NCBI GenBank assembly: GCA_007695055.1 | Contig: REEM01000089.1 | Span: 1 to 58,591 of the forward strand | Source of the DNA: Spirochaetaceae bacterium | GTDB lineage: Bacteria; Spirochaetota; Spirochaetia; DSM-27196; SLAA01 | Length of the DNA stretch: 58,591 nucleotides | Reading direction: 5' to 3' | Shown: positions 1 through 58,591 of the stretch, in pieces | How the letters are laid out: every line of letters begins with the position of its first letter | Position numbering within the stretch: the first letter of the stretch is position 1 | The notes under the pieces: generated by a model | What the model was told of the DNA's origin: nothing | Seen by the model: the letters and a program-made list of their open reading frames with translations, nothing else | The model's database searches: none | Program-made: the position numbers and the translations under genes

Positions 1-648
1 ACCGTTGGAGTGGCGCCGGTTGGCTGTTCGGTCTTGAGTTATCAGTACTTCAACTGTGACATGCATGAGGCGGCTCATGGCCGGGCACCAGCAATGGCCA
101 CCGGGATTAAACGGGTGTTGCCGGACCGGATAGTGTTTGCGTATCAGGGAGACGGTGACCTGGCCTCAATCGGAACTGCCGAGATTATTCATGCAGCTGG
201 CCGGGGTGAGAAGATCACGGTGATATTTGTGAACAACGCAATCTACGGAATGACCGGTGGTCAAATGGCGCCGACTACTCTGGCAGGCCAGAGAACAACT
301 ACCAGTCCGCTGGGGCGCGACCCGCGTCAGGTAGGCTTTCCGCTCCGAGTCTCGGAGATGCTTGCGACCATAGATGGGGCGGCCTTCATTGAGCGGACAT
401 CGGTGCATGACCCTGCCAACATCCGCAAGACCAAGAAAGCAATTCGCAACGCCTTTGAGTGTCAGAAGGCTAACCAGGGTTTCTCCATGGTTGAGATCCT
501 CTCAACCTGCCCCACAAACTGGGGGATGTCGCCGCTCGAGTCACTCGACTGGGTAAAAGAGACAATGATGCCCTACTATCCGTTGGGCAACTTTCGTCGG
601 CCCGAGGCTGTGACCGCGGCCGGAGCCAATGGGGGTGGTCATGCTTGA
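1..648 (+). CDS. vorB: 2-oxoacid:ferredoxin oxidoreductase, beta (TPP-binding) subunit, 5' truncated by the window
   Basis: The reading frame is open from base 1, so the N-terminus lies outside the window. The visible 215 residues contain the thiamine-diphosphate signature GDGD at about residues 50-53 and the downstream [16 protein letters not shown] segment typical of the beta subunits of branched-chain 2-oxoacid (VOR) or 2-oxoglutarate (KOR) ferredoxin oxidoreductases. The enzyme decarboxylates 2-oxoacids to acyl-CoA and passes electrons to ferredoxin. The stop overlaps the start of the gamma subunit (ATGCTTGA), and a phosphate butyryltransferase gene follows, which favours a branched-chain oxoacid substrate over 2-oxoglutarate. 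The alpha and delta subunits are presumably upstream, outside the window. The family call is secure; the substrate is inferred from the neighbour. Confidence 0.9.
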
Positions 649-1198
649 GAAAAGCATCTGCGCAGGTTTTGGTGGACAGGGTGTTATGTCCATGGGCCGG
701 CTCATTGCCTCTACCGCCATGGCACGGAACTTGGAGGTCTCGTGGTTGCCCTCCTACGGGCCCGAGATGCGTGGCGGTACCGCTAACTGTCACGTCATTG
801 TGTCGGACAAGCTCATTGGGTCTCCGGTCATTTATCACGACGCGACCTGTCTCATTGCCATGAACCTGCCGTCCATGCAGAAGTTTGAGGCCGAGCTGCT
901 CCCGGGTGGGCTACTCATTTACAACAGCTCGCTTATTGAAGTGGCGCCAACGCGCGAGGATCTGCGAGTTGTACCGGTCCCGGCCAATGAGCTTGCTGCG
1001 GCGGTAGGGAACCCTAAGGTTGCCAACATGGTTATGCTGGGGGCCTTTGTTTCGCTGACCTCAATTATTGAGCTGGATGATGTGATCCTGGAAATCACCG
1101 AGATGTTTGGGGTGTCCAAGAAGCAGTTTGTGCCCTTGAACGAGGCCGCGCTCCGGCGCGGAGTAGAGGCGGCAGGTGCGGCATATGCACACCTTTGA
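641..1198 (+). CDS. vorC: 2-oxoacid:ferredoxin oxidoreductase, gamma subunit
   Basis: A 185-residue protein beginning with the [13 protein letters not shown] motif of the gamma domain, which in this family contributes to CoA binding and subunit contacts. ATG 641 is chosen because it overlaps the beta-subunit stop in an ATGCTTGA junction and has a GGGGGTGG purine run just upstream; an in-frame ATG at 629 is the alternative and would add four residues. Length is usual for a separate gamma subunit (about 180-190 residues). The gene is translationally coupled to vorB and to ptb downstream, whose start lies inside the last codons here. Cytoplasmic. Together the genes give 2-oxoacid to acyl-CoA to acyl phosphate, a fermentative energy route. 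Confidence 0.9.
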
Positions 1199-2099
1199 GC
1201 AACTGCGTAAGGCGGCGGCGGCCGGGCCCACTCGGCGGGCGGCCGTGGTCTTTCCTCATGACACCGACACGGTAACTGCCGCCTGCGAGGCTGCCGAGCA
1301 GGGGCTCATTGAGCCGGTATTTGTTGGTGATGCGCGGAAGATCCGGCAGCTGCTGGAGCAGGCTGGCCGGACTCTCGGCACCTGGCAGCTCGTGCAGGCC
1401 AATGACGCAGCCGAGGCGGCCGCCGCTGCGGTGGCACTCGTACGAGCTGGTGAGGCGGACCTGCTTATGAAGGGTCTGCTTGATACCAAGCTCATTCTGC
1501 AGGCAGTGCTGGACCCCGAGAAGGGGCTGCGCACCGGCCGTGTTCTTAGTCACGTGGCAGCCTTTAGCCTTCCGCTCTACACCAAGCTGCTCTTTCTCAG
1601 TGACGCCGCCATAACTATTCTGCCGACGCTTGCACAGAAGCGCGAGATCATTATGAACGCAGCCGAGGTCGCCCGTGCGGTAGGAGTCTCCCGACCCAAG
1701 GTTGCCATGATCTGTGCCAAGGAAAAGCCGGACCCCAAGATGCCAGCAACCATGGATGCGGCTACCCTGCAGCAGGAGTCGCTGGCCGCTGCGCTTGGTG
1801 ACTGCATGGTAAGTGGGCCGCTTGCGCTGGACAACGCGGTGAGCCACGAGGCGGCCGCACAGAAAGGCATTCAGGATCCGGTAGCAGGAGACGCAGATAT
1901 ACTCCTTATGCCGAACATTGAGGCTGGCAACGCGGTGTACAAAGCGTTGGTGTTTCTTGCCGGGGCAGAGAATGCTGGCATTGTAGTTGGTGCTGCTGCA
2001 CCGGTTGTGCTCACCTCGCGAGCGGACTCACAGGAGAGTAAGCTCAACTCCATTGCGCTGGCGGCACTGCACGCGGGGCCGGGCACGGAGTCAGCCTAA
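1185..2099 (+). CDS. ptb: Phosphate butyryltransferase (phosphate acetyl/butyryltransferase family)
   Basis: A 304-residue cytoplasmic enzyme that exchanges CoA of butyryl-, isobutyryl- or isovaleryl-CoA for phosphate, giving an acyl phosphate for ATP formation by a butyrate-type kinase. Family features include the segment DLLMKGLLDTK at about residues 100-110, the GRVLSHVAAF segment and the C-terminal LLMPNIEAGNAVYKAL block. The size matches Ptb (about 300 residues) and not the longer multidomain Pta. ATG 1185 is preferred to GTG 1176 because GGCAGG lies about 8 bases upstream; it overlaps the end of the gamma-subunit gene by 14 bases. Following oxoreductase genes, its likely substrates are branched short-chain acyl-CoAs. 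The partner kinase is not visible here. Confidence 0.9.
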   Translation: MHTFEQLRKAAAAGPTRRAAVVFPHDTDTVTAACEAAEQGLIEPVFVGDARKIRQLLEQAGRTLGTWQLVQANDAAEAAAAAVALVRAGEADLLMKGLLDTKLILQAVLDPEKGLRTGRVLSHVAAFSLPLYTKLLFLSDAAITILPTLAQKREIIMNAAEVARAVGVSRPKVAMICAKEKPDPKMPATMDAATLQQESLAAALGDCMVSGPLALDNAVSHEAAAQKGIQDPVAGDADILLMPNIEAGNAVYKALVFLAGAENAGIVVGAAAPVVLTSRADSQESKLNSIALAALHAGPGTESA

Positions 2100-2181
2100 A
2101 GCTGGCCGCGCTCCGTACCAGCCCAGGCGCCTATCTTCGGCGCTGACAGCCGCGCAAATGCGGGATACAATCGGTGGAACA

Positions 2182-3999
2182 ATGCAGTCACCCCAGGAAT
2201 CCAAAGACGGAAAGTTTGATCTCTACTGCCGAAAAGGCCGGGTCTACGTGGTGGTACATGGACCGAGCGCGCACGGCTCACCGGTGTATCCGGACCAGAT
2301 AGAAAGCCGTTTGCGCCTTTTGGGGGCGCCCCGAGCCCCAAGCTCTCGCATTCGGCGCGCCATAGATGAGGCGGCTGGCCTGCCGGTGCCGCTCATAGAC
2401 TGGCCGGAAGGGAAGCACCTTGAGGCGGAGTTTAAGGTGCAGATTGCCGAAGACCGGATGTCGGCCGAGCTCACCATACAACCGCCTCACAAAGGGGGTG
2501 CGGTTCCGTCGCGTGACGAGGCGCTTGAGGCCTTGGATGATGCAGGCGTGGTCTATGGAGTCGATATCTCCAGCATCGACCGAATGATTGAGACCCGTAG
2601 CTACTCAACACCGGCGGTGGTTGCCCAGGGGCGGGAGCCGGTGTACGGATCGGGACATCGCATTGAGTATCACTTCAATACCAACCGTGGCAAACCCTAC
2701 CTTGAGATGGAGTTTGACCGCATTAACCTCAAAGAGCTGAACTTCATTGACAACCGGCACAAGGATGATCTGCTTGCCGAGCTGCTTCCGCCCGTCCGAG
2801 CCGAGGACGGACGCACCGTGACCGGTGAGACCATTGCAGCTCAGACCGATGTCGTGGTGGTACGGCTTCAGGGTGGGCGCAACACCTACCTTAGCCGTGA
2901 TGAGCGGCGACTGTATGCCGGGTGCGACGGAAACGTGCGCATTCTTGAGGACGCTACCGTCATTGTAGAGCCGGTGGTAACGGTTAAGAACGTGAACTAC
3001 GAAACCGGCAATATTCACTTTGAGGGGTCGGTGGTCGTTGAAGGTCATATTGCGGACAACTTCATAATAGAGGCCGACGGCGATATTCAGGTAGGTAAGG
3101 GTGTAGGTAAGGCCACATTGCGAGCTGGCGGGAATATCGTTCTCAAGACTGGGATCAACGGGAATACAGAAGGAACCATAGAGTGTGGGGGGGATCTGTA
3201 CGCGAGGTATGTAGAAAGTGCCCGAGTCACCTGCCGTGGACATGCCTTTGTGGAGGAAGCCATTATGCACTCGCATATGGTGGTTGCGCACCATTGTTTG
3301 TTAAATGGGCGCCGCTCAGAGATTATTGCCAGCACACTCATTGTTGGTGGGAGTGTCTGGTGCAAGAAACTGGGGAACTTCAACGAGGCGGCCACGCGGG
3401 TTGCTATAGGCGTTGCGCCTGAGTTGCTTATGGGTTACCGCTCGGCAAAAAAGGCGCTTGAGGACAAGCAGGCCGAGCTCGACCGCATTGAGGAGAAGAT
3501 TTCCCAGCTGGAAAAAGCGTTGCGGGACGGGCGGAACGACGAGCGTCTGTCGCAGGCGCGTGAGCAGTTACAGGCCGCAGGAGTCACGGTCGTGAAGGAT
3601 ATTGACGAGCTGCGAAAGCGGCTTCCTGCGCTGCGTGACGAGATGCGAGCATCACGCAAGAGTATTTTGGTGGTGGAGGACACGCTCTTCCGCGGAGTTG
3701 CGCTCAGTTTTGGGAGCATGGAGTATCGGGTTCCGGACAATGGTGTTCGCAAGACCATTTTTCGTCCGGGTGAGAGTGAGATCCTTGAGTCCGGCTTTGA
3801 TGTACGCAACAAGCCCCGGCTTGAGTTTGAGAAGGCGGCCTCGGCTCCGGTGGCTACGGCGGCCGCCGACGCGACCGCGGTTGGCGGGACCGCCGCTGGT
3901 GGGCCGCCCGGCGCTACGGGGTCGGCCGACTTGGCTCCAGCCGACCCAGCGTGGGCCAACGAGACGCCCGAGTCGAAGTCGGGCGACGGAAATCCTTGA
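2182..3999 (+). CDS. DUF342 / FapA family protein
   Basis: A 605-residue soluble protein of the DUF342 (FapA) family, common in spirochaetes and clostridia. An N-terminal domain of about 170 residues is followed by a region rich in short beta-strands with regularly placed Gly (about 250-400; for example GDIQVGKGVGKATLRAGGNIVL), expected to form a right-handed beta-helix. A charged coiled coil follows at about 418-500, and the end is an Ala/Gly/Pro-rich low-complexity tail from about residue 550. ATG 2182 follows GGTGG and is preferred over ATG 2158; an open frame further upstream overlaps ptb and does not look like protein. The molecular function is unsettled: roles in cell-shape, envelope or flagellar regulation have been proposed for relatives. 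It is separated from ptb by 82 bases and may be a separate transcript. Confidence 0.8.
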   Translation: MQSPQESKDGKFDLYCRKGRVYVVVHGPSAHGSPVYPDQIESRLRLLGAPRAPSSRIRRAIDEAAGLPVPLIDWPEGKHLEAEFKVQIAEDRMSAELTIQPPHKGGAVPSRDEALEALDDAGVVYGVDISSIDRMIETRSYSTPAVVAQGREPVYGSGHRIEYHFNTNRGKPYLEMEFDRINLKELNFIDNRHKDDLLAELLPPVRAEDGRTVTGETIAAQTDVVVVRLQGGRNTYLSRDERRLYAGCDGNVRILEDATVIVEPVVTVKNVNYETGNIHFEGSVVVEGHIADNFIIEADGDIQVGKGVGKATLRAGGNIVLKTGINGNTEGTIECGGDLYARYVESARVTCRGHAFVEEAIMHSHMVVAHHCLLNGRRSEIIASTLIVGGSVWCKKLGNFNEAATRVAIGVAPELLMGYRSAKKALEDKQAELDRIEEKISQLEKALRDGRNDERLSQAREQLQAAGVTVVKDIDELRKRLPALRDEMRASRKSILVVEDTLFRGVALSFGSMEYRVPDNGVRKTIFRPGESEILESGFDVRNKPRLEFEKAASAPVATAAADATAVGGTAAGGPPGATGSADLAPADPAWANETPESKSGDGNP

Positions 4000-4032
4000 C
4001 AAAGCATGGCTTATTGGGCAAAATGCCAATAA
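3996..4032 (+). promoter_or_regulatory. Predicted sigma-70 promoter with overlapping inverted repeat upstream of the thioredoxin-like gene
   Basis: A consensus -35 box TTGACA (3996-4001) overlaps the stop codon of the preceding gene. It is followed after 17 bases by a -10-like CAAAAT (4019-4024). An inverted repeat, TTATTGGGCA / TGCCAATAA with one bulged G and an AAA loop (4011-4032), straddles the -10 and predicted transcription start, the position of a repressor operator. It could also fold as a weak hairpin, but there is no T-run behind it. Confidence 0.55.
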
Positions 4033-4057
4033 ACACTGCGGAGAAAGGAGATCCCTA

Positions 4058-4297
4058 ATGACTATTCAAATACTTGGTCCTGGTTGTGCGAACTGCCAGA
4101 ATCTGGAGAAAAATGTACGTAGCGCCATTGAGCAGATTGGCCTTGAGGCTGAGGTCGAGAAGGTCACCGACATGGACAAGATCATAGAGATGGGTGTTAT
4201 GCGCACTCCAGGTTACGCCGTAGACGGAATTCCGGTCGGTTCAGGAAAGGTCTTTAGCGCCGAGGAAGTAGCCGCTAAGCTTCAGCCCTACAAATAG
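4058..4297 (+). CDS. Thioredoxin-fold miniprotein (redox-active disulfide protein 2 family)
   Basis: A 79-residue protein of the TM0996/MTH895 thioredoxin-like family. The CANC motif (GPGCANC, residues 7-13) is the redox-active CxxC, and MRTPGYAVDG contains the cis-Pro preceding strand 3 of the fold. Start ATG 4058 has a perfect AAAGGAG 7 bases upstream. Relatives often lie next to arsenic-resistance or permease genes and are thought to reduce disulfides or metal thiolates, but the partner is unknown. Here it stands alone between FapA and a convergent thioesterase, with its own promoter and palindrome, which suggests independent regulation. Confidence 0.85.
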   Translation: MTIQILGPGCANCQNLEKNVRSAIEQIGLEAEVEKVTDMDKIIEMGVMRTPGYAVDGIPVGSGKVFSAEEVAAKLQPYK

Positions 4298-4307
4298 CCT
4301 TCTCCGC

Positions 4308-4910
4308 TTAGCTCGGGTCAACGTCTTCCCCGCCGGGGTCAAAGGCCTCTGGCCCGGGCTCAAAAGCCTCTGCTCCGGGGAAACCAAGCCGCTTGCGGGC
4401 GTAGTCCGCGCTAAAGATTGCAAAGCGGCAGACAGCGGTCGTGAAGAGTGTGCCGTCTGTAACACCCGGGTTCGATGCACCTTGAGCGCTGGTCGCATCT
4501 AGAGCGTTCGTTGCACCTTGAGCGCGGCCTGAGATCGTGACGGTGATCTCTACCTCACGGCCCTCGCGTCCAGTCTCGCGAGCCTCAATGTGAAATGGGC
4601 CGTCCTCAAACCGGGCTGGCTTGTGGTAACGGGTATGCAGCTCCTTGGTGACCCCAGCGGTGCCGAGCACTGCGTGTATCATCCAGGCCGCGGTTTCATC
4701 GGCGAGGGCGGCCTGAATACCACCATGTACGACTCCTGGAAACCCTTCAAACTCACGCCGCGGCTCCCAGTCAGACGTGACGCTGCCGTCATCATGACGA
4801 ACAAACTCCATTCGCAGTCCTGTCTTGTTGTGCGGCGCACACCCAAAACAGTTGTAGTTCTCGGAGCCAGCGTAAGGGTTCGGCACTCTGCGGCCTCCTT
4901 GGTGATTCAT
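4308..4910 (-). CDS. PaaI/YbgC-like hotdog-fold thioesterase
   Basis: A 200-residue cytoplasmic protein with the hotdog thioesterase pattern: an N-terminal NCFGCAPHNKTGLRMEF segment, then GFPGVVHGGIQAALADE at about residues 60-76, the HGG-type helix that carries the catalytic region. It probably hydrolyses acyl-CoA thioesters. ATG 4910 is chosen because homology begins shortly after it; ATG 4964 would add 18 residues, and neither has a clear Shine-Dalgarno sequence. Two low-complexity stretches are unusual: an Ala/Gly/Thr insert near residues 130-150 (AQGATNALDATSAQGASNPG) and a repeated PGAEAFEPGPEAFDPGGED tail. Both look like expansions of short repeats. Convergent with the thioredoxin-like gene. 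Confidence 0.75.
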   Translation of the reverse strand: MNHQGGRRVPNPYAGSENYNCFGCAPHNKTGLRMEFVRHDDGSVTSDWEPRREFEGFPGVVHGGIQAALADETAAWMIHAVLGTAGVTKELHTRYHKPARFEDGPFHIEARETGREGREVEITVTISGRAQGATNALDATSAQGASNPGVTDGTLFTTAVCRFAIFSADYARKRLGFPGAEAFEPGPEAFDPGGEDVDPS

Positions 4911-4980
4911 GTTTTCAGTATAGTCGGTGTTGGCCTGAGCGCACATATCAGTGACAGCAAACATCGGTGAAGGTTGCGGT

Positions 4981-5035
4981 GTACGGTATCTCCGAGTATG
5001 CTGAGATAGGATATAAAATATGCCATACACCGTAC
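4981..5035 (+). promoter_or_regulatory. Inverted repeats in the leader of the sigma-54 regulator gene
   Basis: TATCTC (4987-4992) and GAGATA (5003-5008) form perfect 6-base arms around a 10-base loop just upstream of ATG 5020. In addition GTACGG (4981-4986) can pair with CCGTAC (5030-5035) inside the coding start, enclosing the AGGA ribosome-binding site and start codon. This could be an operator (the first repeat) or a translation-limiting mRNA fold (the second); both are inferences from sequence symmetry. Confidence 0.35.
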
Positions 5036-6429
5036 TTGCTGTAGATGATGATCCGGTGCAACTCGAGATCATTGGAACTGTATGCTCCTCACTAGATCAA
5101 ACCGAGATTGAGTTTCTGCGTGCAGAGACACTTACCGACGGGATCAAGATGTGTGACCAGCGCTCTGTGGATCTTGTCCTCATTGACCATTTCTTGCCGG
5201 ATGGCACCGGAATGAACCTGGTCGACCACATGCATGCTCTGAACCCTGAGACACCGGTAATTGTCATTACCGCCCATGAGTCGGCTGTGGATGCGGTTGA
5301 GTTCCTGCGCCACGGCGCTGACGACTACCTCGTCAAGCCGCTTAAGGGCTCCGACATACAGAGAGTTATCCTCCGCTCTATTCAGCGCAGCCAGGAGCTA
5401 CGTGAAGGGGGCGCCTTTTACGATGTCGTGGCTGCCGAGCGGGATGGCAGCTTGTTGCTCAATTCGTTGAGCGATACTATGCGGTCGGTTCTGAGTGTGC
5501 TTGGGCGCTCGGCTGCGGGCACCGCAAATGTTCTCATTGAGGGTGAAAGCGGAACCGGCAAAGAGGTTCTTGCGCGCGCTATGCATCGTGTCAGTTCCCG
5601 TAAAGACGGCCCATTTATTGTTGTCAACTGTGCGGCGCTGCCTGAAAGCTTGATCGAGGCCGAGCTCTTTGGTGCCAAGAAAGGCGCCTATACCGGGTCT
5701 ACTGCTGACCGCAAGGGGCGCTTTCAGGAGGCTGATGGCGGTACCTTGTTCATTGATGAGGTGGGTGAGATTCCGCTCTCTATGCAGGTGAAGCTTCTGC
5801 GTGCCCTGCAGTTCAAGCAGATCGAGCCGGTGGGCTCCAATACAACTGTAAACTTTGACGCTCGCATTGTTGCCGCCACCAACCGCACTCTCAAAGACAT
5901 GGTTGATCATCAGGAGTTTCGTGAAGATCTGTACTACCGGCTCCGAGTCATTGGGATTCAGGTTCCGCCGCTGCGGGAACGCAAAGAAGATATTCCACTT
6001 TTGCTTGACTCCTTTCTGCAGCGATTTGCGGAGAGCAATGGCAAGGTGATTGAGGGTGTATCTCAAGAGGCACGGCAATGCTTTATGCGCTACAACTACC
6101 CCGGAAACATACGTGAGTTAGAAAACACCGTTGAGAGCGTTGTGGTCTTGGCGCGCGGCACAATCATTCGCCGTGGTGATCTACCTTCGCACATGCAGTT
6201 TGAGACCGAGCTTAACGTTGCTGGCTGCCTTGACGACGAAGTGCAGTGCGATGACGGGAACAGTGTGTTAGATGCACGCTTGAGGGCCTTTGAGCGAGAA
6301 CTGATTCGTGAGGCGCTGGACAAGGCGGAGGGTAATCAGAGCAAGGCGGCTCGGCTCCTTGGCATTGGAGAGCGCAGATTGCGCAGCCGGCTTGAGCGCC
6401 TCGGCCTCCGCGAGTCCAGTTCCGAGTAA
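5020..6429 (+). CDS. Sigma-54-dependent response regulator (NtrC family)
   Basis: A 469-residue activator with a receiver domain (about 1-125, phospho-acceptor Asp56 in LVLIDHF, Lys in LVKPL), an AAA+ domain (Walker A GESGTGKE at about 175-182, Walker B GTLFIDEVGE near 241) and a C-terminal Fis-type helix-turn-helix (NQSKAARLLGIGERRL, about 437-460). The sigma-54 contact loop reads GAYTGS (223-228) instead of GAFTGA, a variant that keeps the aromatic and Thr. No histidine kinase gene is adjacent. A sigma-54 -24/-12 promoter lies 260 bases downstream, in front of the pilus operon, making that operon the obvious local target. Start ATG 5020 has AGGA about 9 bases upstream. Confidence 0.92.
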   Translation: MPYTVLAVDDDPVQLEIIGTVCSSLDQTEIEFLRAETLTDGIKMCDQRSVDLVLIDHFLPDGTGMNLVDHMHALNPETPVIVITAHESAVDAVEFLRHGADDYLVKPLKGSDIQRVILRSIQRSQELREGGAFYDVVAAERDGSLLLNSLSDTMRSVLSVLGRSAAGTANVLIEGESGTGKEVLARAMHRVSSRKDGPFIVVNCAALPESLIEAELFGAKKGAYTGSTADRKGRFQEADGGTLFIDEVGEIPLSMQVKLLRALQFKQIEPVGSNTTVNFDARIVAATNRTLKDMVDHQEFREDLYYRLRVIGIQVPPLRERKEDIPLLLDSFLQRFAESNGKVIEGVSQEARQCFMRYNYPGNIRELENTVESVVVLARGTIIRRGDLPSHMQFETELNVAGCLDDEVQCDDGNSVLDARLRAFERELIREALDKAEGNQSKAARLLGIGERRLRSRLERLGLRESSSE

Positions 6430-6605
6430 GCGCTTGCGGCAGCTCGACATGTGGGTCGAGTTCTGGCTCTATGCTCGCCCCCGGTGTCGAGGCCAGCGGG
6501 TCTCACGCGCCCTAAGAGCCAAGAAACGGCGCCTTAACCAGCGCAGACCTTCCTATACAACACAGATCCTACCTAAATTCTCCATCTACAGCCTGTACCG
6601 CGGGT

Positions 6606-6642
6606 CCAATGAACTCTACTATATAGTTTACCGCCAATGAAC
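6606..6642 (+). promoter_or_regulatory. Candidate upstream activating sequence for the sigma-54 activator
   Basis: The 9-base direct repeat CCAATGAAC occurs twice, 28 bases apart (6606-6614 and 6634-6642), with the 10-base palindrome ACTATATAGT (6618-6627) between the copies. The palindrome centre is about 95 bases upstream of the predicted start at 6717. Binding by the adjacent activator is inferred from position only. Confidence 0.4.
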
Positions 6643-6690
6643 GCGGCAATTGCGGCGGGTTTTGCAGCTTCTTTCAGGTATTGTCCGTAC

Positions 6691-6707
6691 TTGGCACGCA
6701 ATGTGCA
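6691..6707 (+). promoter_or_regulatory. Sigma-54 (-24/-12) promoter of the chaperone-usher operon
   Basis: TTGGCACGCAATGTGCA matches the YTGGCACG-N4-TTGCW consensus at all but one position, with the invariant GG (6693-6694) and GC (6705-6706) separated by exactly 10 bases. Predicted transcription start is near 6717, giving a leader of about 25 bases to ATG 6743 with a GAGGAGG ribosome-binding site. No good sigma-70 promoter is seen at this place. Confidence 0.75.
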
Positions 6708-6742
6708 AATATATGGGTACAAATACTTGAGGAGGCGCAAAG

Positions 6743-7264
6743 ATGCGTATTTCAAAATTGACGATGGTTGCAGCGGTTTTCATGATGGTTGGTTCGATGG
6801 CAGCTTTTGCTACCCCGGCATTCCAAAGCACAGATTCAGATACATTGACGATTGGCGGCAATGTCCCAGCACGCGTGGATATTTCAATTGCAGGTGTAGA
6901 TGCAGAAGGCTTAGACCTGCAGTCGGTTGTAACGAATCGACTCATTGCAGAGGTAACTGAGCGCAGTAATGTTCGGGCTGGGTACACGGTGTCGGTGGAG
7001 TCCGCAAATGGCTTCAAGCTTCGCGGAACTTACACAGACGTAGACCAGGATGAGCTTGCCTACGCGCTGACATATGACGATGAGTCAGTAGACACGGCAA
7101 ACGGTTCCTTCACTTTCGCCAAGCGTGCCGCACGTACCGGATCAGGTCTGGGTCATAGCGGAGACACACGAGAGTTGAAGATTAGCTACGATGCACTGAA
7201 CGTGAACCTATTCGACGGGGACTATGAGGACACTTTGACCTTCACCATTACAGCGGAAGAATAA
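6743..7264 (+). CDS. Putative major pilin subunit of a chaperone-usher pilus
   Basis: A 173-residue exported protein: signal peptide of about 24 residues (MRISKLTMVAAVFMMVGSMA followed by AFATPAF), then a beta-rich mature domain with alternating hydrophobic strands ending in DGDYEDTLTFTITAEE, like the final strand of spore-coat-U/CsuA-type pilins. It has no cysteine, so the disulfide common in classical pilins is absent. No clear family motif is recognised. The pilin call rests on position (first gene after the sigma-54 promoter, directly before chaperone and usher), size, export and fold-like pattern. A hairpin terminator after it would make it the most abundant product of the operon. RBS GAGGAGG. 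Confidence 0.65.
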   Translation: MRISKLTMVAAVFMMVGSMAAFATPAFQSTDSDTLTIGGNVPARVDISIAGVDAEGLDLQSVVTNRLIAEVTERSNVRAGYTVSVESANGFKLRGTYTDVDQDELAYALTYDDESVDTANGSFTFAKRAARTGSGLGHSGDTRELKISYDALNVNLFDGDYEDTLTFTITAEE

Positions 7265-7338
7265 ACCAGAAGTACAGACTGGATTACGGATAGAGCTTGA
7301 GAAACGAAAGTACAAAAAGTGAAGAAGCAAAAACGTGA

Positions 7339-7367
7339 GTGGGCGTCTCAAAGGCGCCCACCCTTTT
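7339..7367 (+). terminator. Intra-operon hairpin terminator/attenuator between pilin and chaperone
   Basis: A 9-base-pair stem (7339-7347 with 7353-7361, one G-T pair) and a 5-base loop TCAAA, followed by CCTTTT. The short T-run suggests partial termination, so that the first gene is expressed above the chaperone and usher, as is usual in pilus operons. Confidence 0.65.
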
Positions 7368-7413
7368 CCGGTTAGATTTTCGGAACACATACAGCAGGAA
7401 GGATGGTAGAGCA

Positions 7414-8178
7414 ATGAAACGATTGGTGATGCTTTTAATTGCAGGTCTGGTGACTGCTCAGGCTTGGGGACTTAATCTTGAGCCCCTCTCAATGCGTTTC
7501 ACTCCAAGCGGGCGGGACAGTATTCGCACCTTTCGGGTAACGAACACCCAGGACGAGAGTATTGCGGTGCGTATACAGATGACAAGCCGCGAGCTCCAGT
7601 CAAACGGTGAGGAGTTTCGGCGCTCTGCAGATTCCCAGTTTATGGTATTTCCCAACCGCCTCTTTCTGGAGCCCGGGCAGACTCAAGCGGTTCGCGTACA
7701 GTGGCGAGGGCCAGCGAGTCTTGAGCGTGAGCAGGCTTACCGCATAATTGTGGAGCAGGTTGCCGTGGAACAAGAACGACCTGCGAATGAGGCCACATCC
7801 GGTGGTGTTTCACTGGCTTTCATGTATCGCTATGTTGGTGCCGTCTATATTTCGCCGCCCAATGCTCGTCCGAACATTGTTTTGAACAGTGCGCGAACTG
7901 CCGGTAGCAACGGCAGTGTGGTTGAGGCCTCGGTCTTGGCCCTTGAGTTTGAGAATACTGGCAGCGGACACACCGTGCTCCGTGAACCCGAAATTGTCAT
8001 TCGTGGAGAGACACTCTCCGGTGAGTCGGTTCGTTATGAACTGGATGCCGAACAACTGCGCGCCATAGCTGGAACGAACTTCCTGGCAGGCGCACGAGTT
8101 GTGCAGTTGGTATCCCTCCCGGTGCCTCTCAACGAGGCAACTCTTGAGGTTGAGCATAACCTCATGCTTTCCAAATAA
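7414..8178 (+). CDS. Periplasmic pilus chaperone (PapD-like, archaic type)
   Basis: A 254-residue exported protein: signal peptide MKRLVMLLIAGLVTAQAWG, then an immunoglobulin-like domain with the chaperone G1-strand pattern NRLFLEPGQTQAVRVQWRGP (about residues 84-103) and the strand AYRIIVEQV. The second domain holds the conserved VYISPPNARPN and a beta-sandwich end. These are the hallmarks of fimbrial chaperones that complete the fold of pilin subunits by donor-strand complementation in the periplasm; the pattern is closest to the archaic (Csu-like) class. ATG 7414 has AGGAAGG about 12 bases upstream; a GTG at 7339 lies in the terminator stem and is rejected. Separated from the usher gene by 11 bases. 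Confidence 0.88.
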   Translation: MKRLVMLLIAGLVTAQAWGLNLEPLSMRFTPSGRDSIRTFRVTNTQDESIAVRIQMTSRELQSNGEEFRRSADSQFMVFPNRLFLEPGQTQAVRVQWRGPASLEREQAYRIIVEQVAVEQERPANEATSGGVSLAFMYRYVGAVYISPPNARPNIVLNSARTAGSNGSVVEASVLALEFENTGSGHTVLREPEIVIRGETLSGESVRYELDAEQLRAIAGTNFLAGARVVQLVSLPVPLNEATLEVEHNLMLSK

Positions 8179-8189
8179 GGATTAGAACT

Positions 8190-10664
8190 ATGTTTGCTCG
8201 TTTGTTCGGCGCACATTCGGTACTTTTTCTTGCACTCATGCTTCTGGCCACCGTAGGTGCGAATCTGACTGCGCAAGAAGGTGCCATGATTGTGCCGATT
8301 GAGGTCAATGTCCGTGATGGACGTGTTGGCCGACGGGCAATGATTGACACACGATTAGGCTCTGACGGACGTGCAGATGCCTTCTGGGGAGACACACTGC
8401 GCCCTTTGCTTCAGGGCATGACCGCGCCACAGGTGTATGCCCAGCTACAGGATGCGGAGTGGCTGACGCTGGATCTATTGTCAGCCGCAGGGCTGCTGGT
8501 GGAGTATCGTGAAGCTGAGCTCTCGGCAGAAATACGTGTGCCAGCACCTGTACAACCTGTCCAGAACCTTTCGGTGCGCGGAACTCGCACCGCACCGCGA
8601 GATCCACGAGTGGAGCCTTCGTTCTTTAGCATTGCGCTCCCCTTCTACCTATCTGCGCAGCGGGTTGACCTTGGTGGCGCCTTCCTTGATCCCGATCTCA
8701 CCCAGAATCGATTTGGCATAGAGGCTCTTCCAAGCATTACTCTGGGAGGGACTGTGGCCGCAGCCAAGCTCAACTACTCAGTTCAAGATGACGAGTTCGC
8801 CCTTGATAACTGGGAGGCTGCACTGAGCCGTGACCTTGCCGGTACCACCCGCATTACCGCCGGTACCGCGCGTATTGACGCCTTAGGTTTCCAGACCTCC
8901 CAGCCAATTATGGGTTTGGGGATTGAACGCCGTGAAGGTATTGGCGCAACCCCAGTTCTGGCAGACCGGTTTCAGACCTCGTTTGAGATTGAGACAGAGA
9001 GCGTAGCCGCAATCTACCTGAATGAACGACTCATTCGTACAAGTCGTCTCGCACCGGGTAGCTACGAACTCTCGGAGTTCCCACTCCTTCCTGGGCTGAA
9101 TGATGTTCGTGTAGTCATTACCGACGTCTACGGTGACGAGCGTGTAATTCGCGGAAGGGTTTCTCACGCTCCGGGGCTGCTGCCACGAGGCGAAAGTGAG
9201 TTTGGTGTGCTTGGTGGTGTGGTTGGAGATGATTACGACATACTGCTCGGCCGAGCCTACTATCGCCGCGGGATTCTGGACGCTTTGAGTGGTGATATGT
9301 ACGGCGAAGCCAGCCAGGATGCACAGATGCTCGGTCTGAACTTTGTTGGTGCCTCTCGTATAGGCATTCTTGAACTAGGGGCAGCAGGTGTGTACGCAGG
9401 TGAAGCTAACCAAGAAGCCGACCAAGAAGCAGATGAGTGGCTGAATGCGGTGGAGTATGCGGTTCGTGCTGCCTATCGGCTCAGTACCCCGAACTACCGC
9501 CACCTTCCTTCCTTGGGACTGACCGCGCTCTACCGGAGTGAGGGCTTTTACGCACCCGGAACTCTACCTAACCAAAGGCCCGCCATTGTGCCTCCCTGGG
9601 TGCTCACCGCAACCTTGAACCAGTCACTGCCCTTTGGCGCATCATTGGTACTGGGATCGCGATACACCGTGGCTGCTGGTGATGCCTCCGACAGCGCCTC
9701 TCTTTTTGCGTATTTGGCAGCGCAGTTGAGCGGTAATGTCTCTGCTCGAGCTGGTCTCAACATAAACGACCTTACTGGTGACACCGAGGTGAGCGGTCGC
9801 CTGAGCATAGCGGTTGGGCTTGGTCGTGGCAGCTATCGGGGTACCTATCATGTGACTGATGAGGAGCTTGATATCTCTACTACCCAACGATTTGGTGGGC
9901 GCAGTGCCAATGGGAGTCTTGGTGTGGCGGTGGATCGCATTGATCCGCAGGCAGGCACCGCCCGCAGCGCAGCTGCCAATGTGCGGGCCGCGAATCCCCG
10001 GGCGGAAATTGCGGCTGCAGCCCGAGTGAGTCCGGGCGAGTCCCTGCTGGACAACAGCCCCGAGCGCAGTGAGGCTCGGGTTCGACTGGGCACAGGTCTC
10101 TATTTTGCAAATGGCGTGGTGGGAGTTGGCCGGCCAACAACCGGGAGCTTTGCCGTAATTGGGAAAGATCGCAGTCTCCCGCGCGGCCCTGTTCTGGTTA
10201 ACCCTAGTGGTGACGGTGCAGAGGCACGCACAGGACTTTTGGGAGGCGCAGTATTGAGTAGCATACCGGACTACTACGAGAAACCGGTGCGGATTGAGCT
10301 CCCGGATCTTCCCATTGACTATGCTCTGGACTGGAGCTCGGTAGTGGCTGAGTCCGGGTATCGAAGCGGTACGGGACTACGGGTGACTGGGGCACGCTTG
10401 CTTTACGGTAGCGGAAGTCTGGTTGATCAGGACGGTGCAGCGGTGGCCTTGCGAGTCATTCGGATTTTTAATGCTGAGGGACTGGTGCTCAGCAGCTTCA
10501 CCGACGAGAGCGGGCGCTTTGTCCTCTATGACCTCACGCCTGGTGAGTATGTGCTCAGGCTTGGCGATTCAGAGCGGAGCGTAGAGTTCTCTTTGGCAGC
10601 GTCTGAAGAACTCCCGCTTGATCTGGGCGTGCTGGTGCTTTCCGAACTGAGGGGGGAAAGATGA
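8190..10664 (+). CDS. Outer-membrane usher of a chaperone-usher pilus (FimD/PapC-like)
   Basis: An 824-residue exported protein with signal peptide (about 1-28, ending ANLTAQ). The middle part has alternating beta-strands of a large barrel, with the usher-typical passage ELSEFPLLPGLNDVRVVITDVYGDE (about residues 295-320, written here in two pieces: ELSEFPLLPGLND and VRVVITDVYGDE). This is the conserved YxLxDFPLxxGxNDVxVxV pattern next to the plug. The C-terminal domain (about 730-815) resembles the usher C-terminal or carboxypeptidase-regulatory-like beta-sandwich (FTDESGRFVLYDLTPGEYVL). It threads chaperone-subunit complexes through the outer membrane. Overlaps the next gene by 4 bases (ATGATAATGA). 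Divergent from proteobacterial ushers but the family call is solid. Confidence 0.85.
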   Translation: MFARLFGAHSVLFLALMLLATVGANLTAQEGAMIVPIEVNVRDGRVGRRAMIDTRLGSDGRADAFWGDTLRPLLQGMTAPQVYAQLQDAEWLTLDLLSAAGLLVEYREAELSAEIRVPAPVQPVQNLSVRGTRTAPRDPRVEPSFFSIALPFYLSAQRVDLGGAFLDPDLTQNRFGIEALPSITLGGTVAAAKLNYSVQDDEFALDNWEAALSRDLAGTTRITAGTARIDALGFQTSQPIMGLGIERREGIGATPVLADRFQTSFEIETESVAAIYLNERLIRTSRLAPGSYELSEFPLLPGLNDVRVVITDVYGDERVIRGRVSHAPGLLPRGESEFGVLGGVVGDDYDILLGRAYYRRGILDALSGDMYGEASQDAQMLGLNFVGASRIGILELGAAGVYAGEANQEADQEADEWLNAVEYAVRAAYRLSTPNYRHLPSLGLTALYRSEGFYAPGTLPNQRPAIVPPWVLTATLNQSLPFGASLVLGSRYTVAAGDASDSASLFAYLAAQLSGNVSARAGLNINDLTGDTEVSGRLSIAVGLGRGSYRGTYHVTDEELDISTTQRFGGRSANGSLGVAVDRIDPQAGTARSAAANVRAANPRAEIAAAARVSPGESLLDNSPERSEARVRLGTGLYFANGVVGVGRPTTGSFAVIGKDRSLPRGPVLVNPSGDGAEARTGLLGGAVLSSIPDYYEKPVRIELPDLPIDYALDWSSVVAESGYRSGTGLRVTGARLLYGSGSLVDQDGAAVALRVIRIFNAEGLVLSSFTDESGRFVLYDLTPGEYVLRLGDSERSVEFSLAASEELPLDLGVLVLSELRGER

Positions 10665-11539
10665 TAATGAAAAAGATCTTCATAGGATGTGCTCTATTGG
10701 TGGTTGTTGCGGGTGGTGCCTTTGGGTTTGGCCAAATAGAAATGACTACACCCGAGGCGGTGAGCGAGCAGTACTCCTATGACGGTGACATTGTGGTAGG
10801 GCGAACGGTCAGCCTTGTGGTTGGTAGTGGTGGCTCCGGTGTTAATAGAACGTACCGCATTGGCTTTAGTCCTGGTACATCCGGTGATGGTGGGAACAGA
10901 CGACTCTATTCCGCTTCCGGTGCCAGTATCCCGTATGAGATCCTAGACAGCGTGACTGGCGGAAACCAACTTAAAGATCTAGATGATGGGGGGCCGGTGC
11001 TTAGTGGAACTATTCCCAGTGGCGGGAGCGCAACTGAGAGCTTTGATGTACGGGTTTTTGGCGGCGCCTTACCGCACCCTGGCACCTACATCGACGAGGT
11101 CACGCTTACGGCTTACAATTTCAACAACGCACCCCAGGCTCAGGTGACACTCAGTATTGTGGTAAATATTCCGGCAAACATTAGCCTGGAGCTCAGCAGT
11201 AATCATCTTGAGCTCGGAGACCTGGTTGAGAATGCCTCTGGTTCCGTTCGGGTAACGGTCACCTCAAATGCTGACTACGGTATTGAGTTGAGCTCGCCGT
11301 ACAACAACTGGCGGATGGCGCATGAGGATCAAACGGTGGCGAGTTTTGTCCCGTACTCGCTCCGACTTGATGCGGTAAACCTTGACCTGTCGAGGAATCC
11401 CACCATGGTTCCTGGTTTTGGAATAACCGGGCAGGCTGGTCGAGAGCATCTTCTAGAAATTATTGTAGGTAATACTGACAATGCGGTCAGTGGGTACCAC
11501 TCGGACGTGATTGATATCACGGTGACTGCCAATCAGTGA
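10661..11539 (+). CDS. Putative second pilus subunit or tip adhesin
   Basis: A 292-residue exported protein with signal peptide of about 22 residues (MIMKKIFIGCALLVVVAGGA then FGFG). The mature part looks like two beta domains: an N-terminal one (about 25-165) and a C-terminal one (about 170-292) whose VVNIPANISLELSSNHLELG and final DVIDITVTANQ resemble CsuA/spore-coat-U pilin domains. A two-domain subunit at the end of a chaperone-usher operon is typically the tip adhesin. No cysteine remains in the mature protein. It overlaps the usher stop (ATGA), so it is translationally coupled. The binding target cannot be predicted. Confidence 0.65.
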   Translation: MIMKKIFIGCALLVVVAGGAFGFGQIEMTTPEAVSEQYSYDGDIVVGRTVSLVVGSGGSGVNRTYRIGFSPGTSGDGGNRRLYSASGASIPYEILDSVTGGNQLKDLDDGGPVLSGTIPSGGSATESFDVRVFGGALPHPGTYIDEVTLTAYNFNNAPQAQVTLSIVVNIPANISLELSSNHLELGDLVENASGSVRVTVTSNADYGIELSSPYNNWRMAHEDQTVASFVPYSLRLDAVNLDLSRNPTMVPGFGITGQAGREHLLEIIVGNTDNAVSGYHSDVIDITVTANQ

Positions 11540-11545
11540 CGAGTC

Positions 11546-12460
11546 TTACGATAGTTTGACGAGGATCCTCCCATGTCGGTTCTCCACCGTATTCACGACG
11601 GTGCCGTTCTGACGGTGCGCCACAATGTAGGTGTCTACGGCGCGCTCAAGCTCGGCCTGGCTGCAGCTGGGTTTCCAGCGTTGAATAGAGCGGGTTAGCA
11701 GAGGCCCGGCCTCTTCAATGGTCATTTCCTCCTCATAGCTTGAACTGTAGATGGTGAGCTCAAAGTTGTAACCGAGGGTGTGCAGGAGATTTGAAAGAAA
11801 GAAGGCGTCGTCAGGCGTGCTCGGCGGCTCGGTGCCTTCCAGTAAACGCCAGATCTCATAGAGCGCATGGCTTTCCCGTTTGCCAGCAAAGGCATTGATG
11901 TAGAGGTAGGCCCGTGAGCAGGACAAGGCCTTCTGCAGTGAGTCGATGTCCGATAGGGCGGGGCACATAGAGACAAACACCAGGTCAAAGGCAGCCTGCC
12001 AGTCATGCTCGCTTGGGACAAGGTCCTCCCAGGCAGCCGTGAAGGCGGTGTAGTCGCCGCTTTTGGCCGGTGCGGCTGGCCTACCGCCGGAGCTGGCCTG
12101 CGAAAATCCGGCTGAGCGCATTTCCTCATGCAGCAGCTCGATCATGGTTGGCGAGGCATCTATGGCTGTTACCTGAGCTCCTGCCAGCGCAAGTGGGGCG
12201 GTAAAGGATCCGGGGCCAGCACCTACATCCAGCACACTGAGTCCGGACAGCTCCAGTCCACGGGCACTCAGCCATGCAAAGACTTCGGCCACGCGCCCGG
12301 CCCCGGCCTCACCGGTAGTGTTGCGCCTGAACTGGGGTGCCCGCTTGTTCCAGAACTCTACCGTGTCACCTTCATCACGGTAAAACCCACTTGCCTGGCG
12401 GTGTTCCGCCCAGGCATCCGCCCAGTATCCGCTGTCCAGTACTTGTTTTGTTGCGCCCAC
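11546..12460 (-). CDS. Class I SAM-dependent methyltransferase
   Basis: A 304-residue cytoplasmic methyltransferase. Motif I is VLDVGAGPGSFTAPLALAG (about residues 75-93), followed by motif II AIDASPTMIELL and the motif IV-like DLVFVSMCPAL. The N-terminal YWADAWAEHR...FWNKRAPQF segment is typical of small-molecule methyltransferases of the methyltransferase_11 type. GTG 12460 is chosen because GGGAG lies 7 bases upstream; longer readings run into a region without homology that contains the promoter of the divergent gene. Substrate unknown. It converges on the pilus operon with only 6 bases between stops and is divergent from the phospholipase-D-like gene. Confidence 0.8.
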   Translation of the reverse strand: MGATKQVLDSGYWADAWAEHRQASGFYRDEGDTVEFWNKRAPQFRRNTTGEAGAGRVAEVFAWLSARGLELSGLSVLDVGAGPGSFTAPLALAGAQVTAIDASPTMIELLHEEMRSAGFSQASSGGRPAAPAKSGDYTAFTAAWEDLVPSEHDWQAAFDLVFVSMCPALSDIDSLQKALSCSRAYLYINAFAGKRESHALYEIWRLLEGTEPPSTPDDAFFLSNLLHTLGYNFELTIYSSSYEEEMTIEEAGPLLTRSIQRWKPSCSQAELERAVDTYIVAHRQNGTVVNTVENRHGRILVKLS

Positions 12461-12571
12461 TAAATTCTCCCTGCATGTTGCCTGTAAGTTGTACCACCGA
12501 CCCTGTGAACCCGCAATGGTGTCCGCCTGCCATTGCCCGTGTTGTTCCCAGCTCTTGTTGTCTCCAGCCCG

Positions 12572-12600
12572 GTGACAATTGTTCCGAAAATCGCTATAAT
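12572..12600 (+). promoter_or_regulatory. Sigma-70 promoter of the phospholipase-D-like lipoprotein gene
   Basis: -35 GTGACA (12572-12577, one mismatch), 17-base spacer, and a perfect -10 TATAAT (12595-12600). Predicted start near 12607, 17 bases before ATG 12624. Confidence 0.7.
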
Positions 12601-12623
12601 AGGTTGTTATTGGGATACAAAAA

Positions 12624-14186
12624 ATGATTGCTCCAGCTATTTCCGGGAAGCCCGGGCGCCCAAACTTTATGCGACTCTTCCTCCTGTTTGCAACAATTTC
12701 AGTTGTCGGTATTGGTTGTGCTGGCATGGACGTGCCAGCGGACCGGCCACATCAGTTTTCGCTACCTGCCGCCGAGAGCGGTCTGGTGTACGAATTTGCT
12801 CAAGGTGCAACAGCTGGTCTTGAGCCCAATGAGTCTGGTCTGCTTCTTCTTTCGCGTAATGACGACGCTTTTGCGTGGCGACTCGCACTCATAGATTCTG
12901 CGGTAGACGCAATTGACGCACAGTATTTCATTTGGGACTCCGACTTTGCCGGACTGCTCTTGCTGGGGCGGCTGATTGATGCCGCCGACCGAGGTGTCCG
13001 GGTGCGGCTCCTGGTGGACGACGTTTTCCTAACCCATAGCGACCGTGAGGTATCCGCGCTCACCTCACATCCTAACCTTGATGTACGGGTCTTTAACCCA
13101 AATTCGGCCCGTCGAACCCAGACCGCCAGGGTAGTCAACTTTGCCTTTAACCTTCAGAAACTGAACCGCAGAATGCATAACAAGTTGCTTGTTGTTGATG
13201 GGCAGGTAGCGATTCTGGGCGGGCGCAACATTGGGAATGCCTATTTTGGTCTCAGTTCAAGTTACAATTTCCGCGACCTTGACACTCTGGTGACCGGAAG
13301 TGAGCTGCCGACAATGCTTGCGTCCTTTGATGAATACTGGAACAGCCCGTACTCATTTTCCGGAGAACCACTGCATGCTCGGGGTGATTGGGAGTACTTC
13401 CTGGAGTTTCGCGAACGGATCACCCGTTCTGTAAACGCGGACGCGCTGTCCAAGGTTGTGGATGCTAGCCCGCGAGACTGGGGCTCTTTCTTTGATCAAG
13501 GTCTTGAAGAGGTGCTGCCAGCACGCGCCCGGTATATTTATGATCATCCCACCGAGCGAGCTGACCGCAGAGTCGGTGGTGCCTTGTCCGAGTTCCTGTC
13601 CCAAGAGCAGGACGACGTCATTGTCGTGACGCCGTACTTGATACCGGATGATGATGTTCTTGACGGCCTCAAGGTGTTGGTGGACCGTGGCACCCAGGTA
13701 CGGGTGCTGGTGCCTTCCATGGCCTCAAACAACCATACCATAGCTCATAGTCAGTACAGAAAATACCGGGCACGGCTGTTACGCAAAGGGGTCGAACTCT
13801 ATGAGTATCGGCACCAACCACAGGGGGTTGCTCCAGGGTATATAGAGTCGGACCTCATGCGCGCTCGGTTTGTCAGTATGCACATGAAAGCTATGGTGGG
13901 TGGGGACAACTACGCGTTTGTTGGCTCGCTTAATCTTGACTCACGTGCCCTGCGGCTTGATACCGAAAGCGGTCTCATTATTGAGTCCGCGGAGTACGCA
14001 CAGCGTCTTCGACAGATCCTGGAACCGATGTTGTCTCCGCAACAGGCATGGCTGGTTGAGAACTCGCGACTGGGGTATGTGTGGACATCTGAGATAGGTT
14101 CAAGCCGCCGCCAGCCAGCTCGTTCCTGGTTTCAACGCCTTGCCGACGCGGTTTACTGGTTTCTCCCGCTACGAGATCACCTTTAG
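12624..14186 (+). CDS. Phospholipase D-fold lipoprotein, cardiolipin synthase C-like
   Basis: A 520-residue protein with two PLD/HKD domains. The likely translation or processing start region MRLFLLFATISVVGIGC (from ATG 12669) is a lipoprotein signal with Cys as the modified residue, so ATG 12669 is an alternative start. HKD motif 1 is intact (HNKLLVVD, His185-Asp192, then GGRN). Motif 2 is HMKAMVGGDNYAFVGSLNLD (His420): the Asp expected five residues after Lys is Gly, with an Asp one place later. The layout matches ClsC-type enzymes that join phosphatidyl groups to make cardiolipin; a lipoprotein anchor would place it in the periplasm. Enzyme activity is likely but the motif 2 change leaves doubt. 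Confidence 0.8.
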   Translation: MIAPAISGKPGRPNFMRLFLLFATISVVGIGCAGMDVPADRPHQFSLPAAESGLVYEFAQGATAGLEPNESGLLLLSRNDDAFAWRLALIDSAVDAIDAQYFIWDSDFAGLLLLGRLIDAADRGVRVRLLVDDVFLTHSDREVSALTSHPNLDVRVFNPNSARRTQTARVVNFAFNLQKLNRRMHNKLLVVDGQVAILGGRNIGNAYFGLSSSYNFRDLDTLVTGSELPTMLASFDEYWNSPYSFSGEPLHARGDWEYFLEFRERITRSVNADALSKVVDASPRDWGSFFDQGLEEVLPARARYIYDHPTERADRRVGGALSEFLSQEQDDVIVVTPYLIPDDDVLDGLKVLVDRGTQVRVLVPSMASNNHTIAHSQYRKYRARLLRKGVELYEYRHQPQGVAPGYIESDLMRARFVSMHMKAMVGGDNYAFVGSLNLDSRALRLDTESGLIIESAEYAQRLRQILEPMLSPQQAWLVENSRLGYVWTSEIGSSRRQPARSWFQRLADAVYWFLPLRDHL

Positions 14187-14204
14187 TTGCGAGATCACCT
14201 TTAG
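14172..14204. repeat. Tandem duplication at the junction of two convergent genes
   Basis: The 15-base sequence CGAGATCACCTTTAG occurs at 14172-14186 and again at 14190-14204, period 18 bases. The first copy holds the stop codon of the phospholipase-D-like gene and the second holds the stop of the convergent exonuclease gene. It looks like a recent slippage duplication. Confidence 0.8.
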
Positions 14205-15049
14205 CCTAAACACGCCTCAATATCTACAATAATTCTGGCCCGTACTGCCGAGGGGACTCTTCTGTTTGGGCGGAGTTCCGCTGGGGCCAGTGTTCCGGCA
14301 GCCAACTGGAATAGCTGCTGCTTTGGAATGAGCATGTCTGGTGGGAGATCTACCTCCCGTGCGTAGGTGTCACGAATCTCATATAACTGCTCAAACAGCG
14401 TCTTGGACTTTGGTGAGAGTCCACGAAACTGGCCGGAGCGAAAGAGCCGGGGCCTGCGGTCGACATCCGGGGCTTTGTTCTGCACCATGAGGTTCTTGTG
14501 CAGGTAGACATCCAACAGCGCTTTCTCGGCAAGTTCGGCAAGCAGGTGATCTTTTAGCCTGAAGAGATGTTCGACATCTCCTAAGGCATACTCCACCGCA
14601 TCTGCGGCGAGCGGCCTGGTTGTCCAGTTGTACTGCTGGAACCGCGCCTTTTTCTCTATGGTAATGCCCAGTGATTTGCCAAGCACCGACCCAAGGTCAC
14701 GTTTTTCGTACTCAAGCAGGTCAACCGCCGGTTTGAGGTCAAGTATGGAATGAATGCGAATTTGCATGGTTTTGAACAGCAGCGACTGGTCGCTGAGTGA
14801 GTCATACATGATTTTGAGCGTGCTGCGATCTTCAAAGAATTCCTGCAGCAACGGGACATCAATTCCAACTGGATCTATGGCACTTGACTCACTGCCGTCG
14901 TATACCTGAATGAGACACAAGCGCTCACCGTAGACATGGAGATTGAACTCTCCCTCTATATCGAGCCCCAGCATTGGAACCTTGCGTTCGGTTAATGACT
15001 GCAGGTAGCTGCGGAACTCTTTGTTTCCGGTAATAAGGCGATTGCTCAT
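14201..15049 (-). CDS. RNase D-like 3'-5' exonuclease (DEDDy family)
   Basis: A 282-residue nuclease of the RNase D group. Exo I is GLDIEGEF (Asp-x-Glu, about residues 28-35), Exo II lies near KIMYDSLSDQ (about 80-90), and Exo III is the YALGDVEHL block (Tyr-x3-Asp, about 150-160) preceded by QYNWTTRPLAADAVEYAL, all as in RNase D. The C-terminal third resembles part of an HRDC domain. It would trim RNA 3' ends with two metal ions. ATG 15049 is preferred because homology starts there; TTG 15085 would be the longer choice. No strong Shine-Dalgarno. It is shorter than E. coli RNase D (about 375 residues), lacking a second HRDC. Confidence 0.82.
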   Translation of the reverse strand: MSNRLITGNKEFRSYLQSLTERKVPMLGLDIEGEFNLHVYGERLCLIQVYDGSESSAIDPVGIDVPLLQEFFEDRSTLKIMYDSLSDQSLLFKTMQIRIHSILDLKPAVDLLEYEKRDLGSVLGKSLGITIEKKARFQQYNWTTRPLAADAVEYALGDVEHLFRLKDHLLAELAEKALLDVYLHKNLMVQNKAPDVDRRPRLFRSGQFRGLSPKSKTLFEQLYEIRDTYAREVDLPPDMLIPKQQLFQLAAGTLAPAELRPNRRVPSAVRARIIVDIEACLG

Positions 15050-15149
15050 GCATTCGAATATAGAGTTTTGGCCCGCGGTGCACAAGGGGAAAGGGCGCCG
15101 GACAAGGGCCAGCGCTGTCCGGCGTATGGGCGAGAGTCTATGATACTGG

Positions 15150-15428
15150 CTAAGCCGGAGGCATGTCGTCCAGGCCGCCAGCGTTCACAACATCCTTGAA
15201 ACCAGATGCCTTGAGAATCATGGCCGCGTAGGCACTCCGTGAGCCGGTTTCACAGTACAGAACTACCGGCTGATCCTTAGGTCCAATGTCCTTCATCTTT
15301 AACATGAGTAGGTTAACCGGAAGATTCTTCGCGTTTGGGTAGTGCCCGTCGTTGAACTCGTCTGGACTGCGAACATCTATAATTGCTGCTCCGGCCTGAA
15401 TCTTCTCAACTATTGGATTGGTAGCCAT
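15150..15428 (-). CDS. Single-domain rhodanese (sulfurtransferase)
   Basis: A 92-residue rhodanese domain protein. The active-site loop CETGSRS (Cys at about residue 60) is intact and the DVRSPDEFNDGHYPNAKNLP segment is the classic rhodanese entry. Cytoplasmic, no signal peptide. It should carry persulfide sulfur on its cysteine and exchange it with thiols. It lies 16 bases downstream of the CoA-disulfide-reductase-like gene with a GAGGAG ribosome-binding site, so the two form an operon for sulfane-sulfur handling. Confidence 0.92.
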   Translation of the reverse strand: MATNPIVEKIQAGAAIIDVRSPDEFNDGHYPNAKNLPVNLLMLKMKDIGPKDQPVVLYCETGSRSAYAAMILKASGFKDVVNAGGLDDMPPA

Positions 15429-15444
15429 GTTTGTCTCCTCGTTC

Positions 15445-17130
15445 TTAAACTTCTTGCTTGATAGAGCTTTTCAGGCTGAGCATGCCACCGGCGATATAGG
15501 CGACTTTTTCGAATCCTGAGAGTTTCAACTGTCGGGTTGCAATGTGACCTTCATAACCGTCACGTGAGAGGACGACGATTCTCGCGTCTTTCTGGAGCTC
15601 GTCCATGCGCATGCGCAGCTCATCTAAGGGAATCACTACTGCGCCGTCAACCGGGTCCTTGCTCGACTCGCCATAGGTTCTCACGTCCAGCATCACCGCT
15701 GGGGCGGCTGGCACCGCAGGAAGCTCAGCCGCAGCTATAGCTGGCGAATAACCGCTCAGATCATTCAGTGCCGCAAAGGCTGCCATGTTGAGTGGGTCGT
15801 TGGCACTTGAGTAGGGCGGAGCATAGGTGAGATCAAGCTCCGCGATGTCGTCGAGTGTAAGTTCTCCCGCCAGTGCGGTTGCGGCGACATCTATGCGTTT
15901 TTCTACGCCCTCGGCTCCAAAGGCTTGAGCACCAAGGAGGCGGTGGTTGGCTTTGTCGTATACCAGCTTCAGGGACAGGGTCATGGCTCCGGGATAGTAC
16001 CCGGCGTGGCTGCCCCTATGCACAATCATGGCCCCGGTATCGAACCCGGCCTCGCGGGCTGCCTTTTCGCTCAGGCCGGTCATAGCAAAGGTGTCATCCA
16101 TGACCTTGAACACACTGCTTCCGAGCGCTCCAGCATAACGGGCGCTGCCACCAAGCGCGTTCATTGCGGCTATGCGTCCTTGCCTGTTGGCTGGCCCGGC
16201 AAGCGGGACGCGCACCTGGCGGCCGTCAACGCGTCGTCGCAGCTCAATCATATCTCCTGCTGCCAGAATGGCCGGGTCTGCGGTGCGGAGCTGCTCATCT
16301 ACAACCAAGCCGCCGCTGGGGCCAATCTCAAGCCCGGCCGACTGTGCGAGTTCGGTGTTTGGCCGTACTCCGGCAGCAACGAGAACAATATCAGCCGGGA
16401 TCTCCTGGCCGTCGCTGAGGTGCGCCGAGCCCCGGCCGGTCGCGGCATCATAGTGAAGCTTTGTGACGGTGAGTCCGGTAATGACCTGGGCCCCGGCCGC
16501 CCGGAGGCTGGCGGCAATGCGCAGCCCAAACTCGGTATCGGCTGGTGGCATGAGTGTTTGCGTTGCCTCCACTACCGTGGTACTAAGGCCGCGCTTTATA
16601 AAGGCCTCGGCAGTTTCCAGCCCAATGAAGCCACCCCCAATGACCAGGGCTGTTGCAGGTGTCGCCTGCTCTATGCGTTCATGCACACCGTCCATATCTG
16701 GAATGGTCCACATGCGAAACACCTGTGGGCCGTCCAAGCCTTCAATAGGGGGCATAATTGGAGAACCACCCTGTGCCAGAATGAGGGCGTCGTAGGGTAG
16801 TTCATGCTGCTCTACAGTTCCGTCCTCCTCGGTGGTGGTGAGTTTCACGACGCGGGCTTCGCGGTCTATGGCGGTAGCTTCTGTTCTGAGACGTACATCG
16901 ACCCGGTACCTTGAGAAGAATCCCTCTGGGGTTTGGAGGACAAGACTACTTCTTTTTTGTATATCACCGCTTATGCGGTAGGGGAGCCCACAGTTGGCAA
17001 ACGATACGTAAGGTCCGCGCTCAATAAGCGTAATGCGCGCGGTTTCATCCTGTCGTCTGGCGCGAGCCGCGGCGGTAGCACCGGCCGCGACTCCACCAAT
17101 TATCACAATCCGGGGGCCGTTAAACTCCAT
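15445..17130 (-). CDS. CoA-disulfide reductase / persulfide reductase-like flavoprotein with C-terminal rhodanese domain
   Basis: A 561-residue FAD enzyme: Rossmann motif IVIIGGVAAGATAA near the N-terminus, single redox Cys47 in SFANCGLPY, NAD(P)H motif VIGGGFIGLETAE, FAD motif ILAAGDM, then a C-terminal rhodanese domain (about 460-561). The rhodanese loop reads VLSRDGYEG with no cysteine, so that domain cannot carry sulfur and may only bind or regulate. Relatives reduce CoA disulfide, CoA persulfide or polysulfide with NAD(P)H. ATG 17130 is chosen because the predicted transcription start falls near 17163, making the ATG there leaderless. First gene of an operon with the small rhodanese. Confidence 0.88.
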   Translation of the reverse strand: MEFNGPRIVIIGGVAAGATAAARARRQDETARITLIERGPYVSFANCGLPYRISGDIQKRSSLVLQTPEGFFSRYRVDVRLRTEATAIDREARVVKLTTTEEDGTVEQHELPYDALILAQGGSPIMPPIEGLDGPQVFRMWTIPDMDGVHERIEQATPATALVIGGGFIGLETAEAFIKRGLSTTVVEATQTLMPPADTEFGLRIAASLRAAGAQVITGLTVTKLHYDAATGRGSAHLSDGQEIPADIVLVAAGVRPNTELAQSAGLEIGPSGGLVVDEQLRTADPAILAAGDMIELRRRVDGRQVRVPLAGPANRQGRIAAMNALGGSARYAGALGSSVFKVMDDTFAMTGLSEKAAREAGFDTGAMIVHRGSHAGYYPGAMTLSLKLVYDKANHRLLGAQAFGAEGVEKRIDVAATALAGELTLDDIAELDLTYAPPYSSANDPLNMAAFAALNDLSGYSPAIAAAELPAVPAAPAVMLDVRTYGESSKDPVDGAVVIPLDELRMRMDELQKDARIVVLSRDGYEGHIATRQLKLSGFEKVAYIAGGMLSLKSSIKQEV

Positions 17131-17161
17131 CCCGGGTAAACCAAGATCAAATATTGACTGC

Positions 17162-17198
17162 ATGCAGGTATAATATAGAGAAAGCTGCATATAGTCAA
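17162..17198 (-). promoter_or_regulatory. Promoter with inverted-repeat operator of the CoA-disulfide reductase-rhodanese operon
   Basis: On the minus strand, -35 TTGACT (17198-17193), 17-base spacer, -10 TATTAT (17175-17170). Perfect 6-base arms ATGCAG (17162-17167) and CTGCAT (17185-17190), 17 bases apart, bracket the -10 box; CTGCATGCAG next to the left arm is itself a 10-base palindrome. The layout fits a repressor site. The regulator is unknown. Confidence 0.6.
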
Positions 17199-17233
17199 GA
17201 CAAAATATTTCGGCGTTCGTCGGAGTTTCAGTA

Positions 17234-18100
17234 TTATTCGGACAGCACCTCGTTCAGCTGGGCGCGGTTATAGGTGAATACGTCGAGCAATGTGCGAGTA
17301 CCGGCATGACCGGGGAAGTTAATCCAGCTCACGTACAAGGCATTGGGAAGGGTCTCCCGAAAGGGCGTACCCACTTCGTTGTGCCAGTTGTCAATAATGA
17401 GCCGAGCACCGGCCCGCGAGAGAGTTCCAATCTGCTGTGCCTCAAGTGGCCCGGGTCCATAGCGACCTACCGGCTCAACGCCCAGGGCGCCCAACATCTG
17501 AGCCTGGAAGGCGTGGGCAATGACCGCGCCCTGGGTGAGACCATGGGCAGCAAGCTCCGCACTCCAGTCATCAAAGAATGACTCAATCTCGGCCAGGTTG
17601 GCGCGCGCCGTCTCCTCGGTGCCGAGTTGCGCGGCAATGCGCATGACCGACTCGGTCATGACCTGCGGTGTGTGGGTGGTAGTGATCTGCACCGAACTCA
17701 CATTGGCCTCGCCAAGTGCGCTCTTCAGTCGTTCTACCATTCCCTCATACCCTGCATAGACCACCAAGTCCGCCCGTTCTACACGTTGCAGGTCGGTCGC
17801 GCGCAGTTCATACTCGGCGGGGTGCCGCATCTCATACGGGGCCAACAACTCTATGTTCTGCGCGCCGGCGGCCTGCGCAAAGGCGGCGGTCCAGGCGGTC
17901 GTAGCCAGCACTACCTGTTCTCCCGGCTGCGTTTGTGCGGGCTCTCCCGGGGTGCTCTCGGTTGACGCCGGGCTAGGCTCCGGGGCGCTCTCTGCTGAGC
18001 CACCTGCCTGGAGTGCTGGCACCAGCAGCACCATCATCATAATTGCTGCTGCACTGAGGGTAACAGCGCGCGCTTTCCTACATCGACCTACTATTCTCAT
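17234..18100 (-). CDS. Metal ABC transporter substrate-binding protein (ZnuA/TroA family)
   Basis: A 288-residue exported binding protein of the cluster A-I (zinc/manganese) family. The signal peptide ends near VPALQAGGSAES, an AGGS end often seen in spirochaetal binding proteins, without a lipobox Cys. Likely metal ligands are His in MRHPAEYELRATD and His in VIAHAFQAQML, followed by a C-terminal Asp in LLDVFTY. The linker after the signal is Pro/Ser/Glu-rich. There is no His-rich loop of the ZnuA type, so Zn versus Mn cannot be decided. Last gene of a three-gene minus-strand operon, overlapping the permease gene by 4 bases. Confidence 0.85.
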   Translation of the reverse strand: MRIVGRCRKARAVTLSAAAIMMMVLLVPALQAGGSAESAPEPSPASTESTPGEPAQTQPGEQVVLATTAWTAAFAQAAGAQNIELLAPYEMRHPAEYELRATDLQRVERADLVVYAGYEGMVERLKSALGEANVSSVQITTTHTPQVMTESVMRIAAQLGTEETARANLAEIESFFDDWSAELAAHGLTQGAVIAHAFQAQMLGALGVEPVGRYGPGPLEAQQIGTLSRAGARLIIDNWHNEVGTPFRETLPNALYVSWINFPGHAGTRTLLDVFTYNRAQLNEVLSE

Positions 18101-18924
18101 GCATGCCTCCTCTGGATGTGAGAAACAAGACTAACAAAGCCGAGCACGAGCGCACCAACTATGGTGACACCGGAGCTCGCCGGTATATCAATTCCAATTG
18201 CAAAGACAAAACCAACAAGACTAATGAGGAAGCCAAAGGCCATGGCCTGCACAAACAATCCGCGCAGGCTGCGGCTGGTGACCCCGGCAATGAGGGCTGG
18301 GAGAATGAGTACCGCGTCCAGAAGGAGTGCGCCAATGAGCCCCATGGTGAGTGTTATGGTCAGGCCTACGGCGAACAGGATTCCGGTATGGATGAGCCCG
18401 GAGGGAACACCGGCGGTGAAGGCAAGTTCGCGGTCGTAGAGCACGGCCGCCAGTTTGGGAAATAACACCAGCACCAGCACCATAATGAACAGTGCAAAGC
18501 CAATGGTCACAATGGCGTCAAAGCGAGTGAGCGCAAACACGTTGCCCCAGAGAAGACCCAAGGAGTCATTGGCAGGCACGTTAAAGCGATACAGCACCGC
18601 AAAAGCGAGTCCAATGGTCAGCACCATGAAGAAGGTGGTTATGTGTCCAAGGTTGGGGCCAACCTTTTTTCCAAGGACTGCAATGCCCAGAATCAAGAGG
18701 ACGTTCACGCCCATCATTACCGGCAAGGGACTGAGGCCCGCCGCCAGACCAATGGCGGCACCAAGCAGTGCGCTGTGCATGACCGCAAAACGCAGGGTAA
18801 TAAGGTTGAGCCGGATCACGAACACGCCAATGAGCGGGAAGAAGGTTCCTGCAGCCAGGAGTACCAGGGCTCCACGCATAATTGGCGGGTACTGGAGCAG
18901 CGCCAGAATTTCTGTGAAGCTCAT
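18097..18924 (-). CDS. Metal ABC transporter permease (ZnuB/ABC-3 family)
   Basis: A 275-residue membrane protein with about eight hydrophobic segments and the ABC-3 family pattern (FPLIGVFVIRLNLITLRFAV near the N-terminus; GLIGALLLDAVLILPALIAG in the second half). It is the membrane pore for Zn2+ or Mn2+ import. Start overlaps the stop of the ATPase gene (ATGA), and its own stop overlaps the start of the binding protein gene, so all three are translationally coupled. Length is normal for the family (260-290). Confidence 0.9.
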   Translation of the reverse strand: MSFTEILALLQYPPIMRGALVLLAAGTFFPLIGVFVIRLNLITLRFAVMHSALLGAAIGLAAGLSPLPVMMGVNVLLILGIAVLGKKVGPNLGHITTFFMVLTIGLAFAVLYRFNVPANDSLGLLWGNVFALTRFDAIVTIGFALFIMVLVLVLFPKLAAVLYDRELAFTAGVPSGLIHTGILFAVGLTITLTMGLIGALLLDAVLILPALIAGVTSRSLRGLFVQAMAFGFLISLVGFVFAIGIDIPASSGVTIVGALVLGFVSLVSHIQRRHA

Positions 18925-19676
18925 CGGGCGGCTGCCAGGTGGCCCAGGTACTCGGGTTTACTGTCGTTGGGCTTTGTGCCCTTAGGCTTGTTGCCATTGA
19001 GTTTGTTGTCGGTAACAAGTTGTCCCTGGGACATGACGAGCTGCCGCCAGCCAGCCCGCGTGAACTGGGCAGCGTCGTGACTCACCAGGACTACCGTTAT
19101 TCCCCGGGATGCGTGGAGGTGTTCAATCATGGATAGGAACTCATCCTTGCCTTCCGGGTCAAGTGAGGCGGTTGGTTCATCGAGCAGCAAAATACTTGGG
19201 TTCTGTACCAGACAGCGGGCAATTGATACCCGTTGCTTCTCGCCACCTGATAGCCGTGCGTAGACCGCGTTGCGTAGGTGTCTGCACCCGGTGGCAACCA
19301 TGGCTGCGTCGACCTTGTCGTTCTTTTGCTTTCTTGTTTCACGCCGGGCTGCGAGGCCAATCTCTACCACCTCGGCGGCGGTAATGGGAAACTCAACGCC
19401 AACGGATGTCTGATGCACGTATCCGACATCGTGCCGAACTCGGCGCCACGCGCGTGAGCCTACCCGCAGACCGGCCACAAATACACTGCCCTCGGTAGTC
19501 GGCAGGAGACCCAAAATGGACTTGATGAGGGTAGATTTTCCGGCACCGTTACTTCCGCTGATCATCACCAGCTCACCAGGGTGTATGCTAAGATTAATGT
19601 TCGCAAGAATTTGATTGCCATCTATGCGTACGGCAACCTTGTCTATCTGAATAATTGGGGCGATATTGTGAGACAC
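18921..19676 (-). CDS. Metal ABC transporter ATP-binding protein (ZnuC family)
   Basis: A 251-residue ABC ATPase: Walker A GSNGAGKST (about 40-48), Q-loop VGYVHQTSVGVEFPI, signature LSGGEKQR, Walker B ILLLDEPTAS, and switch His in VLVSHDA. It powers the coupled permease. The last 25 residues carry a lysine/proline repeat (NKLNGNKPKGTKPNDSKPE) not seen in usual ZnuC proteins. GTG 19676 is used with GGAG about 7 bases upstream. First gene of the operon. Its promoter region (19677-19760) is shared with the divergent hydrolase gene and contains an imperfect CTGCA...TGCAG repeat (19702-19726), which may be a metal-regulator site. Confidence 0.9.
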   Translation of the reverse strand: MSHNIAPIIQIDKVAVRIDGNQILANINLSIHPGELVMISGSNGAGKSTLIKSILGLLPTTEGSVFVAGLRVGSRAWRRVRHDVGYVHQTSVGVEFPITAAEVVEIGLAARRETRKQKNDKVDAAMVATGCRHLRNAVYARLSGGEKQRVSIARCLVQNPSILLLDEPTASLDPEGKDEFLSMIEHLHASRGITVVLVSHDAAQFTRAGWRQLVMSQGQLVTDNKLNGNKPKGTKPNDSKPEYLGHLAAAR

Positions 19677-19761
19677 TGGCGACTCCGAACAGGTTGGTTA
19701 GCTGCAATCATAACACGATAATGCAGTTTCGTAACACCTTTTTCATAGTGTGGGAGCTCAT

Positions 19762-20559
19762 ATGCTGAAGGCACTCATAGTAGTTCTTGTTCTGTACCTC
19801 ATTCTTGTTGGCGGAGGGTGTGTTGTGCAGCGGCGGCTCATTTATTTTCCCGAACGAATTCCAATGCAGGCGGCCGAACAGCTGGCCGCACAACAGGGGC
19901 TTGAAGCATGGCGCAACCGTGACGGCGAGGTCATTGGATGGCGCGAGCGTGAAAGCGCCCAGGAGCTGCCGAGACTGCTCGTAATGCACGGGAATGCCGG
20001 TCACGCATTGCACCGGCGCCACTACATAGATCTGTTGGGAGACGCTTGGGAGGTTCTGCTGCTGGAGTATCCCGGTTACGGAGTTCGGGGCGGCCGCCCG
20101 TCAGAACCGGCCTTGCTCGAGGCCGCTTCGGAGGCGGTTGAGCAGCTGCGTTCCGAGGATGCAGATACACCTGTCTATCTTTTGGGTGAGTCCCTTGGAA
20201 GCGGGGTTGCCTGTGGAGTCGCCGGGGAGCGGCCGCAGCAGATAGCCGGACTCATTCTCATTACACCCTTCAACAGTCTTACCGAGGTCGCTGCCGGACA
20301 CTTTCCCTTTCTCCCGGTACGCTTCATTTTGCGCGACCGGTATGATAATGTAAAAAGTCTGCAGGCCTATGATGGCCCGGTGTTTGTGCTGTTGGCAGGC
20401 AACGACGAAGTGGTGCCTACACGGCACGGCGAAGCACTCTACAATGCATATGACGGCCCAAAGGAAAAGGTGCTCATTGAAGGCGCAGGCCACAACACCG
20501 TACTATCTGCAACAACAGCTGCTGAGTGGCGCAGACTGATCTCTTTCTTCCAGGAATAA
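19762..20559 (+). CDS. Membrane-anchored alpha/beta hydrolase (BEM46/ABHD13-like)
   Basis: A 265-residue serine hydrolase with one N-terminal membrane segment (LIVVLVLYLILVGGGCVV). The oxyanion-hole motif HGNAG, nucleophile elbow GESLGSG, acid NDEVV and catalytic His in GAGHN are all present, as in BEM46-type hydrolases. The conserved LIYFPER segment after the anchor supports the family. Substrate unknown; esters or lipids are likely. ATG 19762 follows GGGAG at the right distance. The Cys in LVGGGC could make it a lipoprotein. It is followed after 4 bases by the histidine phosphatase gene. Confidence 0.85.
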   Translation: MLKALIVVLVLYLILVGGGCVVQRRLIYFPERIPMQAAEQLAAQQGLEAWRNRDGEVIGWRERESAQELPRLLVMHGNAGHALHRRHYIDLLGDAWEVLLLEYPGYGVRGGRPSEPALLEAASEAVEQLRSEDADTPVYLLGESLGSGVACGVAGERPQQIAGLILITPFNSLTEVAAGHFPFLPVRFILRDRYDNVKSLQAYDGPVFVLLAGNDEVVPTRHGEALYNAYDGPKEKVLIEGAGHNTVLSATTAAEWRRLISFFQE

Positions 20560-20563
20560 CAGC

Positions 20564-21241
20564 ATGGAACTCATTCTTCTCCGTCACGGACAAAGCACCA
20601 CCAACCGTCTGCTCGCCGAGGTTCAGGACGAGCGTCAGGTTGATACCGGCCCGCAGGACTCCACCCTTACCAGGCTTGGGCGCCGTCAGGCCGACCTTGC
20701 CGGGAAGGCGCTTTCGCGCGAGTACATCGACATGATCATTAGCAGTCCAGCCCGACGCACACTAGAGACCACCCGCAGAGTCGTTAAGTGTATTGACGCC
20801 CTACCAATGGTAGACCCCCGAGTAGTTGAAATTCGCGGTGTGGGGGCTGTTCCCGCGGCAAGCGGCGAGGAACTCAGGGCGATGTACCCAGGCTTCAGTT
20901 TTGGCACTGAGTTTGACAACGAGGTTGCCTGGAACATGGGGTACCTGAACGAGAGCAAGGAAGACCTGTACCGGCGCGCGCAGGGGCTCTGGCAAGATCT
21001 CCTAGTACCGCGGGCATACTCAGAGATCGGGAGGGAGTCTCGAGTTTTGGTGGTGACCCACCGAATGTTCTCCGCCTACCTGACCGGGATTGCCTTGGGA
21101 ATGAACCTGGACCAGGTCCAAACGGGACGCTTTCAACTTGGAAACTGTGCTTCAACTCGCTTTGAGGTGCGGTCCAACGGGGTTGTTATGGTCGTGCACG
21201 CCAACCGCGAGGACTACCTCCACGGGAGAGTGAGCGCCTAA
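20564..21241 (+). CDS. Histidine phosphatase family protein (phosphoglycerate mutase-like)
   Basis: A 225-residue cytoplasmic phosphatase: LLRHGQST near the N-terminus supplies the phospho-accepting His8, SSPARRTLETT is the second phosphate-binding patch, and VVTHRMF provides the second catalytic His. A long insertion between residues 80 and 150 differs from cofactor-dependent PGAM, so a broad phosphatase role is more likely than a glycolytic mutase. Start lies 4 bases after the hydrolase stop, and the M50 protease gene follows by 40 bases; the three may be one transcript. Confidence 0.85.
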   Translation: MELILLRHGQSTTNRLLAEVQDERQVDTGPQDSTLTRLGRRQADLAGKALSREYIDMIISSPARRTLETTRRVVKCIDALPMVDPRVVEIRGVGAVPAASGEELRAMYPGFSFGTEFDNEVAWNMGYLNESKEDLYRRAQGLWQDLLVPRAYSEIGRESRVLVVTHRMFSAYLTGIALGMNLDQVQTGRFQLGNCASTRFEVRSNGVVMVVHANREDYLHGRVSA

Positions 21242-21281
21242 ACAGCTTCCCAATTTGCCATCCTATGGCTATTTTGTAGAT

Positions 21282-22370
21282 ATGCGTTGGTCATTTCCTC
21301 TCTTTTCATTTCGCTCAATTGCGGTGAAGGTGCACGCTACCTTCTTCCTGCTCCTCATCTGGGTGGCGTTTGCAGAGACCTCCCGCGGGGCGCCACCAGC
21401 GGTTATTGCGCAGTCGGTAGCTTTTATCCTTGCTTTGTTTGCGTGCGTGGTTCTGCATGAGTTTGGTCATGCGCTCACCGCGGCCCGTTACGGTATTCGA
21501 ACCCGCGATATCACCTTGCTTCCCATAGGCGGGCTTGCCCGCTTAGAAAGAATGCCGGACGATCCCCGCCAGGAACTCGTGGTAGCGGCAGCTGGCCCGG
21601 CAGTGAACGTTGTTATTGCGGCCTTAATCTTCCTCTTTCTTACCTTGACCACCGGGTTTCGCGCACCGGAAGCCGAAACGCTCGTGCGGGGAAGCTTTCT
21701 CATGCGACTTCTCACCGTGAACATTGCGTTGGTGCTCTTTAACATGCTCCCGGCCTTTCCTATGGACGGTGGGCGAATCCTGCGGTCTGTACTTGCTATG
21801 CGTATGAGTTATGCAGAGGCTACCTCACTTGCGGCAACCATTGGCCAAGGCATGGCTTTGTTGCTGGGCTTTCTTGGCTTCATTGGCAACCCCTTCCTGG
21901 TGCTCATTGCTGTTTTCGTCTGGATTGGGGCGGGCCAGGAGTCACACATGGCGCAGATGCGCGCTTTTTTCTCCGGCACAATGGTGAGGGAGGCTACCGT
22001 AACCGAGTTTCACACACTCTCGCCGCGGGATCTTCTGAGTGATGCAACCCGGCTGCTGCTTGCCGGTACACAGCTGGACTTCCCGGTTGTAGATGACGGC
22101 CAACTGGTGGGGATGTTGACGCGAGAAGGCCTTACCAAAGCGCTTGCTGAGTTAGGCACCGAGGCGGCGGTTGAGCAGGCAATGCTGCGCGATGTAGTCA
22201 CGGTCGACGCCGGGCAGACGCTTGATAGCGCCTTTGCCCAGATGCAGGCTGGGGGCCAGCGTTCCATGCCGGTGATGTTTCGCGGTGAACTCTTTGGCTT
22301 GCTCACCACCGAGAACGTGGGTGAGTACGTCTCTATTCGTTCTGCCCTCTCCGGCAAGCGCGCCCCATAA
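21282..22370 (+). CDS. Site-2 protease family metalloprotease with CBS domains
   Basis: A 362-residue M50B membrane protease of the SpoIVFB type with CBS pair. The zinc site HEFGH lies in the second membrane segment (VVLHEFGHALTAARYG) and the third ligand in FNMLPAFPMDGG. A CBS pair occupies about residues 235-350. These proteases cut within membranes to release regulators or clear signal remnants, and CBS domains often bind adenine nucleotides. ATG 21282 begins the usual MRWSF...VKVHATF start of the family; the upstream in-frame TTG is rejected. A strong hairpin terminator at 22584 or the repeat at 22383 may end its transcript. Confidence 0.9.
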   Translation: MRWSFPLFSFRSIAVKVHATFFLLLIWVAFAETSRGAPPAVIAQSVAFILALFACVVLHEFGHALTAARYGIRTRDITLLPIGGLARLERMPDDPRQELVVAAAGPAVNVVIAALIFLFLTLTTGFRAPEAETLVRGSFLMRLLTVNIALVLFNMLPAFPMDGGRILRSVLAMRMSYAEATSLAATIGQGMALLLGFLGFIGNPFLVLIAVFVWIGAGQESHMAQMRAFFSGTMVREATVTEFHTLSPRDLLSDATRLLLAGTQLDFPVVDDGQLVGMLTREGLTKALAELGTEAAVEQAMLRDVVTVDAGQTLDSAFAQMQAGGQRSMPVMFRGELFGLLTTENVGEYVSIRSALSGKRAP

Positions 22371-22382
22371 CTATCAAACTTC

Positions 22383-22405
22383 CTCACATGTAATGTTCAT
22401 GTGGG
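22383..22405 (+). promoter_or_regulatory. Inverted repeat upstream of the small-transcript promoter
   Basis: CACATG (22385-22390) and CATGTG (22398-22403) are perfect arms around TAATGTT; two further flanking positions also pair (one G-T). It ends three bases before the -35 box at 22408 and 13 bases after the upstream stop codon. It could be an operator or a hairpin after the protease gene. Confidence 0.4.
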
Positions 22406-22407
22406 AC

Positions 22408-22437
22408 TTGACAGCAGCACCAAAGAATAAGTATTAT
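22408..22437 (+). promoter_or_regulatory. Strong sigma-70 promoter without a following long gene
   Basis: Consensus -35 TTGACA (22408-22413), 18-base spacer, -10 TATTAT (22432-22437). Predicted transcription start is near 22444. No gene on the plus strand follows before a strong terminator. Confidence 0.65.
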
Positions 22438-22441
22438 TGTA

Positions 22442-22546
22442 ATGAATATTTACGTATCTATATTTTTGCATGACTGTCAAACCTTCGTTGATGGTTTGAT
22501 TTTCATATTAGGTTGCGGCATATTGGTCGCGACCGGGGAATCGTAA
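22442..22546 (+). CDS. Possible 34-residue hydrophobic peptide
   Basis: An open frame of 34 codons, MNIYVSIFLHDC at the start and a hydrophobic stretch GLIFILGCGILVA near the end, long enough for one membrane span. Small hydrophobic peptides of this size occur as type I toxins and as membrane regulators. Against it, there is no Shine-Dalgarno and the predicted transcription start is at the ATG, so it would need leaderless translation. Confidence 0.2.
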   Translation: MNIYVSIFLHDCQTFVDGLIFILGCGILVATGES

Positions 22547-22620
22547 TTTCGCATTAATTACGGTCCTCCACGACATGGTGGGTGGCGGAGACTACGTTGT
22601 AGTCTCCGCCGTTTTTTTCC
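22444..22620 (+). ncRNA. Candidate small RNA of about 175 nt
   Basis: The unit runs from the predicted start near 22444 to the terminator at 22584-22618. It contains three further perfect hairpins: TCAAACC/GGTTTGA (22477-22483 and 22493-22499), the palindrome GGTCGCGACC near 22525, and CGTAATT/AATTACG around 22542-22562 with a 7-base loop. It is not recognised as 6S, SRP, RNase P or tmRNA. An alternative is that it is the mRNA of the 34-residue peptide starting at 22442, although that ATG has no Shine-Dalgarno and coincides with the transcription start. Confidence 0.45.
22584..22618 (+). terminator. Strong intrinsic terminator
   Basis: Perfect 12-base-pair stem GGCGGAGACTAC / GTAGTCTCCGCC (22584-22595 and 22599-22610), loop GTT, followed by GTTTTTTT. 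It ends plus-strand transcription before the convergent lipoprotein gene. Confidence 0.93.
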
Positions 22621-22679
22621 GTGCGCTGTGAAGGTAGCGCGCGCAGCTGAACCGCGCGCGCCGGGATAACTGTCCTGTA

Positions 22680-25163
22680 CTAGTTGTCGAGTAAGTAGAA
22701 CTCTACTCGGCGGTTCTTCCAACGGTTCATTGCGTCGCTATGCTCTACAATTGGTTCGTAGCCGCCTTTGCCTGCGGTGCTCATGCGTGCCGAAGCTATT
22801 CCCCGTTGTACCAAAGCTGTTCGGACTGCCTCGGCCCGCATGCGGGACAGAGGTAGCAGGGTGTCTCGTTCCTCAAGCTCCCAACGCCCCGGCTGATTCC
22901 AAAGTACTCGTACGGCATGCCCTTCCAGTTCTATTCTGTGGTTGGGGTAGCGCTTCAAGATCTCGGCAAGGCGATCCAGGGTTGCAATGTTGCGCTCACG
23001 TACATCGGCCTCAACTCCAAGATAGTCAGCGGTGAAGGGACGGAAGTAAATGCTCGATATACTAATGCGTAGCCGGTCTCCGTCACGCAGTACCAGAATA
23101 TCGGTGGATATTGCAAACTCGCTCCGGCCTGCGTTACCCAGTTGATCCTCGGCTACCACCACCAGGGTGTAGTCACTTGCCGACTGCACCAGCTCGCCGG
23201 TTGACGACTTGCCGTCCCAGCTGAAGCTGCCATTGCGGAAGCGTGCCTGAGGCAGACTGAGGAAACGGTTACCTGCCGGGTCAAGAATCTCGGCTGACCA
23301 GGACTTCACCCCGCTCGGGTCGTCTACCCGAACCTGAATGTTGAGCGTGTCGTTGATCCCATCTCCGTCCGGAGAGAAGGGCAGCGGCGAGAGACGGACA
23401 TGTACGTCCGGTGGGCTCATGTCCAGCAGCACCGGGGTGTCACTGACTGCAGCACCTACGTTACCCTTGAGGTACACAACACTGAGGCGACCAGTATATG
23501 ATCCTTCGTTTACAGATCCGTCGGGTGCAGTGCCATTCCAGGCGATGGTCTCAGGTACTGTGCTTGTCTCACCGGAATGGTGCATTACTGCCTCACCGGC
23601 CGAGTCCAGCACCGCGAACTCCCAAGACTCTACCCCGTCCGTTACCTCGGGGCGCAGCTGGAACTCTACTATGGCGTCGAGACCACCCGCGGCCGGGTTG
23701 AAGGTAGACCGGGAGGGAACCACTCGTACCGGTGTCGGCCGAGTATCCACAACAATCCGTGGTATGGAGTGCGCGCCACGGTTACCTGCAGCGTCGGTTG
23801 CCACCAGGGTATAGGAGTAGGATCCGTCCGGAACGATGTTGCCAGCTGCATCGGTTCCATCCCACTCTAGGTTGGTGACCTGCCCCTGCCAGTTGAACTC
23901 ACGAACCAGGCGTCCGCGAGCGTCGTTAATTCGTCCGCGCCACTCGCCTTGCATCTCTGAGCTCTGAATGATTACTACCGAGTCCTTGCGTCCGTCTCCA
24001 TCCGGCGAGAACACCGGCAGCCCCGCGCGCACCGAGGCCTGTGGGGGAGTTATATCCAGTACAAAGCGTTCAGATGTGAGGCTGGGGCGTGCACCGTTGC
24101 GGTAGGTGACCTCAAGCAGGCCGTAGTACTCGCCTTCGGGCAGGCGTTGACCATTGTCGCCACGACCGTCAAAGACCACGGTCCCAGTGGCGATTTCGGC
24201 CGGAGTGAAACTCCGTCGTGGACTGCCAGCGGTGTCTATGACTTTCAATGCGATGTCGGCAATCTCCTCGCGTCCCTCGGCAGTCAGGGTGAAACGAACG
24301 GTGTCCTGAACTCCGTCGGCGTTGGGTGAGAAGGCCCGGGGGGTGACGTTCAGAGTGACCGGATATACGCTGAGGTCTAGTTGTATGCCAACAAGGCGCG
24401 TTTCAAATGAGTTGCCCGCTCGGTCGGTCGAGCGCAGTACGTAGGAATACTGGCCTTCGGCAGCAGCTTGGCCGTTCGCGGTGCGCCCATCCCATTCAAG
24501 GGTTTCAGGAGTACCGTTCCAGGTGAACTCACGCACCCGCCGTCCGGCGGTATCTACAATAGCGCCTACCCACAGATCCTCGGTGCTGGCGTTGGTGTGG
24601 AAAATATCAAGCGTGTCCTGCCTGCCGTCGCCGTTTGGTGAAAAGACCAGGTAGGGAGCACTCACATCAGCATGAGGCGCTTGGTTGTCCACAATCACGC
24701 GTAACGCTGGTGAGGAGCCACGGTTGTCCTTGTAGTCCCAGGCCTCGGCGCTTATGGTGTAGGGCCCGTCTGGGACCCAGTCACCACGAAAATCTACACC
24801 ATTCCATAGGAACTCAGAAGGAACTGCCACCGCTTTGGGGCGGCTGAAATAACGGCGAATGCCAGTGGGACGCTGTTCTGCTTGACCCGTGGAGTACACT
24901 TCCAGTCCGGCCTCGTTGGCGACAGATATTTCATAACCGGCAAGTTTGAGTCCCTTGAGCTCAGGTATATCCAGAGAGATGCGAATATCGTCCTGTACTC
25001 CGTCCATATTCCGGGGCGATATGTGGGTTTCCTCCGGGATGCTGGTATTGACAGGAATAGGCCCTTCAAATGATGCACAGGCGACCATGAGCGCCATTGC
25101 TACAATGCTAACAATGCCGAAATGCCGAAGCTGAGTTCGGCTGAACTGAGAGCGGTTCGTCAT
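22680..25163 (-). CDS. Large OmpA-type lipoprotein with repeated FlgD-like Ig domains
   Basis: An 827-residue outer-membrane-anchored protein. The signal MALMVACAS (Cys29) is a lipobox. The body has at least six repeats of about 100 residues, each with an (F/L)SP(N/D)GDG-type start, a W(D/N)G centre and an AxDxxGN end, the pattern of FlgD-type Ig repeats in spirochaete surface proteins. The last 120 residues are an OmpA/MotB peptidoglycan-binding domain (IELEGHAV, LSRMRAEAVRTAL, NRRVEFYL). It likely links outer membrane and cell wall or acts as a surface scaffold. The start overlaps the stop of the small upstream gene (ATGA). Confidence 0.88.
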   Translation of the reverse strand: MTNRSQFSRTQLRHFGIVSIVAMALMVACASFEGPIPVNTSIPEETHISPRNMDGVQDDIRISLDIPELKGLKLAGYEISVANEAGLEVYSTGQAEQRPTGIRRYFSRPKAVAVPSEFLWNGVDFRGDWVPDGPYTISAEAWDYKDNRGSSPALRVIVDNQAPHADVSAPYLVFSPNGDGRQDTLDIFHTNASTEDLWVGAIVDTAGRRVREFTWNGTPETLEWDGRTANGQAAAEGQYSYVLRSTDRAGNSFETRLVGIQLDLSVYPVTLNVTPRAFSPNADGVQDTVRFTLTAEGREEIADIALKVIDTAGSPRRSFTPAEIATGTVVFDGRGDNGQRLPEGEYYGLLEVTYRNGARPSLTSERFVLDITPPQASVRAGLPVFSPDGDGRKDSVVIIQSSEMQGEWRGRINDARGRLVREFNWQGQVTNLEWDGTDAAGNIVPDGSYSYTLVATDAAGNRGAHSIPRIVVDTRPTPVRVVPSRSTFNPAAGGLDAIVEFQLRPEVTDGVESWEFAVLDSAGEAVMHHSGETSTVPETIAWNGTAPDGSVNEGSYTGRLSVVYLKGNVGAAVSDTPVLLDMSPPDVHVRLSPLPFSPDGDGINDTLNIQVRVDDPSGVKSWSAEILDPAGNRFLSLPQARFRNGSFSWDGKSSTGELVQSASDYTLVVVAEDQLGNAGRSEFAISTDILVLRDGDRLRISISSIYFRPFTADYLGVEADVRERNIATLDRLAEILKRYPNHRIELEGHAVRVLWNQPGRWELEERDTLLPLSRMRAEAVRTALVQRGIASARMSTAGKGGYEPIVEHSDAMNRWKNRRVEFYLLDN

Positions 25164-25447
25164 GACATTTCTCCTTCCGTTATGGTTTGGGATTCATTGG
25201 GAATACTCGTGGCTGGTGGAGCAGGAAGGCTGGGCTCTACCCGGAGAAGGGTGAGGCCCATATTTCGTAGCGCCGCCAGGACGCCGTAGAGTTCAGTTTG
25301 ATCACGGACACTGCCGGTAATGAGCGAGGTACCTCCGGGTTGGGCAGCTACGCTCCAGGTTTCCAGGCGTTCGTCCCAGAGGGTGCTGAGTTGACCGGCG
25401 ACTTCAATTGTGTAGAGAGTCGGAGTGTGCTCCGAATCAGTAGGCAT
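25160..25447 (-). CDS. Small conserved hypothetical protein, partner of LuxR/MalT-type regulators
   Basis: A 95-residue cytoplasmic protein with a compact alpha/beta domain: YTIEVAGQLSTLWDERLETWSVA, then TSLITGSVRDQTELYGVLAALRNMGLTLLRVE. From memory, such proteins (a beta-alpha fold with a GxVxDQxxLxGxLxxIRxLGL core) are common beside regulatory or membrane genes in many phyla, and no biochemical role is established. The C-terminal 25 residues are Pro/Ser/Thr-rich. The start has AAGGAGG, but this is partly covered by a hairpin (25457-25476). Its stop overlaps the lipoprotein start. Confidence 0.75.
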   Translation of the reverse strand: MPTDSEHTPTLYTIEVAGQLSTLWDERLETWSVAAQPGGTSLITGSVRDQTELYGVLAALRNMGLTLLRVEPSLPAPPATSIPNESQTITEGEMS

Positions 25448-25456
25448 TCCTTGCCT

Positions 25457-25476
25457 CCTTGGTTTTCAATCCAAGG
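25457..25476 (-). promoter_or_regulatory. Hairpin overlapping the ribosome-binding site of the small gene
   Basis: On the minus-strand mRNA, CCTTGG (25476-25471) pairs with CCAAGG (25462-25457) across an 8-base loop. The second arm runs into the Shine-Dalgarno AAGGAGG of the gene starting at 25447, so folding would hide part of it. This suggests translational control of the small protein and the coupled lipoprotein. Confidence 0.45.
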
Positions 25477-25573
25477 ATAGCGCTGAAGTCTTGACTAGAT
25501 ACCCTATCGAAAGTTGGGTTTTAGGGTGGGTTTTGGTGGGTTCTGGCGAGCGCGTGACGGGATTGGGTTAGGG

Positions 25574-27073
25574 TCAGTCGAGTAGGCCGAGGGCTCGGGC
25601 CTTCAGCAGAGCATCGGTTCGGTTGCGCGCACCTAACTTGCCGTAGATGTTATTCAGGTGCCATTTCACAGTACCGGTGCTTATGTAGAGCTTCGTTGCG
25701 ATCTCGTCGTTTGAGAGTCCAAGCGAAACCGCACCAATGAGCTCGCGTTCGCGCCGGCTAAAGAGCCTGGAGTTGCCCATAGGTTCAGTCGGCTGAGCTG
25801 CTTCACTGGGCTGAGCAGCTTCATTGAGCTGAGCGGCGTCACTGACAGGACGCTCACCACGCATGAGTCTGTGTGCGTTTTCCTGGTGACGTCGGGCACG
25901 TTCGCTCAGCCCTTTGCCCTCAAACCACTCGGCGGTACAGACATGCAAAGCTGCCCGGGTCTCGCGTGAAAGGGTGTGGCGCAGATACTCGCGAAACAGC
26001 GGATGAAAGCGATATCGTGCAGTGTGCTCTCCACTGCGTTGTGTGAGGAGGTTCATTCGGCGCAGCATAAGCAGGGACTCAGCACTTGACCCGTCTTGAG
26101 GAGCTGACTGTTGCCCGCCCGCGTGGGTCCCCGTTGTTCCGAATGATCTAGCATACAGCAGTTGCGCAAGATCCTCATTGAAAAACTCAGGCACCGCTGC
26201 GGCTGCTGCGTAACGGGCCACCTGGGGTGGGAGGGTTGTGTAAACGCTCTCCAAGAGGAACTCCGCAATAAACTTGTCGCTCGCGCGGAACCTCTCTAAG
26301 AACGCTCCTCGCGCTGAGTCGTGAAGTTTGCGCCACGAGATGCAGAACAGCTTAAGACATGCCCACCAACCGGCGGTGCGTCGCCAAATGAGCCGCAGTT
26401 CATCCTCACGCAGATCAACTCCATAGAGCCTGAGATAGGCACGGGCCTCCTGCTCCTCGGCCTGCAAGGTCTCCTGTCGCAGCTCTACCAGCCTGTCTGC
26501 CTGACGATGCCCCGAAAGTGGCAGCGGCAGATCCTCTCGGGTAGCAATAACAACCCGGCAGTTGCGCGGCAGATACTCCAGGAATCCTCGGAGGGTGGTG
26601 AAAAACGGAGAGGCGGCAACCTCATGGGCGTCATCAATGAGGAGCAGAAAGGGCTTCTCAAAGGTCTCAATACGGTGGAGTGCCGCCAGCAGCAGCTCTT
26701 CCGAGTTGGGTTGTTTGGGAGCAGCACCGTCGCCAGCAGGAAGCGGGTCTGGAACGCCCGCGACACGCAAAGCCTCATGCAGATAAATTGACGCCCGCTT
26801 GAGGTCGATATCGAGGGCATCTAAAGATATCCAGGCATGAGTTATGCCGCATTGCACGGCGAGCCGGGCAAGGCAGGTGGTCTTCCCGTAGCCAGGCGGA
26901 GCCGAGAGATACATGAGGGCGCGGAACTCATAGCCCTGAGGCACAGGTCGATCCGGCGCCACAGGCCTGCTCGGTAGGAGTAGCTGCTCAATTCGCGGCA
27001 AGGGGAGGTAGATCTCCGGTAACGGGGGGACGTGGACTTTTGCGCTGAGGATAGGAAATACAGAATGCTCCAT
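25574..27073 (-). CDS. MalT/LuxR-type ATP-binding transcription regulator
   Basis: A 499-residue regulator of the STAND/MalT kind: an N-terminal NTP-binding domain with Walker A PPGYGKTT (about 55-62) and Walker B LLLIDDAHE (about 145-153), a winged-helix region (to about 360), and a C-terminal LuxR helix-turn-helix (LSRRERELIGAVSLGLSNDEIATKLYIS... written in part; about 430-495). It is much shorter than MalT (about 900 residues) because the TPR sensor repeats are missing. A short AAQPSEAAQPTE repeat precedes the DNA-binding domain. ATG 27073 follows AGGTG. It lies upstream of the small protein and the lipoprotein, its likely targets. Confidence 0.87.
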   Translation of the reverse strand: MEHSVFPILSAKVHVPPLPEIYLPLPRIEQLLLPSRPVAPDRPVPQGYEFRALMYLSAPPGYGKTTCLARLAVQCGITHAWISLDALDIDLKRASIYLHEALRVAGVPDPLPAGDGAAPKQPNSEELLLAALHRIETFEKPFLLLIDDAHEVAASPFFTTLRGFLEYLPRNCRVVIATREDLPLPLSGHRQADRLVELRQETLQAEEQEARAYLRLYGVDLREDELRLIWRRTAGWWACLKLFCISWRKLHDSARGAFLERFRASDKFIAEFLLESVYTTLPPQVARYAAAAAVPEFFNEDLAQLLYARSFGTTGTHAGGQQSAPQDGSSAESLLMLRRMNLLTQRSGEHTARYRFHPLFREYLRHTLSRETRAALHVCTAEWFEGKGLSERARRHQENAHRLMRGERPVSDAAQLNEAAQPSEAAQPTEPMGNSRLFSRRERELIGAVSLGLSNDEIATKLYISTGTVKWHLNNIYGKLGARNRTDALLKARALGLLD

Positions 27074-27139
27074 GCCGCACCTACTATACCATATGCTCAT
27101 GTTGCTGGCAGCAGCAGTTCGGTGTAAGCTCGGTTACTC

Positions 27140-27913
27140 ATGAGCGTTTTAATTATTGGGATTGATCTTTCAGGGCCAAGCAATACTGCCGACACGGTGT
27201 TAACTCTGTTCCGCGCCGAGGGCGCGGAGGTCGGCGAGGACCACGGGGTTGGGCCGCTTGAGCCGCCGGGGAGTGCTTTGCCGCTGGTGGGTGTGTACCA
27301 CGGGATAGGTGATTTAGATATCTTGCGTGTCTGCGACTCGGCAGCCAAAGAAGTCCGCAAGGTCGTTGTGGGCCTTGATGCGCCCCTGTCGTATAACCCC
27401 GGGGGTGGTGACCGCCCGGCTGATGCGGCGCTGCGGAAGCGCCTGTCGGCGGCTGGTCTCAAGCCCGCAACCGTGATGGCACCGACCATGACGCGTATGG
27501 CTTACCTGACGCTACGCGGAGTCGCGGTGGCACGGCTGTTGTGCACCTGGGCTTCCGCGTTATCTGGGGTTGAGCTGGTAATCTATGAGGTTCACCCGGG
27601 CGGGGTCATGGTCTTACGCGGTGCCGCGCCCGAGGACGTGCGTGCCCTGAAAAGCGATGCAGCCGCGAGGCTGCGTTTGTGTGACTGGTTTGCAGCCGAG
27701 GGCACCTTGGATATAGGCGCAGGTGGCAGCACGCTATTGGAAGCTTCCGGAACTGCCGAGGTTTCCGGAACTGGCCCTGCTTCCGCTGTGCCGAGTGACC
27801 ACGCCATTGCCTCGTGCGCGGCGGCCTTAGGGGCTTGGCATGCCTCAGCCGGGCGCCCGTCCTGGTTCCACCCGCCCGAGCCACCGCTTCATCCGTTTGC
27901 TGTTTGTTGCTAA
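27140..27913 (+). CDS. DUF429 family protein (RNase H-like fold)
   Basis: A 257-residue cytoplasmic protein of the DUF429 family, predicted nucleases of RNase H fold. Visible marks are the first strand IIGIDLSGPSN with Asp, the VVGLDAPLS segment with a second acidic residue, and the VYEVHPGG-like IYEVHPGG strand with Glu. The Ala/Gly/Ser-rich stretch around 195-215 is low in information. Divergent from the LuxR-type regulator with 66 bases between starts. No function is demonstrated for the family. Confidence 0.75.
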   Translation: MSVLIIGIDLSGPSNTADTVLTLFRAEGAEVGEDHGVGPLEPPGSALPLVGVYHGIGDLDILRVCDSAAKEVRKVVVGLDAPLSYNPGGGDRPADAALRKRLSAAGLKPATVMAPTMTRMAYLTLRGVAVARLLCTWASALSGVELVIYEVHPGGVMVLRGAAPEDVRALKSDAAARLRLCDWFAAEGTLDIGAGGSTLLEASGTAEVSGTGPASAVPSDHAIASCAAALGAWHASAGRPSWFHPPEPPLHPFAVCC

Positions 27914-27960
27914 GGCACTCGGGCCGCGCTTAGCTGGCGGGGCTTTAGCCTGTGCGCCTC

Positions 27961-28398
27961 TCAACCGTCAAGGTGGGTGCGCACAAACTCCTGTACTTGA
28001 GTTTTGATCTCATCACGGATTGGGCGCACATACTCCAGTTTCTCGGCCATGGTGCCTTCTGCCTTAGACGGATCGGGGAAGGGCCAATGAAGGCGCTCTT
28101 TTTCTGCCGGGAAGATGGGACACTGCTCGGCAGCCTCCTTATCGCAGACTGCAATCACGTAGTCAAAGCGCTCGCCAGCCTTGTGGAGATCAAAGACGCT
28201 GCGGGTAGCTTTAGCGGAAATATCGATCCCGTCCTCTTTGAGAAGTTCTACCACGACCGGGTTAACGCTGCCAGGTTCAATTCCGGCGCTCATAACCTCA
28301 AGCTTGTCCCCTCCAAAGCGGCGGAGGTACTCCTCGGTCATCTGACTGCGGGCACTGTTGTGAATGCAGATTGCCAGAACTCGTGTTGAGGTGCTCAT
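27961..28398 (-). CDS. arsC: Arsenate reductase, low-molecular-weight phosphatase type
   Basis: A 145-residue thioredoxin-coupled arsenate reductase or related LMW-PTPase-fold protein. The phosphate loop CIHNSARSQ (Cys11) is intact. A second Cys in AVCDKEAAEQCP lies where the redox pair of ArsC is found (about residues 84 and 91), so the disulfide cascade is plausible. FPDPSKAEG contains the catalytic Asp. It reduces As(V) to As(III). The start has AAGGAG. It follows the nuclease/TauE genes on the same strand, and an arsenite methyltransferase fusion lies 10 kb away. Confidence 0.9.
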   Translation of the reverse strand: MSTSTRVLAICIHNSARSQMTEEYLRRFGGDKLEVMSAGIEPGSVNPVVVELLKEDGIDISAKATRSVFDLHKAGERFDYVIAVCDKEAAEQCPIFPAEKERLHWPFPDPSKAEGTMAEKLEYVRPIRDEIKTQVQEFVRTHLDG

Positions 28399-28519
28399 TG
28401 TTTGGTTCTCCTTTTGTACTGTAAGTGTAGCGAAGAACGCTTCCCGAAGAAAAGCTCATTCCACAAACTCACGGAATTCTAACGGTTCTTGCTGATCGCG
28501 TTTGGGGCCCTTGAAAAGC

Positions 28520-29017
28520 TCAGCGCCGCCGCCATTCCCAGGGAGCCACTGCTTCGCCGCCGGAGCCGCCTGCGTGTGCGCCCCAAAGGCCGCGGCCCTC
28601 GGCCTGTGCCGCTTGTTCGGCCGCGAGAAACTCACCGTCTCTGTCGAACTCTGGGTAACGCCAGGCTGCCCCACGCGCAACAAGTTCCTTGTTAATGAAA
28701 AGCCCGTCCCGGTACAGACGAACAATGAGCCGCCCGTAGCGGTCTATGTCCGGAACCTCCACCGTCACCGGGCCTGAACCCAGCAGGTCACGTAGGAGTG
28801 CGGTTGCTTCCGCTCCCCATGGCTGATTCGACTCTGGTGCATCAATTCCGTGGAGCCGACCCCGGTAGCGGACATTACCCACCTGCAGCACAACGGTGTC
28901 ACCGTCGACCACCCTCTGTACCTGAGCCTCAAAGACTAGTTGAGCGTGCAATTGTGTCGGTGCAACCAGCGTCAGGTTAAGCAAGGCAAAAAGCAATACA
29001 ACCCCTCTGTGCGCCAT
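28520..29017 (-). CDS. Exported thermonuclease family protein (SNase fold)
   Basis: A 165-residue nuclease-fold protein: signal peptide MAHRGVVLLFALLNLTLVAP then TQLHAQ, and a staphylococcal-nuclease domain with VVDGDTVVLQ, YRGRLHGIDAPES (catalytic Arg/Asp) and DRYGRLIVRLY (second Arg). The active-site residues are all visible. It acts outside the cytoplasm on DNA or RNA. ATG 29017 is used since it gives a clean signal peptide, 4 bases after the TauE stop. Its C-terminus is Gly/Trp-rich. Role within a sulfur operon is unclear; it may be incidental. Confidence 0.85.
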   Translation of the reverse strand: MAHRGVVLLFALLNLTLVAPTQLHAQLVFEAQVQRVVDGDTVVLQVGNVRYRGRLHGIDAPESNQPWGAEATALLRDLLGSGPVTVEVPDIDRYGRLIVRLYRDGLFINKELVARGAAWRYPEFDRDGEFLAAEQAAQAEGRGLWGAHAGGSGGEAVAPWEWRRR

Positions 29018-29021
29018 AGGG

Positions 29022-29816
29022 CTACCCAATGACCGTGCGAATAACCATATAGACCCCCAACCCAACCACAATAACCGCAAAGAGGCGTCGTAAAAGGCGG
29101 GGTGAGAGCCTGCCCTTGACCTTGGCCCCAATGCTCATACCAACCGCACTTCCACCTGCGAAAACTAATGTGACGGCAACCGGAGCCCCGGCAGCTCCCG
29201 CCACATTGGCGGTGAAACCAGAGGCGGCGGTGAGCGCAATAGCTACCAGGGAGGTAGCGAGGGCTTGTTCAATGCGAATGTTTGTAACCAGAAGAAGGGC
29301 AGGAACCAGTAGGAACCCGCCACCTACGCCAAATGTGCCAGACAGCACTCCGGTAAGAGCGCCAGCCGTCAGGAGCCGCACTCGACACTTAAGGGTAGGT
29401 AAAGGCTTCCCCTGTTCATCACTCGGGCAGGCAAAGCGGCCGGTCGGCACCTCGGTGGCCATACTGCCGAGCACCATCTGTCCACCGACAACAATCATAA
29501 TGACCGCAAACAACGCAATAGTGACGTCGTCCGGCAGAATGGCCCCAATCCGGGCCCCGAGCGGTGCAAAGGTTATGCCGCCAATGCCCAGAAATAGGCC
29601 TGCACCCCACAGCACCTGCCCCGAGCGGGCCTGCAGCACCGCGCCAAAGAGCGCGGTGAGGCCGACTACCACAAGAGAAACCGCGACCGCGGTGCGCACG
29701 TCCATCCCCAGACCGTAAATCAACAACGGCACTGCAAGAATGGAGCCGCCTCCCCCGGTCAGGCCCAATGAGAGTCCAACGAAGGAGCCGAAGATAATTG
29801 CCGGTAGTAAATTCAT
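29022..29816 (-). CDS. TauE/SafE family sulfite or sulfur-anion exporter
   Basis: A 264-residue membrane protein with about eight hydrophobic spans in two halves, each opening with a Gly-rich motif (LTGGGGSILAVPLLI and FGVGGGFLLVPALLL), as in TauE/SafE proteins. These export sulfite, sulfoacetate or related anions. It lies 52 bases downstream of the MBL-rhodanese gene with its own GGAGG site. In persulfide-detoxification operons a TauE carrier removes the sulfite or thiosulfate product, which fits here. The 20-residue cytoplasmic loop with two Cys (RFACPSDEQGKPLPTLKC) is an unusual feature. Confidence 0.9.
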   Translation of the reverse strand: MNLLPAIIFGSFVGLSLGLTGGGGSILAVPLLIYGLGMDVRTAVAVSLVVVGLTALFGAVLQARSGQVLWGAGLFLGIGGITFAPLGARIGAILPDDVTIALFAVIMIVVGGQMVLGSMATEVPTGRFACPSDEQGKPLPTLKCRVRLLTAGALTGVLSGTFGVGGGFLLVPALLLVTNIRIEQALATSLVAIALTAASGFTANVAGAAGAPVAVTLVFAGGSAVGMSIGAKVKGRLSPRLLRRLFAVIVVGLGVYMVIRTVIG

Positions 29817-29868
29817 GACGCTGCCTCCGCGTTCACTGAGTTAGGTTCATACCCGGTTCACGCGGTGC

Positions 29869-31296
29869 CTACGCAGTCACCGGATTTTTGTAGTTGTCAA
29901 AGTACCCGTCAACAAGGACAACATCATAGCCTAACTTACGCATATACGAGGCGGCAATAGTGGCGCGTCTCCCCGAGTTGCAGTAAATGTAGTAGCGTTG
30001 GTCCGCTGGTAGCTCTTGCATTCTGGAACGCATGCGGGAGTAGGGCTGCAAGGTGGCATCCGAGACATGCCCATCGGTGAATTCACCGGTGTCGCGCACA
30101 TCAAGAAGTTTTGCGGCACCCTCTACATCCGAGGATGGGTCAAAGCTCTCAAAGTTCACACTTGGTAATTCTACCAGGCGGTCGCCAGCCTCAGCCGCCA
30201 ACTCGTCAAAGGTAATCCACCCGAGCTGGTTATCAAGTCCAATTCTATACAGAAGACGACGTGCTTGATCGTAGTCGGACTCTGAGTCTAGGATTAACAG
30301 AATGGGATCATCCGGCTCAAGCATTGAGCCTGCTGCGTTTGGTAGGTTGCTGCTGGAAATGGCTGCAAAGATACTGCCTTCTAAGTGTTTCTTAATAAAC
30401 TCCGAACGCTTTCGGCGTGTGTCGAGTACACGCGTCTCTGCCTTGCCTGCCTCTGCTAGAAAGTCAGCGGCATTCATTTTGCGTGGTTCTGGTGCACCGC
30501 CGGTTACTTGAATGCCGTCACGGTTGACGGTCTTCATGCGTGCGAAGTAGAGCGGAGGATCAGGCTGACCCGAGAGTATTTCTTTGACAAAGCCTTGGGC
30601 GTCGCTGACGGCCTGCTTGAAAGAAGAGTTAAACCGGCGTTCGTATCCAATAGTTGAGTTGGGGATTGCGCCAAGAGCCTTTCCACATGCACTGCCTGCG
30701 CCGTGGCCGGGAAGGACTTGAATGAAGTCGGGGAGATCCGGGAGCTTTTGAGAGAGTGATTCCTGCAGTGTCCGTGCCGAGGGCTCCATAACCCCTTTCA
30801 TTCCTGCTGCCGACTCAAGTAAGTCTGGGCGTCCAACCGCACCGACAAAGAGAAAATCGCCCGTTGCAATAGCAATGGGCTCGTCGGCCCCGCCTCCGGT
30901 ATCGGTAATCAGATAGCTCATGTGCTCAGGCGTATGCCCAGGAGTATGCACCGCTTGAATGTCAATTTTCCCAATATGAATCATGTCGCCGTCTTTGAGA
31001 TAGCTTACATTTGTACCTGAGTCCGGCCAGGTGTAGGACCAGTCGTCACCACCAAGCTCGGATAGATACAGCGTAACCGAAGGGTCTTGAGCGAACTCGC
31101 GAGCGCCAGAAACAAAATCTGCGTGGATGTGGGTTTCGGCCACTGCCGTTATCTTAAGCCCCTGTTCGTCCGCAATTTTTTTGTACCGGTCAATATCCCG
31201 CTCGGGATCAATAACAATGGCGTCGCCTGTTTGTTGGCATCCTATGATATAGGCTGCCTGGGCGAGAGCGTCATCGTAAACCTGCCGTAAAAACAT
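29869..31296 (-). CDS. Metallo-beta-lactamase-fold persulfide dioxygenase-like protein fused to two rhodanese domains
   Basis: A 475-residue CstB-like protein. The MBL domain (about 1-245) has ETHIHADFVSG and VHTPGHTPEH, the metal ligands of ETHE1-type persulfide dioxygenases, plus TGDFLFVGAVGRPDL. A first rhodanese domain (about 265-370) lacks a catalytic Cys (LLILDSES), while the second (about 385-475) has the active loop YCNSGRRA. It should oxidise glutathione or low-molecular-weight persulfides to sulfite and thiosulfate. The start has AGGAGG. Divergent from the YeeE/YedE pair. Followed by the TauE-type exporter. Confidence 0.9.
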   Translation of the reverse strand: MFLRQVYDDALAQAAYIIGCQQTGDAIVIDPERDIDRYKKIADEQGLKITAVAETHIHADFVSGAREFAQDPSVTLYLSELGGDDWSYTWPDSGTNVSYLKDGDMIHIGKIDIQAVHTPGHTPEHMSYLITDTGGGADEPIAIATGDFLFVGAVGRPDLLESAAGMKGVMEPSARTLQESLSQKLPDLPDFIQVLPGHGAGSACGKALGAIPNSTIGYERRFNSSFKQAVSDAQGFVKEILSGQPDPPLYFARMKTVNRDGIQVTGGAPEPRKMNAADFLAEAGKAETRVLDTRRKRSEFIKKHLEGSIFAAISSSNLPNAAGSMLEPDDPILLILDSESDYDQARRLLYRIGLDNQLGWITFDELAAEAGDRLVELPSVNFESFDPSSDVEGAAKLLDVRDTGEFTDGHVSDATLQPYSRMRSRMQELPADQRYYIYCNSGRRATIAASYMRKLGYDVVLVDGYFDNYKNPVTA

Positions 31297-31331
31297 CTTT
31301 GCCTCCTAACTAACCGAAAAGGTATCTTTGA

Positions 31332-31341
31332 CTTACGTAAG
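31332..31341. promoter_or_regulatory. Palindrome in the divergent sulfur-gene control region
   Basis: CTTACGTAAG is a perfect 10-base palindrome, 36 bases upstream of the MBL-rhodanese start codon. It lies where the minus-strand transcription start or -10 region is expected. Confidence 0.35.
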
Positions 31342-31360
31342 ATAAGACTAACATTAGCCT

Positions 31361-31404
31361 TTGACTACAACCTATTAAACTATTACTATATTAGTCAAGT
31401 AATA
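31361..31404 (+). promoter_or_regulatory. Promoter and operator-like repeat of the YeeE/YedE operon
   Basis: -35 TTGACT (31361-31366), 17-base spacer, -10 TACTAT (31384-31389). Perfect 7-base arms TATTACT (31381-31387) and AGTAATA (31398-31404), 10 bases apart, cover the -10 box and predicted transcription start. This position suggests repression. A sulfide- or persulfide-responsive ArsR-type protein is a possible binder, by analogy only. Confidence 0.55.
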
Positions 31405-31420
31405 TATACCGGAGGTTCCT

Positions 31421-31990
31421 ATGGCTCTTATTGATTTTCTCTCCCAACCGTGGCCTTGGTATGTGGCTGGGCCACTACTGGGGCTAACCATTCCTCTTTT
31501 GTTGTTTTTCGGGAACAAGCAGTTTGGTGTCTCAACGTCCCTGCAACATATCTGTGCGGCTACAGTGAAACCTAAGTCCGAGTACTTCCGCTATGACTGG
31601 AAGGCTCAAGCCTGGAACTTGGTGTTCGTTGCGGGCTTGGTAGTTGGTGGTGCGGTTGCGGTTCTTTTTCTGGGTGCTGGCGGGCCACCACAGGTCTCGG
31701 CTGCAGCTACAGAGCTGTTTGGCTCCTGGGGTTTGTCGGCGCCAACCGAGTTGCTCCCCCGTGAACTCTTTGGGCTGGAAAACCTATTCACGCTGCGATC
31801 CTTGATTGTGCTGGGTGTCGGCGGATTCCTTGTAGGGTTTGGGGCGCGTTATGCCGGGGGTTGCACCTCCGGGCACGCAATTATGGGTGTCTCGCTGCTG
31901 AACCTTGGTTCAATTGTTGCGGTAGTTGCCTTCTTTGTTGGTGGTCTATTTATGTCGCGGCTGCTGCTGCCGTTGATTCTGGGCATGTAG
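31421..31990 (+). CDS. YeeE/YedE-type sulfur transporter, N-terminal half protein
   Basis: A 189-residue membrane protein with four to five hydrophobic spans and the conserved GARYAGGCTSGHAIMG motif near the C-terminus, the Cys of which binds sulfur compounds in the YeeE/YedE (thiosulfate/sulfane sulfur) family. The transporter is split into two genes here, as in PmpA/PmpB-type systems. Start ATG 31421 has GGAGG 6 bases upstream. The partner gene starts 11 bases after the stop. Function: import or exchange of thiosulfate or sulfane sulfur across the inner membrane. Confidence 0.88.
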   Translation: MALIDFLSQPWPWYVAGPLLGLTIPLLLFFGNKQFGVSTSLQHICAATVKPKSEYFRYDWKAQAWNLVFVAGLVVGGAVAVLFLGAGGPPQVSAAATELFGSWGLSAPTELLPRELFGLENLFTLRSLIVLGVGGFLVGFGARYAGGCTSGHAIMGVSLLNLGSIVAVVAFFVGGLFMSRLLLPLILGM

Positions 31991-32000
31991 GGGGAGCGTC

Positions 32001-32414
32001 ATGAAGTTACTTAAGTTTTTTGGTATTGGTATATACTTTGGTATTGTGCTCACGAAGAGTGAAGCTGTTTCCTGGTTTCGTATACAAGAGATGTTCTACT
32101 TCCAGAGCTTTCATATGTACGGAATTATTTTCATGGCTATTGTCGTTGGGCTCGTTACTGTTACATTGATTCGCGTTTTCCACCTCAAGACAGTGTCCGG
32201 TGAAGAGATTGCGCTCAAGGGGAAACCCTTCAACCGCATAGGCAATACCGCTGGCGGGGTCATTTTTGGACTTGGCTGGGCCTTAGCCGGTGCCTGCCCT
32301 GGGCCTTTGTATGCGCTTCTGGGTTCTGGATACTGGGCAATACTGCTGGCAATTCTCGGTGCACTCCTGGGTACCCTGGCCTACGGTAAACTTAAGCCGG
32401 TACTTCCACACTAA
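32001..32414 (+). CDS. YeeE/YedE-type sulfur transporter, C-terminal half protein
   Basis: A 137-residue membrane protein with four spans and the second family motif GLGWALAGACPGPLYALLG, containing the conserved Cys. It completes the transporter with the preceding gene. Start ATG 32001 has GGGGGAG upstream. Together with the MBL-rhodanese protein and TauE it forms a sulfane-sulfur uptake and oxidation set. A phosphatase gene follows after 60 bases. Confidence 0.88.
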   Translation: MKLLKFFGIGIYFGIVLTKSEAVSWFRIQEMFYFQSFHMYGIIFMAIVVGLVTVTLIRVFHLKTVSGEEIALKGKPFNRIGNTAGGVIFGLGWALAGACPGPLYALLGSGYWAILLAILGALLGTLAYGKLKPVLPH

Positions 32415-32473
32415 AGGGGCTCTTTTGCGTTTTACTCCATCTATTGTTATGATAGGGGCAGAGGGGGCAAAAA

Positions 32474-33079
32474 ATGGAAGGTAGAACGAGCAAGGATCAT
32501 CCGCTGCAGATTGCGCCACTGAAAACATCCGGGGCCGGACTCATTGGAATGACCCTCTGTCCGGGCAAAAAAGACCAGACAGCCCTGACCGGTGCCTGGG
32601 AGCGTGATCTCGATACGGACCTTCATGCGATACTCGACTGGGGGGGCAAGGTGCTTGTTACGCTCATGGAAGACTACGAACTCCGCCAGCTTGGTGTTGC
32701 TGACATAGGTGAGCGTGCAGGTGAGCTTGGTCTCAAGTGGTACCACCTTCCCATCCAAGATGTCTCTATTCCCGACTTGGAGTTTGAAAAGGCATGGGAG
32801 GAAGTCTCTCCAATCCTCCATGAGCACCTTGATGCCGGAGAGCATGTGGTTATTCACTGTCGCGGTGGGCTTGGCAGAACAGGCACTATTGCGGCGCGCC
32901 TGCTTGTTGAGGCGGGTGAAACACCACAGAATGCTCTCCACCGTGTCCGGGTTGCACGCGTGGGGACAGTTGAGACCGAAGAGCAAGAAGAGTATGTCTT
33001 AAGCTTGGGCGATGTTCCCGAGGATGAGGGAGCCTCTGCAGATGATGTGGAAGACTCCCTCGATACCGGCATGAATTAG
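32474..33079 (+). CDS. Dual-specificity-type protein phosphatase (CDKN3-like)
   Basis: A 201-residue cytoplasmic phosphatase. The P-loop HCRGGLGRTG (HCx5R) carries the nucleophilic Cys at about residue 133, and PIQDVSIPD provides the general-acid Asp. The N-terminal LIGMTLCPGKKDQ and LVTLMEDYELRQLG segments resemble the cyclin-dependent kinase inhibitor 3 group, also found in bacteria. It may dephosphorylate proteins or lipids; the substrate is unknown. The start has a GAGGGGG run. Its C-terminal tail is rich in Asp/Glu. Convergent with the ferredoxin-like gene with 4 bases between stops. Confidence 0.85.
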   Translation: MEGRTSKDHPLQIAPLKTSGAGLIGMTLCPGKKDQTALTGAWERDLDTDLHAILDWGGKVLVTLMEDYELRQLGVADIGERAGELGLKWYHLPIQDVSIPDLEFEKAWEEVSPILHEHLDAGEHVVIHCRGGLGRTGTIAARLLVEAGETPQNALHRVRVARVGTVETEEQEEYVLSLGDVPEDEGASADDVEDSLDTGMN

Positions 33080-33083
33080 GCGT

Positions 33084-33977
33084 TTAGACGACTACCCAGT
33101 CTTCGTGGATAATTTTGCCTTCCAGTGACAGTACCACTTGTTTAACCGGTACCTTTCTCTGGGCCGACGCACATGCTTCTTGAGCAATGCGAATGAGGCC
33201 TCCGCAGCAGGGTACCTCCATAATCATTACCGTTAATGTATTGATCCGGGCGTCATCAATTAAACTCACAAGTTTGGCGATGTACGCCTCCTGACCTTGA
33301 TCCAGTTTTGGGCAGGCAATTGCCAGCGCCTTTCCACGCAGGAAGTCCTGGTGAAACGCACCAACCGCAAAGGCGGTGCAGTCGGCAGCTAACAGCACAT
33401 CTGCGCCTTGGAAGTACGGGGCGTGAGGTGGAACAAGATGAAGCTGTATTGGCCATTGTCTCAACTCGCTTGATGCTCCCTGGCCGTTGACGTTGGCAGC
33501 AGGGGTCGAGGGAGCGTCAGCTACGGCCAGTCCTATGCTGCGTGCACGTGATCCCGGGCAGCCTCCGCCACCCCCGCCGTGGCGCCCGCCGTGGCCCCCA
33601 CCTTGGTGGGCGTGAAGAGCGGCCGCGCGCGGCACTGCAATACCATGCTCCTCAAGATATGCATGAGCCTGAGCGAGATAGGCATCTTGTTTGTGCTGTT
33701 CAAGGTGTTCTAAATGCGCACGAATTACATTCGGGCCGCCCGCGCTCATGCGTTCCATGACCTCAAGTTCGTCGTAGGCTACCGCCTCACGTTTCTCTAT
33801 GGTCATGGCACCGGTTGGACAGTGGCCTACACACGCGCCGAGCCCCTCACAGAAAAGGTCCGAAATAAGACGGCACTTACCGTCAATAACCTGCAATGCT
33901 CCCTGGTGACAGTTCGGAACACAGTTCCCACATCCGATGCAGAGCTCTTCATCGATCTCAATTATTTCTCTGAGCAT
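33084..33977 (-). CDS. Hcp-associated ferredoxin-type iron-sulfur protein with C-terminal extension
   Basis: A 297-residue protein. Residues 1-60 hold two [4Fe-4S] binding sets (CIGCGNCVPNCHQGA and CEGLGACVGHCPTGA), and the block to about 110 resembles the ferredoxins encoded with hybrid cluster protein (Hcp) in anaerobes. A His/Gly-rich linker (about 120-155, HGGRHGGGGGG and Cys-Pro) follows. The C-terminal part has APYFQGADVLLAADCTAFAVGAFHQDFL and CCGGL motifs, typical of the long form of this family. ATG 33977 has AAGGAG 7 bases upstream. Divergent from a Crp/Fnr gene across a GGTAAC-N4-GTTACC palindrome, which points to nitric-oxide or redox control. No hcp gene is in view. Confidence 0.85.
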   Translation of the reverse strand: MLREIIEIDEELCIGCGNCVPNCHQGALQVIDGKCRLISDLFCEGLGACVGHCPTGAMTIEKREAVAYDELEVMERMSAGGPNVIRAHLEHLEQHKQDAYLAQAHAYLEEHGIAVPRAAALHAHQGGGHGGRHGGGGGGCPGSRARSIGLAVADAPSTPAANVNGQGASSELRQWPIQLHLVPPHAPYFQGADVLLAADCTAFAVGAFHQDFLRGKALAIACPKLDQGQEAYIAKLVSLIDDARINTLTVMIMEVPCCGGLIRIAQEACASAQRKVPVKQVVLSLEGKIIHEDWVVV

Positions 33978-34059
33978 ACTCAGCTCCTTGGTGACTGGAT
34001 TGGTGGATCTTCGTAACTCGCGATCCATGCTTACTATAGACCTGGTGCTGATATAACTC

Positions 34060-34075
34060 GGTAACCTATGTTACC
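34060..34075. promoter_or_regulatory. GGTAAC-N4-GTTACC palindrome between ferredoxin and Crp/Fnr genes
   Basis: Perfect 6-base arms around CTAT, 14 bases before the start of the Crp/Fnr gene and 83 bases before the ferredoxin gene. The GTAAC-N4-GTTAC pattern resembles, from memory, sites proposed for HcpR-type regulators in some anaerobes. Self-regulation is likely from position. Confidence 0.6.
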
Positions 34076-34088
34076 TTGTAAGGAATGA

Positions 34089-34778
34089 ATGAGTAAGGAA
34101 CAGCCCATGGACGGCATGCAACACGGTTTGTGGTACGGCCTGAAACAGGATGAACGCCACGGCATTATGAATAACTACCCATGGACGCTTCGCCGTTACG
34201 CCGCTGGGACGCTTGTTGCGCTCATGGGAGATCCCCTGCAGAAGCTCATGCTGATTGACAGGGGTTCTCTTTCGGCGGAGTTTCCCGATCCGCAGGGGCG
34301 ACTCATGAAGGTAGAAACGCTGAACGCCGGGGATATGATTGCAGGGCCGGTCCTGTTTTCTTCAGATGCGAGACTCCCGGTGCAGCTCATTGCTGAGGGC
34401 GATGTTGTTATTCGCAGCCTTTCCCGGAGCCAGGCATTGCAACTCCTGGCCGAGTACCCGCGCGTCCTGGAGAATTTTCTGCGAGAGGCAGGCGACAAAA
34501 TAAACTTCCTGGCTGAGAAGTTGCGCATGGTCAAGTTCCAACGCCTTTCACAAAAGATTGCGGCCCATTTCTTGCGGCTTCAGGCCGAGCAAGGTTCCTC
34601 AGAGATCCGGCTCGGGTACACCCTTCGTGAGCTATCTGAACTCTTTGGGGTTGAGCGGCCCTCTCTATCCCGGTCTTTGGCGCAGCTTGAATCCGAAGGA
34701 ATGGTGAGTCGTCTCGACCGGGGTCGATATCGTATTGATGAAGCTGGCCTGCGCCGGTTACTTGAGGCCAGCTCGTAA
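34089..34778 (+). CDS. Crp/Fnr family transcription regulator (HcpR-like)
   Basis: A 229-residue regulator with a cyclic-nucleotide-binding-like beta-roll (about 25-130), a dimer helix (about 130-155) and a C-terminal winged helix-turn-helix (YTLRELSELFGVERPSLSRSLAQLE). It has no cysteine, so it is not an Fnr-type iron-sulfur sensor; haem or another ligand is possible. Adjacent divergent Hcp-type ferredoxin and the GTAAC-N4-GTTAC palindrome support an HcpR-like nitrosative-stress regulator. Start ATG 34089 has AAGGA a few bases upstream. Confidence 0.85.
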   Translation: MSKEQPMDGMQHGLWYGLKQDERHGIMNNYPWTLRRYAAGTLVALMGDPLQKLMLIDRGSLSAEFPDPQGRLMKVETLNAGDMIAGPVLFSSDARLPVQLIAEGDVVIRSLSRSQALQLLAEYPRVLENFLREAGDKINFLAEKLRMVKFQRLSQKIAAHFLRLQAEQGSSEIRLGYTLRELSELFGVERPSLSRSLAQLESEGMVSRLDRGRYRIDEAGLRRLLEASS

Positions 34779-34814
34779 TCGCAGCTTGGATGAACATGGG
34801 CCCTTCTGGCCTTT

Positions 34815-37514
34815 CTAGTCCTGCAGATGAAACTCCGAACGCAGTGCCCCTCGCAACTCCACAAATGCATGCTCTAGCTCTGGGATCATCTGCAGGCAGT
34901 CCGCAATTCGGTTCTCTGAAGCCGCATGTTCAAGTTCAAGAGCGATTTGATACAGCCGAAACGCGGAAATATTCCCTGCGGAACCCTTGATCCGGTGCGC
35001 ACACTCGCGTACTTCCGAGTGAGACTCGTCTGCTTCTATAGACCGGCGCAGATGTGCAATGTGCTCCGGTGTTGTCTCTATGAATATGCCCGCGACCTCT
35101 GCGGCCAGTGTTTCATCGTTTACTACCCGTGCTAGAAAACTGGTTCGGTCAAAGACTGGGTTTTCGTTGTTCGCGGGCACAGCCTCCACCACCGTCTCCA
35201 CCGGTGCAATTTCGTCTCGTGGTGCTGGGGGTGGTGCTGGCGCTGGGGGCGGCTCGGTTGAGCGCTCCAAGTACCGCTCAAGTACGGCCATAACCTGCTC
35301 GGGTGAGATGGGCTTGGCAATGTAGTCGTCCATTCCGGCCTCGAGGCACCGCTCTTTGTCTCCCACAAGCGCGTGGGCGGTCATTGCAACTATGGGAATA
35401 GTCCGGGAAAGAACTCCATGGGCTCCCTGACGAATGAGTCTGGTGGCAGTCAGTCCGTCCATAATTGGCATCTGGACGTCCATGAACACCAGATCATAGG
35501 GAGCCATGGAAAGCGCCCGTACGGCTTCATTCCCGTCTGCTACGGTATCTACGCGGTGACCAAATTTTTCCAGTATGATACGCGCAACCTTCTGGTTGGT
35601 GACGTTGTCTTCTACTACCAGGATGCGAGCTGTAAGGTGCCCCGTACCCTGGCTGCCGGCCTCTCCGCCCTGTACCCTGCGTCCACCCGAGTCGGATGGA
35701 AGGACACCTCCGGTGCCTTGTTGCACCGCAACGAGGCAGTCAAGCAAGGTGCGCCGCTTAGCTGGTTTGCTTATAGCTCCGCAGAGTCCTACTGACCTCA
35801 GGTTGGCCATATCAATAGCTGTCCCGAATGGAATAAGCGCAACCGCATTTCCGCTGGCCCATGGTGGGTTTTCGGAGAGGTTATAATCGGGAAACGCCGT
35901 TCTCAGTAGCTCAACTAACTCGGGAGGATCAGAGCTTTGCTCGGCAGACCTTCCATGTACTACATCGAGAATAAGGAAGTCGTAGGAAGCCGGGGCCTCT
36001 ATTTCTTCCATACTACGGGCGGTTGTACAGGCTACGCCAAGCTCGTCAAGGAGCGCAGTGAGTGCGCGCCGAGTTGACGGTACCGTACTGAGCACCACGA
36101 CCTTAGCTTGGGAAAGCTTCTGCTGCGCGTTCGAAGGCCCAGCCACTCCGGTGCTGGCATGCTCCTCATGCTGCACGAGCGGGAGGCTAAAGCTGAAGCG
36201 GGAACCACAGCCGAGCTCACTCTCAACCGTTATTTCCCCACCCATCATTGTCACGAGTCTGCGCGAAATACTCAAACCAAGACCGGTACCCCCGTGTGAG
36301 CGGGTTGCGGATCCATCCACCTGCACAAACGGATCAAATAGCGATTGGATCTTGTCCGGAGCTATACCTATGCCGGAATCAATGACCTCAAACAGCAGCC
36401 GAGACGACACCTCTCTCTCGATACTGAGTCGAAGCTCAACGCTGCCCTCATTCGTAAACTTAATTGCATTCCCAACCAGGTTCAGGAGCACCTGCCGTAG
36501 GCGTCCGGGGTCGCCCTGAACAAAGGCCGGTACTTCCTTGGTTGTGTATGCGGAGAACTCAAGGTGTTTCTGACCGGCAACGAGCGCCAAGGCATCTCCG
36601 ACATCCTCAATGACTTGGGAGGGTGAGAATACCACCTCCTCCAGTTGCAGTTTCTCGGCCTCGAGCTTGGAGAAGTCAAGGATATCGTTGATAAGGAAGA
36701 GGAGTGTGTCGGCGCTTTGCCGAATAATTTCGGCGTACATCCGTTGGGAGTCATTGAGTTCCGAATCTAGCAGGACTCCAGCTAAACCAATTACCCCGTT
36801 GATTGGGGTGCGGATTTCGTGGCTCATATTGGCAAGGAACTCACCCTTTGTCTCGGCCGCAAGTTCGGCCTCGCGGGCTAGTCGTTCGGCTCGTACCAGC
36901 GCCTCTTCCAGTTCTTCCTCCGAGAGGCGGCGTTCGGTTATATCGTAGTTAATGCCGACAATGCGGACTGGAATGTCCTCGGAGTTGCGTATTACGAGTG
37001 CGGAACCGGCAAGATACTTCAGTTGCCCGTCTGGGTAGACAATGGGGAACTCCTGGTAGAATGAGCCCAGGGCTTTGTTGGGCTCCAGGTAATCCCGGGG
37101 CAAAATGCAGCGGCGCCAAAGTTCAAACGAGGGTTCGGTTTCTCCCGGATCCATGCCCACTAGCTCGTACATCCGCCTATCCCAATGAAGGGTATTGCCT
37201 ACAATATCAAAGTCCCAGACTCCTACCTGCATGCTTTCAATGGCAAGTTGAAGCTGCTCCGGTGAGTGCTCCATTTCTGCTGTTTGTGGTTCGGCTGGCG
37301 CAGGGGTGTTTCGCAGAGCTGAAACAACAAGAAAGAGGGCAACAGCTAGTGAGCCTGCGGTGAGGAACTGAGCTACCATGAGAGCCTGAGCTATGTCGGA
37401 GAGGATGAATGTGCTCATGAGGCTCAGTAAGCCAAGCAGCAGTGCATATAGGACATGGTGGAGCGGCCCCTGCTTGGGCGAGGCTGTGGTGGACGGCGAA
37501 GGATTTATTACCAT
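34815..37514 (-). CDS. Hybrid sensor histidine kinase with PAS, two receivers and Hpt
   Basis: An 899-residue membrane kinase: two N-terminal spans (about 18-70), a PAS domain (about 85-215), HisKA with phospho-acceptor His in FLANMSHEIRTPINGV (about 245), ATPase (GTGLGLSISRRLV), a first receiver (about 465-610; LILDVVHGRS) that looks degenerate with a long insert, a second intact receiver (about 625-745; Asp in LVFMDVQMP), a Pro-rich linker and a C-terminal Hpt (His in CAHRIKGSAGN). A full phosphorelay in one chain. Its ATG sits in the stop of the ABC ATPase gene (TAATG), a tight translational coupling. No response regulator gene adjoins. Confidence 0.9.
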   Translation of the reverse strand: MVINPSPSTTASPKQGPLHHVLYALLLGLLSLMSTFILSDIAQALMVAQFLTAGSLAVALFLVVSALRNTPAPAEPQTAEMEHSPEQLQLAIESMQVGVWDFDIVGNTLHWDRRMYELVGMDPGETEPSFELWRRCILPRDYLEPNKALGSFYQEFPIVYPDGQLKYLAGSALVIRNSEDIPVRIVGINYDITERRLSEEELEEALVRAERLAREAELAAETKGEFLANMSHEIRTPINGVIGLAGVLLDSELNDSQRMYAEIIRQSADTLLFLINDILDFSKLEAEKLQLEEVVFSPSQVIEDVGDALALVAGQKHLEFSAYTTKEVPAFVQGDPGRLRQVLLNLVGNAIKFTNEGSVELRLSIEREVSSRLLFEVIDSGIGIAPDKIQSLFDPFVQVDGSATRSHGGTGLGLSISRRLVTMMGGEITVESELGCGSRFSFSLPLVQHEEHASTGVAGPSNAQQKLSQAKVVVLSTVPSTRRALTALLDELGVACTTARSMEEIEAPASYDFLILDVVHGRSAEQSSDPPELVELLRTAFPDYNLSENPPWASGNAVALIPFGTAIDMANLRSVGLCGAISKPAKRRTLLDCLVAVQQGTGGVLPSDSGGRRVQGGEAGSQGTGHLTARILVVEDNVTNQKVARIILEKFGHRVDTVADGNEAVRALSMAPYDLVFMDVQMPIMDGLTATRLIRQGAHGVLSRTIPIVAMTAHALVGDKERCLEAGMDDYIAKPISPEQVMAVLERYLERSTEPPPAPAPPPAPRDEIAPVETVVEAVPANNENPVFDRTSFLARVVNDETLAAEVAGIFIETTPEHIAHLRRSIEADESHSEVRECAHRIKGSAGNISAFRLYQIALELEHAASENRIADCLQMIPELEHAFVELRGALRSEFHLQD

Positions 37515-38491
37515 TACTCATCAATCTCCACTAGATACTCGCGCGGTAACTCCACCCGAAAACGCTCTGGGAGACGGCGCCGCCCGGGGCTGAGCAAGGA
37601 AAGACTGCCAATTGCGGTTTCAACGAGGTGTTCGCGCTCGGATCCGTAATAGGCCGACTCGCAGGAACGCGCATCAAATACAAGGCCCCCGCTGGGAGCG
37701 TCAGCATCTTGTACTCGCAGATGCTCGGGGCGAATGAGGTAAAAGGTTCCACGGCTTTCGCCAATATCCTCACCCTTGAGTATGTTTGCTCGGCCTATGA
37801 AACGAGCTGAGTATATGCAGCGTGGCCGCTCATACAGTTGCTCCGGTGTTCCGGAGTCAACCACAGTTCCGTTCTGGAGTACAATAATACGGTCCGATAT
37901 CTGCAAGGCCTCATTTCTGCTGTGGGTGACAAAGATCATGGGAATACCGAGTCGGCGCTGAAGCTTAATGAGTTGTCGGCGCAGTTCCTCACGGCGTTCA
38001 GTGTCAATTGCGGAGAACGGCTCATCCAAGAGCAGCGCCCGGGGGTCGCATGCCAAGGCTCGGGCTACCGCGACTCGCTGTTGCTCGCCTCCGGATAGCG
38101 TTTGCACCGCACGTTGTGCGAATGCGTCGAGCCCCACGAGCTCTAGTAACTCGGCAACCCGCTGCGTTCGGGTGTGAGAAGGTGTGTGGCGTGCCCGAAG
38201 TCCGTAGGCAATATTCTCTGCAACGTTCAGGTGCGGGAATAGTGTGTAGTCCTGGAATACGTAACCGATGTTTCGGTTCTGTGCTGCCACACCCTGAATA
38301 TCCGTGCCGTCCACAAGAATCCGACCCGACTCCGCATGTTCAAAGCCAGCGACAATGCGCAAGCTTGTTGTCTTGCCGCTTCCGCTTGCACCGAGCAGAG
38401 TGAGAATCTCACCATCCTCTACCGTGAAGCTGACCTCAAGATCAAACTCGTCGTAATGCCTGCGGATACTCTGAACTTCTAACACGGGCAC
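37514..38491 (-). CDS. Orphan ABC transporter ATP-binding protein (PotA/FbpC/MolC-like)
   Basis: A 325-residue ABC ATPase: Walker A GASGSGKTT (about 37-45), Q-loop IGYVFQDYTLFPHLNVAENI, signature LSGGEQQRVAVARAL, Walker B ALLLDEPFSAID, switch FVTHSRNEA, then a C-terminal TOBE-like region (about 245-325). This CUT1/iron/molybdate class normally works with a permease and binding protein, but none is next to it. GTG 38491 is chosen because AGGAG precedes it and family homology starts there; longer readings cross the promoter of the ArsR-ArsM gene. It overlaps the kinase gene by TAATG, suggesting that both act in one pathway. Confidence 0.82.
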   Translation of the reverse strand: MPVLEVQSIRRHYDEFDLEVSFTVEDGEILTLLGASGSGKTTSLRIVAGFEHAESGRILVDGTDIQGVAAQNRNIGYVFQDYTLFPHLNVAENIAYGLRARHTPSHTRTQRVAELLELVGLDAFAQRAVQTLSGGEQQRVAVARALACDPRALLLDEPFSAIDTERREELRRQLIKLQRRLGIPMIFVTHSRNEALQISDRIIVLQNGTVVDSGTPEQLYERPRCIYSARFIGRANILKGEDIGESRGTFYLIRPEHLRVQDADAPSGGLVFDARSCESAYYGSEREHLVETAIGSLSLLSPGRRRLPERFRVELPREYLVEIDE

Positions 38492-38589
38492 ACGTCTCCT
38501 GAGCAAAATGGCAGTCTCATATCCTCTCACTATAGCGACCGGAAGGAAACAACGCCAGGCTAGGGTGCACTTCACACACAAAGCAGCGC

Positions 38590-38632
38590 TTGACAACGCC
38601 TGCTTAATCGTATATCGTAAGTATACGATTAA
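38590..38632 (+). promoter_or_regulatory. Promoter with long palindromic operator of the ArsR-ArsM gene
   Basis: -35 TTGACA (38590-38595), 17-base spacer, -10-like TATCGT (38613-38618). A perfect inverted repeat with 11-base arms, TTAATCGTATA (38604-38614) and TATACGATTAA (38622-38632), 7 bases apart, covers the -10 box and start region. This is the size and place of an ArsR-family operator and most likely binds the ArsR part of the following protein. Confidence 0.85.
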
Positions 38633-38652
38633 ATGAAGGTGAAGGTGTTCGT

Positions 38653-39813
38653 ATGCAGAACAAGAGCTCAGAGTTTGGCGACGCCGATCGTCGCATAGCC
38701 CGCATAGCAAAGGCTTTGTCCCACCCGGCGCGAGTACGTATTCTCCGTCTTTTGGCCGAGTGCGGACGTTGTTTTACGGGGACAGTGGTGAATGAGTTGC
38801 CACTCTCACAGGCCACCGTTTCGCAGCATTTGCGTGAACTCCGGGAGGCTGGGCTCATTCGGGGCGAGGTTGAAGGCCCGGCAACCTGTTACTGCCTTGA
38901 CGAAAATGCCCTGAGAGCGGTATCGGCGGAGTTTGGAGCATTGTTCTCTGGAGTCTGCTGCAGTGAACAACAGGCGGGTACAGATCATTCCCGTCTCAAG
39001 GAGACAGTTCGTGCTCGGTACGGAGGAATTGCAACCGGCAGCGGCTCCTGTTGTGGCGGGCCGGAGGTCGGCGCGGGGGCAGCACCGGATGAAGCTTTCT
39101 CCATGGTGACGGAGCTTTACACACCCATCAAGGGCTACGAGCCAGATGCCGACCTGGGGCTTGGCTGTGGACTCCCCACCCGCTACGCACATCTTCAAGC
39201 TGGTGAGACTGTCATAGATCTTGGTTCCGGAGCAGGTAACGACGCATTTGTGGCAGCCGCCGAGGTTGGAGCCGAGGGCCGTGTCATAGGCATTGATATG
39301 ACCCCGGAAATGGTCGAACGCGCTCGGGAGCTTGCCGCGCGCCGTGGCGCCACCAACATTCAGTTTGTGCTCGGCGAGATAGAGAATATGCCAATTGAGG
39401 ACGAGGTTGCCGACTGCATTCTCAGCAACTGTGTGCTCAACCTGGTGCCAAACAAGGCGGCTGCCTTCCGCGAGAGCTTTCGGGTACTGAAACCTGGTGG
39501 GCGTTTCGCGGTCTCCGACATCGTCATAGAAGGAGATCTTCCGCCTCAACTGCGCCACTCAGCCGAGATGTATGTAGGTTGTGTTGCCGGGGCTATGCAG
39601 CGAGAAGCGTACCTGTCGGTTATTCGTGCTGCGGGTTTTGTAGACATTCGGGTTGCAGCAGAGTCCACCATACACCTGCCGGACTCGGTGCTCAGCTCGG
39701 CACTGAACCCAGATGAGATTCGCAGCTTTCGCGACTCGGGAGCCCGAATAGTGAGCGTGACGGTCAATGCGTCCCGGCCGGGACTGCGGCCGAAACATCC
39801 GGGAGCCCCCTAA
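38653..39813 (+). CDS. arsM: ArsR-ArsM fusion: arsenic-sensing repressor fused to arsenite methyltransferase
   Basis: A 386-residue fusion. The N-terminal ArsR/SmtB domain (about 1-105) has the winged-helix [19 protein letters not shown] and several Cys (ECGRC, ATCYC, VCC) that could bind As(III). The C-terminal ArsM domain (about 115-360) has SAM motif [16 protein letters not shown], and Cys in [21 protein letters not shown] and YVGCVAGAM, the As(III)-binding set of bacterial ArsM. It would methylate arsenite and control its own gene through the operator at 38604. ATG 38653 has AAGGTG upstream. Fusions of this kind are known but uncommon. Confidence 0.9.
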
Positions 39814-39863
39814 ACGCAGTGCTGGCATTGCTCAGACAGGCCCTGGGCGAGTAAACTGGGGCC

Positions 39864-40970
39864 ATGGACAATATCTATTATTGCGACATGCAGACCGAGT
39901 ATGGAAACTCACTTGAGAAGAAATTCCGCAAGCTCCTGGCGGCAAGTGGCTATTTTGACGAGATCACCAAAGGGCAGATTGTTGCGCTCAAGGTACATGT
40001 TGGCGAACGTGAGAACCTTGGCTATGTGAACCCCAACTTTGCACGTGTCATAGTTGAGGAGCTCAAGGCGCGTGGCGCGCGACCCTATCTCACCGACACC
40101 AATACCCTGTATTCCGGCGGACGCCACAACGGTGTCGACCATTGCATTACCGCGGAACAACATGGCTTTGGATACGCAGCTGTTGGCGCACCATTTGTGC
40201 CAGCCGACGGTGTGCGTGGCCTTGCGTACCGTGAGGTGGAGGTTCAGGGCAAGCACTTCCAGAAAACCAAGCTTGCAAACGGCGTGCTTGAGGCAGAGAA
40301 GATTATCTTTCTCACGCACTTCAAGGGCCACATGGAGGCTGGCTTTGGCGGGAGCCTGAAGAACCTCTCTATGGGCTGTGCCTCAATAGCAGGCAAAATG
40401 GAACAGCATGCCGCGGCTAAGCCGGTGGTGAAGCTCAAGGCCTGTGTCGGCTGTCGGCAGTGCTACCGTGTCTGTCCGGTAGAGGCCATTTCTATGGTGG
40501 AGGGCAAAGCGGTCATAGATTACGATGTCTGCATTGGCTGTGGCCAGTGTGTGGCTGCCTGCAACTACGGCGCCATGAGTGCGGGCTCGGCCTCTGAAAC
40601 GGCGGAGTTCATTGAGAAGGTGAGCGAGTATGCCTACTCGGCCTATGACTACTTTGGCGAGAACGCTTTGTACATCAACTTTGCTATGAACATAACTCCG
40701 GACTGTGACTGCTGGCCAGCCAACGATGTACCGGTTGTTGAGGATATTGGCATACTCATTGGCCGAAACCCTTTTGCGCTTGACCGTGCCACCCTGGACA
40801 TGGTTAATTCGGCCAAGGCCAGAAGCTCAAGCCGACACTTTGAAAAAATACGCGGTGAGCATGGTGTCTTTCATGAAGTATGGGACATACCGGTCATTGG
40901 CACCGTCTTTGATCACGCGCAGGCCTTGTTTGGTGTAGAGCTCGAGTACGAGACGCAGAAACTCAGTTGA
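39864..40970 (+). CDS. DUF362 protein with two [4Fe-4S] clusters
   Basis: A 368-residue cytoplasmic iron-sulfur protein. The N-terminal DUF362 domain (about 1-190) has ALKVHVGERENLGYVNP and FLTHFKGHMEAGFGGSLKNLSMGCAS. A ferredoxin insert at about 190-245 binds two clusters (CVGCRQCYRVCP and CIGCGQCVAACN), followed by ALYINFAMNITPDCDCW and DVPVVEDIG. The family is found in anaerobes and presumed to carry electrons, with no proven function. It lies 50 bases after the ArsR-ArsM gene on the same strand and could share its transcript. Confidence 0.88.
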   Translation: MDNIYYCDMQTEYGNSLEKKFRKLLAASGYFDEITKGQIVALKVHVGERENLGYVNPNFARVIVEELKARGARPYLTDTNTLYSGGRHNGVDHCITAEQHGFGYAAVGAPFVPADGVRGLAYREVEVQGKHFQKTKLANGVLEAEKIIFLTHFKGHMEAGFGGSLKNLSMGCASIAGKMEQHAAAKPVVKLKACVGCRQCYRVCPVEAISMVEGKAVIDYDVCIGCGQCVAACNYGAMSAGSASETAEFIEKVSEYAYSAYDYFGENALYINFAMNITPDCDCWPANDVPVVEDIGILIGRNPFALDRATLDMVNSAKARSSSRHFEKIRGEHGVFHEVWDIPVIGTVFDHAQALFGVELEYETQKLS

Positions 40971-40993
40971 CCCGCGCTTGGCCTTGGTTTAAC

Positions 40994-41020
40994 AGGAGAG
41001 CTGCCAACTAGAGCTCTCCT
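40994..41020. terminator. Hairpin between convergent DUF362 and chemotaxis genes
   Basis: Perfect 9-base arms AGGAGAGCT (40994-41002) and AGCTCTCCT (41012-41020) around a 9-base loop, spanning the stop codon of the minus-strand gene. There is no T-run on either strand, so it may act as a mRNA end-protecting or weak bidirectional terminator structure. Confidence 0.4.
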
Positions 41021-42954
41021 ATGAGGAAACGCTGCATGTTCTCATTGAGCTGAGTCGAGGAAACTCGGTTCTCGTCACCTGCGCTGTCAAGGTCTTGAGC
41101 TATGTCTCCCAGGCGCTGCACGGTGCTGTGCATCGTGGCCGCACCCGAACGAACCGTTTGTGAGACATCGGTAAGACTTACTGACAGCTTAGCGAACTCC
41201 TCCATTCGGTGCTGCATGTCTCCTGAGGAGTCCCGCACACTTCCGCTAAGCTCTCGCACTCGCGTGAGGACGGTGTCTAGTTCAGACGTCCCTGAGCTCA
41301 TCTCCTGGGTGCGCTGATTCACATTCTGCATGCCGCTGTGCAAGGTCCCAATTTCGTTGCGAATCTCCTCAAACGCGTGAACTGACTGCTCCATACTCTC
41401 CATTGAGTTTCGTATCCCATTCGCCATTTCGGTAAGGGTGACGGAGACGTTCTGGGCGTTCTCCGCCACTTCCTTGGCCAGTTTCTTGACCTCGGTTGCG
41501 ACAACTGCAAAGCCCCGGCCCGCCTCACCTGCATGAGCGGCCTCAATTGCTGCGTTCATTGCCAGCAAATCTGTTTGCTGAGAAATTGCGTTAATCAGCC
41601 GCACGGTCTCCAGCATCGCATCTGTCTTCTCGTGCGTTGTCTTAAGCGCTGTAAGCGAGTCGCGCATAGTCTCCTCACTCTGCTCTGCATATGTGGCCAG
41701 CCTCTGGGTCTTCTGCATGCGGGCCTCGACCTCATCTGCAATGGTATGCAGTGAGTCGGTCATCTGCCGGACCGATGCGGTTGACTCCTCCATAGCGCTT
41801 GCTTGTTCGCCCACTAAAAGGCTCACCTGCTCGGAGAAAGCGCGGAGCTCGGATGCCTGCTGGTCTGCTGTACGAACCTGCGCATCCAGATTATCAGCGT
41901 TTGCCCCAAGAATATCTCCAACCTGTATGAGCTCGCCTGTTTCCGCCCGAGACTTAGAAACCGCAGCAGTGACTCGTTGTCCGGCGGTCTCGGCCTGAGA
42001 AGCGCTGGAACGCACCTGGGCAAGCGTGGCCGTGAGGTCGTCCAAGAAGTCGTTGATGCTGTCACCGAGCAACTTAACTTCGTCAAATGTTCGCATGGCG
42101 AGCCGTGGCCGAAGGTCTGCTCGACCGCCCCTGCCGAGGCTTTCAAACATGCCCCGAATGGTTCGCGTGATCTCGGCAATGGGAGCTACGGTTTGGCGGC
42201 AAACGGTGCGAAGGTTCATTATGGTCATGATCAGTGAAACTATGCCGATCGCGGCAAACATCCGGATCACAACCGGAATGACAATATTTCCCTCAACGCG
42301 CACCATTTCCAGAATCATAAAGACCATGCTTCCAAATAAGCTGACAATCACGAGCGGAGCAAATACAAAGCCCAGCGCCAGCTTGCGTTCCAAGGAAAAA
42401 ATTCGGCCGCTCGTTGGTACGGTTTGCGCTCGGCGTTCGAGGTTACTTACTGTCTTCAAGAAAAGGGGCACCGCAGCAATGAGAATTGCGGCTGGGCCCG
42501 CGAGAATGGCAGCGGTTAAGCGGAGGTAACTCATTGCAAAGGGGGCGTCCGAGGTGAGACTCAGACTCGGATAGATTGCCGTGGCCGCGATAAGGGCGGG
42601 GCCAACTAAGCTTGCCGCAAGAAGAACCAACAGCAGCCCATTGGCAAAGTTCGCAGTTGCATTTGCTGCCCGCACCGTGACGACAGGTGAAGCGTTGCTC
42701 GCCTCATAACGAGTTATGGCCCTCAGACTGCGGTGCAGGAGAAGGGCCGGAATACTTAGGTACAGCACAAGGAAGACCAAAAAGGGCGGTGAAGCCATCA
42801 TGAAGTCGCGCAAGAGTCGCAGCGGCGGATAGATAACAAAATAGCTTGTTAGAATTGGGTAAAACAGCGGCGGTAGAAGGACTGTAGTCGCCACCATAAG
42901 ATGGAGCTTGAGTTCCTCTTGGTGCTTTCTGTTTCGGTTTATGTCTTTTGGCAT
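41008..42954 (-). CDS. Methyl-accepting chemotaxis protein with six-span membrane domain
   Basis: A 648-residue receptor. The first 265 residues hold about six hydrophobic spans with only short loops, so there is no periplasmic sensing domain of the usual kind. A HAMP-like stretch and the cytoplasmic signalling domain follow (about 400-640), whose hairpin tip reads ISQQTDLLAMNAAIEAAHAGE and GRGFAVVATEVKKLA. It should control CheA and flagellar motion in response to a membrane or intracellular cue. The promoter carries the palindrome TTGTATATACAA over the -10 (42974-42985; -35 TTGACC). Divergent from the HD-GYP gene. Confidence 0.92.
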   Translation of the reverse strand: MPKDINRNRKHQEELKLHLMVATTVLLPPLFYPILTSYFVIYPPLRLLRDFMMASPPFLVFLVLYLSIPALLLHRSLRAITRYEASNASPVVTVRAANATANFANGLLLVLLAASLVGPALIAATAIYPSLSLTSDAPFAMSYLRLTAAILAGPAAILIAAVPLFLKTVSNLERRAQTVPTSGRIFSLERKLALGFVFAPLVIVSLFGSMVFMILEMVRVEGNIVIPVVIRMFAAIGIVSLIMTIMNLRTVCRQTVAPIAEITRTIRGMFESLGRGGRADLRPRLAMRTFDEVKLLGDSINDFLDDLTATLAQVRSSASQAETAGQRVTAAVSKSRAETGELIQVGDILGANADNLDAQVRTADQQASELRAFSEQVSLLVGEQASAMEESTASVRQMTDSLHTIADEVEARMQKTQRLATYAEQSEETMRDSLTALKTTHEKTDAMLETVRLINAISQQTDLLAMNAAIEAAHAGEAGRGFAVVATEVKKLAKEVAENAQNVSVTLTEMANGIRNSMESMEQSVHAFEEIRNEIGTLHSGMQNVNQRTQEMSSGTSELDTVLTRVRELSGSVRDSSGDMQHRMEEFAKLSVSLTDVSQTVRSGAATMHSTVQRLGDIAQDLDSAGDENRVSSTQLNENMQRFLIGEL

Positions 42955-42973
42955 AGTTACTACCGCCCTAAGC

Positions 42974-42985
42974 TTGTATATACAA
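42974..42985. promoter_or_regulatory. TTGTA-N2-TACAA palindrome, site 1 (chemotaxis gene promoter)
   Basis: TTGTATATACAA, perfect 12-base palindrome. On the minus strand it overlaps the predicted -10 TATATA, with -35 TTGACC 18 bases upstream, 20 bases before the ATG of the chemotaxis receptor. Confidence 0.8.
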
Positions 42986-43055
42986 CTTTTAGCTTGGTTT
43001 GGTCAAATGCTTTGGGAGCCCCACTTGACATCATGGATATGCTCCACCATGTTAG

Positions 43056-43067
43056 TTGTATATGCAA
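43056..43067. promoter_or_regulatory. TTGTA-N2-TACAA palindrome, site 2 (HD-GYP gene promoter)
   Basis: TTGTATATGCAA, one mismatch to the palindrome. It lies just downstream of a promoter with -35 TTGACA (43025-43030) and 16 bases before ATG 43083, where a bound protein would block transcription. Confidence 0.7.
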
Positions 43068-43082
43068 GCCATAGGATCTCGT

Positions 43083-44855
43083 ATGCGCGCGTCTTTCTCA
43101 ATAGGTGTTCGTCTCTTCCTGCAGGAGCTGCGCCGTCCCAACCACTACTTTGTCGCACTTGGCGTGGGTACCATTCTCACTTCCATATCACTTCTGCAGT
43201 TTGGTGGTGCGGTCGTGTTTCCCTTTCTGGTGCCCTTCCTGGTTTCGAGCGTGAGTCGCTCCGCAGTGCGTGCCGCGAATCGGAATAAGGAGGTTCTGTT
43301 ACGCCTTCCGGCCGAGAGGGAGGACCCAACCTTTGTCATGTGTAGGGACGGACAGATTGAGGCAGCGCTTGGAAATACCGCAGCCCTGTTTGCGGAGCAC
43401 TCGGTAACTAACATTAACGACTTTCTGGTAGATGAGTCCGGTGGAGACGCCGTCACCAAGATCTGTGAGGTTTCGAGTCTTCCGGATGAAGCTATGGCTC
43501 CAGCGTACGAACTCTACTGCCCGAAACTAGACCGCTGGTACGGTTTTCGTGTCCGTATGGCTACTGGAGATCCAGAGCTCCTCGTCTGGCTTAACGATGT
43601 GAGTGCTGAACGACTATCACGTGAGCGTCGCTCCACGGTCCGCCAGTTCCAGATAGCTACACTTGAAGATGCCTCGGGAGTACATCTGCTGACAAATGGC
43701 GATGAGCGGTTGGCACAACTCATTCTTGAGTCGGGGTACACCGCGGTATTCTTTGCGCGTGAGGATACTCCCGGCCAACTCGATGCCGCAGGGTTCCGAC
43801 TGTGCCCGAAGGGAAACCTTGTTCGCTCCGGGAGCATTACTATTAGCCAAGCCTCGCACGCCCCCATTTTTCGTTCTCGGGCGGCAGGACATGCCGTCGC
43901 TGCAGACCGTGGCGCCTACGCGGTCAGCAGTGAGTTTGACCGTGACTACCCGGTCGCGCCGGAAGTGCGCTCGTTCATTGACGAGCCGGTGCGGAACCTC
44001 GTGAACTATCACGCTGGTGCAACATCTATTGTTGCCTTCAACAAAGCGGGTGCTCCTACACGCTCGGACCTCACCTTCTTAGAGGCCGCGGTAGATGCGG
44101 CTCACAGCCTGTTCGTGGCGCTGGATGTAGCTAAGGACCGCGACCTGCGCTTTATACAGGCAATTCACGGACTCTGTGCAAGCGCCGAATTCAGTGACGA
44201 AATTACCGGCTCGCATATTTGGCGGGTGAATGCATACGCCGAGATGTTGGCACAAGGCCTCTGTGTGGATGGAGCATTGTGTCGGGATATAGGACAGGTG
44301 GCGGCCGCGCATGACATTGGCAAGGTGGCTATTCCTGAACTTGTGCAGGCGCCGCGGGCACTTAGCCCCGACGAATGGCAACATATGCAGTTGCACACCG
44401 TGTATGGAGCACAAATTCTTGAACGCATGATAGCGCTCAGTGACCGCACAGATGAGCGACTGGTGCTCGCACGGGATATTGCGCTCAATCACCACCAGCG
44501 CTGGGACGGGAAGGGATATCCGGGGCTTTTTGATTCAGAAGGTGTTCAGGTCCGACTTGTGGGCCGAACACCGCAGCACTACAAGGAATTGCGACCGCCT
44601 GCCCGAGCAGAGATTCCGCTTGCTGCACGGATTGTCAGCGTGTGCGATATCTACGATGCACTCCGCTCGGCGCGACCCTACAAGACCGCGTTTACCCATT
44701 CAGAGGCGGTAGCGCTCATTGAGCGCGACGACCGCAGCGGTGCGGGGGGCGAGGAGCGTTTTGGACCGGACGTGTTCGGGGCTTTCATGGACAATAGCCA
44801 CCGCTGCCAGGAGATCTTTCAGGAGATGCAAGACCCAGACACGGCAAATCACTAG
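43083..44855 (+). CDS. HD-GYP cyclic-di-GMP phosphodiesterase-like protein
   Basis: A 590-residue membrane protein: two N-terminal spans (about 20-65), a PAS/GAF-like middle region (about 85-360), and an HD-GYP domain (about 370-590) with HIWRV, AAAHDIGKVAIP (HD), HHQRWDGKGYP (the GYP motif) and ARIVSVCDIYDALRS. All metal ligands expected for c-di-GMP hydrolysis to GMP appear present. ATG 43083 is preferred over ATG 43062 because AGGA lies 8 bases upstream and 43062 falls in the operator palindrome. A 21-codon frame follows in the same transcript. Divergent from the chemotaxis receptor. Confidence 0.88.
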   Translation: MRASFSIGVRLFLQELRRPNHYFVALGVGTILTSISLLQFGGAVVFPFLVPFLVSSVSRSAVRAANRNKEVLLRLPAEREDPTFVMCRDGQIEAALGNTAALFAEHSVTNINDFLVDESGGDAVTKICEVSSLPDEAMAPAYELYCPKLDRWYGFRVRMATGDPELLVWLNDVSAERLSRERRSTVRQFQIATLEDASGVHLLTNGDERLAQLILESGYTAVFFAREDTPGQLDAAGFRLCPKGNLVRSGSITISQASHAPIFRSRAAGHAVAADRGAYAVSSEFDRDYPVAPEVRSFIDEPVRNLVNYHAGATSIVAFNKAGAPTRSDLTFLEAAVDAAHSLFVALDVAKDRDLRFIQAIHGLCASAEFSDEITGSHIWRVNAYAEMLAQGLCVDGALCRDIGQVAAAHDIGKVAIPELVQAPRALSPDEWQHMQLHTVYGAQILERMIALSDRTDERLVLARDIALNHHQRWDGKGYPGLFDSEGVQVRLVGRTPQHYKELRPPARAEIPLAARIVSVCDIYDALRSARPYKTAFTHSEAVALIERDDRSGAGGEERFGPDVFGAFMDNSHRCQEIFQEMQDPDTANH

Positions 44856-44870
44856 CGCAGGAGTTAGCAC

Positions 44871-44936
44871 ATGAAAAACATTGAAGCACAGGTTCGGCCG
44901 GCGCCGCAACACTTTATGGGTGCGTTCTTAGGCTGA
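44871..44936 (+). CDS. Possible 21-residue small protein after the HD-GYP gene
   Basis: ATG 44871 has AGGAG 7-8 bases upstream and begins a 21-codon frame starting MKNIEAQVRPAP and ending with MGAFLG, 15 bases after the HD-GYP stop. Its end overlaps the 3' end of the convergent GGDEF-EAL gene by 9 bases. No similarity recognised. The good ribosome-binding site is the only support. Confidence 0.3.
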   Translation: MKNIEAQVRPAPQHFMGAFLG

Positions 44937-46832
44937 GGCGGCCTCCGGCCTGGAGTAGAGGAAGCCCTGCGCAGTGTCGCAGCCAGCCTCGCATAGCCTC
45001 TCGGCCTGCTCTATGGTTTCCACGCCTTCTGCTACGACCTTGAAGGAGAAGGTGTCAGCCATTGAGCAGATAATCTTCATGAGGCCAAAGCTGCGGGCGT
45101 CTGTGCAGATTTTTTCGGTGAAGGAGCGGTCTACCTTCAGCTCATTCAGCTCAATGTGGCTGATGTAGTGAAGTGAGGAGTACCCTTTGCCGAAATCGTC
45201 AAGTGAGATCGATACACCCTGTACCCGGAGGGTGTGAATAACTTCTTGTATTCGCGATATGTCTTCCACAAAGATGTCCTCGGTAATCTCCAGAGTGATG
45301 TTGTGTGGGTCTACTGAGTACTGTGTAAGAATCTCAGCTACGTAGTCTGTAAAGCCTGCACTCAGGAAGAAGGCGGGTGAGATATTCAGCGCTACCGAAA
45401 TATGCTCGCCGTAGCTGCGCTGCAAGCTTGGTACCTGCGAGAGTACCGTCTCGAATATGACCTTGCTGAAAGCTCCCATGAGCCAGGACTGCATAACAAG
45501 TGGAATGAACTCATCTGGGCTAACCTGCCCATACTGTGGGGTGCTCCAGCGCGCAAGCGCCTCCACACCAGCAACTGCGCCGGTGTTCAGGTTGATCTTG
45601 GTTTGGTACTCGGCGCTAAACTCCCTGTTGTAAACTGCCTGTTCAAGGAGGCGCAGCATGTGATGCCGCCGTATAGCCTCTGCCCGCATTGCCTCGGTAA
45701 ACATCGCCATATTCAGCTGGGGAGACTCCTTGGCCTTACGGAGCGCTATGCCTGCATTTTCATAACACTCCTCGTACGAGGTGCCATTATTCGAGTACTC
45801 TGCTACAGCGTGGAAATACTCAAGGCGATGTCCGAGGCGCTCGGCCGGGAGAAGCTCCTGAGCCTTGCTCATGAAGTTGGAAAACGCGGTTCCAATGTGG
45901 CTCTCCCTTCTGTCTTCCACCCAGATTGCAAACTCATCGCCTCCCATCCGAGCCGCAAACTGGTGTTCGGTAAGGTCGCCTTGAATGAGCTTTCCGAGAG
46001 TTTTTAGTATCTCATCGCCTTTTGCTTGGCCGTAGAGCGAGTTGACAACGCGGAAGCTGCGGATGTCCATCAGGACAAGTAAGGCGGAAGGGACGCCCGA
46101 GGCAATGCGCTCCTTCACATGACGCTCAAAGTGCAGCCGGTTTGGTAGCCCGGTCAATGAGTCGGTGTAGGCAAGCTCACTCATCTGCTGGCGGTTCTTC
46201 TCAAGCTCTTCATTGAGCTCCTCAAGTCCCTCCTTGGACTCCTGAAGAGCTGCAATCTCGGACGAGAGTCGTGTGCGAAGGGCATGAATGACGCTGCTTG
46301 AGATAGTTGCAAACAGGACAAGTGTAAGTCCAATCAGAAGCCACTGAATTGGGCTGTTGTGACGCAGTGTGACTTCCGGGCCAAACTGAAGAGCGCCGCG
46401 AGCGACCGCAATGGTTAAGGCAAATACCGGGAGGCTACTGAGCACGGTAATGAGCAGTCCACGACCTAAAGGAACAAAGACATAGCTGAAGACGATAAAG
46501 GTGCAGATCAAGAGCACGCCTACACCGACAAGGCCGCTTCGCATAAGCGAGAGCAGGATCAAGGGCCACAACAGCAAGCCAATTGATACTACCTTTACCG
46601 TAACCGAGAGGCGGTGCCTCTGCAGGAGGATAGCGCCAAGGATGAGGGTTTCGATTGGAATTAAGTAGGTAAACAGCGGGTCAAGGGAAGCCGCATACTG
46701 GGTTCTCTGAGCTGCGACGTGAATAACAGATGCCGCCAGTGCCAGAAAGAAGCAGGCCACCATAATATGGTCCAGAACCGGTTCTATGCCCTTCCGAAAA
46801 CCGAGTCGAGGTGAGTCTTTGGTGCTGGCCAT
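44928..46832 (-). CDS. Membrane GGDEF-EAL protein
   Basis: A 634-residue c-di-GMP turnover protein: about six N-terminal spans (to about residue 190), a short coiled coil, GGDEF domain (about 215-370; active motif RMGGDEFAIW intact) and EAL domain (about 380-630; GVEALARW, LDDFGKGYSS, KVVAEGVE). Both catalytic signatures look intact, so either synthesis or breakdown is possible. No separate sensor domain is seen besides the membrane part. ATG 46832 has AAGGGAG upstream, better than the earlier start at 46859. Convergent with the HD-GYP gene; the pair could balance c-di-GMP. Confidence 0.92.
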   Translation of the reverse strand: MASTKDSPRLGFRKGIEPVLDHIMVACFFLALAASVIHVAAQRTQYAASLDPLFTYLIPIETLILGAILLQRHRLSVTVKVVSIGLLLWPLILLSLMRSGLVGVGVLLICTFIVFSYVFVPLGRGLLITVLSSLPVFALTIAVARGALQFGPEVTLRHNSPIQWLLIGLTLVLFATISSSVIHALRTRLSSEIAALQESKEGLEELNEELEKNRQQMSELAYTDSLTGLPNRLHFERHVKERIASGVPSALLVLMDIRSFRVVNSLYGQAKGDEILKTLGKLIQGDLTEHQFAARMGGDEFAIWVEDRRESHIGTAFSNFMSKAQELLPAERLGHRLEYFHAVAEYSNNGTSYEECYENAGIALRKAKESPQLNMAMFTEAMRAEAIRRHHMLRLLEQAVYNREFSAEYQTKINLNTGAVAGVEALARWSTPQYGQVSPDEFIPLVMQSWLMGAFSKVIFETVLSQVPSLQRSYGEHISVALNISPAFFLSAGFTDYVAEILTQYSVDPHNITLEITEDIFVEDISRIQEVIHTLRVQGVSISLDDFGKGYSSLHYISHIELNELKVDRSFTEKICTDARSFGLMKIICSMADTFSFKVVAEGVETIEQAERLCEAGCDTAQGFLYSRPEAASA

Positions 46833-46938
46833 GCCTGCTCCCTTCCTACCGAAATACACAACAGCAATTGCCGTCTAAGTATATGCAGGTGGCAGCTTGG
46901 GTGCAATGTAGCGCTTGGACGCTTCCTCTACGGTCCGT

Positions 46939-47820
46939 CTACGGTTCGTTAAGGCTCCAGTCGTAGTCGTAACGGGGGCGGGGTCTGTAGTTTGCAGCCT
47001 GGTAGCGACGAAGCTGCTCGGCAAGTTCAGGCTCGGCATACTCAAGCATATGAGCAACCACCCCGGCGATATCGCCCTCTGCGCTCTGCGGTAGGCGAAA
47101 ATCATCCTCATACCAGGTGAAGATGCTTGAGGCATGCAGCCTGTCCCGCTCAATGCGTGCACCACGCGGGTGGTTAATAAACTCCCGGGCGGCTACCTCG
47201 AACTGGTCGGAATAGTTCTCTCCTGTGAACGGTTCCGGCTTCAAATTGGGGCAGCCCATAGCGGCGCAGTTAACCGCATAATGAATGCGGGCATCCTGCC
47301 AGATTGGGCGGATAATCCGGTGCTCAATATCGTTAAGGCTTAGGTCTTCACCCTCAACAGTGACCAGCTTTGCGTCCCACGGGTGCCTGTTGAATACTGG
47401 GCCCGAGATCTTGATATCGCGAATGGATTCTACCGGGTAGTGGTCAAGAATGAGACGTACGGTGACAGCGTTGTACATGTTCAGCCAGTACGCCATCTGC
47501 TCGTTGCGGTTAAGATCTGAGACCTCGGTTGACTCAAGCTGTGCGATGTAGTTGTCGAGCCGTTCTCGGTTGCGGGGCGAGACCTCGCCGTAGCGGACGA
47601 GGTTCACGCCGGAGTGCTGCCCGGTCACCAGGTAGCTTTCAAGGAAGGCTGCCCAGGCCGAATGATCCAGTGTTTCGGTAGAACCTGAGTTGTGCGCCTC
47701 CCAGCGTGGCCAGAGTTCGGCTTGGGGTGCTGCCCAGGCGGCGACGTTAGCTATGGCCAGGAAGCCGAAGGCGAGCAGTGCCGTCCATAATTGTCGTCGA
47801 TTGTCGATATTCTCTTCCAC
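46939..47820 (-). CDS. DUF547 domain protein, exported
   Basis: A 293-residue protein with signal peptide of about 27 residues (LWTALLAFGFLAIANVAAWA) and a DUF547 domain (about 80-260) with AYWLNMYNAVTVRLIL, DIEHRIIR, IHYAVNCAAMGCPNLKPEPF. The Cys-x4-Cys (NCAAMGCPNL) is a family feature and might bind a metal or be redox-active. Biochemical role unknown; some thiol-protease-like fold has been suggested. GTG 47820 is chosen for its GGGAGG site. The TTGTATATACAA palindrome (47845-47856) lies 25 bases upstream. Divergent from the ABC permease gene. Confidence 0.88.
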   Translation of the reverse strand: MEENIDNRRQLWTALLAFGFLAIANVAAWAAPQAELWPRWEAHNSGSTETLDHSAWAAFLESYLVTGQHSGVNLVRYGEVSPRNRERLDNYIAQLESTEVSDLNRNEQMAYWLNMYNAVTVRLILDHYPVESIRDIKISGPVFNRHPWDAKLVTVEGEDLSLNDIEHRIIRPIWQDARIHYAVNCAAMGCPNLKPEPFTGENYSDQFEVAAREFINHPRGARIERDRLHASSIFTWYEDDFRLPQSAEGDIAGVVAHMLEYAEPELAEQLRRYQAANYRPRPRYDYDWSLNEP

Positions 47821-47844
47821 AAAGCCTCCCAAACGCCAGTATTC

Positions 47845-47856
47845 TTGTATATACAA
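47845..47856. promoter_or_regulatory. TTGTA-N2-TACAA palindrome, site 3 (DUF547 promoter)
   Basis: TTGTATATACAA within the 14-base palindrome CTTGTATATACAAG (47844-47857). Its centre TATATA could serve as -10 for the minus-strand DUF547 gene. Confidence 0.8.
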
Positions 47857-47908
47857 GTACAACTTTTTTTGCAGAAAGTCCAGTGAAGAATTTGCCTTTT
47901 GTAGTCGC

Positions 47909-47920
47909 TTGTAGATACAA
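47909..47920. promoter_or_regulatory. TTGTA-N2-TACAA palindrome, site 4 (ABC transporter promoter)
   Basis: TTGTAGATACAA overlaps the predicted plus-strand -10 TACAAT (47916-47921), with -35 TTGCCT (47892-47897) 18 bases upstream, ahead of the permease gene at 48002. Confidence 0.8.
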
Positions 47921-48001
47921 TATTCCCCAGGGTCTAGCAGGGTGTACCAAAGTGAGTCGTCACTGTGCTAAGGTTGCGCCGCAGAGGTTTGGAGGAACAG
48001 C

Positions 48002-48781
48002 ATGCCTGCTCGTTTAATAGGATATCGTTGGTTGAGTCTGGTGGGCATTGCCGCGGTCGTGCTGATCTGGACTGTGGCGGCTGAGTTGCAAGTTGTCCCT
48101 GAGTTATTCTTGCCACACCCTCGGACCGTGGCACGCACGCTCATGCACATAACGTTTACCGGGTACCGGGGTGGCACCCTGCCGTACCATCTGGCCGCCA
48201 GCATGCGACGTGTCTTGGTCGGCTTCCTGCTGGCCTTACCAACGGCCGTACCCCTTGGATTGGCTATGGGCTACAGTCGCCGGGTACGAGCGTTTTTTGA
48301 TCCGCTGATTGAGTTCTACCGGCCCTTACCGCCCTTGGCGTACTACACGCTGCTCATAGTGTGGCTAGGTATTGGGGACGAGTCCAAGGTCGCTTTGCTC
48401 TTCCTGGCCGCTTTTCCCCCACTCTCAATTAGCGCGATGTCAGGGGTTGCTTCGGTCCCTGCCGAACGCATACAAAGCGCACTGGCGTTGGGGGCAAGTC
48501 GAGCGCAGGTCTTTCGCCATGTAATATTCCCCTCATGTCTGCCCTCGATCTTTACCGGCATGCGCGTCAGCATTGGATTTACCTACACCACCCTTGTGTC
48601 CTCGGAAATAGTTGCCGCAACATCCGGGGTTGGCTGGATGGTGTTGGACGCGGGCAGATTTCTCCGTACCGACGTAATTTTTGCAGGCATTTTTGTTATG
48701 GGTGTTACTGGGCTCGCACTTGACCGAGTTGTACGTCTGTTGGAACGACGCATCGTCCCATGGAAGGGCTTGGTAGAATAA
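48002..48781 (+). CDS. ABC transporter permease (NrtB/SsuC/TauC family)
   Basis: A 259-residue membrane protein with about six spans and the EAA-like loop ERIQSALALGASRAQVFRHVIFPSCLPSIFTGMRV, seen in nitrate/sulfonate/taurine-type importers (quoted here in part: ALALGASRAQVFRHVIFP). ATG 48002 has GGAGG 5-9 bases upstream. First gene of a permease, binding protein, ATPase operon, behind operator site 4. The order with permease first is unusual for tau or ssu loci. Substrate unknown: sulfonate, nitrate, or a thiamine-precursor-like molecule are all possible. Confidence 0.88.
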   Translation: MPARLIGYRWLSLVGIAAVVLIWTVAAELQVVPELFLPHPRTVARTLMHITFTGYRGGTLPYHLAASMRRVLVGFLLALPTAVPLGLAMGYSRRVRAFFDPLIEFYRPLPPLAYYTLLIVWLGIGDESKVALLFLAAFPPLSISAMSGVASVPAERIQSALALGASRAQVFRHVIFPSCLPSIFTGMRVSIGFTYTTLVSSEIVAATSGVGWMVLDAGRFLRTDVIFAGIFVMGVTGLALDRVVRLLERRIVPWKGLVE

Positions 48782-48832
48782 GTCCCGGAATTGGAAGAAG
48801 GTCAAAGGACAAAAGGATAAAGGAGGCACAGT

Positions 48833-49894
48833 GTGTCAGTTCGAAATAAGTTACTCCGCTACAGTTACTGGGTGGGCGTTTTTGTCATACTCATTGCTAC
48901 AGGCTTAGGCTCGCTTCATCCCGTATACGCTGGTGGGCGGTCTGAGGCAACGCGAGAGGAAGTGGTTATAGGTTACCAGACCATTCCCAACGGGGCCATG
49001 GTTGCTAAGCAGCTTGGGTGGCATGAGGAGCATCTTGGACGTCCGGTTCAGTGGGTGCAGTTCAACTCCGGCAGCGAGCTGAATGCCGCGGTTGCCGCTG
49101 GCAGTGTCGATATCGGTCTTGGCGGAAGCTCAACTACGGTTGCCGCCATTGCTCAAGGGGTGCCAGCGCGGGTGATCTTTATCTACGACATTATCGGTGA
49201 GAATGAGGCTCTGGTGGTTCGGACGGGATCAGGCATATCGGAGGTCACAGATCTCGTAGGAAAACGTGTTGCGGCTCCTTTTGGGGCTACGACGCACTAC
49301 CATTTGCTTGCCGCCTTGGGTGAGGCTGATGTAGATCCGGGGTCGGTCACAATTCTTGACATGACAACCGGCGACATTCTAGCAGCCTGGCAACGTGGAG
49401 ATATCGACGCTGCCTTTGTATGGGAGCCCAGTCTTGCCGCGTTGCTGGAGCTTGGAGGAGATGTGCTTATTACCAGTGGTGAGCTAGCAGAACTGGGGTA
49501 TCTGACAGGCGATATAGGAATTGTGCGAGAAGCTTTTGCCGCGCGTAATCCCGAGCTCGTTGTCCGCTACCTTGAGACCCAGTTACGGGCCATAGCGCTC
49601 TACCGCGAAGACCCTCAGGCAGCCGCCGCTGCGGTTGCTCGGGAGTTTGAGATGTCGGAGGCTGAGGCCGCGCGCCAAATGGCTGGCCTGCAACTGCTTT
49701 CCGGCCACGAACAGCTTGGGAGTGAGTATCTTGGAACAAGTGCGGCCCCGGGGGCGCTGGCCGAGGTGTTTCATGCTACGGCCGAGTTTTTGGTGGAGCA
49801 GCAGACTATCGGAACCCTTCCAGACATAGAGGTGTTTCGCAGCGCTATTGATGCATCTTTTCTTGAACGTGCGGTAAACAGTTTAGAGGAGTAA
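48833..49894 (+). CDS. ABC transporter substrate-binding protein (TauA/NMT1-like)
   Basis: A 353-residue exported protein: signal peptide ending near LHPVYAGGRSEA, an AGGR end with no lipobox Cys, common in spirochaetes. The mature part is a type II periplasmic-binding fold with IGYQTIPNGAMVAKQLGWHEE, SGSELNAAVAAGSVDIGLGG, GKRVAAPFGATTHYHL and DIDAAFVWEPSLAAL, typical of TauA/SsuA proteins. GTG 48833 is preceded by AAGGAGG. Ligand unknown; the family binds taurine, sulfonates, nitrate or pyrimidine precursors. Confidence 0.88.
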   Translation: MSVRNKLLRYSYWVGVFVILIATGLGSLHPVYAGGRSEATREEVVIGYQTIPNGAMVAKQLGWHEEHLGRPVQWVQFNSGSELNAAVAAGSVDIGLGGSSTTVAAIAQGVPARVIFIYDIIGENEALVVRTGSGISEVTDLVGKRVAAPFGATTHYHLLAALGEADVDPGSVTILDMTTGDILAAWQRGDIDAAFVWEPSLAALLELGGDVLITSGELAELGYLTGDIGIVREAFAARNPELVVRYLETQLRAIALYREDPQAAAAAVAREFEMSEAEAARQMAGLQLLSGHEQLGSEYLGTSAAPGALAEVFHATAEFLVEQQTIGTLPDIEVFRSAIDASFLERAVNSLEE

Positions 49895-49907
49895 TGGCAC
49901 CCGATTT

Positions 49908-50681
49908 ATGACCAACATGCCCGTTTTGCAACTGAGGAATGTCGATTACTCATACAGCGCCCGTAGCGGCGTGGTTCCTGCGGTGGAAAGGCTGAGCCTG
50001 GATATAGAGACAGGGTCCTTTCTTTCCATTGTTGGGCCGTCAGGATGTGGTAAGTCCACGCTGCTACGGCTACTCGCCGGACTCCTCTTTCCCGACCGGG
50101 GTGAGGTGCTTGATGATGGTCAGCCGGTGACCGGACCCAACCCCCGCAGAGGCATAGTTTTTCAGAAGCCTCAGCTCTACCCATGGTTGACTGTTGGAAA
50201 GAACGTTGAGTTTGGACCAAAAATGCGCGGCCTACCGCGGGTGGAGCGCAAAAGGCTTGCGGAGCAGTACGTGGAGATGGTACGTCTGACCGAGTTTGCT
50301 AAGAGCTATCCATATGAGTTATCTGGCGGAATGCAACAACGTGCCGCGCTTGCGCGGGTGCTTGCCAACGACCCCAAGGTACTTCTCATGGATGAGCCCT
50401 TTGGTGCACTTGACGCTCTTACGCGTGAACACCTTCAGGATGAGCTGCGCGAGATCTGGCGCAGTACCGGCAAGACAATAGTATTGGTAACTCATAGTGT
50501 GGAAGAGGCTGTCTATCTGGGTACGAGGGTGCTCGTGCTCAGCGACAGGCCAGCACGTACTCTTGCCGATATCCCGGTTAGCTTCAGCACCAACGGCACT
50601 CGCGGACTTGGTCGTGAGGTAAAGGCCCGGCCGGAGTTCATCAAGGTGCGCGAAGAAGTACTGCGTTACGTCTGGACTTAA
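49908..50681 (+). CDS. ABC transporter ATP-binding protein (TauB/SsuB/NrtD-like)
   Basis: A 257-residue ABC ATPase: Walker A GPSGCGKST (about 44-52), Q-loop RGIVFQKPQLYPWLTVGKNV, signature LSGGMQQRAALARVL, Walker B VLLMDEPFGALD, switch LVTHSVEEA. Third gene of the importer operon. The start ATG 49908 has only a distant GAGGAG; ATG 49917 is an alternative. Convergent with the VTT/flavoenzyme operon, 38 bases between stops. Confidence 0.9.
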   Translation: MTNMPVLQLRNVDYSYSARSGVVPAVERLSLDIETGSFLSIVGPSGCGKSTLLRLLAGLLFPDRGEVLDDGQPVTGPNPRRGIVFQKPQLYPWLTVGKNVEFGPKMRGLPRVERKRLAEQYVEMVRLTEFAKSYPYELSGGMQQRAALARVLANDPKVLLMDEPFGALDALTREHLQDELREIWRSTGKTIVLVTHSVEEAVYLGTRVLVLSDRPARTLADIPVSFSTNGTRGLGREVKARPEFIKVREEVLRYVWT

Positions 50682-50719
50682 GGAGCGTTAGGCACGGCCC
50701 TTACTCATGGGCGGCCGCC

Positions 50720-51454
50720 TTAGGCTCCGCCTGCGGCTTCGGTGTCCGGGACCTCGAGGGCAATCTTCTTTCGCGCAAGGGCACGACGTGCCACAATGGT
50801 CACCCTCCCGGTTGCCACCACCGTAGCTACAAGTCCAACAGCATAGAGAGCCCACTCAGCGTTCGTTGTGCTTGCGCCTGAGGTGCCAAGTTCGGCGAGT
50901 TGCCGTACCAGAGATCCGATGTAGGAATACAAGAGTACGCCCGGAAGCATGCCGACAAAGGATGCCAGCACATAATGCGGCGTGCGTACCTTTGTGAGCC
51001 CGTAGACATAGTTGGACATGCTAAAGGGTACCAGCGGTGAGAGGCGCAACAGGAACACCAGCCGCCATCCCTCTTGCTCCACTGCCTCATCTACCGCCGC
51101 AAGGCGCGGGCTTGACTGCACCTTGCGGGCAACCCAGTTGTGGAGGAGCGTGCGGCCCAGGAGAAAGGCCGCGGTTGCCCCGGCTGTGGCGCCAAGGGCC
51201 GAGAATAACGTTCCACGAGCCACCCCGAACACCGCTCCGGCACCAAGTGTGAGAATAGACCCCGGGATTACCAGCACAGACACCAGAACGTACATGCCTA
51301 TATACACAACCGGGCCCAAGGCGCCAAGGCCGTCAACCCAGGTGAGCGCTGTTTGCAAGTGGCGTGGTGCCTCAAGCAGATAACCGGCAACAAAGAGCGC
51401 GACTACGGCTGTAAGCACCAAAGCCACGCGAATGTTTCCTTTGGTTTTATTCAT
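50720..51454 (-). CDS. TVP38/TMEM64 (VTT domain) membrane protein
   Basis: A 244-residue membrane protein of the VTT/DedA superfamily: PGSILTLGAGAVFGVARGTLFSALGATAGATAAFLLGR and LVFLLRLSPLVPFSMSNYVYGL are the family core (quoted in part: GAGAVFGVARGTLFSALGA; LRLSPLVPFSMSNYVYGL). Related proteins move lipids or act with metal/redox enzymes; VTT genes are often paired with or fused to mercuric-reductase-like flavoenzymes. Its start overlaps the end of the flavoenzyme gene by 8 bases, so the two are translationally coupled. Confidence 0.87.
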   Translation of the reverse strand: MNKTKGNIRVALVLTAVVALFVAGYLLEAPRHLQTALTWVDGLGALGPVVYIGMYVLVSVLVIPGSILTLGAGAVFGVARGTLFSALGATAGATAAFLLGRTLLHNWVARKVQSSPRLAAVDEAVEQEGWRLVFLLRLSPLVPFSMSNYVYGLTKVRTPHYVLASFVGMLPGVLLYSYIGSLVRQLAELGTSGASTTNAEWALYAVGLVATVVATGRVTIVARRALARKKIALEVPDTEAAGGA

Positions 51455-52907
51455 GATTGACCTCTGTCGTCGGGCCTGTTCCGCGATAGCGGAAAAGCGT
51501 GCGGAGCACGCTACGCACCCGTGGATTGAAGAGCAATGGGGAACGCTCGGCCGACACGGCCTTCCCGTAGACCTCGTTCATAGTGGGATAGGGCAGCATC
51601 CCAAGGCTCAGCTCCTTGAATTTACGTCGGCCCCGCACCGCGGCAACCGCGGTAGGGAGAAGCTCTCCGGCTCCTGTTGCTGCAATCTGCACTCCAATTA
51701 CCCGGTCTTTGGTGTCGAGCACAATTTTCATAAGGCCCTCGGTGGCAGCCTCTGCATGGGCGCGGTCCACGCCAGCAAAACTCTGGCGCACTACTCTGGC
51801 GGATATACCCGCAGCATGTGCCGAGTCCTCGCTGTGTCCAATAGCGGCCAACTCCGGTTCGGTATAACTTACCCAGGGAACTGTACGGTAATCCATTTTG
51901 CCCCCGGCATGCAATGCTATCCGCCGAACTGCCAGCGCCCCCTCGGCTCCGGCGACATGGGTAAACGGAAAGGCACCGTTGGCATCACCCACTACGTAGA
52001 TATGCGACTGAGAACTCTGGAGCTTGTTGTTGACGGCGATATAGCCCCCGCGTCCGGCCTCTATGCCCGCAGCCTCAAGCTGGAGTTCGCCGGTGTTTGC
52101 CGTGCACCCGGCCGCCACCAGGATCTGTTCAGCCTCAAGCAGCTGTTGACCGTTTGGGCCGCTGAGTGAGAGTTGCTTCATTCCACCTTTGGTGCTTACG
52201 TGTTCCACCTTGGCACCTGGAATAATGGTAATGCCCTCGCTTCGCAGTCGCGTAGCTACGACCTCGGCAAGCTCGGCGTCGTCGCGCGGGAGAATCCGGG
52301 GCGCCATGTCTACAAGCGTCACCTTGGATCCCAGGCGCGTAAAGCACTGGCCAAGCTCCACGCCAATAGGCCCGGCACCCAATACAACCAGGGAGCTTGG
52401 GAGCTTAGGCAGGGAAAACACGTCTCGGTTGGTGAGATACCCGGCCTCTGCCAGGCCAGGTACCGGGGGTACCGCCGCACGGCTTCCGGTTGCAATAACA
52501 ATGTGCTTTGCCGAAATCACCTGACCGTCGACCTCAAGCTCATGATCGTTTCGGAACCGCGCGGCTGACAGAAAGACCTCGGCTCCGAGACTGCGAAAGC
52601 GCTCCGGTGAGTCGTGATGGGCAATGGCCCCAATGACCGCGGAAATGCGTGCATTGACCGCCTGCATGTCGACGACCGGCGCTGTGTAGGCTGTGTTTCC
52701 GTATGCTCTGGTTTCAGCCGCGGCGGCAAACAGCCCCGCAGTGTGAATGAGCGTCTTGCTCGGAACGCAGCCAAAGTGCAGGCAGTCACCACCCATATGC
52801 TCGCGTTCAATGAGTGCAGTCTTTAATCCGAGCTGGGCGCAACCTGCTGCAGTTGTTAGGCCGCCCGCGCCGCCACCAATGATAATGAGATCATGCGTGT
52901 AATGCAT
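51447..52907 (-). CDS. Mercuric-reductase-like pyridine nucleotide-disulfide oxidoreductase
   Basis: A 486-residue class I flavoenzyme: FAD motif IIIGGGAGGLTTA, redox pair in GGDCLHFGCVPSKTLIH (Cys41/Cys46 region), NAD(P)H motif VVLGAGPIGVELGQ, second FAD motif IYVVGDANGAF and the C-terminal dimer domain. It resembles MerA but has no N-terminal metal-binding domain and no C-terminal Cys pair (end TEVNHE), so mercury reduction is doubtful; a small disulfide or metal-thiolate substrate is more likely. ATG 52907 has GAGGAG. The palindrome TTGCAGTTACAA is 38 bases upstream. Operon with the VTT protein. Confidence 0.88.
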   Translation of the reverse strand: MHYTHDLIIIGGGAGGLTTAAGCAQLGLKTALIEREHMGGDCLHFGCVPSKTLIHTAGLFAAAAETRAYGNTAYTAPVVDMQAVNARISAVIGAIAHHDSPERFRSLGAEVFLSAARFRNDHELEVDGQVISAKHIVIATGSRAAVPPVPGLAEAGYLTNRDVFSLPKLPSSLVVLGAGPIGVELGQCFTRLGSKVTLVDMAPRILPRDDAELAEVVATRLRSEGITIIPGAKVEHVSTKGGMKQLSLSGPNGQQLLEAEQILVAAGCTANTGELQLEAAGIEAGRGGYIAVNNKLQSSQSHIYVVGDANGAFPFTHVAGAEGALAVRRIALHAGGKMDYRTVPWVSYTEPELAAIGHSEDSAHAAGISARVVRQSFAGVDRAHAEAATEGLMKIVLDTKDRVIGVQIAATGAGELLPTAVAAVRGRRKFKELSLGMLPYPTMNEVYGKAVSAERSPLLFNPRVRSVLRTLFRYRGTGPTTEVNHE

Positions 52908-52944
52908 TTTGAGTTACTCCTCACTGTACGATACCACAATATAC

Positions 52945-52956
52945 TTGCAGTTACAA
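52945..52956. promoter_or_regulatory. TTGTA-N2-TACAA palindrome, site 5 (flavoenzyme-VTT promoter)
   Basis: TTGCAGTTACAA, one mismatch. On the minus strand it directly precedes a -10 TATATT (52943-52938). Confidence 0.7.
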
Positions 52957-52990
52957 CAAACTGAGCTGCGAGCTTGATTTCTTAAACAAC

Positions 52991-53002
52991 TTGTAGTTAC
53001 AA
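52991..53002. promoter_or_regulatory. TTGTA-N2-TACAA palindrome, site 6 (DUF3179 promoter)
   Basis: TTGTAGTTACAA abuts a perfect -10 TATAAT (53003-53008) on the plus strand, mirroring the geometry of site 5. The DUF3179 start is at 53029. Confidence 0.85.
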
Positions 53003-53028
53003 TATAATATACGTTGGAGGCCAGCTTT

Positions 53029-54357
53029 ATGAACAGTAGATCACGCCAGTTATCACCCTATTTTGGTTTTTTCCTTGTGGCGCTCACGCTCGTTGTTGGA
53101 CTCGTTGTCCTGAGCGCAGCCGGTGGCAGTGGAGAGGCTCCCAGTGCAGGAGCGCAGGGCGAACAGTCGCCGGGTGAGCGGGCGCAAGGCGAGCCGCTGC
53201 AGCGAGCAAGCCGAGAGCCGTCGCCAGAGCAAGCGCACATGTCGCGCCTTATTGCTTTGAGCGCTCGTTTTGGGTCGGCGTCTTCCACCGACATTGACCT
53301 TCCACCCGAGTACCAGAACCAGGCGCCGCCCCCGCGCGCAGACCGCGAGTTCAGCACCGACTTCACCCGGGCAGCGGTTTCCTTCAACGACATTATTGCC
53401 GGGGGCCCACCCAAGGACGGTATTCCGGCAATTGACGAGCCATCGTTTGAGCGGGTAGCGGAGGCGGACCGGTGGCTTGAAGACCAGGAACCGGTAATCT
53501 TGGTTCGGGCTGAGGGTCAGGCAAAGGTTTATCCCTTGCGAGTTCTTACCTGGCACGAAATTGTGAACGACAGTATAGGTGGGCTTCCGGTTGCGGTTAC
53601 CTACTGTCCGCTGTGCAACACGGGAATGGTATTTGAACGGCGTCTGGGCAATGAGGTGCTGGATTTTGGAGTGTCCGGACGCCTCATTTACAGCAACATG
53701 ATTATGTATGACCGACCGAGTGAGACCTGGTGGATACAGGCAACAGGGGCAGGAATAGCGGGGAAGTACACCGGCCACCGGCTCCGCCTTGTACCGTCAA
53801 GCATGCTTGCCTGGCGCGATGTCAAGGGAGCCTTTCCGGCAGCAGAGGTACTCTCGCGTGCTACTGGCTACGCTCGGGACTATGGGCGGAATCCATACCA
53901 GGGTTACGACCGCTCGGCCCAGCCCTTCCTCTATCGCGGCCCGGACCGTACAGAGCAGGGCGAGAATCCAATGGAACGTGTGCTCACGGTCTATCATGGT
54001 GAGACCGCACGTGCGGTGCTGTACACTGAGCTCTTTGAGCATGGAGTGCTTAACCTGGAGCTTGAGGGGCAGGATATTGCTGTGTTTGGCAAGCGTGGTA
54101 CCTCTAGTGCCTTGGACTCCAGCCGCATTCCAGAGGGGCGCGATGTAGGCAGCGCTGCAGCCTATTACGCCCATGCAGCAGGACAGGCCTTGAGTTTTGT
54201 GCAGCATGGGGAAGGCTTCCGCGACAATGAAACCGGTAGCCTCTGGGACATTACCGGGCGGGCGCTGTCCGGCCCTCTGGCAGGAACCGTGCTTGAACCT
54301 GCCCCCGCCGTTGAGCATTTTCTCTTCTCCTACCGAGCCTTTCATGGCTACGAGTAG
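53029..54357 (+). CDS. DUF3179 domain protein, exported or membrane-anchored
   Basis: A 442-residue protein with one N-terminal span (PYFGFFLVALTLVVGLVVLS) that is a signal peptide or anchor, a Gln/Glu/Pro-rich linker (about 35-75), and a DUF3179 domain (about 140-430). The core has PVAVTYCPLCNTGMVFERR, with Cys-x2-Cys, and SGRLIYSNMIMYDR, and a second block with ALYTELFEHG. The CPLC pair could bind a metal. Function of the family is unknown. ATG 53029 has GGAGG about 9 bases upstream. Behind operator site 6. Confidence 0.85.
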   Translation: MNSRSRQLSPYFGFFLVALTLVVGLVVLSAAGGSGEAPSAGAQGEQSPGERAQGEPLQRASREPSPEQAHMSRLIALSARFGSASSTDIDLPPEYQNQAPPPRADREFSTDFTRAAVSFNDIIAGGPPKDGIPAIDEPSFERVAEADRWLEDQEPVILVRAEGQAKVYPLRVLTWHEIVNDSIGGLPVAVTYCPLCNTGMVFERRLGNEVLDFGVSGRLIYSNMIMYDRPSETWWIQATGAGIAGKYTGHRLRLVPSSMLAWRDVKGAFPAAEVLSRATGYARDYGRNPYQGYDRSAQPFLYRGPDRTEQGENPMERVLTVYHGETARAVLYTELFEHGVLNLELEGQDIAVFGKRGTSSALDSSRIPEGRDVGSAAAYYAHAAGQALSFVQHGEGFRDNETGSLWDITGRALSGPLAGTVLEPAPAVEHFLFSYRAFHGYE

Positions 54358-54389
54358 TGGTGTTGGTGGAACATCCCACCCATGACATG

Positions 54390-54420
54390 CCGGGGAACTC
54401 CGTCGCGGAGTTTCTCCCGG
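54390..54420. terminator. Hairpin between convergent DUF3179 and MFS genes
   Basis: AACTCCG / CGGAGTT (54396-54402 and 54406-54412) with loop TCG is extended by CCGGG / CCCGG across a small internal bulge. There is no T-run, so termination strength is uncertain; it could work in both directions. Confidence 0.45.
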
Positions 54421-54443
54421 TGAACTCCTCCGGGTGAACTACT

Positions 54444-55820
54444 CTAAGGCCGCGCCTTGCGGAGATTTGGGTTATCGGCCCGCGTTGCTACCACGAGGAG
54501 AGCCAGGCAGATAGGTACAATTGCATAAGAGACGCCCCAGAAGGATCCGGTGAGCTCCACCGAAAGGCTGAACAGATAGGGGCCAAGCGCACTGCCTGCG
54601 ACGAACCACGCGGCCGAGAATCCGGAGATACTGCCCAGGTGCTCCAAGCCAAAGAAGCGTGGCCAGACAACGGTATGATTGACCGCGAACATTGAGCTGG
54701 CCATTCCCTTGGAAACTACTAAGAGCACATAGGCCGGTGCTCCAAATGACAATAGCGGAATTGCAATAAGGAAAAGTGCAAGGGCTGCGGCATGCATCAT
54801 AGCAAAGTATTTGAGCGGGAGGCGGTCGCTGGCCATGCTTGCAATAGGTGTTATAAGCACGGATATCAACGAGGCTGGAAAAAATACCGCAAGGGCGGCG
54901 GTCGCCCCTATACCGGCCTCAGCGAAGACGGCCACTACATGGAAGGTCAGGCCGGTAATGAGAACGGATCCCAAAGTAACTACCAAAAGGAAGACCCAGA
55001 AGGCAAGGTAGCGCCGGGCCTCGGCAAGGCTGAGGTCTCTTTCCGGGCGCATGGGCTCCTTACTCGGACGCAAACCCATTCGGCGGCCAGCACGCGCCGC
55101 CATAGATCGCCACCCCACTGCCAGTTTCATAACCAAGCCAACAGCCTTGTCCGAGGAGGCAACCGGCGGTTGGTAGTCGGCGGGAGGATCGCCAAAGGTA
55201 AAGGCTACAATTAGCGCAAAGCCCGGGGCGAGAACAGCTGCAATGATAAACCAGGCTCCGGTCATGCCAAAGCTCGAAATAAGTCCATTGAACACCGGTG
55301 GCGCTACCGCAAAAGCTAAGGGTACTACGCTGCCGATTACCGCGCTTACCGCACCTCGTTTATCGTCAAACCATTTGAGGACCATGGTACGGCCTACGAG
55401 CGGCATCATGCCTTGCCCAAAGAAACGTATGAGGAAGAAGCCCAGGGACATAATGATGAGCGCCGCCGCGGCGCTTGGTATACCGGCTGCGGCAAGCATG
55501 CCCAGCACGCGCGGTGCCTGCGTCAGACCCACCAAGCTCAGTGCCAGAGCCACCGTAACGCCAGTGCCGGTTGCCCGGCTGCCAAGGCGGTCGTAAATCT
55601 TTCCGGCGGGAGTAAGCATGACCGCACTGGCAATGGTGCCAATGAGGTAGGCCAGGCTGAGCTGCGCTCGGCTCATACTCATGGCGCTAATGAGCGGGCC
55701 GGTAAAGGCACTCACTCCGGCTGTCTGTCCGGGAACACTGAGAACTATGGCGAGTATGCCCAGCACAAACAGCAGAGATCGTGGAAGGATACGTGGTGTA
55801 GAGCGAATAGATGAGAACAT
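54444..55820 (-). CDS. Major facilitator superfamily transporter
   Basis: A 458-residue membrane protein with 12 predicted spans in two halves and a charged central loop (about 190-250). The MFS motif between spans 2 and 3 (GKIYDRLGSRATGTG) is clear; the DRLPLKYF repeat is in the second half. It resembles oxalate/formate-antiporter-like or YbjJ-like carriers. Substrate cannot be predicted. No nearby palindrome of the TTGTA type is seen, so it is probably not part of the regulon. Start ATG 55820 has a weak ribosome-binding site. Confidence 0.87.
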   Translation of the reverse strand: MFSSIRSTPRILPRSLLFVLGILAIVLSVPGQTAGVSAFTGPLISAMSMSRAQLSLAYLIGTIASAVMLTPAGKIYDRLGSRATGTGVTVALALSLVGLTQAPRVLGMLAAAGIPSAAAALIIMSLGFFLIRFFGQGMMPLVGRTMVLKWFDDKRGAVSAVIGSVVPLAFAVAPPVFNGLISSFGMTGAWFIIAAVLAPGFALIVAFTFGDPPADYQPPVASSDKAVGLVMKLAVGWRSMAARAGRRMGLRPSKEPMRPERDLSLAEARRYLAFWVFLLVVTLGSVLITGLTFHVVAVFAEAGIGATAALAVFFPASLISVLITPIASMASDRLPLKYFAMMHAAALALFLIAIPLLSFGAPAYVLLVVSKGMASSMFAVNHTVVWPRFFGLEHLGSISGFSAAWFVAGSALGPYLFSLSVELTGSFWGVSYAIVPICLALLVVATRADNPNLRKARP

Positions 55821-55906
55821 CTAACTATTAAATCCTGAATGCGCTGCTCATACAAGAGGTTTGGCACTGCTCGGTAGCTTAGAGGCCGACCGGCCCGGCT
55901 TCAAAC

Positions 55907-56917
55907 TCAGTCGCGCACGCGCATGTACTCGGCGTCTGAGTCGTAGGGGTAGCCAAAGTCGGGATTACTCGCGGCGTCGAGTCGAGCCATGTGCTCCGAA
56001 CTCAGACGAAACTCAGCCGCGCCAAGATACCCCACCAGGTGCTCCATGGTTCGCACCCCCATAATGGGAGAGCTTACTACATCCTTACACAGGAGCCAGT
56101 TCACTGCGACCTGAGCCGGGGTCTTGCCGGTCTCTTCGGCTACTGCGAACAACGCATCGAGTACGCCCCAGGTGTGTTCATTGTTACGCCTGCTCCAACG
56201 TTCCATCCAGCCGTGTTTCTCTGCCCGTGCAATGCGGCTGTCTTCCGGTGGCGCATCCATACCACGACGGAACTTTCCGCTGAGCCATCCACCAGCAAGC
56301 GGACTCCAGGGAAGCACACCAAGGCCTTCCTCACGGGCAACATGCAGCAACTCCCACTCCGTTCCGCGTGCCAGTAGGTTGTACTGCGGTTGGAGCGTCA
56401 TGAAGGGCTCAAGTCCCGCCGCCACCGCAACATCAATTGCCTTCTGCAGTTGCGACCCCAGCATGTTGCTTGCACCCAGATAGCGCACCTTGCCGTGGTG
56501 CACCAGGTCGCTCAGGGCACCCAGGGTTGTCTCAAGCCGGGTTAGCGGGTCCCAGCCATGGATTTGGTAAAGGTCGATATATTCAGTATTCAGCCGCTCC
56601 AGACTTGCTGCTACACCGTCCATAATGTGTTTGCGCGAAAGCCCGGTCTCGTTGCCACCGGGGCCCATGGGGTAGCGCACCTTGGTCGCAATGATAAAGT
56701 CCTCACGGCGCTTTCCGCGTAGCCACTTGCCAATAATGCGCTCCGAGATTCCCTTTGAGTAGACGTCGGCGGTGTCTATGAAGTTTCCGCCCGCCTCCAC
56801 ATAGGCGTCAAGAATTGCATGGCTGTCTTTCTCTGTGGTTTCGCGCCCAAAGGTCATGGTGCCAAGACACAACTCACTAACCTTGAGCCCGGTCCGTCCA
56901 AGTAATATGTTGTTCAT
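55907..56917 (-). CDS. Aldo/keto reductase
   Basis: A 336-residue NAD(P)H-dependent reductase of AKR type. The catalytic tetrad Asp/Tyr in [12 protein letters not shown], Lys in IIATKVRYP and His in YQIHGWDP is complete. [12 protein letters not shown] and [12 protein letters not shown] are the coenzyme-binding blocks, close to the AKR11/YajO group. ATG 56917 has GGGGAGGTG upstream; GTG 56926 is rejected. It reduces aldehydes or ketones. Divergent from the second flavoenzyme gene; operator site 7 lies 91 bases from its start. Confidence 0.92.
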
Positions 56918-57003
56918 GTGAATCACCTCCCCTTAAGTATAGTCATGGTGGGCCGCGGTCGGAAACAACCGGAGCCCGCGCGGTACCATTCGAAAACCTA
57001 AGA

Positions 57004-57032
57004 TTGATTGTAGATACAACCTATTGTATATT
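57004..57032 (+). promoter_or_regulatory. Promoter with TTGTA-N2-TACAA palindrome, site 7 (second flavoenzyme)
   Basis: -35 TTGATT (57004-57009), 17-base spacer, -10 TATATT (57027-57032). The palindrome TTGTAGATACAA (57008-57019) lies in the spacer and would block polymerase. A half-site-like TTGTATATTGA (57024-57034) covers the -10. Confidence 0.8.
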
Positions 57033-57057
57033 GATCGGAGGAACAAGGAGAGAGCAC

Positions 57058-58422
57058 ATGAAAAACTACGACGTAATCTTGGTTGGAACCGGTCAGGCTA
57101 CCGGGAGTATAGTCCCGGAGCTCTTAGAGATGGGGCGTACACTTGCAATTGTTGAAGGTGACCGAGTTGGCGGTACCTGCGTGAACTGGGGGTGCACGCC
57201 CACAAAAACCTTGGTTGCAAGTGCACGAGCCGCCCACATGGCCCGCCGTGGTCCCGACTTTGGCGTGAACAGCGCCAGTTTGTCGGTAGACTTTGCCAAG
57301 GTCATGAAGCGGGTTAACGACATGCGCGTACCAAGCTCGGAGGGATTCCAGGCCTGGCTCGAGGACATAAGTGATTTCTATAGTGGCTGGGCTGAGTTCA
57401 TAGATGACCACACCCTTCGTGTCGGTGAGCAGGAAATTCGAGGCGAGCAGATTATTATTCACACCGGCGCAACGGCTGTTAAGCCGCCAATTGAAGGAAT
57501 AGACTCGGTGCCATGGCTGGACAACAAAGGGATTCTGGCGCTGGAGGAGCTCCCCGAACACCTGCTGGTGCTTGGTGGTTCCTACATCGGCCTGGAGTTT
57601 GCTCAAGCCTTCAGACGACTTGGTAGTCGGGTCACCGTGCTGGAGTATGGCGACCGGCTCATTGGAAGAGAAGACCCGGATGTGAGTCAGGTTGCGCTTG
57701 AAGTGCTGGAGTCAGAAGGTATTTCATTTCAATTGGGGGCCGAGGCGCTCAAGCTGAGCGGTTCACAAGGCAACATTAACCTGGAGTATCGCCAGAACGG
57801 AGAAGTCGCGCAGCTGCATGGCTCCCATATTCTCATTGGTGTTGGGCGGCGACCCAACACTGAAGGGCTGAACCTGCAGGCGGCTGGCGTGAAAACCAAT
57901 GAGCGTGGGTATATTGAGGTTGACGATGTCGGCCGCAGCTCAACACCGCACATATTCGCCTTGGGTGACGTCAACGGCAGAGGTGCCTTTACGCATACCT
58001 CGGTGCATGATGGACAGGTTTTCATAGATCACCTCAAGGGTGGCAACTGCACCATTGCACATCGAACCCTGGTCTACTCAATGTTCATTGATCCACCCTT
58101 AGCGCGGGTAGGGATGTCTACGGCACAGGCGCGTGAGTCTGGGCACAGGGTGCTGGAAGCAACCCGGCAGATGAGCGCAATCAATAGAGCGCGCGAGAAG
58201 GACGAGACTCAAGGCTTCATTCGGCTCCTGGTAGATGCGGATACGCAGAAGCTCTTGGGAGCAACGGTGTTTGGAGTTGGAGGTGATGAAATTATAGGCA
58301 TGCTCGCCCTGGCTATTCAGGCTGAGCTTCCCTACACCGTGCTCCAGGAAACGGTGCTGCCACACCCGACCGTGTCGGAGCTACTGCCCTGGATCTTCGC
58401 CGACCTCAAACCGCTTGAGTGA
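57058..58422 (+). CDS. Second mercuric-reductase-like pyridine nucleotide-disulfide oxidoreductase
   Basis: A 454-residue class I flavoenzyme: FAD motif VILVGTGQATGS, redox pair in GGTCVNWGCTPTKTLVA (Cys40/Cys45), NAD(P)H motif LVLGGSYIGLEFAQ, second FAD motif IFALGDVNGRGAFTHT, and dimer domain ending AELPYTVLQETVLPHPTVSEL. The GCTPTK rather than GCVPSK is typical of the MerA-like group. As with the enzyme at 51447, no metal-binding N-terminus or C-terminal Cys pair is present. ATG 57058 has AAGGAG. Under operator site 7. Substrate is unknown. Confidence 0.88.
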   Translation: MKNYDVILVGTGQATGSIVPELLEMGRTLAIVEGDRVGGTCVNWGCTPTKTLVASARAAHMARRGPDFGVNSASLSVDFAKVMKRVNDMRVPSSEGFQAWLEDISDFYSGWAEFIDDHTLRVGEQEIRGEQIIIHTGATAVKPPIEGIDSVPWLDNKGILALEELPEHLLVLGGSYIGLEFAQAFRRLGSRVTVLEYGDRLIGREDPDVSQVALEVLESEGISFQLGAEALKLSGSQGNINLEYRQNGEVAQLHGSHILIGVGRRPNTEGLNLQAAGVKTNERGYIEVDDVGRSSTPHIFALGDVNGRGAFTHTSVHDGQVFIDHLKGGNCTIAHRTLVYSMFIDPPLARVGMSTAQARESGHRVLEATRQMSAINRAREKDETQGFIRLLVDADTQKLLGATVFGVGGDEIIGMLALAIQAELPYTVLQETVLPHPTVSELLPWIFADLKPLE

Positions 58423-58591
58423 GGCCGCGGTCGGGGAGCCCTGTGTGAAGAAGGCACCGGAGCCCAGCACAAGCAGCCCAAGGACTGAGAGTGCATTGAC
58501 GCGCTCGCCTGAGACCGCAAGAGCGGTTACCAACAACGGTAGCGCGACGTAGGAGACGTCGTAACTAGCTGCCATAATTGCTACGCGGCAG
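58381..58591 (-). CDS. EamA/DMT-type transporter, 3' part only
   Basis: The visible frame runs in from the right edge and ends at 58381, about 69 residues. It shows the final two spans of a drug/metabolite transporter: AASYDVSYVALPLLVTAL then GERVNALSVLGLLVLGSGAFF, with the conserved GE before the last helix. The N-terminal part is outside the window. It overlaps the convergent flavoenzyme end by 42 bases. Family call is moderate because only the end is seen. Confidence 0.65.
   Translation of the reverse strand, partial: CRVAIMAASYDVSYVALPLLVTALAVSGERVNALSVLGLLVLGSGAFFTQGSPTAASLKRFEVGEDPGQ

Follow-up and report, generated by a model that had tools for sequence, protein, structure and literature searches.

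A chaperone-usher fibre operon in a spirochaete, adjoined by a sigma-54 activator and carrying the matching promoter signature

The spirochaete DNA analyzed here, a contiguous stretch of 58.6 kb (“the window”), contains at positions 6743–11539 an operon whose open reading frames encode, in order, a pilin, a chaperone, an usher, and a two-domain subunit. Very probably, these four genes specify a non-classical, archaic-like assembly machine that, on demand, extends a thin adhesive fibre across the outer membrane of the spirochaete. The machine is of a known kind and belongs to a little-noticed lineage, and its sigma-54 circuit is clear and apparently dedicated. An earlier note, made from the sequence, had proposed a sigma-54-controlled chaperone-usher pilus in a spirochaete-like genome. 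Four kinds of evidence back such an operon, namely profiles, folds, individual residues, and a comparison of promoters: the four open reading frames lie in one operon where the note had placed them, and their identities follow from profile and fold.

Proteobacteria have provided well-studied cases of chaperone-usher assembly, and the parts that define the pathway are present here, namely an usher modelled as a plugged barrel, a PapD-like chaperone, and a pilin with a predicted Ig-like fold. The usher (8190–10664, forward strand) comprises an N-terminal domain, the barrel, and a C-terminal Ig-like domain. The Pfam Usher family (PF00577) matched neither this protein alone nor anything else in the genome, and a single-sequence search of the PDB gave usher matches at chance level only. 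Of 25 relatives, 14 match Pfam Usher, and a profile built from all 25 retrieved FimD and PapC from the PDB over ~575 positions (E ~1e-14). In Foldseek, the AF2 model (pLDDT 85.8) likewise retrieves FimD or PapC from the PDB in each of the 19 leading matches (best, FimD, E 3.7e-35), with moderate TM-scores to FimD of 0.60–0.63. Since profile and fold both lead to FimD and PapC, we regard the Pfam miss as a false negative. The match to PapC expected by the earlier note is therefore borne out by the relatives’ profile and by the predicted barrel, although not by the Pfam search with the single sequence.

The pilin (6743–7264, forward strand) has no match in Pfam. In its AF2 model (pLDDT 83.4), a signal peptide and a flexible N-terminal extension, the latter modelled at low confidence, precede an Ig-like sandwich that in Foldseek matches almost exclusively chaperone-usher pilins, with CfaB, Caf1, CsuA/B, and SafA at the top. 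As modelled, the protein is an incomplete-Ig pilin with an N-terminal donor extension. The chaperone (7414–8178, forward strand) starts at the ATG at 7414, preceded by AGGATGG, within a longer GTG open reading frame that opens at 7339. It matches PapD_N with an E-value of 1.9e-8, above the Pfam cut-off, and its profile finds CsuC best (5.4e-6), followed by EcpB and CfaA, with no classical chaperone among the matches. Residues P80, R110, and Y140 are invariant in 20/20 relatives and align with Pro59, Arg89, and the donor-strand Tyr116 of CsuC, P80 being the superfamily-invariant proline of PapD-like chaperones. Arg89 is described as the foremost hallmark of chaperones outside the classical group (PMC4654587), and by its equivalent R110 the window chaperone is of the non-classical (archaic and alternative) type. 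The last gene (10661–11539, forward strand), which overlaps the usher stop by 4 bases, encodes an SCPU domain and a pilin-like domain. The SCPU family, which the earlier note had named for a profile check, is matched (PF05229, E 2.3e-7) and was found in 18/18 relatives as well; the best profile match is CsuE (6.9e-6), which points to this subunit as the probable tip adhesin.

The class “archaic”, given in the earlier note, stands only in part. It is the nearest class by chaperone (CsuC) and by adhesin (CsuE/SCPU), but the Csu-type cysteine pair, invariant in archaic pilin domains (PMC4654587 Fig 1), is missing: the mature proteins of all 22 pilins compared contain no cysteine. Two or more cysteines are present in FimA and in most archaic-type pilins from plasmids; the residue is absent from EcpA and from one Leptolyngbya pilin. 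The SCPU subunit of the archaic (sigma) class is represented by the adhesin, and the pilin resembles the SCPU type weakly. The CooC_C and TcfC domains of the alternative class are missing from the window usher, with a weak TcfC match alone in 4/25 relatives. Because CsuC and CsuE are nearest and yet the pilins are cysteine-free, we label the system non-classical, archaic-like. A cyanobacterial plasmid pilin (L090, 803–1342) is also cysteine-free and ends in YTDTLTFTLTSK as the spirochaete pilins do, a possible link between the groups.

Between the pilin and chaperone genes we found a hairpin absent from the earlier note (7339–7361, forward strand), of the form GTGGGCGTCT-CAA-AGGCGCCCAC followed by CCTTTT. 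This ten-pair hairpin is kept in the four genus members, with one inner pair appearing as U-G, U-A, or C-G, and a terminator scan called no terminator there by its own rule. By analogy with other pilus operons, the hairpin may raise pilin mRNA relative to the remaining genes of the operon.

Upstream of the operon lies the gene of a sigma-54 activator (5020–6429, forward strand), with a receiver (Response_reg, 1e-22), an AAA+ domain (Sigma54_activat, 6.6e-67), and a C-terminal Fis-type helix-turn-helix (HTH_8, 5e-11) by Pfam. The AAA+ domain carries a GAYTGS loop, which is GAFTGA-like. Among 11 orthologues, receiver residues D9, D10, D56, T84, and K106 are invariant, and the receiver residues, the Walker motif, and the recognition helix ERRLRSRLERLG are, taken together, largely conserved; rpoN was found in the window genome. 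The “phosphorelay control” of the earlier note is supported as far as the intact receiver goes, but in neither the window nor the mapped relatives was a histidine kinase seen next to the operon. A large hybrid histidine kinase resembling BarA/TorS is encoded at 34815–37514, unlinked to the pilus operon, and nothing connects it with the activator.

The activator gene stops 261 bases before a -24/-12 element, 260 by the earlier note’s count. This sigma-54 promoter, TTGGCACGCAATGTGCA at 6691–6707 on the forward strand, has exact GG-N10-GC spacing, and its GC ends 36 bases 5' of the pilin ATG, so that its coordinates and spacing agree with those given before. No second perfect TGGCACGNNNNNTGC occurs in the window. 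Across the genome there are six TTGGCACGNNNNNTGC sites, compared with 1 and 0 on the two strands for a reversed-pattern control; the other five (L080–L083 and L085) are probable sigma-54 promoters elsewhere in the genome. Between the activator gene and the promoter, we identified two tandem 18-bp dyads of the form YTCGMC-N6-GKCGAR, which the earlier note had missed and which make the sigma-54 reading stronger: CTCGACATGTGGGTCGAG at 6443–6460 and CTCGCCCCCGGTGTCGAG at 6474–6491, 31 bp apart, the predicted enhancer site of the activator. In the window genome, this is the sole tandem pair, with single dyads at chance level (11 versus 12 in the control). Because the pair is the genome’s only one, the activator looks dedicated to the pilus operon. 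Altogether, the components of NtrC-type control are present, namely a GAFTGA-like activator, tandem upstream dyads, a -24/-12 promoter, and rpoN.

When upstream regions were compared, TTGGCACG-N4/5-TGC was found upstream of the pilin in operons with an adjacent activator. Of 24 operons compared, those with such an activator have dyads in 12/12 cases and those without it in 0/12 (Fisher, p 7e-7), and the promoter in 11/12 and 0/12, respectively (p 1e-5), with both p-values overstating independence since the operons share ancestry and with both motifs defined partly on loci that were later counted. One operon (L036) has the promoter in variant form only, TGGCATGAAACTTACT. The -24/-12 promoter keeps its sequence and its place in different families, and only where the activator adjoins. 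Shuffled sequences would give 0.005 perfect dyads, whereas 17 were counted in 11 loci, and the dyad-to-dyad distance is mostly 20–22 or 30–32 bp (43 bp in L033). Two checks reach beyond the motif-defining loci. At L058, the dyads were seen before an activator was known there, and the activator was then located by DNA reading and tblastn. In addition, the tandem-dyad pattern alone, restricted to the GGCGA form of the dyad and hence giving an incomplete site list, returned four sites in 46 genomes of the order, 4/4 at activator-pilin junctions. Three of these are known operons, and the fourth, on the previously unexamined contig G035:C313, has the order activator, dyads, promoter, pilin gene. 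The literature searched held no description of a sigma-54-controlled chaperone-usher locus; one likely paper on sigma-54 control proved to concern a sulfide operon, not pili.

The four-gene kit with its neighboring regulator is carried by soda-lake spirochaetes. That the genome is spirochaetal, as previously suggested, is confirmed: in a search of contigs with a five-row usher profile (the full 25-row alignment being too diverse), contigs of the same genus, family, and order carried the names Spirochaeta, Spirochaetales, and Spirochaetaceae MAGs, and the window genome encodes several flagellins and FlaA, the latter missing from 14/14 control genomes. Order-mates named Spirochaetales and the presence of FlaA also speak against the placement in Proteobacteria that the earlier note had considered. 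Elsewhere in the window, the large protein encoded at 22680–25163 combines FlgD-like repeats with a C-terminus resembling OmpA; its partial similarity to Leptospira Lsa66 is far below the family cut-off.

Matches to the window usher were found in 32/81 close relatives, and in a 296-genome sample of the phylum convincing matches were confined to the class. The matches in three genomes outside it (G083, G236, and G251) cover the C-terminal Ig-like domain only and were not counted as ushers. The operon is conserved across families. Published archaic systems come from Proteobacteria, Cyanobacteria, and Deinococcus-Thermus (PMC4654587). The earlier note knew of no characterized spirochaete example; none appeared in the literature we searched, although the fimbrial usher family is already listed for Spirochaetae (PMC4827864 Table 1). 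The genus also has a second, paralogous chaperone-usher operon without an activator (L046, L047, and G000:C82, or L048, the window genome’s own copy, interrupted by a contig end). A sigma-70-like sequence, TTGAAT/TTGTAT-N17-TATAAT/TATACT, is readable ahead of the pilin gene at both L046 and L047. Another family within the class (L049, L057, and members coded f16), which accounts for a large share of the usher-positive sample, has an usher of a different type, ~1,095–1,250 residues long, with its own chaperone and no SCPU match detected.

We considered where the operon comes from and how it is read. That the operon was recently acquired from Proteobacteria, or that it is contaminating DNA of a metagenome bin, might be suspected from an assembly in 245 contigs and from how common archaic ushers are in Proteobacteria. 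We consider this very improbable, given that genus-mates have the same operon with the same flanking genes, that usher relatives span the class and occur in a genome made up of one contig (G013), and that in a quick usher tree the window ushers group with their order-mates at 99% SH-aLRT. In that tree, the archaic-type ushers from plasmids branch among those of the spirochaetes, several forks lack resolution, and the EcpC and FimD branches are very long. It is just as hard to credit that the -24/-12 element is a chance match and that the operon is transcribed from a promoter of the sigma-70 type. The GG-N10-GC pattern is short, and no such site belongs to the paralogous chaperone-usher operon in the genus, but the conservation of the element beside the activator only, together with genome-unique tandem dyads that retrieve activator-pilin junctions alone, argues against coincidence.

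What the machinery makes leaves somewhat more room for doubt, since the same proteins could lay down a surface coat instead of an extended fibre. Surface coat deposition has been proposed for the spore-coat protein U locus of Myxococcus, and the last subunit here is an SCPU-domain protein, of the family named for a spore-coat protein. Nevertheless, one major pilin with an N-terminal extension plus a two-domain subunit is the layout of a fibre system, and the pilin’s fold matches are themselves fibre subunits. A coat is therefore an unlikely product, and a fibre remains our preferred reading.

For the fibre, we envisage the following sequence. A kinase would phosphorylate the activator encoded at 5020–6429, whose oligomer would bind the two dyads ~210–240 bp upstream of the -24 element and remodel sigma-54 RNA polymerase at 6691–6707. 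The transcript would begin with the pilin, and the hairpin after that gene probably lifts pilin mRNA over that of the machinery. In the periplasm, the chaperone would lend its strand G1 (L134/F136/Y138/Y140) to the Ig fold of each incomplete pilin while R110 grips the pilin C-terminus; the usher would then exchange the chaperone for the N-terminal strand of the next pilin and extrude the fibre, with the two-domain subunit presumably at its tip.

More broadly, we lean slightly toward the view that cysteine-free chaperone-usher fibres form an old and mostly unannotated lineage within the spirochaetes, and that one branch carries its own dedicated sigma-54 switch, giving an inducible external adhesive fibre in cells with internal flagella, a fibre that would have to be assembled around or between the flagellar filaments. 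The Spirochaetia-wide set, convincing in structural terms, widens the published range of archaic chaperone-usher systems, and the blindness of the Pfam usher model to the ushers of the window genome and some relatives suggests that such fibres are under-counted. The conserved activator, tandem dyad, and promoter offer a ready experimental handle, and the system prompts one to ask how such a fibre is put together across an envelope with rotating flagella in its periplasm.

Among known systems, the classical type 1 and P pili (FimD, PapC) share the usher fold and assembly principle with the window system, whereas no classical chaperone was matched and identity in the usher fold matches is only 11–15%. 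The alternative E. coli common pilus (EcpABCD) has the same order of pilin, chaperone, usher, and last subunit, a cysteine-free pilin, and, in EcpB, the second-best chaperone match; however, EcpC has strong CooC_C and TcfC domains that the window usher lacks, and the regulators differ. Archaic-type operons on plasmids of Leptolyngbya, Vibrio, and Novosphingobium have ushers intermixed with the spirochaete ushers in the quick tree, and one Leptolyngbya pilin is likewise cysteine-free, but, unlike the window operon, they have no NtrC-type activator in the neighborhoods seen. By profile, the nearest chaperone and tip adhesin are CsuC and CsuE of the archaic Csu pilus of Acinetobacter baumannii. 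The equivalents of Pro59, Arg89, and Tyr116 are invariant in the spirochaete chaperones, and the last subunit has two domains in both systems, whereas Csu has several pilins in place of one and the spirochaete pilins are without cysteines. Csu is regulated by BfmRS (PMC7315123), in contrast to the window operon with its adjacent sigma-54 activator.

Follow-up and report, generated by a model that had tools for sequence, protein, structure and literature searches.

A candidate stand-alone small non-coding RNA gene apparently restricted to one genus of Spirochaetales

Stand-alone trans-acting small RNAs (sRNAs) of bacteria are typically 50-250 nt long, intergenic and lineage-restricted, and are transcribed from a sigma-70-type promoter into a structured RNA with an AU-rich, mostly unpaired 5′ segment and an intrinsic terminator. 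6S RNA, by its shape, is a long interrupted rod. To our knowledge, the small RNAs of free-living spirochaetes such as those considered here have hardly been studied so far. Hundreds of sRNAs have been mapped in a distant spirochaete, Borrelia burgdorferi (PMC10319736), so that spirochaete sRNAs are not new in themselves. The unit described here shares all the features listed above for stand-alone sRNAs, as far as these can be read from sequence, and differs in that no Hfq gene was found in its genus. It is similar in length to 6S RNA (RF00013) but gives no match to it and differs in architecture. None of the literature returned by a topic-level search named this RNA, and we file the unit as an orphan bacterial sRNA of a known kind whose family is unnamed.

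The window, i.e. the whole 58,591-nucleotide stretch analysed here, comes from the 3.43-Mb genome (G000) of an uncultured, soda-lake-type member of the Spirochaetaceae. The unit is flanked by an M50 peptidase gene and an OmpA-type gene, all within the window, and the open-frame list agrees with the first-pass annotation that no long gene occupies the plus strand within the unit. Three other genomes of the genus were compared, namely G001 (Spirochaetales bacterium CSSed162cmB_373, SLAA01000005.1, unit at 1162-1385 on the minus strand) and G003 (Spirochaetaceae bacterium T3Sed10_372, PXEI01000312.1), which carry the unit, and G002. Sample names of the CSSed and T3Sed type come from studies of sediments of soda lakes (PMC6146748, PMC6704655). 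A public strand-specific metatranscriptome exists for the uppermost 2 cm of Cock Soda Lake sediment (PMC6704655), made from fragmented, random-primed libraries in which short RNAs may be scarcer than in the cell; the isolate name CSSed162cmB_373 suggests that G001 stems from this sample. The features of the locus are the following.

21255-22370, plus strand: M50 peptidase gene with CBS domains, upstream neighbour of the unit
22372-22635, no strand: segment missing at the syntenic site of G002, which matches 20543-22371 and 22636-23531 end to end
22408-22413, plus strand: −35 box TTGACA, identical in G001 and G003
22432-22437, plus strand: −10 box TATTAT after an 18-base spacer, 6/6 in G001 and 5/6 in G003
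22442-22546, plus strand: 34-codon frame, not conserved, rejected as a gene
22444-22618, plus strand: predicted small RNA of about 175 nt, ends placed from the promoter and terminator
22445-22462, plus strand: AU-rich 18-base segment, identical in 3/3 species, mostly unpaired in the predicted fold, putative site of base pairing or of protein binding
22470-22506, plus strand: hairpin 1 (predicted fold), changed pairs remain standard in all three species
22511-22534, plus strand: hairpin 2 (predicted fold)
22536-22567, plus strand: hairpin 3 (predicted fold)
22568-22581, plus strand: hairpin 4 (predicted fold), loop GACATG invariant, 14/14 conserved
22584-22618, plus strand: intrinsic terminator with a 12-bp stem, loop GTT and G + T7, stem and loop 27/27 in G001 and G003
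22680-25163, minus strand: OmpA-type gene, convergent (ends at 22680), downstream neighbour of the unit

Elsewhere in the window, a cluster of ABC ATPase and ABC-3 permease genes lies on the minus strand at 17234-19676, adjoined by what is presumably a metal-binding lipoprotein gene; we take the cluster to resemble zinc/manganese uptake systems.

Both the near-consensus promoter and the textbook terminator of the first-pass annotation stood up to analysis. TTGACA-18-TATTAT matches the consensus at 11 of 12 positions, and the window holds two sites of this quality compared to a mean of 0.05 per resample (20 resamples generated from the window by a first-order Markov model). The only other such site, GTGACA-17-TATAAT (12572-12624), lies directly before a 520-aa frame (12624-14186) that we take to be phospholipase D-like from its HKD-type motifs. 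The spacer of the unit's promoter is poorly kept (8/18 identical to G001, 9/18 to G003); judged by its letters, the unit thus has a promoter of its own, of which the boxes are kept and the spacer is not. The arms of the 12-bp terminator stem that precedes T7 (22584-22595 and 22599-22610) pair perfectly and are invariant in the relatives, and no other site in the 58.6-kb window combines a perfect stem of at least 10 bp with a T run, nor did any in 20 resamples. An inverted repeat reported just before the −35 box is present (arms 22385-22390 and 22398-22403) but not conserved, CACATG/CATGTG reading CAGTTT/CATGTC in G001, and we rejected it as an operator.

Alignment recovered the unit from two of the three other genus genomes, at 88% (G001) and 86% (G003) identity for query positions 38-259 of 281. 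Between the window and G001, the −35 and −10 boxes are identical (12/12), as are 10 of the 11 bases immediately 5′ of the −35 box and 160 of the 175 transcript positions (157/175 for G003, although G001 and G003 are themselves identical at 171 of 174 positions, so that the comparison contains little more than two independent sequences). The same two genomes agree at only 13 of 26 positions of the upstream spacer, at 120 of the 208 fourfold sites in the neighbouring M50 gene and at 6 of 59 positions of the barely alignable intergenic stretch downstream. Since the promoter boxes and the transcript alone are held, and not the spacer, flank or synonymous sites, the pattern is the one expected of an RNA gene. 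By this comparison, the promoter boxes, RNA sequence and terminator evidently stand under selection, at a level of conservation far above the local neutral one.

In the prediction, positions 22444-22620 fold at −69.5 kcal/mol, versus a mean of −43.3 for shuffled sequences (z = −6.5), and none of 200 shuffles was as stable; the AU-rich 5′ segment has some of its bases paired with the U tract in fold models. The first-pass annotation had counted several perfect hairpins, a claim that holds for the terminator stem only, other hairpin-forming inverted repeats nearby being 76% and 79% complementary. In the consensus fold of the three sequences, 99.4% of cells are paired; seven pairs show a one-sided change, all of them still standard, a single terminal pair cannot form in the window's sequence, and no pair has changed on both sides among these three sequences, two of which are nearly identical. 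None of 14 substitutions breaks a consensus-fold pair, compared to 5.0 expected (P = 0.0007). Because the consensus fold was built using the relatives, we repeated this test with single-species folds; a deficit of broken pairs persisted in most comparisons, though more weakly. In the four comparisons involving the window, P ranged from 0.12 to 0.012 with all helices and from 0.012 to 0.001 once the outermost helix, which is doubtful, was left out. G001 and G003 differ from each other at three positions only, and their comparison was uninformative (P = 0.08 and 0.13).

Searched with a covariance model, 3 of 46 genomes from the order and 3 of 394 from the class contained the RNA, distant relatives being able to escape a model made from three similar sequences. 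Its single hit in a phylum sample of 392 genomes was G000 itself, inclusion of G001 and G003 in that sample not being visible. L004 and L005 each gave a weak match (E = 0.057 and 0.0013, respectively, in 61,891 bases), to short AT-rich stretches that we took as chance. Among GTDB species genomes, a 19-base exact pattern occurs only in G001, G003 and two records, an Aminicenantes and a Binatia MAG, both rejected for lack of a match to the RNA model. In six genomes from other genera, inspection of the DNA that follows the M50 gene revealed no such unit. As to a phage or plasmid origin, blastn gave no match in 50,697 phage and 72,556 plasmid records, and viral contigs contained no match to an 18-base pattern from hairpin 4; a hairpin 1 pattern occurred in two viral contigs, which the RNA model scored negative and which look like coding sequence by eye.

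We consider it somewhat more probable than the alternatives taken together that 22408-22618 is a genus-restricted stand-alone small non-coding RNA gene whose transcript would act in trans as an Hfq-independent base-pairing regulator. The restriction to the genus, within Spirochaetales, holds as far as tested. In the proposed mechanism, the unit's own sigma-70-type promoter would drive synthesis of the RNA and the intrinsic terminator would end it, the chained hairpins and terminator would give it stability, and the RNA would pair with its targets without Hfq. As the stretch 22445-22462 does not differ among the three species and is predicted to be mostly unpaired, we propose it as the pairing site, where it would serve as the seed. 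Hfq was not found in any of the four genus genomes by a search that was positive in 6 of 14 controls.

The search for targets covered this one seed segment, as patterns, in the four genomes. With up to three mismatches allowed, the complement of 22445-22462 matched the gene itself in three genomes and, at three mismatches, two places in G001, close to what the control gave, and a 14-base version with up to two mismatches gave no excess over the reversed-pattern control. We inspected 16 of the 25 14-base sites; the other nine are the gene's own three and six from G002. Two types of inspected site were common to at least two genomes, one coding and one upstream of a gene; the latter looks like that gene's −35 box. 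At about position 1500 of L057 and L066, from two species, we observed TTAGGGTTACCTAA upstream of a gene whose product begins MNSPLLELKG, beside a −35-like TTGACA; we take this sequence to resemble a DtxR/IdeR iron box.

That these searches returned no mRNA target is also what one would see if the RNA were a genuine, conserved sRNA that binds a protein, as a sponge or scaffold, and pairs with no mRNA. We regard this as unlikely, and it is the alternative that we take most seriously. The hairpins and the terminator stem are kept in both sequence and shape, as the invariant terminator and hairpin 4 illustrate, and CsrA is encoded in all four genus genomes. A CsrA sponge is nevertheless improbable, and we rejected it, because GGA occurs just twice in the RNA, each time within a paired stem, and none of the three sequences contains ANGGA; Hfq, for its part, was not found in the genus.

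We give slightly less credence to an action in cis, in which the element would provide the M50 gene with its 3′ untranslated region and terminator and would also run antisense to the OmpA-type mRNA at the 3′ end of the latter, any separate transcript being a by-product. A scan from the M50 stop codon to the unit revealed no further terminator-like site, and the OmpA-type gene ends close by, downstream of the unit, at a distance of about 60 bases in the window compared to about 20 in G001 and G003. However, a bare terminator could do without −35 and −10 boxes that are conserved and without 91% conservation of the transcript, and an antisense overlap in cis requires no sequence conservation. The flanking genes of G002 moreover manage without the unit: this member of the genus has both genes and a clean absence of 264 bases between them. 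The comparison shows a unit that evidently comes and goes whole between two syntenic genes. Single-gene trees do not resolve whether the G002 difference arose by gain or by loss; nucleotide trees group G002 weakly with G000, at 66% bootstrap, a grouping that would speak for loss in G002.

Directly 3′ of the unit, at 22637-22661, lies an inverted repeat, GCGCGCGC-9-GCGCGCGC, of a kind of which none is expected by chance. A similar GC hairpin occurs at the empty site of G002, and G001 and G003 are without it.

The first-pass annotation had left the choice between a small RNA and a hydrophobic peptide. Its RNA half is well supported by the comparison and its peptide half fell: the 34-codon frame exists in the window and starts near the predicted transcription start, but its ATG lies two bases 5′ of 22444, is ATA in both relatives and is followed there by a 1-base deletion that shifts the frame, making a small membrane or hydrophobic peptide a highly improbable product. 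The other frames in the unit are short, open at TTG or extend across the terminator, and vary between species, those that open at TTG in both length and residues; a conserved open frame, as a type I toxin or small membrane peptide would have, was not found in the window, G001 or G003. With the 34-codon frame broken and the others variable between species, the gene product is most likely RNA alone.

Equally hard to credit is that the unit encodes a diverged form of an RNA already known, for instance 6S RNA or one like LhrA of Listeria. No Rfam family reached its gathering score in the window, so no match to a known RNA family emerged, and the unit is missing from G002 with its flanks intact, in agreement with the earlier impression that it is no standard housekeeping RNA. 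The best sub-threshold match was LhrA (RF00615), which has an AU-rich 5′ part and a terminator at the same relative positions and reached E = 0.00014 in a 401-base search; its score, however, was 25.3 bits versus a gathering score of 100, and the family title says 'Hfq binding', whereas Hfq was not found in this genus. We treated the LhrA match as chance and rejected it along with Xoo2, mir-3926 and CC3552, all below cut-off, as chance or terminator-driven. The 6S role would seem vacant, given that RF00013 was not found in the window or in any of nine family genomes, a silence that says little because the same search was positive in just 5 of 14 controls. Against a diverged 6S RNA speaks the predicted chain of hairpins, which is not a 6S-type rod, and the lack of the unit in G002 and in other genera is unlike a housekeeping RNA.

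We return, then, to a stand-alone sRNA that would act by base pairing. Its novelty could extend to a new RNA family, which we suggest only tentatively: a lineage-specific, Hfq-independent regulator, carried on a compact promoter-to-terminator cassette that is cleanly gained or lost between conserved genes in haloalkaliphilic spirochaetes, and with an undescribed protein partner or pairing mode. The unit is a well conserved RNA gene that Rfam and protein-finder annotation missed. Given a genus in which the search for Hfq came up empty, the way this RNA acts would be informative, and its presence or absence among the four genomes offers a natural comparison.
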